A program made the translations under genes and the position numbers. A stretch of DNA of 64,000 nucleotides from Tubulanus polymorphus (Eukaryota; Nemertea; Palaeonemertea; Tubulaniformes; Tubulanidae): positions 5,704,001-5,768,000 of the forward strand of contig NC_134026.1 of assembly GCF_964204645.1 (NCBI RefSeq), given 5' to 3'. Each line of letters opens with the position of its first letter. Within the stretch, counting starts at the first letter, position 1. This document shows positions 1-64,000 of this stretch, piece by piece. Under the pieces are notes generated by a model. It was given only the letters and a program-made list of their open reading frames with translations. It was not told where the DNA came from and made no database searches.

Positions 1-215
1 ACTAGTTAACCTATTAAGTATCTATCCGTCTTAACATTTTAACACCCAAGTTAAAACCTATGGCAGTATGGTACGGTAGCGACAAGAACAACCTAAGTTC
101 AAACATTGATATCAAATGAACTATCAAATTTAAAACAAAAATGTAATACCTTTAATAAACAGAAAATTAGAAAACATAATGATTTATGCATTCAAAGTTT
201 TTAAGTTTTCATTAC

Positions 216-723
216 CTCTTCTAGTTTCTTGATAGATTTATCCATGCGTTTGCCAACCTGGGGCGGTAGTTCATTACGTATACCGTTAATCCAATCTTTC
301 ATCATTTTCTCCATTTCTATCGAATCATCCATCATCGTCGTCAGTTTCTTCAACCGGAAATGACGTGTTACGGTCGCTAACGTTGGTCGCGCCTAAGATA
401 TATCAAAGATGGATTACATTTCTTTAAATGTTATTTGAAGATGGGCCGGTCGAGTGATAACTACATACCCCTTGGAGTAAGCAGCCTAATTATTTTCAGG
501 TGACAAAGAATAATTGCATATATACCTTTTCTGAGTTAATCTCTTTGTCGAGGGCTTTTAGATAATATTTTCTTATGACACCGACGGTCTCTTCTTGAGC
601 TACTATAGCTCCCTCTAGTGGAGGCATTTTACCAGCTAAGCTCTGATATGTACACTTCATCAAAGCATCTTCTTCGTCCGCCTTCCGTGGATTTCGTCCT
701 CCACTGCCCTGAATTATATTCAT
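216..723 (-). CDS. Two exons of an unrecognised gene, partial at left edge
   Basis: On the minus strand an open exon (about 708 or 723 down to 526) ends at a GT donor (GAAAAG|gtatat). It joins in phase 0 to a second open exon (392 to 216) that has a TTAG acceptor and a GAG|gtaatg donor. Together they code about 120 residues, helical and charged, with a Met/Asp/Lys-rich stretch near 'MMDDSIEMEKMMKDW' and no cysteine-rich or membrane segment. The start is uncertain: an ATG lies at 721-723, but an internal acceptor (attcag) at 709-714 would make this an internal exon starting at 708. The gene continues past the left edge. I do not recognise the family. Open frames with matched phases and good donors are seen; that the gene is expressed is inference. 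Confidence 0.45.
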
Positions 724-3700
724 AGAATATTCATTGAAACAACATTCGTTTGAAATGACCATGGGAAATTTAAAAAAACACATTTTGTGAACCCCTAGTG
801 CCAAACGCCCACGACGCACAGAAATACGGAAACAGGAGGCAGTCACATTGAGGTGATTCCGAGCGTTTCCCTATGTCGTGTGCGTTTTATAAGAAATATG
901 TTTTCGAGATCGAACATGTTTGATTGTGTTCTGTGTTTCCCTGCGCCGTGTGCGCAATAATTCTCAATAATCTCAAAAAATAACTCACGACCTGAACTTT
1001 TACGCAGTAATATAACGATATTCATTGGCGAAAAAAACAATCCACTGATGAAATAATCCGAAGCACTTCCCAATTCTTTTACGCAAGATATATCTAAGTC
1101 CAAAATCCAACTGTATTGATGAACTCACTCATCACGACTAACCACGATTTACACGGTGACTATAGCATTGCTACTGCATGCAAATGTGGGATAGATTCTG
1201 TATGTTTTTGCAATTATTAAAGCTTCTTGCAGCTGTTTCAATGTTTTTTATTCTCGATAAATATCAATCAATATTTCCAATTCAATCGTCTGGGGATGGT
1301 GGCGGCGGCGGTTAAAGATTGTGCAATCACGGATGCTCATTCAGCAGTGTATAAGTTTGAACGAATATCTATAATTCTAAATCCTAAGTCGTTAGAAGGA
1401 ACGATTTTAGTATTAACAAAGCTCTTATACTATTTAAACGTACATGTTTTGATCTTAAAACAGGGATTGACCCTGTTATCTATTTGATTGGTATATTTCG
1501 TTTGTTTTGTTTTGATTTGGTGTCCCTTACAAACCCACCACACCTAGCGGGAGCGAACAGGGGATTTGATTTTGAAATCGGAAATCGAAGTACAAGTATA
1601 GTTGCGTGATCAGCGGTCGAATTTACTTAAAAATAATTCTAACCGCCACCAGAAAAACTATTCCTGGCAAATTATCAGCCGTTATATTCATAGCAGGAAA
1701 GTCATTTGCTTCTTCGTGCAAAACATCCATTTCTATTACTTACCAATTTTTGGGGCTCGATGGGTCCCGATAATTCATCGGTAAGTTGAAAATCGAAGGC
1801 CTCGTTCAGAAAAGATGCGCCCATCTTCCGACATTTTTTCATCATCTTACAGCCCTCATTACTGTTATTACGCCGTATACCTCAACATCATTATCAATTA
1901 CTCGTCGAAAACTAAATTCCATATCCTGAATGTTCGATTCACCCAATTCCGAAAAGGATTCAAAATTTTCTACACAAATTATTCATATCAATGATTTCCA
2001 ACAGATAAAAACTGATACCCCATCGGAAGAGCAATTCCCTCGCTTCGTTTTGTATTCGAACACGAGTTTGGTTATTTACCCGCGGTGACATGTTTCTAAC
2101 ACAATTCGTATATAAATCAAAACGCCCGATTGCTGATAATGAAACTAACTTGACATACATATGACAATGTATACTAATTACATAAGTGCGGCGTAATTAA
2201 GAAATAAAAATATATGTATGTGTGTAATGTAATATTCACCCGTGTGTTATCATGATATGCTAGAAAATCTGAAAAAATACCTGTGACGTAGAATCTGACG
2301 AGCGAATGGATGTATCCATTCTGTCGAGTTCGAAGGATGAACCGTAGGCAAAACACGAGTTACACTGCGTTTAAAAAGCAATCAGCAAAAATCTTAACTA
2401 TTTAATAACATGTAAATGTTTAAATGTATTGAAGTTGATTGAATGAAGATTTCGAATATTAGTTCTGTATTGATTTCATACGGGTCAAACACAGATATCC
2501 GATTATGACTGGCATCTCGGGCACCACATGGTTTAAACAGTTGGTGTTGAGTTTATGCAATGCAACAAACGTTACGTAAAATTGACCTAATGTTGGGAAT
2601 GATATTTCTGGGGAACACACGAATTGCGACGGATGTGTGGCCGGCTTTCCGATCAGTGCCTTTTCAATTTTGAGAGGATGGTTATTATGAGGCAAAAGAA
2701 TAAAGTGATTATCGTGTTAATTAATTATTAGTAACTCTTTACCTGTGTTTGACCCATATTAAAGTTATATCACTTCACCAAGATAAGCGAATGTTCATTC
2801 CTTCTAGAGGCTCAAACGTATCCAATCGTGTTACTGAATTCTCGCGAGACAAAAGAAAATCTAACTGTGCGTTGCCTTCTTCGGCAGTAGTGAAATTTGC
2901 TGTTTAAAATGTCGCAACAGCTATATAAGCAACGAGGGGAAATTAAATTTAAAAGCGACGACATAAAATCCTAGCTGATGATAGAAAACAGGTGTTCAAA
3001 CGCGATGTACATGCATCTGAATACTGAATTATAATAGATATTACTATCAAATATGAGGTTCATTGTGAAAAACTATAATACGACAGATCGCTTGTATTCA
3101 ATGATAAGAGCATAAAGTCTATTTAAAATTTTCTCATAAATTTGATTTTCGACTCAGTATGGGTATAACGACTTCAATCGCATCCCGCAAAATATTCTTT
3201 AATATAAACGGCCGCCCGATCCGTGCGAAGTTATGGCAAAGTACTAAGTTGGAATATAGCGCGCAAACATTATGCAAATTCACTTGAAATCCAATTTTGA
3301 CACTAATCCGACCTTATCGACTATATATGCATATCATCCATCCGAGATAATTCAAATATAAATTCAAATTTTACTATCTAATCAAGAATCATCAAATAAA
3401 AAATTCCTACTTCACTTGTATCACTTTTTATGCAGCATACACATACCATATCTGTAATATCTGAAGGTAATTCGTCCTCGCTTTGTCCTCTTTGATTAGC
3501 GAATGATGACCTCGGTACCTCTGACATCAATGGCGTCCAGAGCATGTGCTGTGATTTCACTACCCTCGGAAATCCGGGCATTTTTATGTTTTTATGTATG
3601 TTTACCTTTTCGTCGAATCAAAATTCAAATTCAAGCTGCACAAATTCTCTGCGTATCAAAGCGCGCATGTGTGATGAATTATTTCGTGACAATCAAGCTG

Positions 3701-3890
3701 GTACATTATAAGTATGTACATATTCCCGCATACTAGCTTTTGCCACCTTGTCGGATCCACTCTTCAGTAATCAACTGTTCGCAACGTTAAAAGAATCCAG
3801 TCGTAAGTCATGTGGAAGATGACTAATTTTGTCATTAGTACATGAGGCGAGCAATTCAAAGATCCATTCAGCGTCTTATTCAGTGCTGGT

Positions 3891-3914
3891 TATATATATA
3901 ATATATATATATAT
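3891..3914. repeat. (AT)n microsatellite
   Basis: About 24 bases of alternating TA with one phase slip. Confidence 0.9.
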
Positions 3915-5329
3915 TGTTCCAAGATTTGTATAAGTAAATCATATATGCGTGTTCCGAATATTTCATTCCAACAGCAGCTGGCTTTTTGGTTCATATATAT
4001 CTTTTTTACATAATCCGAATGCATCCGAATTTTAGCTCAACTAGATATATTCATATATACATATACCGCAGCCTAATTCTATTAACTTCCGCTGGAGCTT
4101 CCCGTTATTTGATATACCGGTATCAATGATCATATACCACCACTCTACCAGATTACCCTTGCCATTACGATTCAGTTACGGCGTGCCCGTCTCGTCGTCG
4201 AATTCGAGATCGCGTTCCCGTACCAGACTCACACACTATGAATTCATGTGAACATTTGCATGCAAGATATGAACTGTGAGATTATTTGTCATATGAGAGA
4301 AGCACCCGATGGTGCAGCAGGTGTTCCCAATCAATTTCCAATACGCAAGAGGAAGTGACTTATATTTTACTATGTTTCTCTCTACCCCTGCCCTGCAACA
4401 GCTTGCCTTTTATATAACCTTTTTGATGTTCAATCGATGTTCTTATATACATTTCAAGCACTATTCATTAACTCTAGATGAAAATATAAAACCATTAGAA
4501 TTAAATACAAAATTGGCTGTCCATATAAAAGATTATCCATCGAACTGTCCATTTAATTCATTCTTCTATCACTGAAAAAATTCTAATTGGTCGATATAAT
4601 TGATCGGTACTGAAATGGACACTCAAGCCAAGCGATTAATTTAATAGTTTCCTAGCGCAGTCACCGCGGGAAAGTAACCTTGAACGTTTTGATAGGGGTA
4701 TTTATATGATGGTAACACATGACTTTTAATACATCGTTGAATTTAACTAACAAATCACAATCTAAACCTAAACATATGTTACGAACTAGACATACTCACT
4801 AACACCTAAATAAATTACACTCACTATTACGTAGGTTACCGTAAATCATTTGATTTATCCGATTGATTCTTCAATATTATATATTCCCATTTTTAAACTG
4901 AAATTGATACTTCGATATATTCATCCCAATCAGGCTGTTACGTATCGTCTGTGTCGTCTCGGCACCGGACGGTGATATAGCTGAGCCGTGTACATCCACA
5001 CCACAGACTACACCGGGGCTACTAATAATAATTTCGGATTCAGGAGACAAGCGGCCAGTTATTTCAGTACCGTTCGCGGCTGGACTATACAGTCCCGATG
5101 AAATTGTTCCTAGCGGTAGATCGATACGATAGGATTTATACAGAGACAGCTGTTATGACTGGATCGGTGACATTACATTGATAATTAACGATATTACAAT
5201 ATTGCAAATCTAGCTTCCTTTGTATAAACTTTGTACACCTGAGCTATACAGAAAAAGAACGTCACCAAATTTTGAGAATGTTCAATCATTTTTTCCACAG
5301 TACGCAACCGAATAAATGAATTCAGGCAA

Positions 5330-5346
5330 AATATATATATATATAT
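5330..5346. repeat. (AT)n microsatellite
   Basis: Seventeen bases of alternating AT. Confidence 0.85.
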
Positions 5347-6057
5347 GGTTATGATTTTCATCGAAATAGAAATAATGATTTCTAAAATTTACGAACGCTT
5401 TTAGGGACACCATTCAACGTGAGACGATTGAATTAAAAACTTACTTTCGACAGATTTTTCGGTATTGTCATTGTGACTCTCTCGTAGTCTCGCTGAACCG
5501 TTCAATCGGCTTTTTATCGGGTAGAGCAGACAAGATATTCTTCGACTATTTTCACCAGCATTAGGTGATATCAAAACACGAGTCACATATACGTGAACCC
5601 ATGAAGCTACATATATATTCAGCTCTCACATGTCATTTTGTATCATATGCTTAAAAATGCGTAATTCAATTTCGCATCCGATATCAATCACGCTAAAACC
5701 GCGATGTCTCGTGTTCATGTGATGTTTGTAACGCGAATTGCTGATTTATTGCGATACAACATTCCTATACAACGTTTACATATCGTTATACCCGTATTTA
5801 AGAGTAATAAAAAAGATTTCCAATTAACCCTTTCAAACAACCCGTGAACTTGACTCAGAAAATTATAGCTAGAAAATCCAAGAAACAAAATGACTGAGAG
5901 TTTATAGAATTATGATATCCTTTTTCTTTTAACAAAATGCCTGAAGCGTAGATTTCTCTAGAAACATTGAGATTAAGTCTAATGGAAAAAACATCAAATG
6001 CCAAAAAGAATACAGTGAGCTACTTAGATATATTTGCTGATTCGGGTGGAATGTAAC

Positions 6058-8276
6058 ATCCCTGATATACTGACGCCATGACAAGAAACGTCGAAACGAA
6101 AATAAATTACATAAACCGTGGTTATCATCTGGATTATTGAAATGTATTAAACACAAAAATCGCTTGTACAGAAAATCTTTGCGTAATAGATCACATTTGA
6201 AAAATTATTTGAATTACAAACGTACCTTGTCTCGTACACTCAAATATGCCGAGAAAAAGTATTATGAGACTAAATTACTTGCAGCCAAATCCGACATGAA
6301 AAAATCATGGAATATCTTAAACAGTCTAATTGGAAAATCTTCCAATGATCGGTGTAGATTACCTTGCTCTTTCAAAAGGAACGGTATCGTTGTAAACGGC
6401 TATGAAAATATCGCTAATGAATTTAATTCTTTCTTTGTAAATATTGGTAGCAACCTAGCCAATCAAATACCAGATACAGGTGTCCACTTCAGTGAATATC
6501 TGACAGATCCAGTAAATGAAAACTTTTTCTTTTTCCCAACCCACCCTGATGAAATCAGTCAGATTGTAAATGATTTCTCACCCAGCAAAGGCGCTGGTGC
6601 TGATGGTTTCTCTGTAAAAGTAGTTAAGAAAATAATTGATTCAGTAAAATAACCCGCTAACCGATATCCGTACTGCCTTGCTTTTCTAAAATTCTCGAAA
6701 AGATAGTGTATAATCGATTAACCGAATATTGTAACAAGTTTCATATCATTCAACCAAACCAGTTCGGCTTTCGAAAGAACCATTCAACTGCCATGGCCTT
6801 AACATTGATAACTGATGAAATTTCACAAAATTTAGAAGAAAACAAATCAACTATTGGGGTATTCTTAGATTTATCAAAAGCCTTTGACACCGTTGATCAC
6901 GAAATCTTATTAAGAAAATTATGTTTTTATGGAATAAGAGGCATCTCTAACAACTGGTTTGAAAACTATTTGAAGAATAGAAAACAATTTGTTCAAATTC
7001 AAAATTATAAATCCTCGTTATGTACCGTTAAAACTGGAGTACCCCAAGGCTCAATTTTAGGTCCCTTGCTTTTTTTATTATATGTAAACGACTGTATTAA
7101 ATTTTCTAATGTGTTAAAACTTATATTGTTTGCCGATGACACAAATGCCTTTTATAGTGACATTAATTTAGACAGATTAGTACGTACAGTAAACATTGAA
7201 TTATCAAAATTGTATACCTGGTTTCAAACAAACAAGCTGTCATTAAATGTAAAGAAGACGTCATTTATGGTGTTCGATAAACTATTGAAACATAACTTGA
7301 GAATATCAATTAACAATATAGAGATCAAACAAGTCAATGTCACAAATTTTCTTGGAGTTTTTATTGACAGAAATTTTAACCTGGGACGATCAAATAAAAT
7401 CAGTTGAAAAAAAAGTTTCTCGAAGCATTGGTATAATAAATAGAGTAAGACATAAGCTGCCAGTGAGTTCTCTTCGTACCCTTTATTTGTCGCTTATTGA
7501 TCCTTACCTCCAGTATTGTAACTTAGTTTGGGGACGAAATTTTGAAAATAAACTTCAGCCATTAATTGTATTGCAAAAAAGAGCTATCAGGCTAATTTCT
7601 AATTCCTATTATTTGGCGCACACTGACCCTATATTCAAAGCTTTTAATATCCTCAAGCTCAAAGATATCAATAAACTTCAGCTAGGTACTTTTATCTACA
7701 GATCTGTCCACTCCGAATTACCGAAATCATTCGAAAATTATTGGAACCAAAATTTTCAAATCCACAGTCACAATACTCGGCGACGTCAAGATTTACAAAC
7801 ACTTTCTTTCAATAGTCTAAGAAGAAAATTTTCAGTAAAAGTATCCGGCCCTTTACTTTGGAATAACATCAGTGAAAATCTAAAAAACATGGAAAATTCT
7901 AAACTGTTCCTAAGAAATTATAGAAAGCAACTTTGTGCTTGATTTTATCATACAGTTATTCGAACTAAAATTATTGTTTTTGGAATATTTCAGAAAATAA
8001 CTGGCTTATTAAATGATTATATCTTAATCAAGCTGTTATCATAGTTTACTTTGATTGCATTTTGTGTGTTAAGGGTTGACTGTGAGCATATTATTTTCTT
8101 TATTGCATTTCTCTTTTTTTCTTTTCTCTTTTGAGGGACCTGTTTTATACAAACTATTCCTTAGTTTCTACAGGCCCCTCCAGGTCTAATTTACTGTATT
8201 TTGTATTATGCTTTGTACACTATGCTGTAAATTATATTTGAAAAATAAAGTGTTCAAATCAAAATCAAATCAAAAC
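6058..8276 (+). mobile_element. Non-LTR retrotransposon relic (CR1/Jockey-like), 5' truncated
   Basis: Begins inside the linker between endonuclease and reverse transcriptase; a 'KPW' stretch before 6137 is typical of CR1/L2/Jockey-type elements. It runs through the RT and C-terminal region, then about 300 bases of 3' UTR. An AATAAA at 8243-8248 is followed by a short direct-repeat tail made of TCAAA/TCAAAA units (about 8252-8274), the kind of microsatellite 3' end these elements leave. No endonuclease domain was found upstream. The exact 5' boundary and any target duplication could not be fixed by eye. Clade assignment is by motif style only. Confidence 0.8.
6137..7942 (+). pseudogene. Reverse transcriptase of the non-LTR element, broken
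   Basis: Three open pieces read as one RT protein. Piece 1 (6137-6652) covers the linker and the start of the fingers, ending at a premature stop. Piece 2 (readable from about 6661, to 7407) has the core: LDLSKAFD with its catalytic Asp, the GVPQGSILGPLLF motif, and FADD at 7132-7140. Piece 3 (7337-7942) holds the C-terminal 'YCNLVWG...LQKRAIRLI' region usual in this group, in another frame. Two lesions are visible. Near 6650-6660 roughly 60-70 residues normally found before 'PISVLP' are missing and a stop is present. Near 7375-7390 a one-base frameshift separates pieces 2 and 3. The copy is inactive. Confidence 0.85.
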
Positions 8277-10291
8277 GGGGCAATTCTTTGTTTTAGCGCA
8301 CTAAAATCGATAAACGGATGATCGTTTTGGCGTAGGCACCAAAACGGAATTCTGCTCTTTGGCGGGGTTGCTAAATCTTGTATTGACACCTCCAAAAAAT
8401 TCCTTGTTTGTCCGCACCCAAATTTTAATAAGAATTCAACGCTTTTGCTGGTTTTGGCGTATTAGCATACCTCATAATTTGCATGTATCAGGAATCAGCT
8501 ACCATGACGTAGTAGCTACACTCATAAACATAGCTCTACTTTCGCACAACAAATCATACCACCCTTTTATCGCAAACTTCTTGTACGCCTTTACATACAT
8601 TCAGTTGATATTGCTGTTCAAAAATCATAATCAGAAAGTTCTCCACTCATCAGGAGAGCATCTACTTTCAAAAATTATTTTTTCAAAATAAAATCAAATG
8701 CATCACATGTTTGTAAAGCTTACCATCTTGTTAGAAGAAATCACACAGTGTAAGGATATATGAATAATTGTTCTCCAAGCACGTCGCAGTGTAGTAGCCT
8801 ACCGGAGTACAGAGTTGTGACGACTGTCACCAACGTTACGATATCGGGTTATCAATAATCACGAGTATGTAAACATGCGCGCTGGTCATTTACCACTATC
8901 ATCAGTAGTGGTCAAGAATGATAACAACGTGTGGTCAACACGTGCGGTTATTCGCGTGCGCTTCACGTTTTGATCAATGCACCAGTTTCACTCAGGCAAA
9001 TGACCCTCACGTAATAAGTGAGGAGACTAGACAATTAGACAGACAATAGATGCCGCACACAGCTGCGGCGCCCATCTGGTCACGAAATTCGGACGAGTAT
9101 ATACCTCTATGAAAATGTATATACGTACTGATACAATGTCAATAGCACAACAAATGCGGATGAGATGCTGCATAGATGGCAGCTTTGAATAAATTGCTAA
9201 AAATCTGCCTATTGCTATAGGACAGATTAAGAAATTTTCGGGCAATTTCTTTTCAAGTGTGCATTATACTGTGAATGCGAAGCTGACAGCAAAAATGTGT
9301 AAAAAAGAAATGTACACTGGTCACTGCATCAAAACGCCAGTAAGTTCAATAACAGCCTAAAGTCGTTCAAATTCTGAACATGGATAAGAAAATTATATAA
9401 AACTTCACAATAAACCTTCCCAATCCCATCATTCATGGGTGGAGACGGCTGCGTGTCTACGTGATGCGGGACTGGAGTCATCTTCACCCGTCAAGGGATT
9501 CGAACCCACTACGCTAAAGCTGCTGGTGGAAGCGAGTTCGGGAGTGATACTGGACCCCTGGCAAGCGAGGATGGGACTGAGTATACTAGAGAACTGAGTC
9601 GGTCCTGGCCCCGATATCGGCGCCGCTCTCGAGCCGTGCCGCTCGCGCCCGTGTTTGGTCGTTTTCGGTGTCACTGGCTGAAAAATCTTTTATTAAATGG
9701 CATACTTTATCATAATCCTCTAGCTCTATGTACCAAAATCTGTTATCAAAGTGTGAATAAACTGAAAACTATTGATTTAAAAAAAGATGAAAGATCAAAG
9801 GTCGAAGGGGTGCGGAGGGCGCGCATACCCCATATTCGCGCCGCTAGCCTGCTGAAATTATGGGAAGTTGTTATGAGAGTAAATTTGTATTTTGAATTAA
9901 ATCCATTTTCTGTCAGTAAACAGGGAAAGCCTTTCCCACACTTTCGTTTGAAACTTCGCATTGGATAAAATGGGATTCGAACTCACTAATGTATTGCAGG
10001 ATATGTTATGAACATTTCACATATACGCAAACAATAAATAGGAGCTCTAAATTATTACATTTTTGTTAATAATCCCATAGAAAGCTTTGCTTCAGGAAAT
10101 TTAAAATTCCTAATGATGTCTGGAACAAGTGGTGTAAGTAGCTCTTAGTTGACAACGTATGCAAAATTATCATTGAACGATTAGAAGTGGTTTTAAAATT
10201 CATTTGCAGGATTATGTTGATGACAGTTGTCGAGTTGACGTTAGCTCTAGATATCGGTTCGAATCCCAAAATTATCTTTCTCTTGTTTCAG
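8277..10291. other. Gene-free stretch upstream of the aminopeptidase exons
   Basis: Probably contains the 5' end or first exon of the aminopeptidase gene, which I could not identify. It includes the inverted-terminus element at 9479-9573. A GC-richer patch at 9600-9660 and a 'ggttcgaatccc' near 10255 are tRNA B-box-like words but no tRNA folds around them. Confidence 0.4.
9479..9573. repeat. Short inverted-terminus element, copy 1
   Basis: Left end CATCTTCACCCGTCAAGGG and right end (reverse complement) CATCCTCGCTTGCCAGGG are imperfect inverted repeats about 18 bases long. The same ends occur at 42718-42991 and, diverged, at 44058-44640. Just inside the left end is ggattcgaaccc, the complement of a tRNA B box, so a tRNA-related SINE is the alternative reading. 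Confidence 0.5.
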
Positions 10292-13200
10292 CTTCTCTTA
10301 GGTTGTTATGCTGATGGGTCCTTGACAAGTACGGCTGAAGAGTTTAATTCTGCAAACAAAGAGCTGAAAAACATTATTGCTAAATGGAAAACAAGGTCTA
10401 TATGATGTTGATCCTGAGAAAAATGAAATAATCCATATTTGATTAATCTCTGATAGAAAACAGAAATATTTCATCATTCGAAATGCATTATTTTCAGTTT
10501 TATTTTAGAATTAATTATGGAATTTTTAAGGCTAATCTTGTCTGCTAGGGATTTACTATCTAACATGATATCAAAAATTCAGTCCTTATGAATTTTTGAT
10601 TTTATCCATAAAAACTGTTGTTTATATATTTACAGTGGAACGCTGCAAGCTATTGGTAAATGCAGGATATTGTATAACTTTGGTGGCGTTGATTTTTTGG
10701 CTGTAGTGAATATTGGTGCAAAGGATGCTGGATATAACGACACTGAACAGATTGATGAAGGAAGAGAACTGGTCAGAAACGCTGTCGGAGGTGGATATAA
10801 CAAATCTGCATATTCTTTTTATATTTATTCTCGAGAAAATATTTAAATATTTTTCATAAAACTAAATCATGATTATTTGCTTAGAAACCTTCCCATTCTT
10901 ATCAGCATCATCATATTTCGGCGAGGAGCCAAAGTTGACTTTGAGAATAGGTGCTAGAATTTTTGTTACAAAATTGCTATCAAGTTAGGAAGATTGCCTT
11001 CCTTGTCAGAATATTTTTGTTTTTTTTTTAATTCAGATAAACTATTACCCATGTAGCCTGTTATTTGGAAGTCAGTTATTTTTGTGGTCGAAACTTATTT
11101 CTGAAAAAGAACTTGCTTAGTCCAAATATCTTCCAATTCTGGATGCTTTCGAGCCATTGAAAGATTTAGAACCTTTCTTTATGTTCAAGTCATTCAAGAC
11201 TACATAATGATATAAACCCCTGCATGATATTCTGCTTTGATTTTCTAGTCGGTATAAAGAAACTTCAGGAGGAAGGCGCGACTGCAGTACAAGTTGATCC
11301 CTGTAACCAGCCTGATGGTAATACTGCCTTCTTTGTTTGAAAATTACCGTAACCTATTGTCTGACTACAGATACAACCAATAGATGTAAATATTGTTCTT
11401 GTCTATACAGCCGCTGCAGAGGCTATTAAATTAGCCTTGTTCCATTTCGATGAACTCAAAACGACCAAACTTCAGCATGTAACAGTGTCCTGTTTGTCTA
11501 CAGATCCTGCTGTATTGAGGTAGATAATGATAATGCATAAAAAGGAAAGAATGAACGTGTCATTCTATTTGATTATGCGATTTTGTTACTAGTGAATGGG
11601 CTAAAGGTGAGATTTTGGGAGATGGCCAAGTATTTTCCCGTCGTCTGATGGAGCTTCCGTCCAACAGGTTGACTCCGACAATTTTCTGCGATCACATAAC
11701 CAAAGTATTTAAGCCATTGGGGATGAACGTTATCGTAAGGTAGGCAAATCATATATAGGCTTGTATTTTTTATTTACCGAGACTGATTAAGTTTTCTACG
11801 TTACAATAAAGGGATCGAAAATGGATCGAAGAACAGAAGATGAACGCGTTCATAGGTGTCGCAAAAGGTTCCGATGAACCACCAAAATTTTTGGAAATTC
11901 ATTACAACGGAGCTGGCGATGGAAAACCACATTTTGCAATCGTCGGAAAAGGCATCTGTTTCGACGCGTATGTATATCGATTACTTTTACAAACATGTTC
12001 TATGTTAGAAACATGTTCTTTAACCCTGTACCTTGATTAAAGACACTTTGCACGTTTTCCATGCGACGCCCATAGTAGCTAATTTTTATGGTTAAGTTGT
12101 TTGTGCCAAGTTTGGTTTGGTTAGGAAATTTGTGCAGAGTAACGATACCGCGTTAAAATTATATTGCAGAGGTGGAATTTGTTTGAAAGATGTTCGTGGA
12201 ATGGATCTGATGCGAGCTGATATGGGTGGAGCTGCGTGTGGAGTGGCTGCCATAATGACCGCGGCCAAACTGAAATTACCAATCAATGTAAGAAGTAAGT
12301 ACTAACATTTAAGACACATTCCAGGAAAGATAGCGGCGGTAAAGTCAATTCGTATTTAATCAATTTAAAATGTCGGAATGAATTCAACTATTACCAAAAA
12401 TATCGCATCTGAAAACTACTGTTTTATTACTGGTCTAAACAACCGGGTTGTCAATTTGGAATCATTTCTCAGTTTTCGATATTCACCTGTACTAAGATTT
12501 ATAATAAATAATCTATTCTTACCCGAGTCTTTTGTGGCTTTCTTCAGTGTATACTGCACTTTGTGAAAATATGCCAGATGGTAAGGCACAAAAACCAGGG
12601 GACGTTGTAGTCGCTCGAAATGGTAAAACTATCGAGGTAAATGATAAATTCACAATTAAGAATGAATGTATTCGAAGCTTCTATGTAATTGTCTGATGTC
12701 ATTGTGAATCTATTTCTATTATTTAGGTACTTGATACAGATTTCGAGGGCCGTTTGACTTTGGCTGATGCTTTGAACTATGCCGAATCTGAGAATCCTAT
12801 GGGTATTCTAGATATGGCTACATTAACGCGTAGGTTCATGTGCCGTGTATTCATGTGCAAAACCTTAGAATCTGTTTTGCCTAATTTCTGTTCCAGCGTT
12901 AAGGAAATTTGTCTATTTTTAGTCGGAATGATACAAGGTGTAGGTATGTCGGCTACATCAGGTGTATTCACTGCAAATAATCAATACTGGGAATTACTAC
13001 GAAAGGTCAGTTCCATGATTTTCCGTAAAGATTTAAACTGGATTTGCATTTTGAGACTACATGCGGGATTTCTGATGAATCAGATGAATTCTGTTTGGCC
13101 CCGAATTATTATCTAATCTCTTCTTATTTTAGGCGGGAGTAAAAACAGGTGATCGTGTTTGGAGAATGCCGTTGTGGAATTATTATACTAACTATATGAA

Positions 13201-14152
13201 AATGAGCGGTCTGGCCGATCTAAGTAACGTCGGCGGAGACCAAAAATTCGGTGAACCCTGCTTTGCAGCTGCTTTTCTCAGGGTAAGGATTTTGCCTCAG
13301 TGCCCAGGGTTTGTACAGATCGGGGAAAATCAGGAAATTCAGCGATATTTTTCCCCATAGGGAAATTCAGGGTCCAGGCTTTTTTTCATTTAGGATCAGG
13401 GAAAGGTCAGGAAATTTCTGGGCCGTCACCATTTTTGAGTCCTGATTCGTATTTCCAATTCAATTAACAAAACATAGAATATCATATGCCAACATAACGG
13501 GTGGATCCAGGTGGACTTATGAGATTTTTTTGAGTGCCCTATTTCATTTTGTTGGGCAGCAGTACACCTAGGATGTGACAAGTCCTTCAAAATTGGCCTA
13601 TGGTTCCACCCCTGCCTAATCATAGTCCCAGTGATTTTTACTGTATATAATAGGCTACAGTTAATCTATAAGAACCTTTACCAAAACGTCATTTCTATCT
13701 AACAATGCTTTGTGCAAAATTTCTGAACATGAATTCATATCAGTTTTCTGAAAATATCTTTTTAGGAATTTGTGACAACAACTAACTGGGTTCATCTGGA
13801 TATCGCAAGTGTTTTGATACATGATGGAACTTTGCCGTACATGGATGCTGGTGTTGGAGGTTTGTGTGGTTTCATTTCACAAAATTTGTGGTCAAAGAAA
13901 CTCTTTAAAAGATCGCGAAAGCTTGAAAAGTTCAAGGTGGCCTTCCATCCATTGATACATCGTTTAGTGTAAAAAAACGCTCATGATTTAAGTTGAAATA
14001 TTTTTCATTTTCTGATTTTTTTCTGGTTTTATAAACCAAATTTCTTGCTGCTGTTAGAATTGGTAATCAATTACATTTGTATATTCTTTTTTTCAGGTCG
14101 ACCAACTAGAACTATTGTTGAATTTCTGAATCTTTTGAGTCAGACTCTTTAA
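10292..14152 (+). CDS. LAP3: Cytosol (leucyl) aminopeptidase, M17 family; first exon missing
   Basis: Zinc-type M17 exopeptidase releasing N-terminal residues from peptides, a cytosolic hexamer in known members. Thirteen exons with consistent GT-AG phases: 10292-10395, 10636-10790, 11249-11317, 11411-11519, 11593-11739, 11812-11967, 12170-12294, 12548-12636, 12727-12829, 12938-13005, 13133-13282, 13766-13859, 14097-14152. They code 474 residues, close to the family length without its leader. Metal and catalytic residues are all kept: VGKGICFD (Lys, Asp), ICLK (Lys), MRADMGG (Asp), DTDFEGR (Asp, Glu, Arg). Further hallmarks are WIEEQ...VAKGSDEPP, CENMP, GDRVWRMPL and the C-terminal GRPTRTIVEFL. 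FDAGG and DTDFEGR differ slightly from the usual FDSGG and NTDAEGR. The loop after ATLT is about four residues shorter than in mammals. The start exon was not located; an in-frame ATG upstream of 10292 exists but sits in an apparent intron. Confidence 0.93.
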
Positions 14153-14215
14153 ATATTGGGATCATTGCTGTAATTTTCAAAGCACGGTTATTTGAGGTTT
14201 TCCGGTACATCATCA

Positions 14216-14662
14216 AAGAGGGTGACCACGATTCTGGAAAACAGGGAACTGATTTCTCTCAGGGAAAACACAGAGAATTTGATAAAATTTGGTAAATCTC
14301 TGAAAAACAATGAAATTGTGATTATTTTATATGCACGTTTTCCCTGCGAATTTTCTTTCGCCCACAAATTATGCTTTTATCTGTCATCAGAGCATTACAA
14401 CCTCGATATCTTCATTTCATGTGGTTAAGCCTAAATTCCCATATAAATCAGTTGAAAGTCGAATTATTAAATGGGCTAGCTTACTGCTAGATCTGTCAAG
14501 ATAACTCTGGTCTCTCCTCCCTACAAGCAATCATCTCAATGTTAAGATGATTGCTCGTAGCTCCTACTGACGTTCATCAGAACACAGGGAAAGTTCAGTG
14601 TTTACTGGAAAAATACAGGGAAACTCAGGGAATTTGGAAGTGGACGGATTGTGGTCACCCTG
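14216..14662. repeat. Inverted-terminus element with CAGGGAA-rich interior
   Basis: Ends are GGGTGACCAC and its complement GTGGTCACCC, 447 bases apart. Both ends carry degenerate repeats of 'ggaaaacaggga/cagggaatttgg'. A hairpin (gcaatcatct / agatgattgc, 8-base loop) sits inside near 14527-14554. Similar CAGGGAAA words lie in the aminopeptidase intron at 13310-13430. It starts 64 bases after the aminopeptidase stop and so may lie in its 3' UTR. Non-autonomous DNA transposon is inferred. Confidence 0.55.
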
Positions 14663-14988
14663 TCAAAATCAATCATAATTTGAAAAACGCAGTTCTAGTG
14701 ACATTCCAAAGTTTACTAGACTTTATATACCCAGACTTGCTTAAACTAGATAGAATCTCCCTAGGCTATACGCCATTCCAGATGGTAGGAATTTTTACAA
14801 ATTGCCAGAAAATTCTATATTATTTTTCAATTGTGTCTAAATTATGAAAATATAAAGATTTTAATAATTTTTTTGTAAGATATAATCTTCAAGGTATTTT
14901 TCGATTGGTCAAGAGCAATATACCAGCAAATGGAAATGGAAGTGTAACCATGGTATTGCTATCACTTCTTGTTGTACAAGAGACGCTA

Positions 14989-15152
14989 CAGTTGCTCAAA
15001 AGTTGGTTAGAGTTAAACAGTGGATAGTTGACAAGGTGACAATTAAAAGTCCATTGTTACTGTGGTACGTGGACTTATCTGCCGGTTATCTTTAACCATG
15101 GACGTATAAACTAGTTTATACGTCCATGCTTTAACCAACGTTTGAGCAACTG
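14989..15152. repeat. Short inverted-repeat element (MITE-like), 164 bp
   Basis: The left end cagttgctcaaaagttggtt matches the complement of the right end with two or three mismatches over about 24 bases. It contains a perfect 32-base palindrome at 15097-15128. No coding capacity. Confidence 0.65.
15097..15128. repeat. Perfect 32-bp palindrome
   Basis: Centred on CTAG, starting CATGGACG and ending CGTCCATG; every base pairs. It lies near the right end of the MITE-like element and could extrude as a cruciform. Confidence 0.9.
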
Positions 15153-18100
15153 GCTCCATGTGTTTTTATTGTTTATTTAATGTCTTGCACTCTTTTTGGT
15201 GTGGATCTAAAGCCAGTATGAGAACGTATGCATTATAAATCATGAGCACCCAAATAATTCTAGATTCTAGTATCTTTGAGTGAATTTGTTTTCATCAATA
15301 ATGAATGTTATCTTATGCCAAATGATTGCGTCTGACAGACTCTAGCGCAAAGGTATTAGTCACAGTGGGCTATTATTGCATTCACTTTTAATCTGTCTGT
15401 CCATCCATATACTAAATCCAGTTATTCTGGGAAGTTTTGAAGACACTATTTTATTTATTCATGTATCATCTGCCCTGGACACATTTGCAACCAAACGACT
15501 GGGCCGATGAGAATCAAGTTGGCCAAGTGGCAGCTATTGTTCAAATTGTCAGATTATCAAGCTTTTAACCACAAGTAGGTATGGTGTCCATGGATCCCTA
15601 GTTTTATTTGTGGATTCCAACAAATCTATTTGTCTCAAAAAGTGTGTGCCATAATAAATCATAAATATACCTGTACTTTTGTTAGTGGAAATAACATTTA
15701 TTTACCAATATTGATATAGAAATTCTTTTATTGAAAGTGTTTGTATCCGATGGTCTAAATAAAAACGGACTAAGAAATGTTTTACTTGTTCTTGAATTCG
15801 CTTGATTCTGATAAGCGTGGCCGAAAAGAATTTTGGAACGAAGTCGCAGAAACTAATGGTAGAAAGGCATTTTGCGTGGAGTACCGGTTCTTAGCGAGGC
15901 TTTCGATCGGGCAGGTTCTGCTTGAGGGTGGAAAAATGAAACCACGGTTATTGACTACATTGCAGGGGCGGTTTTCATTTAAGGTGAATATAAAACTAAC
16001 ACTTAAGTCAGAATTGATACCAACACACTGTATGTCCATCATTGTGATGATAAAGTAGAGAGAATCCCAATAATAACGAAAAACAGTTCGAAAATGTTAC
16101 TGGAGAACGTTTCGACTATACGTTTCGACTGATTTTGATCTTTGCTCCCAGATAGATTAGTTAAGTTAGTTTGGTGACGCTGTTAAAATGATCGCGTCCA
16201 CTGCCTAGTTTCGACTCATAGGTCGATTGAGTTACGCCTTAACTGAGATATAATATCAACATGATATTGGGAACTTAAGTTCAGATAATGTTTAGTACTT
16301 AGTTGAGCATAGCTTTGAATGGTTTGTGATAATAATGATATATAAACCTGGATGAACTGGTCTTTTAGTCTTCTATCAACCAATCTTAGAAATAGTGGTT
16401 CATTTTCTTGTAACTCGTCTTGTAACATTCTTACCTCTTACGTCTATACCTCAAAACGATATACCGTTCATTTTCCGGTTCAATTTCAAATGAAGCCCTT
16501 GGGCTTGGACCTGCTTTGTTTATTTCATCGTTGTTTCTACCATGAGTTTTCGTCGAACAAATGATAATGACTTTTATCACTTGTGGTGACTCTTTCTTAT
16601 ATTCGAGAAGTTTGATTGGTCAGTGTGGTTGATTTATGAATTTACAATGGTGAATTCTTTTTAGTCTGACACTAAACGCGGTATATTGTTCTCATGTTCG
16701 AGAAGTTTGAATTGGTCAGTGGTGGTCGGTGATGGTCAATTCATAAATTTGCAATGGTGAATCTGAGTCTGGCACCCGGCCGCCATCATTCAGCAGTGGT
16801 CAGTTTTGACCCCGACCTTACATAATCCTAGAGATCCACCCATGTATTGGCAGCAAACTATCTACATTATCATTCATATCAATGATTCTAAAAACCTTGG
16901 GCTTTCTATATTTGATCAGGTTCAAAATGTGTATCATCATTGCTAAACCGCACCGCCTATAACCCGGAGGCGGCCCGCGTGTGAGTCATAACCCAAAAAC
17001 TATACTTGTGGGTTTTGTTCGATACATAGCATAATCAGATGATGATTCACTTCCGCAAACAAATAAATCATCGAAATCAGGAAATAACACCCATTTCTAC
17101 TCGATTACAACTTTTTCTGTCGATGACAAATTAAGGTAAGCGACTCAATATTGTAAATCCATTAATCTTTGCCATTTTGAATGGGGGCTAATAATGTGAG
17201 TTTCAGGAATAAAAGCGTTTGAAATGTACATATCTTACTTCCGGGTTCTCCGTGATGAGTTGAGTAGGACCCAACCCACCTTTAAATTTTGGTAATTATA
17301 TGAGGCACCATTCCTTTTAATGTTATCTCCATATGGATGCGGTGCTGTGGTGTAGATTTAACGTAAGCTGTGTGCTAGACTTCAAGCCATCATTCTTTAC
17401 CATGGCTATTTTGGTGTCAATTTTCATGATATTGATTTTTTTAAATTCTGTTGAAAAAAATCTTGTTAGATAATACATAGAATGTAGATGACAGTGATGG
17501 CAAAAATAATAAACTGTTATTAACATTGAAAAACAGTCCCAAACAGTGATTGGAATAAAGCGGGGGCAATTACAGATGCGACTGTTTTTTGTCTTTAATT
17601 CATGCCTATACAATAGTAGTTAAGTGTATTTGATGAATAAATACCCTTGGTACTTATAAAAATATTTTTTGAGTAATGAATAAAGCATGCTTTGGTTAAG
17701 GATATGTTCTTATCTTGCGTTTCTCTGAATGTGCTTGTTGTTGGTGCTGCCTTCACTAATCTCGTCATACTGCTTTATCAGAATTCCTTGATAAATTTCT
17801 TCTCGATATCAGCGGACGTAAGATACTGTAATCCGAGATTTAGATTCATTGTTCTGATATTTAACCAATCTTGAGCATGTATGTTTTGTTCAGTCACCAG
17901 TGGGAGGATGTATGACTCAGTGTATTGTTATATTTCACATATATGTGGTTGTGCACTGTCTCATTGTTTCTTCTTAAGAAATTGTCGAAATAAACTTAAC
18001 GCGCTTAATCTGGATCATAAGGGACTTGATCCAAAAAATTTGCGTTTAGTCTATGAGATATCCAGCACCTACTCTAAGTAGGCCTAATCTCGGATCCTGA

Positions 18101-18253
18101 AAAGATAGCAGGTTTTCCTATTCCGTCGAAAACACTAACTAACAATTTACGAACGACCTCGTATCAGCTCTATTGTGTTTTCTATCGCCGGCTTTAAAAA
18201 AAAACTACCTCCAGTTCTTTGTGTGCATGTGAATGTGTATCTCGTGTCTTACA
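15153..18253. other. Gene-free stretch between aminopeptidase and first CD225 gene
   Basis: No domain-bearing exon found. An open frame at 15777-16058 has no recognisable family. Near 16105-16130 the motif cgtttcgact occurs twice. A direct duplication lies at 16602-16775. The 5' UTR exon of the CD225 gene is presumably here but was not identified. Confidence 0.4.
16602..16775. repeat. Imperfect tandem direct repeat, about 95-bp period
   Basis: 'ttcgagaagtttga..ttggtcagt', 'aattTacaatggtgaat' and 'gtctg(a/g)cac' occur in the same order at 16602-16672 and 16697-16775, with small insertions in the second copy. Confidence 0.75.
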
Positions 18254-18260
18254 GAAGACA

Positions 18261-19998
18261 ATGTCGCGAAGTTCACAATATTCAGACGACGTTCCGACTC
18301 GTACAAGCCGTCTTGATGAGGTAAGTTTTTTTTTTTTCGAAAAATAAATCTTTTCTAGCTGAATTAGTTTTTTTCTAATGAAGCGGAAATCTATTCAACA
18401 ATCATGAACTTCTATCTACATTTTTCCCTAGATCTTGTCTTCTTTTACGTATGAAATGCCTTTACGAAAAAATTCAAATGAATTCTTTAACCATTGGTGA
18501 AACACTATGTCTGGGTTGTGATGATAAGGCTATAGAGAATTCCACAATAATATAGTTAGATAGATGGATTCCGAAAAGTTTCCTTTAAGCTAATAATTGA
18601 TTTGACATTTCGATTATAACCTAATAGTCATCTTCAGGAATACTTAATTCTTTAGTCTATTCAGTATTTCATTCTTTGAATTATTCTTCTCTTTTGATTT
18701 TGTGAAAACTTTTCTTAACAACTCATCTGAAGAGAAGACAATGCCTTGGTATTTTTCAATCAAGATTCTTGTTCATACTTATTGATGAACTTTGTACGAA
18801 AAACCAATCTTCGTTGAAATTTCTTTTCTAAATCTAGTCAAATCTTTCATTATATATTAATCGATCCTCTTTATTCCTTCCCAATATTATAATAATGTAA
18901 ATTTAAGAAGGAAAATGACTTAAACTTTGCATGCCTACCGTAATTCTAACTCACAACTGAGCTATGATGTTTGCACCATATTGAATTTTAGGCCTACTGA
19001 TCAATTAACTATTAGAAAAATAAGATTCAGATATCCATAATTTCAGAATTGACCATAGGATATATAACATTGTGATTCATGTAAAGTATTTATGCTGTAC
19101 ATGTTTTCTAATTGATGTGTCTTCTGCTTGTGGTGAAAATCCTTCATAAAATACATTATGATCATAGAACAGCAATTAATTTTCATCGACATTAATTGGG
19201 GGTTGAAAATGAGAATGTTATTTCTTCTGATCTTTTTAGAATTCGGTGGAAATATCGCTGAACGATGATGACGAAGAACGTCCGTCTGGCATCATATACA
19301 GATCGGCTCGTAACGACCCGGACGCCGAAGATTTGCCGCTACCCGAATCAAGACCCGGCGTTCAATTCATAGCGCCGAAAGAGCGCAGCGAACCGCGCGA
19401 AGCGCTGCCTACGATTGGCGGTAAAGGCGGCGGCGGAACGTACGTGTTTCAGACGCCCGCGACGGAAGCCCCGCCCGCCTACGACGATTACGAAGACAGC
19501 ACCAACTCGCCGAGATTCGGACCGAGATCGCCGCAGCATCACAATCCGTCACCGCTGATCCAGCAGCCGCCGGTAGATACGCCCGACGCAGCCATGCCGC
19601 AACCGCAAAAAGGGCGCGGTCGCGCGAAACAGCACCTGACTCCAACGCTTCAAACCGAGTCGCAGCCTGTCTCCGTTACTATCAATAAAACTGCCTCTTC
19701 TCCGGCTACGGCTGTCGCGAATAATAGCGGTATGAGAGCTGTACAGCCCGATACGTACTTAGTTTTCTCCATCATTATGTGCGTGTTGTTTTTCCCTCTC
19801 GGTATTCCGGCCGTTTTGTGCTCGTTGAATTCCGACAAGGCGTTCAAACAGGAGAATAATTCGCGGAAAGCGAAAGAATACGGTCTGTTGGCGTTTTACC
19901 TGAACGGTATAGCCGGAATCGCTTTGCTTACCATGATTTTGGTCATACTTATCATGGTTTTCCTTCCAGGGGCTACTGGGTTGATGGTTGTTATTTAA
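18261..19998 (+). CDS. CD225/dispanin family membrane protein, paralog 1
   Basis: Two coding exons, 18261-18320 and 19240-19998, phase 0, coding 272 residues. A TTACAG acceptor six bases before the ATG shows an upstream untranslated exon. Residues 1-190 are a long cytosolic-type region: an acidic 'LNDDDEERPSG' start, then 'DPDAEDLPLP', 'APKER' and 'LPTIG', a Gly patch, a PPAY motif at about 98-101, and a Pro/Gln/Ser/Thr-rich linker. Residues about 191-262 are the CD225 domain: a first hydrophobic segment with Cys residues (MCVLFFPLGIPAVLCSL), a basic 'NSRKAKEYG' loop, and a second long hydrophobic helix. CD225 proteins are small two-helix membrane proteins involved in trafficking, fusion control and, for IFITMs, antiviral restriction; this protein's role is unknown. 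An AATAAA lies at 20257-20262. Its paralog follows at 24236. Confidence 0.88.
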
Positions 19999-22520
19999 TC
20001 AACTTTTCTCTAAAAAGAATTATCGTCGATTGTGCTAAAATCTACAAGTATGATTTGATATAAAGCCATTAATTGTTAGGAATTACTTATCAAACATTTT
20101 TTGTCGGTTCTTTTCCAGTTTTTTTTTTTACAGACCAAAAGAAGCCCACCATTTGATTATAAATATTCTTTTTATACATGCTTTAGTGATATGGAACGTG
20201 TGGCTCTTTTATTTTTTATAGAACATTCCATATTAGTAGAAGGTTTTTTGTCTGAAAATAAAGAAAAAATGATACATGTCTGCAGAGCCTTATCTTTAGT
20301 TGAATATATTGGTAGGGTTCATAGCAGTCCTTGAATGTCCTGAAAATTTTGAAATGAGAATTAATTGGTCAATTCAAGGCCTTGAGTATCATGGAATGGG
20401 CTCTAAAATCCTTAAATCATTGTCATGATCCTTGAATGGCATCAGTCATTAGTTATCATCTGCGTATCCAAGATACTAGTTCACTATTACAGCTCTATCT
20501 ACCAAGTATAAGAATTCCTGGAAAATGTAGATTTCAGGAATCGTATCTTAAGCATGAAGACTATGTGTAAATCATGGAATTGGAGGCAAAAATAAGTCCT
20601 TGAAAGTCATTAGATGAGATTGGTCATGAACACTCTATGAACCCTGTAACGACATGTTTTTTTACTTGGATCAAACTTGTAGATAGATTCATAGTAAAAT
20701 TTTGTATGTAGTTTGAGATAAGCCAAAAAGCTGCTGAAAGTGTTGACAGCAGCACATCTATAAACCAAAGATTGGTAATGCGGGAGGTTTCTATTTTCAA
20801 AAAAACTATTTTATTGATGATTCTGCGTAGACATAGCTATAACGCGAATTAAGGACGTATAGTTCAACGCTTTTACTAGTGAAGTTATCAGTTGACAAGA
20901 ATTGTTTACTTACATGATAGGAGGGGAATAATTACTTTAAGAATAATAATCCTGGTACATGTTTATGAAATCCTCCTGGTGTGTGGCATATGGTTTCTGG
21001 AAATTTAGAATGAATAACATATCTGACTCTGGCATCGTCGAGTAATTTGCTTATTGCAATCAAACTCAAAAAAATAGATACCGCTACCTCGTTTCTCATT
21101 TTTGCTGAGCTTTAAGTTGACCCGGCCGGCCGCCTATCTACCCTGTACATTATCTTTTTAAAAAATCATGCTCAAGCTTACAATAACAGACCTGGCGGTT
21201 ATACTGTAGATATGATCTGATAGCAAATTTTATTTCAATTTACAATAGCGATAAGGAGAAACAAGGTACAGTTTTATCTCTCAATATGCAACTGACGCTT
21301 CTTGGTACTCCTACGTCAGATTTGCTTCGCAGCTGTCGGACTGGGTCTCGCAGCAAAAATCATATTTCATTGTATCCGATATATCTGTAACTCTTATAGA
21401 GTCGAGGTATATACCCGGCTCATATAACATGAATAGGTCCTAACCATAAATATCAGAGTTATAATCAGGATTCGGGCTGGCTTAACCAACTTGGACTATA
21501 GATATATATATGTATATATGAATTATGAATCAATTTCTCTCTCTGTAATTTCATATTTTCATGAGTTTTATGATATAGTATTCATTTATTCTTTCATGAA
21601 AAGAAGATTCTAGGAATCGAGTAATCTATTGTTAATCATAAGAAGATAGCATGATAGAATAGACTAGGCCCTTGCACATTTATGGCCAACTCGGAAAACT
21701 GCTGTCCCTCAATGCTTCGTGAGTAAGACACAGTCGTCTTGTCATATCCGGTTTACTAATTAAGGTATTTATTTCTATAGATTTACTATTACTACGTGAT
21801 CGTGTAACGCTGTAATTAACCTTTATTTATCATTAATAACAAATCTGTAAACGGATGTTTTACTGTGTATTTATGCGCGTATATTTTTATCTATCGGTTG
21901 TTGGCTAATCGTATTGTTTCGAAAAAAGAATCGCTAACTACCGGTATCGACGTTGTCTCACGTGAAGTCGATGTGAAGTGCTGCAGTATATATTAGAGGG
22001 TGTAGACTGTGATTTTTACTCTTAATCAAAAAAGAAAAACGATAAACTCTTCCATTTTATTGTAAATATATATATATATTTGTATATGTACGCGTAGTAC
22101 AACAACGACTGTTTGCCGGAATTTCGATGAAGTGTAAACTTCATTCATTCTGTCAGACATCCCCTGAATCGTAAAAACTTTTCAGTAGTGCTCAAACTAG
22201 GTTACTGTGGGAATGTCTTATTTTTGATTGAAAATATCCACTCATCGCGTTAATAAGCCGATAACGAATGTATTTCGATGAAATCTATTTCTGTCTTCGA
22301 TATTACTAGAGACAATTATGGAATATTGTTATGTGTGTATTTTAATTTATGCGGACATCAATCTGTGCGTGGGCCCAAGGAATTTTCGTTAAGAAAATGA
22401 ATAACAGTCTTCTTTAAAACATCGAAATCGCAGACATGTAAATTCCCCCCTGCACAGAAAATCAGAACGTCTATACATCACCAAGTAAATGGTGATTATG
22501 TATTTGGTGGGTGGATACAA
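19999..22520. other. 3' flank of CD225 paralog 1, no further gene seen
   Basis: Probably includes the 3' UTR. At 20325-20640 many diverged 'tccttgaa' and 'tcatgg' words form a degenerate repeat. Otherwise AT-rich, with no exon I can support. Confidence 0.4.
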
Positions 22521-22749
22521 GGAAGACCAATGCGGCCAACGATATTTTATTTTGAGTTTTAAAATTCAACTTTTCGAGTTACTTAAACTACTTTAAAAAG
22601 TCGACTTTTTGACTTAGTAACTCGATCTTCAATGAGTCTGGTTTTCGACTTGAAAAATTCGACCGTTTTTAAGTCGAAAAGTCAACTTACCAACTCAAAA
22701 AATCGACTTAATAAAACTCAAAATAAAATGCTGGCCACATTGCTCTTCC
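22521..22749. repeat. MITE-like element with repetitive AAGTCGA interior
   Basis: Ends 'ggaagaccaatgcggcca' and, on the complement, 'ggaagagcaatgtggcca', followed on both sides by 'atTTTATTTTGAGTTTT', make an inverted repeat of about 38 bases. The middle is a chain of diverged 'aaaaagtcgac / gagttactaactcga' units running in both orientations. No coding capacity. Confidence 0.7.
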
Positions 22750-23259
22750 ATAGGCAGCAGATTGATTCCTGCGTGTATTCATTGTTTTAGCCTGTAGTTT
22801 TTACCCGTTATTGTAAATTAGATTAATAATCAATTGTATTCATCAATATTGATCGATATTTTGTCAACTTTTTAGATCAATAACTATTGATTAATGCTCA
22901 TAGCTAGCCATTTTGATGTTCATGTTGAAAGTATTTCGTGAGAAGGAAAAAGTAAAGTAAAATGTGCTTTGGAACCGGAATCGTTTTGGTGGCCTTATCT
23001 GCCGACCAAATATACCTCCTATTCGCTAAAATAGTATAATATATAAGTATAATTTAACCAATCGATCCGTATTTATAGGTATTTATACGATATTTGTAAG
23101 TTTTATATCAAGTGAAATAAAATGATGTTTATGTATATGATAATACTTCTATTGTTCATATCTCATTGGTCTTACGTTGATTGGCTGGTCAGATCTTGTT
23201 GACGGGAAGTCGTAACCCCAGTGTTAGCGCATCTACGTTCGTTAATTTTGGGTAGTTTC
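22750..23259. other. Non-coding spacer
   Basis: AT-rich spacer between two inverted-repeat elements; an AATAAA near 23117 could serve a very long 3' UTR. Nothing else seen. Confidence 0.4.
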
Positions 23260-23715
23260 AACTAACAGGGTTTCCAGCGGTCCTTCCAAGTCCTTCTTTG
23301 TCCTTCTTTTGGAAAACGTTTGGGCAAACATCATCTTTGTCCTTCTTTTTGACTCTAAGTCCTTCCTCTTGATAAAAAAGTCCTTCCAAATTTGATTTTT
23401 ATGTACTTTTTGTGCGAAATTTTGTCGCGAATTCGACTGTTGAAGTATTTTCTTACTCAGACCTGGTAATTCAATTGTCAGTAAGATTGAATATACAGGA
23501 AAGTGTTATGGAATTACCCTGAAATGTATGACTGGCCTACATGACTAGTATTCCGGCAAAGGCATTGCGAAAATGCTCCCTTGTGGGCCCTCATTTTACT
23601 GGAAAGTACTTCTTTCCGAGTTCAAAAGTCCCTCCTTTTGGGGCTAAAATTGCCGAAAAAGTCCTTATTAGTACTTCAGTTTATCCTGGCCTTACCACTG
23701 GAAACCCTGAACTAA
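23260..23715. mobile_element. Non-autonomous DNA element with 6-bp target duplication
   Basis: The element spans 23266-23709, starts CAGGGTTTCCAG and ends CTGGAAACCCTG (perfect 12-base inverted termini, with GTGG-like continuation). AACTAA directly abuts both ends (23260-23265 and 23710-23715), as expected for a target-site duplication. Both halves carry 'gtccttc' and 'aagtcctt' repeats. No transposase frame is present. The termini and length resemble hAT-type miniature elements, but hAT duplications are usually 8 bp, so class is left open. Confidence 0.75.
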
Positions 23716-24235
23716 GTATATTGAGAAAAAGGTAATTGTTGCATGTACATAGAATCGTAATTTTGCTTTTTGGAACTGCGTATATCGAACAAACTTTTTC
23801 GGATCATTCTCGTCAATTGGACTAACAAAAACTCACGAATATTCATGTATGTTCAGAAAATGTAATAAGCTTTTAATTCTCGTTTAAGACTAAGCAAAAT
23901 ACGCATAAAATATTGATAATAATAAGAGAGTCATAGCAGATATAATACAAAATATATCAGAACAAACAAATACAATTTACAGCGTTCTATATACAAAAAT
24001 GATAACAAGACTCAGCAGATAAACGCAGTATTTCGTTCAGTGCTATGTATGATCCAAGACTTGGTCGATGTGATGATATTTATATCATCAACTCCAACAC
24101 GATGTATTTATAAATTTACCAAGGCATGCCATTTGCACTGTTGACATAACGGTTTTGAATTTCGTCTTGTCTTGCTCTCACCATTGTGAATATACGATTT
24201 ACTAAACTTGTCGTTGTTCGCTGTATTTGCAGATT
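23716..24235. other. Upstream region of CD225 paralog 2
   Basis: No exon recognised. The promoter and 5' UTR exon of the next gene probably lie here, since a TTTGCAG acceptor directly precedes its start codon. Confidence 0.4.
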
Positions 24236-25413
24236 ATGTCGAAGAATTACAATGTCGTCCCAGGAGCTGAGCCTAATAGCGTAAGTATCCCAACCTCACT
24301 CAATTCAAACCTTTTCCTACTTAGGTAACCGTTTTAACATATATATAGTTCCATAATTGTCTTTTTTTATCAGCAATATCTATTCCATGAAACACTGCCT
24401 TAAATACAGTCATATCGGTAAATACAAATAGCATCAATACACAATGAGCATAAAGCTCATAGCCTACTAATTGAAAATGGATTTCATTTTGGCGGTAACT
24501 TTCAGTAAGGGATTGAATGGACATTCACGTCCGGAAATTACACACAACAGAAAGTCGGTAACCTCCGGAAGATTTTTCTCCGGAATTTAGCCGGGAATTT
24601 CCGGAAGATTACTAGCCCGGGGTCACTGAGATGGATGATGAGATGATGACATGAGTAATGAAGTTATATAGTTTAGCCAATTTTGGAAAAGTCACTGAAT
24701 AAATAAATTCGTGTGAATAGATAGATAGATGAATAAATAAATCCCCCTTTTCTCTTTATCATCAACAGGACGCAGTTGTCCCGTTAAACGACGATGATGG
24801 CCGACCTGGAATTGTCTTCAGGTCCGCCCACAGTGACCCGGATGCTTCCGATTTGCCGCTTCCAGATTCAACCGAAAAAGTGAAATTCTATGCACCGAAA
24901 CAACGCGACCCGAACGCAAAAGAACCGGAGTCGTTACCGATGATCGGAGTGGGTCAAGGTTTACCTCCGCAGTTACAGCCATTAAAAGACGACTCTCCCA
25001 CTCCGTATCGCGATGTAGTGGAACCCGTGGACAGGCCGGCAAAACCGCAGCGAGCATCACCGCAGAAATCCCCTCAGCAAAGCGGCGGTTACATCCCCGC
25101 CGTGCAACAAACAGGCGATCAGGAACAATACAGTTTATGCGACGAAGTTCAACTAGCAGTCCACGGCAGCGGTCCGCAAGTTTATCTGATTTTCTCACTC
25201 TGTAATCTAATCTTCTGCCCGGTGTTCGGGGTTTTAGGGCTGCTGTGTTCGCTAACCGCCCTCAGGCACTTTCGCGCTGGAAATAACGCGGAAGGAAAAG
25301 AGAAAGCGTCAATGTCGTTTTATCTGAACTGGATCGGAGTGGTCACTACACTAACTATAATTCTTGTCATCGTCATTGTAAACGTGTTACCGCATAAAGT
25401 GCTCCTAGTGTAA
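24236..25413 (+). CDS. CD225/dispanin family membrane protein, paralog 2
   Basis: Two coding exons, 24236-24280 and 24769-25413, phase 0, coding 229 residues. The architecture matches paralog 1: an acceptor three bases before the ATG, a very short first coding exon, and one large second exon. The N-terminal block repeats the paralog's motifs in order: LNDDD, RPGI, RSA, DPDASDLPLPDS, APK, LPMIG. A proline/glutamine-rich linker is shorter and lacks the PPxY motif of paralog 1. The CD225 domain spans about residues 148-225: CNLIFCPVFGVLGLLCSL, a basic/glutamate loop 'AEGKEKAS', and a second hydrophobic helix ending near the C-terminus. An AATAAA at 25822-25827 could end the 3' UTR. Tandem duplication is clear; function is not known from sequence. 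Confidence 0.87.
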
Positions 25414-26922
25414 GAATACCGATATTACTGGTTAAAAAATTACATATATATATTATACAGCGCCTCAGTAGCTCATTGCATTCATTGGGCTGAAGTGAAA
25501 ATGTATTCTGACAACATTGATATTTCGCGCTTGGTTTTATCCCCATCGCTGGCAATATTATTAATACTAAGTTTGATAGACAGATATATTAATAATTCGG
25601 ATGAAGCTTCGTATTTTTTACTGTTTTTGAAATATCGTGAGTTCAATTCCCCAGTCTAAGGTTTGTTATATTTTCATCCTAACCGGTTCAGAACTGATGT
25701 CATCTTTGACTCCGGAATTGGACTTGCCAGAAGAGATTTTGAACCGGACAAAAATCTAAAATCGCTACATTAGGCGTAGCAATGTTTGTTATTGCGAAGT
25801 TTTTCTAGCTTTAAATTTTGCAATAAAGATGTTCTAGGTGAAGGGAATCGACCGTTCTATTTTATTAATAATGCTAGTAACGATGTATTTATTGACCTGT
25901 TTTGGATGCAGATAAACAAGCAAGATTTATAATATCTTACGTGAACAACAGAAAATGAAATTATATCGTATTATATTATTTGTCCGTTGTGTATTGTGTA
26001 TTTTTTGGTATAACTAAGTATTTTGTTGTCGTTTTGTAGAATATTTCATTCAATGCAGCAGAGATAAACTTGCATCTCTATAATTCAGTTTTTATGGAAT
26101 TTTAGATTTTCTCGCAACTAATCAACCAGTCAACGCATCTCTGATTTTTAAGAACGTATTTTATTTAGTTTATTGTATTCATTTATACTCTAGATCACTT
26201 GTAGACGACATCTATAGTATGTGAATATTTTTGATAATAGTTAGAAAAAAGAGCAGAAACTATGCAAATAGTTATGACAAAATATTTAAATCTTTGGTTT
26301 CAGTAGTGAGCCTTTTGAATGATAGAATATCTATAGTTTATGTCTCAATGTCGAAATTTTTCTCACATAGGTCATGATTTGCCTATAATTTATATTGTTA
26401 TGCTCTTCGTTGTTGGAAAATTTCGGATGTTAACTCGTGAATTCTGAACATGGTCAATATAACCGATGTTACATGATATAATCTAAATGTAAGTGTATAG
26501 ATTTGTTATGTTAAACTAATAATCGCCTCATATGTTTTATATATATATATATTATTAATCATGCTTTTAAGCGAACGGTCACAGATGTTATTTATATATT
26601 TGAAATGTTAGAAAATATTTCATTCTGTCCATTATGCAGCAAATTCTCCCATTTGAAAATGGAAAATGAAGGTGGTAAAATGAAAATAAACGTGGTATAT
26701 TATGCATTTATCGGTTTCATTAGTTTCGTATTTTGTTACCATCCATTTTGAATCGTCAGCGTTTGAAAATCAATTTAGGCGCTCATCATCAGGCATTGTT
26801 AGAGAGTAGTAAGACCGTATAGGAGGATGTTAGTAACGGGCTTTCAATAATTTCCGAGGGAAGTTCGACGATGTAGCAACTGCAGTGGACAAAATGCCAA
26901 GGCGAACATTTTAGATCTGTTT
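25414..26922. other. 3' flank of CD225 paralog 2
   Basis: Contains the probable 3' UTR with a SINE-like relic (25461-25557) and an (AT)n tract near 26540-26552. No further gene seen. Confidence 0.4.
25461..25557 (+). repeat. tRNA-derived SINE relic
   Basis: 'cgcctcagtagctcattgca' resembles a tRNA 5' arm and A box, and 'ttggttttatccccatcgct' a decayed B box and acceptor end, about 75 bases apart. It does not fold as an intact tRNA. A second B-box-like word (gagttcaattccccag) follows at 25639. Confidence 0.4.
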
Positions 26923-27150
26923 TTGTTATATTTACACATGTATATACAAAAAACATTGTTGACACGTTTCGGCTAACCCATGTTGCCTTCATTAGAACAA
27001 AACCAGAACTAATCGATAGACCGTACGAGTGACTAACATAACATTGAGATGAGAAGAACTTGACAGAAAAATTGACAATGTGATAGCGCGCTTAGAAGAG
27101 CCACTATTAGTAAGCTAGAACGATAACCACACTCAAACGTGGTGAACGGA

Positions 27151-27377
27151 TAATAAGATAAAAATCCCACTATTTACAGATTAAAAGAATTTAAAAACAA
27201 GAATTTATTTATTAAATCTAAAATATTTAAAAGACACGACGTTTCGATCTCACCCTAGAGATGATGATCTCTAGGGTGAGATCGAAACGTCGTGTCTTTT
27301 AAATATTTTAGATTTAATAAATAAATTCTTGTTTTTAAATTCTTTTAATCTGTAAATAGTGGGATTTTATCTTATTA
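27151..27377. repeat. Near-perfect palindrome, arms of about 111 bp, 4-base centre
   Basis: Left arm 27151-27262 and right arm 27267-27377 differ by one inserted A; the centre is gatg. The innermost parts read agagat / atctct and cover 'gacgtttcgatctcaccc' on one side and its complement on the other. The 12-mer tattagtaagct occurs on both flanks (27105-27116 and 27376-27387). Confidence 0.92.
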
Positions 27378-27467
27378 TTAGTAAGCTGTTTGTTCAGTGA
27401 AGGATTGTGTGATTTTATGAATAGTGATTCACGCTATAACTTAGTTCTGAAATTGCTCTGATAAAAG

Positions 27468-27539
27468 CAACATGTGTTAGCCGAAACATGTCAACATGTG
27501 TTAGCCAAAACATGTCAACATGGGTTAGCCGAAACATGT
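27468..27539 (+). repeat. Three tandem 24-bp units
   Basis: Units begin caacatgkgttagcc and end aaacatgt, at 27468-27491, 27492-27515 and 27516-27539, with one or two substitutions between them. Confidence 0.9.
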
Positions 27540-27577
27540 CAACAATACTTTTTGTTTATATGTAAATATAACAAATA

Positions 27578-29770
27578 TATCGATACCAGTAGCAACTATA
27601 GATGGCCTTTTAGTGACTGCCTGCTCTCACTCGGGGAGATTGGTCGTCTTTAGCCGAACGAATAGGGGTTCTTTAGCCCTTTAGTCGCGCGTTGGCATCC
27701 TTAGCATTCCTTCGGTTGGCTCCGTTAGCGCTGTTTGCTGCTTCCCATCTCGTGGTCCAAATAATCTTTTCCAATCTAATGGTTCAATCACTCGATATAA
27801 TGGGAAACGATTCATCTCTTAGAGAGGGGCTGACAGTTTCTAAATACTGAAACGACGTAACGCGCGTAGTCATCACCCAATCTACATCAATTCGCACGAG
27901 TATCCGCCATAAATAAATAACCGCGTACGCCTGGCACGTCTACGGCAATAACTACTATTCTTCGATAATTTCTTCGGTTCTTTGCTCGGGCAAATATCAT
28001 CGAAAGGCTAATTTGAATTTTTAATGTCGAATTGCCATAGTGATTATTGCTACTCTCGCGTCTCGAGTCTAGTATTGATTTGCAGTATCGTGAGGCTAGG
28101 TAACTGCCGCTACTGATCAGCGGGTATTCAGAACGGGACTATCACCACTGACGGCACAACAACGACGGCGGTATAAGGCGTGACCAGATTGGCGGTTTCG
28201 TCACCATTTTCACGTCTCTTGGAACGTAAGTGATTATCAACGTTATCGTAAACCCTTTGTATTTAAACATCTAATTCATTTGTACGTAAGTTGTGTTATC
28301 AAAATATCGAATCAACTGACCTAATGATTTAAATCGATTAATCTAAATTTTGAGTTTAAGACGTTTTTGGTGCCAATGAGCGAACATCAACATTAACAGA
28401 ACTATCAAGATTAACATTACGTTAAATATGTCTGATCATTCTTGTAGTATTAATCAGTGAAATTGGTAAATATTTCGTCGATTTGTGAATCAAGCATAGA
28501 TCATCGGATAGGAACGACGCCAACTGCAGTTTTTTGACGGAATATTCTCTAACAGTGTGACATCCAGATATATACTGCCATTTTGGGATTTTTAGGGAAT
28601 CTGGTGACACAAAAACCGATAAACGATAGTTTGGAATTATTTTAGAAAGTAAAATTCCTGCCATATCTTGAAAATAATGCTTGTACTATTCCATCCATAC
28701 TCTGAGCATAGTCAGCGCGAAATCTTCGTAGTTAGTATTTCCAATAACCTTAAATATTTTGTATTCATGAGGAATGAAACCGGCACTACTCTGGAATTCT
28801 CAATGCGAAACTTCAGTCTAAAACTAAATGAGCACTTACGTTTGAAAAATATAGTTTACTCGGTGCAATGGATGAAACCGCGCAGATTCATGATATCCTC
28901 GTGATGAGCCATAAAAACGCATACAACATTGATTTTGTTTTACGTCATATTCATCGGTCGTCAGGTGTTTTTGAGATCGAATTATTTGATTATTATGTTT
29001 ATACACGTGTATTCATCAATTCATTCATCCATCAAACACTGAAGTTTTGTTCAATACAGTTCTCGCACGGTAAACAAAAAACATTTAACGTACTTGGACA
29101 ATTTTGATGACGTCAGACAGCCTATCAAACGCGACAAATGGCCACTGTTTTCACAAAGATTGTTTAGTTGTCTCGTTTGTTACAGCTGTCTATTTCAGAA
29201 TGGCTACGTTGCCTTGCCTACTGGGGTAATATTCATCTCAAACGTAAACACACAAATTGAACCGTACGACGTTTTATCACAGGATAATTTGTCCCTCGCT
29301 GTATACCGTAATGGACTGAAATGTCGAAATATTGTATCTGGATTGCGATTTCAAATGTCACGCTTTATGGTATCGCCCCACGGTGCAGCCATTAGTTATT
29401 ATCAAATGGTATTATGCCAGGAGACAAGCAGAATACCCGCAGTTCCTATACATGTTTAGAAACCATATGCCATCCCAAAGTGATGAACTATGTGAATTTA
29501 GATCACGATGGAAAAAACCTTTTGTAAACTATGTTCTTCATCGTTTAGAGAATAAAGTCCTTCTTTCATTTTAGATTGTGGTAGGTCGGATGTGAATGTT
29601 ACCCCAAAAATCTTGTTGTGATATTGATACTGATATTTCAAGTGCCATTTAGGAGATCTCTGTGGAATCCATCTTATTTCCTCATTCGAGCAATACGATT
29701 TTTATCTTCATTTCATAACTCATATTGTAGCCCATAGCAATTCATTGTGTAATGCGAATTCTTATTCACA
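27578..29770. other. 5' region and probable first intron of the ankyrin gene
   Basis: A donor GGAAC|gtaagt at 28225/28226 after a GC-richer stretch (about 28060-28225) is a plausible 5' untranslated exon, with intron to the acceptor ttcacag at 29771. Open frames at 28668-29574 show no domain and are probably intronic. Confidence 0.4.
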
Positions 29771-29815
29771 GGCAACAAACTCATCTACAACCAGGGAAGT
29801 AGCCGAAACGATACA

Positions 29816-32800
29816 ATGGCGGCCGATGAATTTGAAACTGGTCGATTATACGAGTTATTATCACTAGTTGAAGAGGGTTTATGCCAGGCCGTACAGCAGG
29901 AAATGAAATCCGGAATTGACGTGAAAGCTACAGATGAATACGGTGATGGTTATTTACACATCCTTTGCGGAAATTCTGGACTTCACGATTGCAATTACGA
30001 TCGATATATTCCCGTTATTTACATGCTAGCCAACGCCGGGCTGGACGTCAACGCCCGAAATAAAAGCGGCAATACGGCTCTACATTTCGCCGTAACTAAT
30101 AAAGTCGGTCATGTTATCGTTAACACGCTGTTAAAACTCGGCGCCGATCCGAAATTGAAAAACAACGAAGGTTTATCACCGGACGGTATATGCGCCGATC
30201 CGTTGCAGAGGAAAACCATAGAGCTTTTCAATCCGGGATTGTATGAAGCTATTACATCGAAATCGATCAGTGACATTGAAAGGTTGATTGATTATTGGTG
30301 TGTTTTACCGGTAAACCATCGAGATATTCTATCGTCGAATTCATTTCCAAAAGCTCAAGAAGCCGCTGACGATACTGGCAAAGACATTAACTCGAAGGTC
30401 AAGGTCGGTTTAGAACGGAACCAATTTTACCACCTGGCATTAGCGGACGATCGCGCGAAAATGAAAGAAATCTACAAGAAAGATACGATCGATTTGAACG
30501 CTTTAGATTTATCAAATATCGACGAAAATGATGGAGAAATTCGACCAAAACCCTTAATCGCTTTGCTGCTCGAACTAAACTGTCCAACATCCGCGAGATT
30601 TCTAATGAAAAAGGGCATTGATGTAAATATCCCGATCCAAAATGCCCGCGGACGAATGCCGTTTTTTATTTACGCTTGCAAGCATTGTGATAAACCTCGT
30701 CATTCGCTGGTGATTTCGGTGATGAAGCACGCAAACCTTGAACCGTTCGTGAAAAAAATTTCGATAAACTTCCTTCACCAGCTGTGGCAGAACGAATTAC
30801 CGTCTGAAATCATCGGTTTCGTAGTCGATGCCGGTTTCAATCTGGGCATGAGAGACGAGGACTGTTTGACATTACGAGACCGCATATTCTTCAGCTCACT
30901 ATCGTTCGAGCCTGAACGTATCAAAGAAAGTCTGCACTGGGTCGATCAGCATGTTCTGAATATGGTAGTCGATGGAAAGCTGGATCGGCTAGAGACCTTA
31001 TTTAACGAGGGTTACGAATATCTTATCGTTGAAAATCTACAAGGACGTAACTCGATATCGTTAGCGAAGAAACATAATCAAAAAGAAGTGGCGGCATTTC
31101 TCGAAGAAATTCCAGTTCTTCAGGTAAGATTCCTATGGAAACGATGGTTTTCCGATAAAAGCTATACATTTGAATCGAAAGTGGGCTAATAAGAGCACTC
31201 AAACCTATTTACATTTACGATATCATCGACATTTTTCTGATTAGTTTGCATCTATCTGCACTCATATGTCGGTGTCTCTGCAAACAGGCTTGGTGAAGAT
31301 TTCGGGTCTCTAAACATATCCTGCAGCAATTTATGTTAGGATGGATAACAGTGAGAGAGCGGACGAGGTGTCTCTTGTCCGTGCACGTATTGTATTCAGA
31401 TATTAGCATTTCTTGTTGCAGAGTGTGATCGAAAGCTTTTAATCATAATTACTCCATTGCATGATGCATTAATTTCTTAGAGCCTAAATATTTTTTAGAT
31501 ATTAATCAATAACCACTTGGTCGTAAACTATTATGATTTGGGAAATGTCTTTGCTTCACAGTGCATTTTCCACTGCTTTTTTCATAGTCAAAGGTCTGTT
31601 CCATAGTCACGTTTTAAGTTTAAGACCAGCTAATCGTAACAACTTTAAGACCTGTCTTTAAGATTTAAGACATAAAGACACAACAAAAGAACGAAGGTTT
31701 AAAGATAATAGTAGTCACATGATTTGATGGTCACTTATATCAATGTACGGTGACGAACGTTTTTCGCTCTCACGTTTGCAAGGAACTTAATATTACAGTT
31801 CAGTTTAATTCGGATTTAATTGGCATACTACCCTTCGAAAGAACAATTGAAAATACAAGAACATGAAGATAGCATCGAAACGCCATCTTGAAAACACTAT
31901 CCACATCGGCATACCGGCTAAGTGCTGAATCACCGCAAGTTCTGTAAGTGTGCTCTTCTAGCGAATTCGGTGCCACATTAGTGCGATATTCCTAAGCTCG
32001 AAATTTAGTACGAACGCCGCATAAGCGTGAAGGTTTCGTCATCCAACTTTATCAAAGCCACAGGTCGTATTGCGCACTGCTTTATTTTTTTCAGTAATGG
32101 ACAATTACATACAAACCCGTCTAGTAATCAAACAAAAAGTCACCCACGGATATTTGTTTTCAAGGAATATTGCACCATTAGCAACAAAACAGGCGAACGA
32201 TATTCGCGTTTTTATTTTTGCGTGCAACGTTGACTAAACACGCCATCTAGCCATTCGATATTCCCGCTACGGACGTGATTTTCAAGTACGCAATTTAACC
32301 ATCGGTATAAATGTTTTCCCTATAAAAACCATCAATAAATAACCTTTAACAAACAGCGACAACATACGAAAACGTCAGCGACGGTTAATCTAAAAAAAAA
32401 ACACTTTCATATCGAGCTATATGGCGATGAGGCGTTCCGTGCATCGTGTCCACGTGTCCAATAAAGCACACTCATGCCGCGTGAAACGTAATGCATTTGT
32501 GATATTTCGAAGTATTTTTCGATAATTTTACGTTCGTGTAAACCGACTTACGAATTTCTATCGACAGCTAGACAACCACGCAATAACGCGTGACTCGTTG
32601 TATAGCGGAAGTAAGTTACTCCATGAAGTACCATATTCTTTGCTATTTTGTGGTTGGAACTTAAAAAAAGCGCGGAGGAATAACCATATCGCTTGCTTTA
32701 GAAGCTAATCTAGAATAGTTTGTCGACCTTTATTCCCAATCTGCTTTTTGTGTCAAGTTGATAAGAAGGACATCTTCATAAATTGCAGATTACAAAACGA

Positions 32801-35508
32801 AGCAAATTTGTTATCCCTTTGCAGAAGTCGTTTATTCCAATCAGTGTTTAAGTCTACCCTCCTTGGCAAACTTTTTCATTCAAAATTGAAAAAAAATGTA
32901 GACAGGGAAGATGATCTCCAAGTAATTACTATGAATTACTCACTGAACGCCTAGACGTAATTCGGTTTAAGTTGCGTGCGTAATTTGCAATTATTGCGAA
33001 AGTGTATCCACTTTTTCAATGAACGGAGAATCGTAGTTCAATTCGGTAACCGTTCTGTAAATTATAGCAGCAATAATTGAACGTTGCACGTTTTTGGCGA
33101 TGAATAACAGATTACGATGCATTAGTAACTGCTAACGACTTCTGTCGTATAGCGCTTTGGATACTCGTACGTACGTATACGCAAAACACGGCTCTGGGTG
33201 CGATACGACACATCGTCAATAAAAGACAGAGACATTTCTATCAGAAACCTATGTAGCCGTTCCGATCAATACTGTGCTTAACCTGATAGAAATGACAGAA
33301 AAATACAGAACCTGAAACCAAAATATTCTTACCGAAATATCGGCATTTAACCTATAACTCACGCTATGGTGATGGTCAATGTGTGTAAGGGAGTTGGGGT
33401 GAGAGGGTAAAATGCATTTTTCATTTTTCATCAAGGTTTCATGAGGTTCAACTACTTCATTGCGTGAAGTGATATTACTGCTTTCATTTGGAATCATCAG
33501 CATCACATGTACAACAACATACACGCCATTTCTTATTTGTTTCAGAATAATGCCCGTTCGATATTTTTCGCCATACGTCGCGGCAATTTGTCGGTAATGA
33601 AGAGCCTGATAAATGACAAGAATTCCCGAGTTCGCGACGGGGCGGGTCGTACGTATCTGCACATAGCCGCGTTATTTGCCCGCAGATTCATGGTAAATTT
33701 TCTCATCAAAAACTACCCGGCACTAGTATCCGACCAAGACGTGGTAAGTAAAAATAGATCCACCACCATTATTCTTTTTAATGAAAGATATTAATTATAC
33801 GTGTAGTTTGAAAGTATTTTATACTAGCAGATATTTATCATCAGAATTATTAAGTGCAACAACTACCTCATGCCAATGATTAACGGAAATTGTACTTAAT
33901 ATATCAATGATTGAATTATGTTGACTTTTTTCTGCGTTGATAATGTACAGAAAATACGATTTTATCTGAGTGATAGAAATGACTATCGGTGAGAATGCTT
34001 GCTAGAGCGCTCAGTTACAAATAGAAATGAATTCAAGTACAATCTTTTCATTCGCTATAGTTTGGAAGGACGCCTTTGCACTACGCGTGTCTGCTTCCCG
34101 ATGGAATGGATGTCGAACTGGTACTGGTGAATGCTGGCGCTAGCGGTGACGCCGAAGACACGGTAAATGTGACAGTTAAATCTAATCAATCAGAATGAAA
34201 TCATGCGCTACTTCCGTCGGCTGCGACATTAGATTTGCCTGAAAAAGCGATGTGTATACCGACGGGTAGTATAATAGTTTCGTGTAAGAGCCATTCCCGC
34301 GACGAATTCATTTTTACTACAACCCCGGTACAAAGCAAAAGCGGATGATTTATATGGACTGTCATGTAGTATTTCGAAATTTATTTCCATGTTTTCGTTA
34401 ATGTTCTCATAAATATGTTGACATATGGTGGCTGATTCGGGTAACATTGAAAAATTCTGACATTCAAGCGCCACCATTTTTTTCTCATTTTCAGAATGAT
34501 TATAAACCGATAGACTATAAAAAGGGTTGTATGGGCGATAAATATGTCGACTTGGAAAGAAAAGTCAAATATGGAATAGATGTATACCTGGTGCAAAGAT
34601 ACTTCGAGTTAGTGGCCGCCATTAAGAACGGGTTCGACGAAAGGGTCACCAGAATACACAAGTCTATGTACGAAGATACGTCGCTGAACGATTTTGAAAG
34701 ACTGGATTCCACCACGAAGGAAAAGATCGCTTACAGGAATCTGGTCTATGTGGCTCTAGACAACGACAGAGAGAAAATAGCCGTGTATCTCATACAGGAA
34801 GGCATGGATCCTATGGTTAATGATATCGTGAGTACATTTTATAACTTAAAAAATGTTGGTCAGGCAGTTGCCAACAAAGATGATAACTGCATAATATTGT
34901 GTAACGCAATGAAACGTTTTAGTTTTGTCGGTATTGTATTCCTCGTGAGGTCTTTTTCCGAAAGGTAATGTCACGTTCAATGATAGTTACAGAGATTATT
35001 GAGTCACCTAATTCATCATCAATGAAGGAAAAATGATAACTGTGCATCACTTTTGCTAATTAAACTATTCAACTGCTAAATCGTGTTTCTATTAACAGAT
35101 AAAAGACGAAGAAACCGGAAGCAGAGTCGTAAATATGGTGGAAGCCGCTACAGAACTTGAAATGTTTGAACTTGTCAAGATTTTAAGGAAAAAGGTCAGA
35201 TAAAAGAGCTTATTTTCAGTAATATCTTCAGCAATTATAGTATCTTCATATTCGTATATATGTTACTTGCATTTTAGAGGGCCATCGCAAAATTTGAGAA
35301 ACACGCCAGTTTGATCGTCGACAGTTTGGTCAGTCGTCCGCCGACAACTGCGTCACATCCGGGTAAACCAGGCTCCGCGCCATCCGTGAACGGCAACATT
35401 CAACACTCGGCCAACGACAACAAGACGGACGACGCGAGACCGGCGTCTGCAGACAATCCGCATAAGTCTGGCTCCGTTAACAAGAGTGCCGCTTGTCAGT
35501 TATTGTAG
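29816..35508 (+). CDS. Ankyrin-repeat protein with C-terminal CaaX box
   Basis: Six coding exons, all phase 0: 29816-31123, 33546-33743, 34061-34162, 34495-34827, 35099-35194, 35278-35508, giving 755 residues. The start codon is in a good context (acaATGG) just after an acceptor at 29771. Ankyrin repeats are clear at about residues 43-80 and 83-115 ('SGNTALHFAVTNKVGH...LLKLGADPKLKN'), degenerate at about 210-290 and 405-430, and clear again at about 470-536 ('GAGRTYLHIAA', 'FGRTPLHYAC'). A charged helical part follows, then a Pro/Ser/Asn-rich tail. The last four residues are C-Q-L-L, a CaaX box whose final Leu favours geranylgeranylation, so membrane attachment is likely. No catalytic domain is seen and I do not recognise an orthologue. 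An AATAAA lies near 35740. Confidence 0.88.
31124..33545. other. Large first coding intron of the ankyrin gene
   Basis: 2.4 kb between CAG|gtaaga and ttcag. Contains diverged 'tttaagac' repeats at 31600-31680. No nested gene seen. Confidence 0.6.
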
Positions 35509-38500
35509 TCAACATGAATGTAGCGACTAGATCGACTTAGAATTCAATTTAATACTGCTGTACCCGCTAGCAAAATGTGATTCGAGTTATGTTTCCGTCC
35601 AGAAGTTTGTTCGCTTGCTCCCCTTTTTTACAACTTATTCATGTTCTTGCAACCTTTATCAATTCAAATGAAAAATAATATATATATAAATATATATTTT
35701 AATACACGGGCACATTCTCTGTGATATTGAATCATAAATAAATCATTAAATTTATTTCAATGCGTAATGTACATATAAATGACTATTCTCGGGTGTCATT
35801 TTCAATTCGTTCATTTCGTTTGATGAAACTTCAAGCAACGGAAACCTACATCTACCGACATGTGGACTTCATCAGACGTATCAGATATTTGTATCATTAG
35901 ATAATTTGTTTATGCAATCAATATAACGAAGTTTTTAGACTTTCCAGTTGCATATATTCTTAAAAATGGAACGATTATTCGCAGTAGCCGAGAGAAAACA
36001 GCACCCCAGGGGCCCACGGTAACACCTATGTTGTGACCTATTCTCTACTACAGATGACTCAGCGCATGTATATGTTCATTTTGATACCTCTCACGGCAAA
36101 AGGTTCAGTTGCATGTTACATTACGAACGACATCTCGTACAAAACTCTGAAAACATTACCAGCCAACAATATTCATTGAACATCGCTGCCTCCATAGCGA
36201 AACCAGACACTTAGTATTTACTAACATTTTTACAGTGCACATGCCATCTTATCATTAAATAGTTACTCGTAGTGTGTCTAGAAACTATTGGGACTAGTTT
36301 TGAAAAGGTTATCCATTGACAACTGTCCATGTTTCCCCGAATTGTAATTTCACCGGTGTCACTTGGGCCCCCTACAGATAGATTAACCATGGCGAATCGT
36401 CTGAATTTTTATCTAAACATCGAAGAAGAATGAATTTTTTATTTTGATTCTATCAATACATAACAAGAGAAGGTTTTTAGATGTACCGAAGATCGAGGAA
36501 TGACGAAATCGTTTCATCCATGTATGTTCTCTAGAGTCCGGACGATGTCGCGTCAATTTTCAACGGCTCCATCTGTCATAAATTGACAATATCAAATAAC
36601 GTCTGCATTAGCCACCCATCCATCGCAGTGATATCCATCACATCAATTCGTAGTTTATCTTCAAGTAAGTCATTATTGGCACCCTTGGGGACATTGTTTG
36701 TATAAGTGCAGATCCTAGTCGTCGTTTTATTCTTTAAAGCAGTTATTTCAAAGTCAGATTTATATCTAACCGATTTGACCGATCGGCAGACCTCGATTCC
36801 AGTGGAAAGCCGTGACCTGCCTGCCCGCAATAGCAGACGTGGATAAATTACGAGTGAACAAGTGACCCGGTCGCTGGTATTACAACTGATCCCATCTGCA
36901 GCAATTAACTATTACACTGATGCCGGGAAATGGTCTCTCCGGAGGAAAATTCCATTGATCACGCATTATCTAAGGACTCCACGTGAATTTATGAGACGCA
37001 ACTCGTAAAACCGGTGACAGAATGATCTCATAAAATACTAGAAATAATGCGCAAGGATATTGCCGGCTATTATTTTAAGTCGCGTCCAGCCATATTTCAC
37101 TCGCCGGCCAGACGACGCAACAGCCCACCCACTTCTTCCTAAGGCCGCACTCGATCAACGGATCAAAAGCCGTGATCATCACGAGCGTTTATGGCCCGTG
37201 CTAAATTTGACCCAGAACAACTGTTCAAGCGGGTGCAAAATGGGCCTGTGCCAATTTTGCCCGGCCCAAATTGTCGCCGTGTGATCGCGACTTAAGTTAT
37301 CAGCGTCTCGTCTACTTGGCATTCGTGGCTTGTTTATGGGCACTGATTTGTTTCCTACGAGTAGTAGTGGCGTGACACGCTTTCCTGCATTATCCCGACT
37401 GAGAGAGCTGGCTGGTGTTGCTTTTTATCAAATCTTTGATAAAAAAACAGAAGATTTCTAATAGAGTTCAGTTATAACATAGTACTATCATCTATTGCTT
37501 TGTCATCGTTCTTCTTTTTATTACTTTTTATGATTATCATTATAATTTCCATTATGATTATCATTGTTTATTATTAGTATTATTATTATCTTTATGGTTG
37601 TTGTTAGAGTATTATTTTGCCCGTTTCAGCCTCGGCGCTGCGTATTTTGAAGCCCTCGCGGCGATGGCTTTGCGAGGAAAATTTATCGAAGAGGAAAGCG
37701 TTGCTATGCGACAGTTTAGTCCTGCGCTTCATCATCGAGTGCCGATCGGTTTAGAATCCCTGCACTCAGTGGAAGTACGTGTCTTCACAAACACAAGCGA
37801 CAATTCACCGAGACCACGAATTTATGTCAACGCACGGTGTCATATCTCGCCAACATGCATCGGTAAGTCAGACATGTTATTTTTGTCGTCGTAGATAGAT
37901 CAGCTAAATTTCGCGTCGTCTTAATAGCAGCGATTCTTTTTGTATCCGTCGCGGCGCCACAAGAAACCGAATCCAAGATCAATTGCTACTTTAGACGTTC
38001 TCAAGTAGAAAATATTGACTCTCAGAGTTAAGTCAATACTTAGGTGCTCGTATCAGTGGGCTGGATAATTAATATAATTGCTCCGTTAGAAATACGACTT
38101 GTAACCGACGCTTCATCGCCAGAACACCGACAGCAGTTTTTTTTTTGTTGTGAAGGCCTCGCGACGTTTTCTTTATTGTACAGGAAACTTATTCTAATCT
38201 AAAAAGCGCAAGACATTAGCGTACTGTGTATCCATCTATGAGAAAGCCCATTAGCCAGCCGAGCTAATCGTATTGCAGATATGATACATTGCGGTTAATC
38301 TGAAAGATTGATAAATCCTTTGTAAGGAATAAAAGGCATTATAATTAATGATGGGTAGAGACCGTACCGAGTATGACGCTTCCAAATAATTGATGGCGTT
38401 CTTTTTCTTTTCGTAGATAAGATTTCTTTGCTATATTCATATTAAAAAACCCGGATAATACTATGACTTGGGTATAATGGCGCAAAATTGAACACGTCTT

Positions 38501-39499
38501 AATACTTTCTATGATATGATATCAAAATCTTCGTTACATCATACAAAATTGTGCTTTTCTTATTTTCTGCAAACCCCAGCGCAATATCATACGTAACTAT
38601 CGTAAATAGTTAATGCATTGTAGATATGTATCTTCCAGAGATTTCTTTTCACAAACAGTGTCTCACGAAGTTGAATCGGCAATTCAATTCCCTTACGTCT
38701 ATCGTGCGTTTTGACTTTTCGGCAGCGTTTGTTCATCAAATACCCGCGCGTTCACTCGTTGACTCACCCGCTGGATGATAATCTCCAAGCAAACGAATAA
38801 TGTAATCATCACTTGGCGAAGTAAAATGCAGAAGAAGAACAAAATATATACAAATTATAGTAGGAAATATGGAATATGAGAGTGTTTAGAACCTTAACCG
38901 CGTTGCAGATATCTAAGTTTAGATTTGATCATACCGGCTTTACTCAGATAAAAGGGAATTGGTGAACAATTCGCAATCTGTCGCTCTTGTTTAAAGAGAT
39001 TTGAAGAGGTTTAAAGAGGATTTAACGCTTATTAAAAGCGCAGTGTAAACCATGTATACAGCGTTCGGAAATTTGTTGTTGATTTTGTGTATTTCATGTT
39101 TACGACAACTGTTCCATTGTCAATAATCTACGTTGGTTTTAGGATACGCCGAATACTAGCGTTGAAGTGTGTTTAGCCGTGGATTCTAAAGAACATCTGA
39201 CAGACTCACGTCGATGACGAGGATATTTTCGAATTTGAAAATTAAATCGATTTCTTTCATTGATTATCGATCTTTTTCGTTTGAACAACTGGAAACGTAG
39301 CGGAGACCTAACGTTAGGGAATATATCGTTATCAGAAATGATGTGTGTCAGTACTGTCACTCGAATTCTGACAAAACACGTCCATGATCATAATGTTGTT
39401 TTGAAAAAACTTATTCGCAAAAATCATACATAACTTAGTCGAACTTGAAATAATACTCTAGACTGTGTTTCTTTCGTCAGATCTCTTTACGTGTGGACT
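35509..39499. other. Gene-poor stretch after the ankyrin gene
   Basis: Start of a roughly 16-kb gene-poor region. The one good exon-like object is at 37630-37862. ATT/TTA-rich low complexity precedes it at 37500-37600. Nothing else recognised. Confidence 0.4.
37630..37862 (+). other. Exon-like open segment with strong splice signals
   Basis: Preceded by a pyrimidine-rich acceptor (ttttgcccgtttcag) and followed by a consensus donor (ATCG|gtaagt). One frame is open across all 233 bases and codes about 77 residues including 'RGKFIEEESVAMRQFSP'. Base composition is GC-richer than its flanks. No family recognised and no partner exon found; it could be an alternative or untranslated exon. Confidence 0.4.
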
Positions 39500-39830
39500 A
39501 CTGTTTATTGGCATTAAAGATCAATGAAGTTATTTTTGATTTGAATATATCGCTAATTGAATTAAATTGACCGGCAACCAGTCTAGCCCGGATATATTGA
39601 TGACGTTATGCTCATCCTTTTGAAAAATAATAATTGAAATTCATCAAAGATAGAATAAGAGTTTTGAAATCATACAAAATAAACGCCAAAAATTCACTAT
39701 TGTTATTGTTATTTTAAAACGCTAATATTGACGACGTAGTGCACATCGACTCACACAGAACCCCTTAAATAACGCATACTCAATTATATATATAAACATT
39801 ATTGTAACGGTTTTTACGGCGTTAAAAAGA
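39500..39830 (+). repeat. Dispersed repeat family A, copy 1
   Basis: Shares with copies near 40765 and 56850 the blocks 'gatttgaatatatcg', 'ccggcaaccagtctag', 'gatgacgt(a/t)..tgc' and, with copy 2, 'aaacattattgtaacgg' and 'acggcgt'. No coding capacity. Confidence 0.7.
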
Positions 39831-40764
39831 AATATTGGATTTATAGATTCGTGGCATAAGAAGCAAAAGATTGATCAAACGCCAACGGCTCGAGTCGGCC
39901 CCTTAACGAATTAGGTCTTGACTGATTTCGTCGCGTGATAAATCGTCAAGTAGGCTGCCTACTGTTTGTGAAGAGGACGTTGCGTATATGAGCGCGATAA
40001 ATATGATTTATACCGCTGGACGCCGGGGTTCTTCGACGACGCGCAACGTGCTTCACTTCAATATACCTAATATAGCCGACGTAAACTACACTAATATTTC
40101 TCGATTTGCCGGCGCTGAATCCGCGTTTGAACGATCTCTTCAACCAGTGCGTAACGTACTTAATCAGTCGCGAATTATAAGTCAATGGCAGGTAATTCAT
40201 CAGTTTCAGTCTAGCATTGTGCATTCAGTTACGCGTATCGTTAATTATTAACTAATAATGCGATTGCGTGAAATATGACGAAGAGACGTTCGAGCGCTCG
40301 TCGCACAGAGGACACTTACAAGAAATAGGGGTAAAACACGTAATTGTAACTATACTCGTGTGTGCTGTAACTGTTTTTGTTATCAATCAAGAAACGGAAG
40401 CGACAAAGTAACACGACTCGCGAGAAGTAGCTGTTTTTTAATTCTTCATTTTATGAACGCCAACATTCGGTCGTATCAGCATATGCATCTTGGTTCTGCA
40501 TCGCACCTCGTACGCGAGTAAAGGGTCCATCTTCAGTTTCTCTGACCATAGAACGAACTTGTTCTGCATTCAAATGCGTTCTTAAATCACACCTTTCTTC
40601 GCTGATGTAGTTGTTAATCTTTAGTTATAGTGATGATTACGTAATTGAAAAACTGGAATGCACTCACTATACATTTCAGTATCACGCCGGCGTTTCACCG
40701 CTTTCATGAATTAGCAACATTTTACGGCGAAGCAGTATAAGAAACTAACTTCAAAGCTTTTTTT
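39831..40764. other. Spacer with one exon-like open frame
   Basis: An open frame at 39988-40195, starting at an ATG and followed by TGGCAG|gtaatt, is GC-richer than its flanks and could be a first coding exon. The product is unrecognised and the support is weak. Confidence 0.25.
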
Positions 40765-41110
40765 TAAATAACATATATTGTTATAGTATTGTCGACAATG
40801 AATCATATAATATAAACCATACGATACTAAGGATCAATTAAATCATTTTCGATTTGAATATATCGATAATTTTATCGAATTGTCTAACCGGCAACCAGTC
40901 TAATATTTATGACGTAGTGCACTCACACGGAAGCCCTTGAATAACGCATAATAGGCCTCTAAACATTATTGTAAAGTACGGTGCTCCGGAGGTGACATGG
41001 TGAGGAATAAACATTTTTTTCGTGGGAACGAAAAACAAATATTTGTTTTTCACCGTGTCACCTCCGGGGTCCGTAGTAACGGTTTTAACGGCGTCAAAAA
41101 ACACACCATG
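40765..41110 (+). repeat. Dispersed repeat family A, copy 2 (interrupted)
   Basis: Same blocks as copy 1, but a 101-bp inverted-repeat element sits between 'attgtaa' and 'cggtttt'. Confidence 0.7.
40975..41075. mobile_element. 101-bp MITE with 4-bp target duplication
   Basis: Copy 1 of the host repeat reads ...attgtaacgg... at 39800-39815. Copy 2 reads attgtaa, then 101 extra bases, then gtaacgg. This gives GTAA at 40971-40974 and 41076-41079 as the target duplication. The insert has imperfect inverted termini of about 28 bases, including 'ccggaggtgaca' and 'tgtcacctccgg', and an inner hairpin around aaatattt. No coding capacity. Confidence 0.8.
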
Positions 41111-42717
41111 CAATAGATCTCTGGCGATGTATCAACGTCCCGCCAGTTAAGTTACATTTTGTATGTTTCTTGCATCAAATTATTTCGCATAGGGAAATTC
41201 AGCTTCCGAAGAAATTGCGATTACTACATAATTGGATTCGTATTCGATATACATAATTGCGGGAATGAGAACAAATATTTCATGATACACTGATGCAGGA
41301 TATATATATGTTTAGGGAATATCCTTGGGGGTGAGCATAGGTGTAATTGAAATGGACGAATTTCATTTACCTAATGCTATACCTGCATCATAGTAAACAG
41401 AGAATGAATACGCCACTATGGGAGGTGGTGGCAGTGTCTGTATTTGAGTATCAATAACGCATTGTTGCAAAACGTGTAACTGTATGGCAGTAAAGCACAA
41501 CGCACACGTCGCAGGAGAGGCACGTGAACAAACATGTTTGATTTCGGAAACGTTGTCCCCGACACCCCATGTTTCTCGTTTCTCGGAAACAGAAACATGT
41601 TTCCGGCATGTTTCTGTCTCCTGTTAAAACGGTTTACCAGATCCGATATGTTTGTTTTCGTGTTTCTGCGTTTCCCCGTTTCTCTGAATTGGGCTTTTGG
41701 AACAAAAAAGTGTTTCTTTATGGTGGTCAGTAGCCATATATTGACTTTTAGATCCAAATTTCCAAAGTTGATTAAAAAATGAATTAGTTTTTAAAACACG
41801 CAAGAGATAGACAGACGCTTTCCATCCCGTGGGAGAGTTGTAGTTACAGTTCCCAGTTATTGTTAGTACGCAAGGCTTAGGTTCTTCAATCCACCGCGAA
41901 TTGAGAGGCGAGTGTGCAGATACGATGTCAACGATATCTTCATTGTCTGCCGTGTATCGGTGGCTTTTCCGCGGCATTAATAAACATCTCAACTACGGTT
42001 TTCGGCGAAGAACCACTTTTCCGTATTCTGGATACTTGAGCCAAGTTGCCTTCGCTGTAGGATATGAACAACAAAACAATAAGCGCGATCCGTTTATACG
42101 CGTGTTTAATTAGAATGGCTGACGGCGTCGCGTTAAACAGTATTAAATACGTCTTAAAGGCGGTACTTATCACGTGAACGATCTGTCCTCGCTTCGGAGA
42201 AGAAAACCACCTCCAACGCCAATAATTCTATCCGTGTATTGAAACAAAGATTTATGAAACCCGTTATCCGCATTTATGACATTTCGTTCGATTTGCGGAA
42301 TCCGGTGTCCTCGCTGTTGTGCAGCCATATTTCGCGTCGGAGACTTCAGTGAGGAATTGGATTTGAATAAGCCGCAGTAAATCATCAATCATTTTCTCGT
42401 TTGCAAACTGGCAGAGCATATAGAGAGGAATAGGATGTGTTCGCATCACGCCCGCTTTAATGCGGAAAATCGTTCAAAAATGGTAATAAATGTTCGTTTG
42501 ATTAGCCCAATACAAAAGATAATGACCATTTCAAGTTATACATCAAAGGAATCACGGTTTTCGCTGTTCGGGTGGGTTTTTCTATTTGGTGCCAATCCGC
42601 TACTCCCGGGAATTGAATTCTTATAATTGTGTATTCAATACATAGAAATTTAGAATAGAAAAGACACGATAACATTCGACGCGGTCTGTGATCATCAAAG
42701 TCATGAGCCATATGATC
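41111..42717. other. Spacer with GTTTC-rich low-complexity patch
   Basis: At 41530-41700 'aaacatgtttc' and 'gtttctcgtttctc' words recur on both strands, making the open frames there uninformative. No gene supported. Confidence 0.4.
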
Positions 42718-42991
42718 CATCTTCACCCATCATGGGATTCGAACCCACTACGCTTAAGCTGTTCCCGAACCCTTTACCTCGCGACTAGTTACTGCCAACC
42801 AGAATCCAATCGGGCCAATCACAGCGCCATTAGTTGTTCGATTTCCCGTTAAATGGACCAATCAACCAACATTTTTGCAAGTTGTTATATGACGTCATGC
42901 GCAAAAGGACCAATAATGAAATCGCACGTCGTGAGGCCAGGGGGCTGGTTGAAGTGACTTAGAGGTAACGGGCCCCTGGCAAATGAGGATG
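42718..42991. repeat. Inverted-terminus element, copy 2
   Basis: Left end CATCTTCACCCATCATGGG with 'ggattcgaacccactacgct' inside it, right end 'cccctggcaaatgaggatg', as in the 9479-9573 copy but with a 180-base longer interior. Confidence 0.55.
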
Positions 42992-44057
42992 ACCATCATC
43001 TTACAAACATATGAAAAACCGAAATTTCGTAAATGCATCAAATATTGCGTGGTATAAGAATGTCCGAGACTAATGAAAACATGACGTTCATGTTCTTGGC
43101 TCGTCATGTAGGATTTCAGGCTTTTATACGCGAATGCCATGTCATGTCCTGTCACATCAAGATTTGCCTTGTTAACAATCTACGGCGTTGATGCGCGCCG
43201 ACTCTCCCGGTGCTCGTATATTTAGTGCCGACTAGGGCGACGCGGCAATAGAAACGATAATATTCATCGTCGGGAGACTTTGCTCGCATCATCTTGAGCA
43301 CAATTCTTATACATCTCGAGAGAGCATTTCTAGCATTTCATTACTGAGATGATCTCGTGTGAACCACTAACGCGCTGACTGTTCACTATCTACACAACGT
43401 TCCCCGCTGCTTCTAATTCCATGCGATGATGACAATGCTACCCCCGACATACGTGCTCAGATTCTGAATTATCAATAGTTTAATGAAAATAAATATTATC
43501 TGTCGCGTATATGATACGAGCTATTTTGCATTCCATTTGAATATCGTTTGGAAATACATCAATGGAGCCGCAGATGGTAGAAGCGATACGATCCCGTTAT
43601 CGGTGAGACACGCAACAGATCGCCGGTACATTCTAGATTCAAGAGAAATATGATTGATTGAAGGATTATACGTGGGCAGTATTTTTCGGCGAGGGTCGAA
43701 TGGGAACAGCTTTATACAATAACTAACACAAATTACATACGTATATATGAAGAAATAGCCTACGTATGATTATGATATAATACTTCACATTCGGGTATAT
43801 CATAGAACACAATGTTTTTCTATGTTTATTAAGGTACTGTCCTGTACATCAGCGTTCCGTACGTCTGCAAATATCGAAGTACATGCGTTTGGGTATATCA
43901 GCGTACATTGCTGAGCATCCAGTAGGGTTAATAATCCATCGAGGCATTGATGTATATTGGGAGTACGCAAATGTATGTACATTTATGTGCAGTGGACCAC
44001 GGGGTACTGACATAAGTATATACATATTCAGATTCACGGTTTAGCGTCGACATTGAT
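42992..44057. other. Non-coding spacer
   Basis: No exon, repeat unit or RNA gene recognised. Confidence 0.4.
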
Positions 44058-44640
44058 CATCCTCGATTACCAGGGTTTGATTGCCACTCACTGAAGCTCA
44101 CGCCAACAGAAATCCTGGCCGCAGACCCTTCATTGGTCTATTACAACGTCCATCATTTCTTGGGCAGACAGGTTGCCGCTCAGCGGCCACCAGTCTATGT
44201 ATTAAGCAAATCAGGTTCATTGTTTTTCACCGACAGTTTCGTTCTATCAATACAACGCACTGGTTGGCTAGATATATAGACTGGTGGCCGCTAAGCGGCC
44301 CAATGAAGACCTGTAGTCTGCTTGAAGAGCAACGAAGGGTCTACGGCCAGGGCGAACATCGGTTTTCGTAGCTACGCGGTCAACTGTCGGAACTAATAAC
44401 CGAACGCTAGTTCGGTCGTAACGTATTTCATAAAGTGATCGGCCATCTTGAAAACGTCCGAACTACTGCAACCGTGCTTAATCACGTGGTCGACCATTTC
44501 GGGACCATAGTTCCGGCTAACTGACATTCGGTTTCACTTAGTTTGACAATAGTCGACTAACTCCGATAACCGAGGTTCGCCCAGGATTGTGTTGGCGTGA
44601 GCTTCGGCGGTAGGCAATCAAACCCTGGCAAGCGAGGATG
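44058..44640. mobile_element. Foldback element with a nested insertion in its right arm
   Basis: Left arm from CATCCTCGATTACCAGGG and right arm ending CCCTGGCAAGCGAGGATG are inverted copies. They include 'ggtttgattgcc', 'gaagctcacgccaaca' and 'atcctggccg.agaccctt'. Further in, 44175-44198 pairs with 44276-44299 at 23 of 24 bases. The right arm is split by a 229-bp element (44352-44580) plus its duplicated CCAGG; without it the element would be about 349 bp. The ends resemble those of the repeats at 9479 and 42718. Confidence 0.75.
44352..44580 (+). mobile_element. 229-bp inverted-repeat element (CCAGG-flanked), copy 1
   Basis: Starts GCGAACATCGGTTTTCG and ends CGATAACCGAGGTTCGC, flanked by CCAGG at 44347-44351 and 44581-44585. 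The intact left arm of the host foldback has CCTGG only once at the equivalent place (about 44114), so CCAGG is a duplicated target. A second copy in inverse orientation is at 51412-51642. No coding capacity. Confidence 0.8.
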
Positions 44641-47191
44641 AGGATTGATAGATCTATCGCATGTCGGTTGTTCGGTATACCGGGTGTCGATGATCCGCAA
44701 TTCCGGCAATTTCACGTTGCGGAAAAATTGTTGACACACAATGGCCGTAAATACGTATTTATGTGATTTGATTCCGGTGTTTTAGTCGGCTAGACGTAGA
44801 CAGAACGGATGGAGCCTGCCAGTGTTCAGTGTGACTGATAGCCGGAATTTAGGAGTGAAGCACCATCGTGATAACCGATGACACGTATACACTATATATC
44901 GACCAACTTCTCGTACGCGCACCTTAAAAACGTTCCTTTATGCGTCACTCGGATATGATTATCATCGTTAAAAATATACGTGATCGCGTAGTAGAAGTCG
45001 TGATCTAACGCGAATCTTGATTTTGGACTGCATAAGGTGATACACCAAGTTCGTCTGCGTTCGAAAAAGTGGCCCAAATGTAGAATCCGGGGTAATAGTA
45101 CAAAGGTGTTGGAACATATTCCATACTTTGGTTGTGATTCGGTTCTTCATTTTGACGTGACGTCATGTTCACAGTGCCATGGTATATACTATGGGCAACT
45201 GTTTGACTGCTGGTTGACTGGGTAACTGGCCGACTGGATGACTAGTCGACTGGTTGACTGCTGGTTGACTGGCCATCTCGATGGCTGATTGGACTGGCCG
45301 ACTGGATGAGAACACATGATTTCACTTGACCTCATCCTATTAACTACCACTGAGGTGTTTTGAAAATAGATTCAACGCTAACTTTCATAACGCTAATGGT
45401 TTTTCATAAATCTGTTTGGAAATTACGAATCTATTTCTGTTGTTTTACATCCGTCTATTTCATTTCTGATTAGTTCCACTTAATTTTCACGAATGCGCAA
45501 CTTGCGCTCCCATTTTTAAAATCTAATCCCTATGACAGAAATATCACAGGCGACAATATCGAGCGACTATTTTCGTCTGTTTGTCGATACGAGCAAACGA
45601 AGATTAAATATATTAAGAACTGTCTGCGAATGTCGTTTGAAAATAACGAACAATTGCCGTCCTATCAGCAATGCTTCAAAACATCGATCAAATTCGATAC
45701 ATTTTACGTGAATACAATTAACCCTTCACCAAAGAGATATATTCAATATATCATGTCAGCCCCGTGAGAAAATGTAATATTCTTCTACCCTGTGTTTTCT
45801 ATGCATGACTACTGCGCGTATTATATTTCATCACGGGTTGACTTTTATCCTGTAAACGATGTATTCTTGACGTTACGTTTTACGTTCCTGTTGATAATTC
45901 ATTCTATTCGCATATCCAGGGCCCACGGACAAGCTTTCAATCCAAGGGGCTTTACAAATGTGACAGTTATTCCACATTCTCGCCAGGGGATTAAAGCGCT
46001 TGGAACATTCTAACCGTATATGCGGTTCACTTTCGAATATTTAATCGACACAAAACGGGCTCCCGGAGAATTGATTGCGGAGTAGGGCCTTTCGTCGGCG
46101 ATTAGCGAACTGATCGTAACGTACGCTTTGACGTGAATATTTGCTGATGGAAACAGTCGATGTTTATATATTGGATATTGCTAATCGATCCATATATTCA
46201 GGCGATGGTACGGCGAGGATGCGATCACATGTCGGTCATCGACTAATCATGATTTATAGCTGAATTCCCGCAGCTGCTTATGCTATACACAACGGTATCT
46301 ATCAGTAAGGATGAGGCCCGATAGAAACTAAGTAAAATCAGAGGTCTGTGACCGATGAGATTTCGTCGAAATCCTCGCTCAATCAATGCGCGGTCGCGAT
46401 CCAATTGCCAGCTCGGTCCATCGACCTCAATGTTCTTCCGAAAAAGCATCAGTTCGATTTCCATCATTTTTCAGCGAATTTGGCAAAAACGGCAATATAG
46501 AATGATCAATTTTCAGTGTATCGTGTATTTGGTTTATGGTTTTAATTAAGATTGCGGTGCACCATTGATGCGACGTAAATACGTAGATTCAATTATGAAG
46601 CGACACTTTATATGTAGGTGTGTTTATCTCTCGCATCTCTGTCTGTCTCTGAATCCTCATAATTTCGATAACGATTTATACGATGAAGCGATATAGTGAG
46701 ATGTTGTGCGTATACGCGCGGGGCTTATACAGCAGGTGACATAATGCACAAATTTTCAGTTCATTAATGATTGGTTTGTTAACCTCTCAAGAAGTTATAC
46801 TCCAAACAGTCGAGACGCTTTACTCTTGATTCAATATCCTCCTGTGACGTGGGTGATTGACTTTACGCGGCTTGTTGAGGAGAAAGTCAAAATGGGATCC
46901 ATCCTAACATACGTATATATATTTTTCACTATAGCCTACCTAAATATGCATGGTATACGTATATGGTTTGACAATCCACGATTGAAGAGGATATCGTCTA
47001 CAATTCATTCTATTTAAATGTCCATGCATTTTCTCATCTACGACGTTGTACGTAAATCAATATATGAACGACCATCTTTAAAATCAATATTCACAGTTCT
47101 AATATAGTTTGATTTACATTTCAACTTAGGTATTTTTAGAATAACAATAGAAAATACGTATATGAATTTTGCCTTAAAGTGAAATTCTTAT
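44641..47191. other. Gene-poor stretch with minisatellite
   Basis: Includes the CTGGTTGA-type minisatellite at 45195-45310. No exon supported. Confidence 0.4.
45195..45310 (+). repeat. Minisatellite of 'gactggttgactg' units
   Basis: About eight imperfect units built on ACTGGTTG, ACTGGCCG and ACTGGATG, with units of 8 and 16 bases interleaved. Confidence 0.85.
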
Positions 47192-47395
47192 TTAGTATGT
47201 ATGGAGGCCGTTAAGTCTATCTTTGCGGTCAACAGTAATGGCGTTCGTTTCAGTTGTCCAAAATGAATCCCTTTTTTGCCGATTAAACCACGCTATTACC
47301 AGAAACGAAGCCATTACTATCAATATAAATGAGAGTAACATTGTTAATAATTCATAGGCCTGGAGCTTTTTGATCACCTCGGCTACCCACTCCAT
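47192..47395 (-). CDS. Possible 67-residue single-pass membrane microprotein
   Basis: ATG at 47393-47395 in a good context (GTGATGG), stop at 47192-47194. Residues 1-15 are amphipathic and charged, about 16-37 are one strong hydrophobic helix ('LLTMLLSFILIVMASFLVIAW'), then a basic stop-transfer 'NRQKR' and a polar tail. This is the layout of small integral membrane proteins, but I recognise no family. No splice site or neighbour supports it, so chance remains possible. Confidence 0.35.
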   Translation of the reverse strand: MEWVAEVIKKLQAYELLTMLLSFILIVMASFLVIAWFNRQKRDSFWTTETNAITVDRKDRLNGLHTY

Positions 47396-50300
47396 CACAA
47401 CTACACCAAGATCCCAACGGGAAAGGCAGAAGATTGACCACTTTGGTAAACGACAACGAAACTATCGTACAGTTGCCGCTTCAGTGTGAACGCGAGCGAA
47501 GTATATTTAGGGTTTGCATGACGCGGGAATTGGAGACATTTCACCAGAAATAACTGCTGTAATTGGGCTTTGATGATAGGCACACATTACCGAACGTGAT
47601 TCGATGTACATCGATCTGGTGATTACACGACCTCACTGATGTCTCTATGTCATCAATGTAACTGGTTTACGCCTATCTTGGCTATGTCATCGTCGTTGTC
47701 GTCTTCGAATCGAAGAAGGAGTTCCATGTGTAATCCTCTCGAGGAGCAAACCGACGGCATATAAAGACAGATCGATCAGCGAAATCGAAGTCTTCTGCCG
47801 AAATCGATTGATTATGCGCGTTTAAACATTCTTAGCTGTCACGTACTGGCAGTTTAATCCCCGACAAATCCCCGACCACTCGGCTTTTAATGCGATGTTA
47901 AATTACTTTCTGATCTAAAGTCTGTTCCTGTCACCTCCATCGACATCGATACCGCCTGTGACAATATTAGCTTCTCTCTAAACAAACGCTCCCATCTGTG
48001 AGATCGATTTTGTTCATGCTGGCAAAAAAAAAACTTTTGGTCTTTGATGACGATATATCTTGGACTCATTCATGGCTCAGTGTAGATAAGATTCTTGTAG
48101 TAGACAGCTATGAGAAAAACCTTAGAACCTCTATACGGACGCGATGCTAAATGACAAGATTATAAATATCGAGATATCAAACGACGTATAAAGTATCGAA
48201 AAATCAATACTCAAACCATTTATAGAAATGCGTGCTGTCTAGTTCTCCTTCTTTGATAGAAATTTAAGATTTGCAATTTATCATATGAATGGAATTTGAG
48301 TCTGGTTGGTCTGGTTTGCCTGAGTCGGTTTGTGCCTACTCAGTTGTGATTTTCTATTAGATGTTACTTTCCCTATGTAAACAGGTGATTCGGTCAGTAA
48401 ACTGAAATCTGAAGCCAGTACGTGCAGTTTCTTTTAAATAAAGGTCGCCTTGATTAGGTGCGTTGATAGCGGTGGTTGTCACTTTCTGTCTGCGTCCGTT
48501 CAGTACTGAACTTCAAAAGATAAATACATCTCTTTGTTGTCATCGTGTTTTGATCTCGGTGGGAAATCTGAGTTCATCATCGAATTATCAACCCATAAAC
48601 AAACCAGGGAGTGGAACACGTCTGGTATATTTTGGGAAGGAATATTGATCTTGGTAAAATATATACGATATTCTGACGCAGCACATGGGATTGTTATGTA
48701 AAATGTAATTATTTTTGATGGGGGAAACGTTGTAATAATTTTTTCAGTTTTTTTATTTGGCAGCATATACAAGCCCTTGGCAAGAACGATGCAAAAGAAC
48801 CTTTAAATAAACCGTTTATTGATGTCAATATTGATTATAGTGAACATTAGGGGCCTAGTTTTATTTTGATATTTGATAACGGAGGCCAATTTATATCTGG
48901 AACATCGACCAGATCTGTCAGGTATAGGCTCCCAGGTATAGGTTTCTTCCAAGAAAGGAAGCAACCGGTTTTTAACACGGGAACAATAATGAATTCACCC
49001 AGAATGAGGATCCACAATAATGTGTGCTGTCCAAATATCCCGATAACGCCATTAAATGTCGTATTGGATAGTTTGACTGATATATTGTCAGACCACCCTA
49101 ACACAAGACGAAAATGATATATCTATTTCTAGCTCTTATTGACGTTGTGGCACTTCTATCGGTTTGCTATCTATTCCCAGGTGAAGAGTGTCGCTTTTAC
49201 GATGTTATTGTGTTCGCCAGCAGTTTCATGACCTGTGTCAAATAAAACACGACGTGCTCCGATTGCTCCATCATTCTGAACGGGGGAGGCGCACACCGAG
49301 ATGGTCAGAAGACGGAAAGTGAGATTTCGATTTTCAGGTTAAGAGTTCACGAAGGGTCCTTTGCAAAGTCTTTTTCAGTTTTAACACATTTCTGGGTATT
49401 TAGTTGTCAGCGTATCGGATGTAAGGGCACAGAGGGTTGCTTCTCATGATGACTGGAGAGATAATGCGGGTGCACATCGATGGCGCTGATGCACGAAATA
49501 CATATAAGCATCGTATAGAGGCACACTGCTAGCAGACATTATTAAATACACTCTTTGATTAGGTACATATGAGTATATAATTGGACGCTCCACTCGGGGA
49601 CATGTTGCACGTTCAAATGTATTTTTCCTACATTGTTAGGCAATCCCTTGATTGACTGTGTTTTCATCGGTTCCGTTACTTAAGAATTAATAAGCGTTTA
49701 TTGACGTCGTATGGCGTCGAGAGGATGTGTGCGTCGGATTACGACGAAGTCGTCTGCTAGCTAGGCAGTACATTCGGTTACAGTATAGGCGAGCATTTTA
49801 TTTTGGGGACGAATAACCTGTCTACTGGATACAGAGTGACTTGTAATTCGGAGCTATACCTGTTAGGTCTCGACATCATGAGCAATGATTTAATAAAGTC
49901 ATGGCTCGTAGCAAATTATTGGCAATATAAATTGAATTATCCCAGCCCGGTTGCCTCGGCTGCTGTTGCTGCTGAAACTGTACATGCAGACGTGTATAAC
50001 TTCACTCGCGCGCTACAAGATCGCGTAAAAGTATTCTGTGCGGATACTCGGTGATATTTTTAGGGTCCCTGAACTTACGAGCAAGTCTTCTTCAGGTTAT
50101 TTAACATAAATGTATATGTATAAACAAATAACTGAATCATTCTGTGAAACTGTTAGATATTGATGAAAATTTTTCAGGATATAAATGCTATGACATGACG
50201 CGGTTTTGTGCAGTTTCTGATGCGTATTCACCAGCTGCAATCACACCAGGGGTTTGATGTATTCTTAGATTGGTGATTATCCCGTATTCGTGATTGTCAC

Positions 50301-51406
50301 AGTTAAGGATGCCGATAGCCATCCTCACCAGGTGACGAACCCGTAATTGTCACAGTGCCCGCTTCCAGAGTGGCTAAGCACCGATCCATTAAGGGACTCG
50401 ACTGAGAGCAAGACCAACGTCGTGTGTATGGTGTGCGAAACCGTATCAGGACAAAATATCTTCTGCTGATGGACATAATTCAGATTATTTTCAAACAGTC
50501 AACTTATTTTATCTATAAATCGTATGCATATGTTCTTAAAATTTCTAGGAGATCATTGTATGTTGTTAGGAAAAATGCTACAATTTATCAATCAATGGTC
50601 AAATGTCAAAAGGCTACTGAGTCTAAATCATTCGCCCCTTCTCATGTGGATGTATATACTAGTACTCCTATACGTCGTGTACGTGTTCAGAGTAGGAAAT
50701 GAGTAAAGGGGGTGTGATTGAACATTATGACAGACGACAATGTGATACGTACATATGGTTTGGCGAATTATCCCTCATATACAGAGGGAAGGCGTGTCAT
50801 TAGCATAAGGCAGATAAACCTTAGAAAAAATTGTGTAATTAACTTTTTCTCTTTCGGTCGTATCAACATTTCCTTCTCTGATATCGAGTAGTCGAAAGCC
50901 CAAACAAGCGCAAAGAAACATCACTAGAGACTAGCTGGAGATCTCGGAAATTTAATTTACGGTAACCGGTACGGAAACCTTACTTCGCAGCTTAGTGACA
51001 TGATATGACAGTTTGTAATTACTTTAACCCACTCGTTCCCTAATGTTGGCTAATATTGGTAGTTCGTTGAATCCATAAACAACAGACGCTGGTAATCACG
51101 TCAATCGTACAGAAAAATGTCTGCCTTTTCGTTTGCTTTGCACAAACATATCTTTTTCTTACATGTTCTGTACATTACCATTACATTACTTAAGTTCATG
51201 TAACTTATACCTTGGAGTAATCACTTGACAAAATGATTACTCCAAGCTTATACCGATGACATGTCATTTCATTACATGTATTTCATTACAATCCGAAGTT
51301 CTGAAACCCAGCCCGCATTAGGCTTTTCGTAGTCATCAAAAAGATAAGTAATAATATGAATAGAAAATCTTTTAGACGGCTACAAATTGAATTGTTGTTT
51401 CGGTAA
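47396..51406. other. Gene-poor stretch upstream of the GTPase
   Basis: Several short open frames with hydrophobic segments on both strands (48847-49104 minus; 49114-49248 plus) are unsupported by splice or homology evidence. A hairpin lies at 51211-51246. Confidence 0.35.
51211..51246. repeat. Perfect 13-bp stem hairpin
   Basis: cttggagtaatca and its complement tgattactccaag separated by 10 bases; 'cttatac' flanks both sides (51204-51210 and 51247-51253 approximately), suggesting a small insertion. Confidence 0.8.
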
Positions 51407-51411
51407 CCAGG

Positions 51412-51642
51412 GCCAACTTCGGTTTTCTGAGTTAGTCGACTATAGTCGAACTAAACGAAACCAAAATGTCCGTTAGTCGGAACTATGGTCCGGAAATGGT
51501 CGACCACGTGATTGTGCACGGTCGCTGTATTTCCGACCTACTTCGAAGATGGCCGACACTGTGAAATACATTACGACCGAACTGTAGCGTACGGTTATTA
51601 GTTCTGACCACTAGTCGACTAGCTATGAAAACCGAAGTTCGC
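51412..51642 (-). mobile_element. 229-bp inverted-repeat element (CCAGG-flanked), copy 2
   Basis: 231 bp, inverse orientation to copy 1. Ends GCCAACTTCGGTTTTC and GAAAACCGAAGTTCGC; internal matches include 'gtcgaccac(g)tgatt' and 'taatgtatttcac' on the complement. CCAGG abuts both ends (51407-51411 and 51643-51647). It lies about 100 bases upstream of the GTPase 5' acceptor. Confidence 0.8.
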
Positions 51643-51778
51643 CCAGGCTTACTATGGTTCTTCTCAGGATAGTTAAATCCAAGTTTTTTGTATCTCAATA
51701 TTCTTACAAATGACTTTGGCTCATTGGATTATTCTTATTATTTCAGGTACAATGTGACGTGAGTTTATCGAAGCTAAG

Positions 51779-52423
51779 ATGGCAACCACGGCGCATTTGA
51801 CGTTGGATTCGGAAATGCAGCACGTGAAATTGGTCGTATTGGGAGCGCAAGCTGTCGGTAAAACCTCCGTTATTCGACAGTTCGTCTTCAACGAATTCTC
51901 CGACGAGTACGTCCCGACAGTGGAGAAATGTACACACTATCCGGCCGCCATTATAAACGATCATCTTTACGAAGTAAAGATCATCGACTGTCCCGTGATT
52001 CCATATTTTCCGATGAGTTCTCTGTACGAGTGGACCGAGTTCAGGGGTTACGGGCTGCGTAACGCCACCGCCTATATCCTAGTTTACGACGTCTCGTCAG
52101 ACGAGAGCTTCCACTACATCCGTTCAATACGGGAGCAAATCATCGAAAGTCGCAACATGCACGACGTTCCGATCATAGTCGTAGGCAATAAACAAGACTT
52201 GGGCAACAGCGATGGCCGCGGGGTAACTCGCCGCGAGGTGGCGAACATGGTAAAAAAACAATGGAAGTGCGGATACATCGAGTGTTCGGCGAAATTCAAC
52301 TGGCACATAGTAATGATATTCAAGGAACTTATGAAAACAATCGACTATATAGATTACGGCCATAAACCTACCTCAGTTCGGGTGCAGGACGCTCTACGAA
52401 GAAATCGTTGCGTGATTTTATGA
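51779..52423 (+). CDS. Ras-like small GTPase, RASL10 family
   Basis: 214 residues in one coding exon; a TTATTTCAG acceptor at 51746 shows at least one upstream untranslated exon. G1 'GAQAVGKTS' (22-30) binds phosphates, Thr47 lies in switch I, G4 'NKQD' is at 137-140 and G5 'CSAK' at 169-172. The G3 site reads Asp70-Cys-Pro-Val-Ile instead of DxxGQ, so both the switch II Gly and the catalytic Gln are absent. RASL10 proteins are known for an altered G3, and 'WKCGYIECSAKFNWHI' and 'RRNRC' near the end also fit this family. The C-terminal CVIL is a CaaX box, with Leu favouring geranylgeranylation, so membrane attachment is likely. Weak GTP hydrolysis is inferred. Confidence 0.92.
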   Translation: MATTAHLTLDSEMQHVKLVVLGAQAVGKTSVIRQFVFNEFSDEYVPTVEKCTHYPAAIINDHLYEVKIIDCPVIPYFPMSSLYEWTEFRGYGLRNATAYILVYDVSSDESFHYIRSIREQIIESRNMHDVPIIVVGNKQDLGNSDGRGVTRREVANMVKKQWKCGYIECSAKFNWHIVMIFKELMKTIDYIDYGHKPTSVRVQDALRRNRCVIL

Positions 52424-55400
52424 TAATAATGCTCAAGTATTTTTGATAAAAATGGTACATATAGCAAATCACTTAAGATGTATAGTGTAGTAGTAAAATC
52501 CTTCGAGCAATAACCCTTTCATAACGCTCCAATCCCGTATTGAAAATGATATTGAAAGAATGATAAAGCTTAGCTTTATCAGAATCATCATTTTAATCAC
52601 TACAATAACCGTTTAGATTTTGATTGTGTTATGTATTGTGTAAACTCGTTAAGGCTAAGAAGAGGTCTATATGGAAAAAGAATACTCTAGAAAAACTGCC
52701 AACATAGCTATGCTAATCCAGGGAGATACACACTAGATCGTCAGAAGGTTGTAGCAAAGCAGTTCGTAGCTAGGGGTTCGGTCGGTGATCTGTGTGCATT
52801 TTTGGCCAGCCAACATAGCTATGCTAATCTAGATTTCTACGAATTGATAATTTCCGTACAACGGAGTTGTTTACGTTAGACAGTGAATTCATGTAAGTGT
52901 CGGTGTGCGCGCGTATATATACAAAGATAAAGAAAATCCGTCACGAAATACTGCCGAAACAAAAACCAAGTTCCAATGGGAATACCTGTTTACCGTTAGA
53001 ATGTCGAATGACGATTTGGCAAAGACTTAAATCTAAGCAATTAATAATCCATTCATATTCATCCATTCCACCACGGGTGAAATCATTTTAAATGCGAATT
53101 CATTTTTGTCCCATCCTTCCAAGAAATCGCGATATGTGTTTGCCGTGTTGTTTTGCTAGATTTTTGCAAAAATAGATATGCATTGAGCAATTAATTTGAC
53201 TTCCACGGAAATGATATTCGACTTCATTGTTCGACCTATCGTAGAAAATAATGGAACTAATTCTCCAGATTGATTTTTCTCTAACATTACATTTGCCAGT
53301 AGGGGTTTAGATTCTATAAAACACAAATAAACCAGTCATTAAGAAGCGTAGAATATAGGTTTCGAAGAGACTTTTTTCGTAATTTTGTATGCAAATAAGC
53401 AAGTAATACGTAAGTAGATTGTTTCGTTCGGTAATCAGTGGTAACCAAGACCTCATTTAGCTGTAAATCGAAAACATTCATTATCCGTCGTTAACCGGTG
53501 TCAGTAAATACGCGCAATCATTTTCGCATTTCCTTTCAGAAAAATTCCCAGCGGAGCCAGTTTTACTCACACATGTAATATTTCATTCAAAATTGCAACT
53601 CCGTGACGGGTTTATAGGCTGAAATTGTAAAGAGATGCTGGTTGATGGTATCTCGTTGATTTCTTTTTGCCGGATAAGTGTTTTTCAGCGAAATCAACGT
53701 TTTTATGTATGGCCTGTTCGCCTTAAGTTTGATTTATTCGATTGTGGATTGTCAGCTCAGAAATTACAATGAAGCCGGTGATAAGCCACTTGTAAAAACC
53801 ACTATTGAAATTATGTGATGTAGAAATTCTCTGTACACAAAAATAACCAGAGACCTATACACCAGTGCAATTTGTTTTTGCCTTTCATCTTTTAGTTCAG
53901 ATTTGTATTCTGTGAGTGTTTCGAGTTTGATTAACTCAGTGTTTTTAGGTAAATGCAGTATTATAGACCTATTAGTAGACTAGTGCACAGCTGGATTGTA
54001 CATGTATATATGTATATTTTATAGAATACGTATGGCTTTTTTTCTGTCTTAATTGATTAGATTTACAGAGACAATCACTATTTAAAGCAATTAAAACACG
54101 AAAATTCGTTGCATTATTAAACTACGTATTTGTGTGCATTAGAAAGCTGCGCTTAAACGATTGAATGCTTATGTCAGAAGAGATCTGTCCAGTAATATTA
54201 GGTTTCATCAGAAATCAATAAAGGTTATAGTGTGTGTTTTTTTTTGTTACGTTCACATTGAGAACAAGAACAATGATTGTACTACCAAATTCACGACGTT
54301 CTTCTTTGTACAAACTAACTCAAAGGGTTTCATGAATCCAATGGTAAATCATGATGATGTCGAATCGTAGTGTTCCATCGATTTGATGTATATTGATATC
54401 GGAGAACGTTTTGTGTGGCATCATCATTAATTCATACAAAACATTCATCGATTATTGTTGTCATATTTTGCCAAAGAATATAGAAAATTTTCATTAAAAT
54501 ATCCAAGCAGTCAGCGTTATCAATTTGCGAATGGAAATCGACATATCTACGGCAGAGCATCCTGACGACTATATTCATCTTTTATTCCAGAAACATAACT
54601 ATTCTCGTAGATATCAAATTTCTGCTTGAAAAAATCACACAGAAATAATATATGCTTATACTTATCATTTCTCCCGACCGCGGCCATTTATCTGTGTTGA
54701 AAAATCACTTTAAGTTCATCGTGTTTCTGAAATTACTCTTCTTTTTGTATTGAAAGAGTTACTACGTTTTCTGGGAAGTACAAACAAGGCGAATATATTG
54801 TTTTACTGCATAAATCGACGTTCAGATTTTAGTACAGAGAAGCCAGAGCCTTCCTCGTTTTTTCGTATTCAAATACATCATCGTAGACTTTTCGATTCTG
54901 CTTGATGCCAATCTAACATTCGATTCGAACCTTTCAATAAATTGTAAAGAAATAATAGTCGTAGAAAATTCTAATGCGCTATTTGATACGGCGCACGCCA
55001 CGTAGATTCAATCCATATTTTTTCTCATTCAAGCATGTTTTTTTTTTCGATAATGCTCCGATCAATCTTGTTGCGTTGTTCTCTCCCTTTTTGTTCGTAT
55101 CTCTGCGCCCAGCATCGCATTTTAAAATTCAAATTTATTCATCACCGACATCGTCAATAAAAATCGTACAAGAGGCGTAGATGAAATGGATAGAATAGCT
55201 TGCAGAATATACATGTATGTATATACACATAAATCGAATCGAGGATTGAATCAAAGCTGATTTCCATTTTGCGCCAGTTACCGTATTTTACCGATTCAGA
55301 TTACAAAGAAATTTTCATTAATATTCTTCTCCGTTATAGATTACCAGATGAGGATCAGATCTTACGAAGAGACAACGGTTTACAACGAAGCCCGGTTCGT

Positions 55401-55847
55401 TGTATGAAGCGTCTGGGTCCTCAATCAATTTTGATAACTTGTTCTGCTACAAAATTAATTAATGAATTCAGTCTAGAAACAGACAAACTGAAAAATCTGT
55501 GACACTATTTATTGGATATTTTACATTTGGGAGAGCTAGTAAGTGCACTAGTTTGAACGTCACAATTTGAATTAATTTCCCCGTTCTGCAACCATAGAGC
55601 CATAAAACTAGACTTAATGGGTCCAATGTGCATCGGGGTTAATTTCGAAACAGATAGACGCGAATAATTGCTTTTATGCAATTCAACTATGACTTGATCG
55701 TTCGGGGAGTTTGGGCTATTACAAAAAATCAATTGGCATGGCGGAGATTAACTGATTACGAAATTTGTTTCGATACTGGATAAATAGGTTTGGGTAATTC
55801 AATGATTAACTATGGATTTTTGCTTTCTTTCGCATGATCCTTTTCAG
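52424..55847. other. 3' flank of the GTPase and gene-poor spacer
   Basis: Contains the 21-bp direct repeat at 52698/52809 and a palindromic hairpin near 52560-52581 (tgataaagct / agctttatca). An open frame at 55275-55502 has coding-like composition and might belong with the exon at 55848, but no donor joins them well. Confidence 0.35.
52698..52829 (+). repeat. Perfect 21-bp direct repeat, 111-bp period
   Basis: gccaacatagctatgctaatc occurs at 52698-52718 and 52809-52829; it contains the palindrome catagctatg. Confidence 0.9.
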
Positions 55848-56009
55848 ATCTGTTCGGCGTTCACTAACGGGTTATACCGGGCGGTCATCGATGAATATTC
55901 TAAACCACAATCATTAGACTCCACTCTTCTTCCAAAGGAAAATGAGATTGATTGGTTTTCTGTTCGTAAGGAAATAATTGGAACAGCACGACGACGAGTC
56001 GCGGTGTGA
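55848..56009 (+). CDS. Candidate terminal exon of an unrecognised gene
   Basis: Preceded by a pyrimidine-rich acceptor (gatccttttcag) and open for 53 codons to a TGA at 56007-56009. The product reads 'ICSAFTNGLYRAVIDEYSK...DWFSVRKEIIG' and ends in a basic RRRV tail. Amino-acid make-up is protein-like, but no family is recognised and no confident upstream exon was found. Confidence 0.35.
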   Translation: MCSAFTNGLYRAVIDEYSKPQSLDSTLLPKENEIDWFSVRKEIIGTARRRVAV

Positions 56010-56218
56010 CGCAGTGTGCGAGCGGGTCACTGTGTGGGTTTACAAGTGAACATGATCTGAACGTAAATTAAGCGCCGCGAATTCAACATGAACTACCAAT
56101 TAGCGTGGAGACTGAGTGACACTGGAAACTAAGTATACCTTGTCCATGACCACCGTTGACAGTCATCAGCTATTTATACATGTTACGTCGCCCTAATTCG
56201 GTTAAGCCAGGAGCGTGG

Positions 56219-56266
56219 AAGAGAGCGAGAGAGAGAGGGAGAGGGGGAGGGAGGAGGGGGAGAAGC
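56219..56266 (+). repeat. GA/GGGA purine tract
   Basis: About 48 bases almost wholly G and A on the plus strand. Confidence 0.9.
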
Positions 56267-56849
56267 TGGGCCAATAAAGGCATTATCTTTCTACGAGGAA
56301 TGAGCGTTGAAGATTATATAACATACAGGCTTATCTTCTCGTGCAGCCATAAGATATCATTCATTTCGAAGTAGGGACCTGTTCAATCAGAATATGTATT
56401 CCAGTTGTTTCTTTTGTCGGAATTTGCGGCTAAAACATTTATGCGCTCTTTAGAATGTAGCTTACAAGACTTTCATTGGATTAAGTTGCAAGACGACCCA
56501 GCTGAGTCAGTTTTTGCTAGATGAAACGGAGAATGAAGGATTTGCCCATGGTGTAGATCTCAAATAGACACGCACAATTTTTAAATGTCGACTGTGTACG
56601 ACGTAGTTAAAGTCATCCCTGCAGGATGAAAGAAACGACGTTATTAGAGCACAGAAAAATACTGGGAGACTATCAGCAGTGTCTAGTGAAGCATCGCGTG
56701 ACATCACACCTCACGGCAGCTGCGGTTCTTAGAACGATTGAAATAACTTCATTGCACGGCACGGACATAGTAGCTGATTGCAGACCTGTGTTATGTAATA
56801 CTAGCGATAACGAGGAAACGAATATACTATATAGAACGAGAAAAATAAC

Positions 56850-57120
56850 TTGTAAGTTTATTGACGCCTTGAAAAATAACACATATAGTAATATTGTCGA
56901 TAGTAAATGATTTGATATAGATATCATAATATCGAATATCAATCAAGTTATTTTGAATTTGAATATTTCGATTGAATTATCAAATTGATTTGAAATGATC
57001 GGCAACCAGTCTAGCCACGACATATTGATGACGTAGTGCGCATCCTCTTAAAGATCAATCTCCAGAGAGACATGAAAATTAATTGAATTGAAAATAAGAG
57101 TCATGGAAAATAACTACAAA
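56850..57120 (+). repeat. Dispersed repeat family A, copy 3
   Basis: Contains 'cggcaaccagtctag', 'catattgatgacgtagtgc' and 'gaaaataagagtcatggaaa' as in copy 1. Its left part, 'agtttattgacgccttgaaa', also occurs at the extreme right edge of the window. Confidence 0.7.
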
Positions 57121-57129
57121 ATACACAAA

Positions 57130-57180
57130 CACGCACGCACGCACGCATGAACGCACGCACGCACGCACGCACGCATGCAC
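57130..57180 (+). repeat. (ACGC)n microsatellite
   Basis: About 50 bases of ACGC units with a few CATG/AACG variants, directly after repeat family A copy 3. Confidence 0.9.
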
Positions 57181-57572
57181 TCTCTACTATTGAATGACAT
57201 AAAAAGATAAATAATACAAATCTTTGTAGTGACGCTATTCACCATGAACTATATATAAACAGCTCTTGAGGCCCGTTGTAGTGAATCGTATAATATCAGA
57301 TCAATACCGAAAAAATTTACTGTGTACTGCGACTTACAGGAGACATACATATTGTAAGTAATTGATAAATAACTGATCCATATTATAAGTAATTGCTCCA
57401 TCATAGATTAGATCATGATGAATTTTTGTTTTTGTTGAAAAGATGTATTGATGTGGAGACTAATTTAGTCATTTGGAAAAGTATTAGGTGTCATCCAGAA
57501 AATAATTGAATTTATATATACATATATATAACCTTCTAATTCAGATTTCAAAGAAAGTACACAGCCCTGAAC

Positions 57573-58958
57573 ATGAATATTTCGCTACCGATGATTAGAT
57601 GTTCATTGTTCCGCAAGTATTCATTTGGAAGGTGTGTCATTGAGAAGCTGTGTGTTTCGAAGATGAGCCATAATGTTATTGAAAAAGGAGTAGAATGCCA
57701 TTTGCGAGTCACTCCTGATACCGATCTTATGGATACACCGCTTACAATCAAGGCCGATAATATCAAACCGCTCGAAAATGTGACGCTCTATTCGGAAATG
57801 CGCGAAGGTCGTTTTAAATTTGGCGCATACAGCTATTTCGTGACTGGACCAGATGGGACATTAGACCTGACAAGAGATCCATCGGTAGGGGGTAGTTATG
57901 CAGGTGTCCATCCTAATGGGCTTCTCTGGGGCATGGAAGCACTACCCGGACAAAGACCTGGCATTCGCTTGATGAAGAAGGACGCCACGACCCCTTTCGA
58001 TATCAAATTAAAAATGTTCTCCGATCATGTCAAATTCGAAGATATCCTAGACAACGCGCCATGTTTGATACCTTTGGGTAGTGTCGACATAAAGCGATGG
58101 TATAAATCTGCAGAGGTTGAACGGAGAGTTATTCGCTCCGGCAGAATCAGAGGCACGTATTTCCGCCCGGTTGGAGCAGGACCATTTCCCGCGGTCGTCG
58201 ACATGTTCGGTACGAACGGAGGCTGTGTCGAACACAGAGCCGCATTGTTGGCATCAAGAGGCATCGCTAGTTTAGCCTTAGCATATTTTGCTTACGACGA
58301 TTTGCCTTCGGAGGTCGATCATTTGGACATGGCTTATTTTGTGGAAGCGGTCGATTGGCTTCGCGAGCAAGGGGACGTAGATTCGTGTCATGGAATCGGC
58401 GTGGTTGGTGTGTCTAAAGGAGCCGAAATTGCGTTAATGATGACAGAAGTGTGCAGCTATATCACAGCTGCTGTCGCCATAAACCCGTTCAGCCACTCTC
58501 TGGTATGGCCGACCGCGATACATGGCCACATAAGACCCAACTTTCCGAAAGACTTTCATTCCGAAGAGAAATCCGTTCGCCGATACAAAAACTTAATCTA
58601 CCCCGCGTGTGATATCGACCATGAAAACCGTTCTATGATTGAAGTTGAAAAATCCGATACGGCTAAATTTTTGTTTATTCTAGGCCAGTGTGATTCGGCA
58701 TGCCATCCGCAAAGCACTTACGACCTAGTGAATCGCCTACGCAAGCACGGTCGCGAAAACTACGAAGTTCTCCTCTGTCCCGGGGCTGGGCATATAATCG
58801 ACCCACCTAACACCCCGTTGACTCGATATTGTTATCATAATATTTTCAAATACGTGTTCGAGTACGGCGGAGAGAAAATGCTTCACGCCAAAGCCCAGGA
58901 GAAAGCCTGGAGCGAGATGTTGAAATTCTTAAAATCGACGCTACAACCATCTATCTAG
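57573..58958 (+). CDS. BAAT/ACOT family acyl-CoA thioesterase
   Basis: 461 residues, intronless coding region. Acyl-CoA thioesterases of this family cleave fatty acyl-CoA to fatty acid and CoA; the BAAT branch instead conjugates bile acids. An N-terminal beta-domain (about 45-170, with 'LTIKADNIKPLENVTLYSEM' and 'GLLWGMEALPGQRPG') precedes the alpha/beta hydrolase part. The nucleophile elbow is GVSKGAEIAL with Ser281; Asp374 lies in 'LGQCDSACHP' and His407 in 'CPGAGHIIDPP'. BAAT uses Cys as nucleophile, so Ser here favours thioesterase activity. Residues 1-30, before a second ATG at Met31, are basic and low in acids, resembling a mitochondrial leader. There is no SKL-like peroxisomal end. Either start is possible. 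Confidence 0.92.
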   Translation: MNISLPMIRCSLFRKYSFGRCVIEKLCVSKMSHNVIEKGVECHLRVTPDTDLMDTPLTIKADNIKPLENVTLYSEMREGRFKFGAYSYFVTGPDGTLDLTRDPSVGGSYAGVHPNGLLWGMEALPGQRPGIRLMKKDATTPFDIKLKMFSDHVKFEDILDNAPCLIPLGSVDIKRWYKSAEVERRVIRSGRIRGTYFRPVGAGPFPAVVDMFGTNGGCVEHRAALLASRGIASLALAYFAYDDLPSEVDHLDMAYFVEAVDWLREQGDVDSCHGIGVVGVSKGAEIALMMTEVCSYITAAVAINPFSHSLVWPTAIHGHIRPNFPKDFHSEEKSVRRYKNLIYPACDIDHENRSMIEVEKSDTAKFLFILGQCDSACHPQSTYDLVNRLRKHGRENYEVLLCPGAGHIIDPPNTPLTRYCYHNIFKYVFEYGGEKMLHAKAQEKAWSEMLKFLKSTLQPSI

Positions 58959-59368
58959 AGAAAGAAAAACATCTATGATCAAAGGAAAACATCTATGATC
59001 TATATTAGAATATCTCCTATAAATTAAATACATATCGCAATTTTAGAGACTAAAACATCCTGACCAATTGATATACGATCATTGATTTTTCCAAATCTAC
59101 AGTATCCATTATGGATGTAGAACTTTGAGAAAAATTTTACTAATGGTTTTAAAGTGGATGAAAAGTTCGATGCAAAACCTAATGTGTAGCTTCAGACTTC
59201 ATGTGATCGGGATGGAACGACATTACCACAGTTCACATAAATGGAGGCCGGAGCTCGACTTAACACCAGAAGGTTGATGACTAAACTTCACAAAACTGCA
59301 CCTGCTGATAACCTGATCAACGGAAAGCAATCGAACTCGGGGGTTGTGATTAAAGACCACACGTCTTA
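58959..59368. other. Spacer between thioesterase and GPCR
   Basis: 410 bases. A 17-base tandem duplication (ggaaaacatctatgatc-like) lies at 58965-58999, just after the thioesterase stop. No gene. Confidence 0.5.
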
Positions 59369-60376
59369 ATGTCTAAACTCATTGAAAATAGCACGATCAG
59401 TGATCTCGTTTATTGGATCGCTGAAATTGAGAATAGGTTTACTCCCAGCGTTGCGGAAATGCGACCCACTCAGTATTGGTTGACGTTGGTTGTTTTACCC
59501 TTGATCGTGTTCGCTGGTCTTCTCGGCAACATGATGACTCTATTGATTATGCAAGTCAAACTATTGCGCAGCCGAACTTATTCCGTATATTTCTCCGTTC
59601 TTGCTGTAACGGATTCTTTTGTTCTTGTCGGTAGATTATTTTTTTGGTTGAACTTCTTGTTTAAATGTATGGGATACGGCATTATCATCAAATTTCGCTC
59701 GACGACTGTTTGTATCTTGAGCAACTACATAATGCATGTTTTCCAGAATATGTCATCGTGGTTTATTGCAGTCGTTTCCATTGAACGTCTCGCTTGTGTG
59801 TCCCATCCATTCTTGACCCGGCGATTAAACCAAGTCGGAACAGCCAGAACCATAGCGTTCTTTGTAACCTTGGCTTGTATGCCTTCTGGGTTCATACATT
59901 TTTTCAGCATTAGATTTTCGGTATCGCGAAACCTATGCGTCCTGGTACATTACAACAACCTGAGTAGCATACTAACGTTTGCTTATTCTTTCATTATATT
60001 CTACATCCCAGCGACCATCATTTTTATGGTGAACACGCTTTTACTTTTGATTATTCGCCACAGAAAATTTTCGGGTCGTAGAAATCAACAAGCTGAAACA
60101 AAAGGTACGAAGGTGAACAGAGTTACCATTATGACTTTAGTTGTAACTTTTTCATTTCTGTTATCATGCGCGCCTATTTGGATAATACAAAGTTCAGAAA
60201 TATATAAATTGAATATACCATATATTAAAGTAGTCAGGGACTTGTTTGTTTTGCTTTACGTCGCTAACTACGGGATCAACTTCTACATTTACGTCGGTAC
60301 TAGTGCAGAAATAAGATCCGAACTTCAAAAAGGTTTATGCTGTTATGACACCATGGTACGTAGTCGTATGGACTAA
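59369..60376 (+). CDS. Class A (rhodopsin-like) G protein-coupled receptor, intronless
   Basis: 335 residues, seven hydrophobic segments starting at about residues 36, 71, 115, 158, 198, 250 and 288. Class A landmarks: Asn54 in GN of TM1, Asp82 in 'LAVTD' of TM2, Cys115 and Cys190 for the extracellular disulphide, 'SIERL' with Arg140 at the end of TM3, Pro214 in TM5, and Pro269 in TM6. Departures are ERL for DRY, 'SCAPIW' for CWxP, and 'NYGINFYIY' for NPxxY. Asn7 is a glycosylation site and Cys324-Cys325 may be palmitoylated. Overall it looks like an invertebrate peptide-type receptor of the broad FMRFamide/TRH-like group, but the ligand cannot be told from sequence. Confidence 0.88.
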   Translation: MSKLIENSTISDLVYWIAEIENRFTPSVAEMRPTQYWLTLVVLPLIVFAGLLGNMMTLLIMQVKLLRSRTYSVYFSVLAVTDSFVLVGRLFFWLNFLFKCMGYGIIIKFRSTTVCILSNYIMHVFQNMSSWFIAVVSIERLACVSHPFLTRRLNQVGTARTIAFFVTLACMPSGFIHFFSIRFSVSRNLCVLVHYNNLSSILTFAYSFIIFYIPATIIFMVNTLLLLIIRHRKFSGRRNQQAETKGTKVNRVTIMTLVVTFSFLLSCAPIWIIQSSEIYKLNIPYIKVVRDLFVLLYVANYGINFYIYVGTSAEIRSELQKGLCCYDTMVRSRMD

Positions 60377-61786
60377 CCAAGAGATTTAATGCTGATAAAT
60401 GAAACGACAGTAAACATTGAACACCAAAGGGATTAGTATGGCCAGACCACCGATACTACGTATAGGCGCGTTCACACTATTTCAAGTTTGACGTACTTGG
60501 AACGTACCCAATTCTAAGAATGGACCAAATCAGAGTGCCTATTCACACACGCATTGCTGAATTAGCTACAGATAGTTATTACTGGTCCCGCAAGATGTCG
60601 CCATGAGTGTTTTACCCCGAAATTATATCTAAACGATATATTCTCGAGCCCTGGCTGTTTGTTATCTGTCATCTATTAAACAGATTTTGATGACTGCAGT
60701 TTATCTACATCTGGACTCATCATTCTATGGCAAGTTCCAAGACATTTCAAAACAATTGAAACGGCTACCCTCGAGCAGCACAAGCAAGATTTTAAGATGA
60801 ATATAGCTAGGTTCACATACACCATTTAAAGCCTTCTAATTCGTTATACATTGTATGTATAGGCCTACATTAATTTTAGGCAATATAGAAATAACATGAA
60901 ATTTGATACTATATTCATCAGTTTGATGATGAATTAGTGACCAGTTTATTACAATTATGAATTCGTAGAAACTAGTTCAGATCATTCTAAATAATAGCAG
61001 TGTGAACGCTTTTGAAACAAAGATAAAGCAGGGGAAATATTGCGGGAATTTTAGAATATAGGAAACTGAAAAACTTGAAATGTGAAATGTTGGATGTTGG
61101 CAAAAGTTTATGAATTGACAAAAACATATATCGTAACTGGTGCTTGGCCTTCTTGTGCTGTGCTGTGGTGAATGAATTCGACTATACTTAAACTTAAACT
61201 TTTACCAATATCTATCGGAGCTTTGTGAAGGATATTCCGATTATATTGCGGAAGAAGAATGCTTGGAGATGAATTCAGCTGAGCTGAAAACATAAGAAAA
61301 AGTGAAAATTAATATCCCCTTAAAGCATATTCTACGTTTACATGTAGTATATATTCTCGTTGAAATCATAAACCCTAAAACGAAGAGAGTTTTGGTGTCC
61401 ATGATGAAATACGTAATAGTCTACTGACAATTCAGGTAGGCCTCAATTGGCGATTACCGCTTGACAGCTTCAAGTCTTCTAGAGTAATTTCTTGGCTCGT
61501 TAGCGCCCGTTCTCATTTGCCAGCTTGTTAGTTACACTTATATGATTCATATCACGAGCGATGGAAACTTAGGATGGATCTTAATCAAATGATAATTTCA
61601 TCGTCAGGTATTAATTGCTTTTCTCCAACTTGTGAAGCTTCAATTTTCGACGCCTTATCTGTTAACGTTGCACGCTATCAAGGATAATCACCCAAAATAA
61701 TTGTGAATCAAGATCTTGGCGATTTTCTTTTTTTATTACTAAAAACGAACAATTCTTACAAAAATAGATATGACCTATACACTGAT
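60377..61786. other. Intergenic, convergent 3' ends
   Basis: The GPCR and the hydrolase converge here. gcgttcacact near 60471 and its complement near 61000 might be ends of an inverted-repeat element. An AATAAA on the minus strand at 61732-61737 could end the hydrolase mRNA. No gene seen. Confidence 0.4.
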
Positions 61787-63022
61787 TTATTTCTGGTGGT
61801 AGTAATAGTTATTTCTCACTATACAGGTATTGGCCTTTCGTTTATTTTCAATCTTTGAAAATTTGCTCATAGCGCTAAAATAGTCTAACGACAGCTCATC
61901 GGCCCACGAAGCGCCCGCTAACTTATCCATGAATCCGCAGTGGCCTCCGGTGTCTGTTAGAGCCAGTATCAAATTCGGATAAACACTGAACAAATCGTAA
62001 GCTATATTTTTCTCCGATGATATAGGATCATCGGAACTATTTATGCACAACAGCGGCGTAGATATATCGTCTGCATCGCGAAGAGGGTTGTTATTTTCCC
62101 AGTATTCCTCCACGCTAGAATACTTGTGCATATCTTTCATTAGCTTGTGTTCGGCGTTGTACAAATTGGTTTTCAACCAAGCGGATCGCTTTTTGCTGAT
62201 ATGTTTTCCTAACGCCGGCACCAAACGTAACAGCCATAGTTTTAATTTGATTTCTATCAGCCACTTGTAAGGCCGCGATATTCCAATACTGTACAATTGT
62301 TGACTGTCGAAAGCAGCCGAGATGGCCACCGTGGCCGTCATTCTAGAAGAAGACCCGTATTCTCCCAGATACGACAACAGGATGTTCGAACCGAGGCCGT
62401 AACTGATCGCGAACAATTTGGCATCCGGATAAAGATATTGCACGAACGTTGTCAACTGTCGAAAGTCGGTCGGATCTCCGGCTGGTTTGATAAACGGCGT
62501 CGTAAACGGACAGCCCGTCGTTCCTCGACGATGGAAAACCAGCGGGCGGTAACCGCGTTTGTTCGCTGTTTTGCAGTATTTACTGACGCTGAGCGAATCG
62601 GCAAACAAACCCGGTATAACTATAACAACGCTGGATGATTCTTGTAGCGATCTGGATCCTATATACCAGTCTATGGATACAATTCCGCCATCTTTCATTT
62701 GTAGAAATTGCCGATTAAACTGCGCTGATGAGTGCGCAAGCGGCCTTCCGGCCAACAGATACGTCAAAATCGTCTGCACGTGACCGTTGCGTAACCAACA
62801 TGGCGGCGAAAATGGTCTCTCCAGACGAGGACAAGTTTTTATGACGAATCGAGATAAAGTTGAATTCCGATAGAATAGAGTCGGTGTTGTCGACCTGCCG
62901 GATACAAAAAATCGCTTTATGTAAATCCAAACGGACAATAACACAGTTGTAAATATCGTAACCATTGTTGTGGTGGAGACGTTACCGGGATACAGGATCA
63001 TAGCGGTCGTAAAAATCTTCAT
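61787..63022 (-). CDS. ABHD1/ABHD3-type alpha/beta hydrolase (membrane-anchored)
   Basis: 411 residues in one exon. An acceptor (tgtttgtag) about 15 bases upstream of the ATG, at 63038-63046, shows an upstream untranslated exon. Residues about 17-36 are a single hydrophobic helix, as in ABHD1/3, which are anchored in the endoplasmic reticulum; ABHD3 cleaves medium-chain and oxidised phosphatidylcholines. Family landmarks are 'PPCWLRNGHVQTI' (73-85), the oxyanion loop 'IPGLFADS', 'FHRRGTTGCP', nucleophile Ser207 in 'FAISYGLGSN', Asp331 or Asp332 in 'SSDDPI', and His361 in 'GGHCGF'. Ala replaces the first Gly of GxSxG. The AATAAA hexamer overlaps the stop codon. Substrate is inferred from the family. 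Confidence 0.92.
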   Translation of the reverse strand: MKIFTTAMILYPGNVSTTTMVTIFTTVLLSVWIYIKRFFVSGRSTTPTLFYRNSTLSRFVIKTCPRLERPFSPPCWLRNGHVQTILTYLLAGRPLAHSSAQFNRQFLQMKDGGIVSIDWYIGSRSLQESSSVVIVIPGLFADSLSVSKYCKTANKRGYRPLVFHRRGTTGCPFTTPFIKPAGDPTDFRQLTTFVQYLYPDAKLFAISYGLGSNILLSYLGEYGSSSRMTATVAISAAFDSQQLYSIGISRPYKWLIEIKLKLWLLRLVPALGKHISKKRSAWLKTNLYNAEHKLMKDMHKYSSVEEYWENNNPLRDADDISTPLLCINSSDDPISSEKNIAYDLFSVYPNLILALTDTGGHCGFMDKLAGASWADELSLDYFSAMSKFSKIENKRKANTCIVRNNYYYHQK

Positions 63023-64000
63023 TCTTCACATGATCACCTACAAACAGATAAAATCAATTCATGGATTAAACGCTGAATAGTAAATGGAGTCAAAAAGACG
63101 CTCGAGCTCTTTATAAGAACCTACAGTAAACTGCTAGATCCCATGAGTTTTGCGCACAAGATAAGTCGACCCTCTTTCAGAGCCGTGAGATAGATATATC
63201 TGACTCTCTTTTACTCCAAAAATAGATAATGTTTAATCCACCTAATTAACTTCCAAGGTTGTGGGTTTATTTTAAACGTCTAAAACGTTAGCTTAGTCAA
63301 ATTTCAACCTCATACCGTGGAACAGACTGATAATTGTTAGGTGTTCATTTCTAAGATCGAAGAAAAATTGTTCTGTCCGATTGCATATACAGAAAAACAC
63401 TTGCTATCGGGCGAATGTTAACAAACGGCGCTAGTAACCTCGAAATTCCAACCACCCCTGAACATCTCCTAATCTATACCTTGCTCAATATTATCTCGAT
63501 TATGAATCAGCTTGGCGATTTATTGCTTAAAGAATGATTTCATCTGCCGCAAAACTGATGCAGACGTTCATTTATAATTCATGGTATTTCATTTTGGATA
63601 TACGAATAGGAAATATCTCGGAAGTAATCGATGGACAACGGTCTATCATCGTCAGGACGTCATTGGAAATGTCCGTTTCTATGACACAACTAAGACAGAA
63701 AACATGCAGCACGATACATGGTGGATTCTTCAAGCCAGAACGATACTTGGCGTGACAGATTTCGTCCGAGTAGACATGCGAAATAAATCAACCACTGTTC
63801 CTAAGATTATTGTAGGATGAGACATAACTACCCGTGTCATGAAAACAAGTCCAACAATTTTTGTAGAAATATCTCTTATCAAGAAAACACAATTTCGGAT
63901 TATAATTATCTAATCCGACATCCACTTTGACGATAGCTGGGATAACAATAAACACGGAAACTATGTAAGAGTTTATTGATGCCTTGAAGAAAAATAAAAT
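63023..64000. other. 5' flank of the hydrolase, right edge
   Basis: The hydrolase promoter and 5' exon should lie here. Overlapping plus-strand frames at 63534-63820 have no recognised product. The last about 35 bases match the left part of repeat family A copy 3. Confidence 0.4.

Follow-up and report, generated by a model that had tools for sequence, protein, structure and literature searches.

A young Penelope-like insertion nested within an older, probably Penelope-like, hammerhead-bearing element of Tubulanus polymorphus

Inverted repeats that lie within one another and carry hammerhead-like cores raise the question of what kind of element they come from, and whether they represent one element or more. 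Such a structure occurs in a 64,000-nucleotide stretch of the Tubulanus polymorphus genome (contig NC_134026.1, positions 5,704,001 to 5,768,000 of the forward strand; hereafter the window). Genes for a rhodopsin-family receptor and a BAAT-type hydrolase lie in the window, and its plus strand carries, in overlapping frames, the broken reverse transcriptase of a non-LTR-like retrotransposon (6074-7942; RVT_1, E 1.5e-34) as well as two similar-looking frames about 5 kb apart (19240-19998 and 24733-25413, the second with a weak CD225 match) that look like a tandem gene pair. Between positions 26923 and 27577, the initial annotation had described nested inverted repeats with three hammerhead-like readings, treating them as a single inverted structure suggestive of a decayed self-cleaving element and pointing to the terminal hammerheads of Penelope-like elements and retrozymes. 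Our analysis indicates that the locus very probably consists of a young Penelope-like element (PLE) insertion nested in an older one, with both being dead and non-coding.

Organisation and relative age of the insertions

A repeat search of the window recovered the nested inverted repeats, and the three hammerhead-like readings could be followed in the sequence as described. The inner palindrome is composed of two 102-nt arms (27161-27262 and 27267-27368) that are 100% complementary across a 4-nt spacer, while the outer arms pair 26957-27019 with 27434-27496 at 81% identity and 26941-26985 with 27516-27560 at 91%. DNA searches of the genome (268 Mb, with match counts representing lower bounds) separated this structure into two repeat families, one corresponding to the inner palindrome and the other to the outer arms and interior. 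An outer-element homologue on contig 11 (L006) is free of the inner insertion and possesses the uninterrupted site CCACTATTAGTAAGCTGTTTGTTCAG. Combined with the 12-nt duplication TATTAGTAAGCT, this homologue indicates that a 259-bp unit was inserted into an older element, and the identity of the arms (100% for the inner versus 81-91% for the outer) indicates that the inner insertion is the younger of the two. Thus, the supposed single structure resolves into two separate insertions of different age, and the outer one is wider than initially annotated. Its limits are probably 26882-27588 with a 9-bp duplication GTAGCAACT, which is short and less certain than the inner target-site duplication (TSD), and we infer that a chance repeat of GTAGCAACT is possible at roughly 1%. 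The coordinates of all features are collected in Table 1.

Table 1. Features of the nested locus (window coordinates)
Feature	Position	Strand	Basis
Probable left TSD of outer element, GTAGCAACT	26873-26881		same 9 nt at 27589-27597
Left half of outer element: inverted hammerhead-bearing end, internal part and one inner-TSD copy	26882-27116	-	diverged copies L002-L013, L040, L052 and others
Outer left-arm hammerhead relic	26953-27003	-	model R1 match and alignment with 15 other copies
Left TSD of inner insertion, TATTAGTAAGCT	27105-27116		repeat and L006 uninterrupted site
Inner insertion (259 bp): head-to-head pair of terminal repeats of a young PLE	27117-27375	-	97-100% identity to dozens of genome copies; span and TSD
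33-nt tail, one side only	27117-27149	-	reverse complement CCGTTCACCACGTTTGAGTGTGGTTATCGTTCT
Left pLTR copy of inner insertion with hammerhead 3' half	27150-27262	-	R1 match 27230-27283, 17.7 bits
Right pLTR copy of inner insertion: hammerhead stem II, GAAAC, GUC; CUGA 5' half missing	27267-27375	+	R1 match 27246-27299, 33.8 bits
Right TSD of inner insertion, TATTAGTAAGCT	27376-27387		repeat
Right half of outer element	27388-27588	+	resumes L006-like sequence past insertion
Outer right-arm hammerhead relic: CUGAUAA, GAAA, AUGUC	27451-27499	+	sequence and alignment
24-nt tandem triplication of hammerhead 3' half (CAACATGTGTTAGCCGAAACATGT) in right outer arm	27468-27544	+	repeat search
Probable right TSD of outer element, GTAGCAACT	27589-27597		sequence

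Hammerhead relics and their intact relatives

None of the three window copies retains an intact hammerhead core. The left outer arm reads TTGTT CTAATGA AGGC...AGCC GAAA CGTG TC AACAA on the minus strand (core 26989-26995), with an intact stem I (UUGUU/AACAA), stem II (GGC/GCC), GAAA and C17 being present and CUAAUGA representing a G5 to A change. It matched model R1 with 12.8 bits (E 0.39), and the majority core of 15 aligned other copies is CUGAUGA...GAAA. In the right outer arm, the plus strand reads CTGATAA (27458-27464)...AGCC GAAA (27483-27486) with G8 changed to A. The inner palindrome can be read as ATGATGATCTC...GAGATCGAAACGTCGTGTC, with the 5' half of the hammerhead (CUGA) missing at the palindrome junction. 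The proposal that every copy bears core substitutions therefore applies to the outer arms (G5A and G8A) but not to the inner copy, which has lost a half rather than been point-mutated. A hammerhead that has lost its G5 would be expected to be inactive. Given G5A on the left, G8A on the right and the lost CUGA of the inner copy, no window copy is expected from its sequence to be able to cleave; in the Poseidon element PAc of Anolis, a single C3G or G8C mutation abolishes cleavage (PMC11167929). A further PLE-type relic (CTGAAGA TGACTATTAGGTTATAATC GAAA TGTC) lies on the minus strand at 18596-18645 of the window, matching R1 with 44.1 bits and being close to the L078 family.

The proposed check against Rfam hammerhead models returned no hammerhead in the window at either gathering or permissive thresholds, where only palindrome-driven matches (microRNA, sRNA and similar) appeared. 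Intact copies, including those beside PLE ORFs, also matched no Rfam hammerhead model, and RF00163 gave no match across the genome and likewise none in control genomes. Because Rfam misses intact copies too, its silence carries little weight against these hammerheads. They are similar to RF00163 (Hammerhead_1) in CUGANGA, stem II, GAAA and the UH cleavage site, but differ from it by a stem III of 2-3 pairs without a loop and by an extra nucleotide after A9. A hammerhead call rejected by Rfam may thus still be right, and PLE hammerhead numbers in animal genomes may be underestimated given that the curated models are blind to the minimal ones of this genome.

The families to which the relics belong support their description as decayed Penelope-type hammerheads, and the core bases are conserved in genome copies. 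The exact intact inner-family hammerhead (ACAC CUGACGA U GAUCUC UAGGGU GAGAUC GAAA CG UC↓GUGU) is present in 390 genome copies versus 0 for the reversed pattern, and the exact intact outer core plus AUGUCAACA was found at four loci. The pattern CTGANGA-N(17-23)-GAAACGT gave 4,075 genome matches versus 32 for the reversed control (about 127-fold), and in random sequence of matched composition the strict hammerhead descriptor occurs by chance about 0.0003 times per kb on a single strand. At the family level, the type I core (C3 U4 G5 A6 N7 G8 A9 and G12 A13 A14), the UH site and stems I and II are all present. The predicted minimum-energy fold of the L078 motif is the exact hammerhead outline, while in the folds predicted for other motifs stems I and II coexist with a competing pairing that runs through the core. 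Between A9 and stem II there is a conserved extra nucleotide, which is absent from the textbook hammerhead core; this base is T in 34 of 34 distinct 33-nt core matches, with N7 varying among T, A and C. The conserved T following CTGANGA creates an ATG. We rejected its reading as an ORF start because only 5-codon frames result, as in L095 and L096, where the long ORF lies further downstream.

Pairing is also maintained across families. Four PLE families, found via their endonuclease or terminal repeat, possess differing stems I and II with complementarity kept. In independent families found by a 46-54% identical endonuclease the hammerheads lie downstream, with stem II being GGCUAA/UUAGCC, GACUAU/AUAGUC or GGCUGUU/AACAGCC, and stem I UUAUUC/GAAUAA or CCAC/GUGG among others. 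In a cross-family pair count, 95% of cells were paired and 25 had changed on both sides (shuffled mean 6.3, slid 5-7), with 3 of the 7 sequences having been picked by a descriptor requiring pairing. For this reason, core matches unselected for pairing were also tested, and their stem II was paired in 88% versus a shuffled mean of 68% and 18-45% when slid.

Could the hammerhead resemblance simply be chance in ordinary inverted repeats, as the lack of an Rfam match and the loss of at least one essential base from each window copy might suggest? The 390 exact copies, the compensatory stems across families, the core enrichment and the unselected stem II pairing contradict this, making it extremely improbable. 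Chimeric reads can yield perfect palindromes with a 4-nt centre, and the inner 102-bp palindrome could on that ground be an assembly or library foldback artefact. However, the tail sits on one arm only, the palindrome is bounded by a 12-bp TSD, and many other head-to-head copies exist with different junctions and their own TSDs, so that an artefact is also very improbable, if marginally less so than chance resemblance.

At L063 (2443-3099 and 2247-2421; C2, about 31.33 Mb), we observed a 69-bp tandem satellite (9.6 copies, 97%) whose unit is almost entirely a single PLE hammerhead with a short spacer; an inverted block lies alongside. The satellite occurs at at least 7 genome loci, several near contig ends, and its unit length falls well below the 170-400 nt reported for animal retrozymes.

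Identity of the inner and outer families

The inner palindrome belongs to a large family, with most copies being 97-100% identical (among the 40 scored of 1,392 first-look candidates). Single copies sit downstream of what can be read as a Penelope-like ORF. In L083 (1436-3112), this ORF encodes 558 aa with an RVT_1 match (PF00078, E 9.4e-12), readable PLE-like motifs and a GIY-YIG-like motif stretch VYKIPCFGCDKIYFGETGRDLKTRI read in the sequence. The C-terminal stretch VYKIPCFGCDKIYFGETGRDLKTRISEH of the inner-family ORF is the source of a weak GIY-YIG match in L072 (PF01541, E 5.4e-4; 20.6 bits, below the 22.6-bit cut-off). A 175-aa endonuclease query found no Pfam match, yet its copies align genome-wide, and 4 of 16 copies on contigs 1-3 have, under the strictest pattern, an intact hammerhead 244-254 nt past this match. 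Inner-family copies terminate with a constant 33-nt tail CCGTTCACCACGTTTGAGTGTGGTYATCGTTCT, with the inverted second pLTR usually being tailless, and TSDs of 10-16 bp were present at 12 of the 18 ends examined; the window insertion carries its tail on the left side and none on the right. Inverted pLTRs, palindrome, tail and TSD are all PLE features that the family displays. Judged by sequence, the inner insertion is a head-to-head pLTR pair of a young PLE family with an ORF for reverse transcriptase and a GIY-YIG-like endonuclease.

Intact members of two related families possess a minimal type I hammerhead both just upstream of the ORF and downstream of it, while the inner family has one downstream. 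This hammerhead-ORF-hammerhead arrangement was found at C2:13167879/13170736, C5:7318045/7320901 and C8:5800878/5803730, three loci of the two related families with identical hammerheads about 2,852-2,857 bp apart; the direct pLTR-ORF-pLTR layout is thus seen in the related families and not in the inner family. Adjacent hammerheads less than 300 bp apart were head-to-head in 10/10 and 6/6 cases in two samples, among the matches listed.

For the outer arms and interior, about 20 diverged loci were recovered, most of them with 71-93% identity, and the majority bases of 16 aligned copies read UUUUGUU CUGAUGA A GGCAA...GCC GAAA CAUG UC AACAAUA. A one-sided tail and TSDs occur in L006 (10 bp) and L009 (12 bp) and are plausible in L012 and L063, so that head-to-head hammerhead-bearing ends, a one-sided tail and a TSD are combined as in PLEs. 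No PLE coding partner was found at its 3-kb loci, the single PLE ORF match there being a neighbouring, oppositely oriented fragment in L060, and as no coding part was found the PLE identity of this family is read from plan and motif only. An outer element without a PLE ORF could be a non-autonomous derivative. Within-family covariation gave no signal among the outer copies, whose pairs have decayed to the level of shuffled sequences, which is what dead copies would be expected to show.

The missing coding similarity to PLE ORFs, together with long inverted arms, recurring ends near CCAAGGCG and a low copy number, would fit a DNA transposon of foldback or MITE type, bearing long terminal inverted repeats and a hammerhead that it happened to carry or capture. 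We consider this improbable, because the outer ends are asymmetric, just one of them carrying a tail (about 35 nt), TSDs range between 9 and 12 bp in length, a variation shared with PLEs, arm truncations differ among copies, and the head-to-head hammerhead plan matches that of proven PLEs. A retrozyme belonging to the animal type I class, non-autonomous and mobilised by the protein of another element, would account for an element of about 436 bp (without the inner insertion) that is AT-rich, non-coding and equipped with a type I hammerhead (compare PMC7229834). By contrast, the retrozymes described there are direct tandem repeats bearing canonical hammerheads with loop-loop contacts, while the outer copies are inverted or single rather than direct tandem 170-400 nt repeats, and combine a head-to-head arrangement with a minimal stem III and a tail resembling that of PLEs. 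This origin is unlikely, if less so than a DNA transposon. The reading of an older PLE-type element remains preferred for the outer family. A more specific and doubtful version, to which we give slightly more room than to a retrozyme, is that of a separate PLE derivative that is non-autonomous, is mobilised in trans and has a six-base palindromic stem III (ACAUGU), so that cleavage would require a dimer formed by two transcripts or by two of its units in tandem.

Proposed mechanism and comparison with known systems

Identical hammerheads on either side of the ORF suggest that unit-length RNA could be released when a through-transcript is cleaved, and we infer that intact family members would self-cleave. 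In the proposed pathway, tandem transcripts would self-cleave after UH within every pLTR (for the inner family, GUC↓GUGUC), and the unit-length RNA thereby released would be about 2.85 kb long in the measured families. The PLE protein would then nick AT-rich DNA, with reverse transcription starting in the tail stem-loop. The tail would be explained by the situation in PAc, where a stem-loop located downstream of the hammerhead is the start site of reverse transcription (PMC11167929). A template jump or self-priming near the hammerhead would give rise to the inverted second pLTR and the palindrome, and in the window palindrome such a jump may have removed the 5' half of the hammerhead; head-to-head palindromes have been attributed to self-priming on the antisense template (PMC3846280). 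With its two or three self-complementary pairs (ACGU, or ACAUGU in the outer family), stem III would be expected to support only weak single-molecule cleavage and to favour a dimer or protein help. PAc cleavage needed protein, yet was dispensable for in vitro insertion, leaving the importance of cleavage for PLE movement as a question (PMC11167929). This genome contains more than 4,000 hammerhead-core matches, spread over several PLE families that differ in their stems, and represents a good resource for testing that role.

Hammerheads in PLEs were reportedly described by Cervera and de la Pena in 2014 (cited in PMC11167929). Compared with the PAc hammerhead, those found here share the minimal type I form in a pLTR beside the ORF start, with the start of reverse transcription and the tail in a downstream stem-loop. 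By contrast, the PAc ORF starts at stem II, while the long ORF of L095 and L096 begins further downstream, and the outer family differs by its palindromic ACAUGU stem III. The animal type I retrozymes (PMC7229834) are likewise small, non-coding, AT-rich elements with type I hammerheads, but form direct tandem repeats of about 170-400 nt rather than inverted pLTR pairs of PLEs or PLE-like elements. The endonuclease-containing PLEs with inverted pLTRs, such as Pen2a of Adineta vaga (PMC3846280), share with the present families pLTRs, a single ORF for reverse transcriptase and GIY-YIG, adjacent head-to-head inverted pLTRs and palindromes at the inverted junction; the word "hammerhead" is absent from that paper. 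Their tail of about 31 bp is optionally present on one side and their TSDs are about 8-10 bp, compared with 33 nt (inner family) and 10-16 bp here, and many of the copies examined here consist of little beyond the paired pLTRs. PLE hammerheads, inverted pLTRs, palindromic junctions and optional one-sided tails are thus already published; what is new is confined to the further PLE families of this genome and, perhaps, the six-base palindromic stem III of the outer family.
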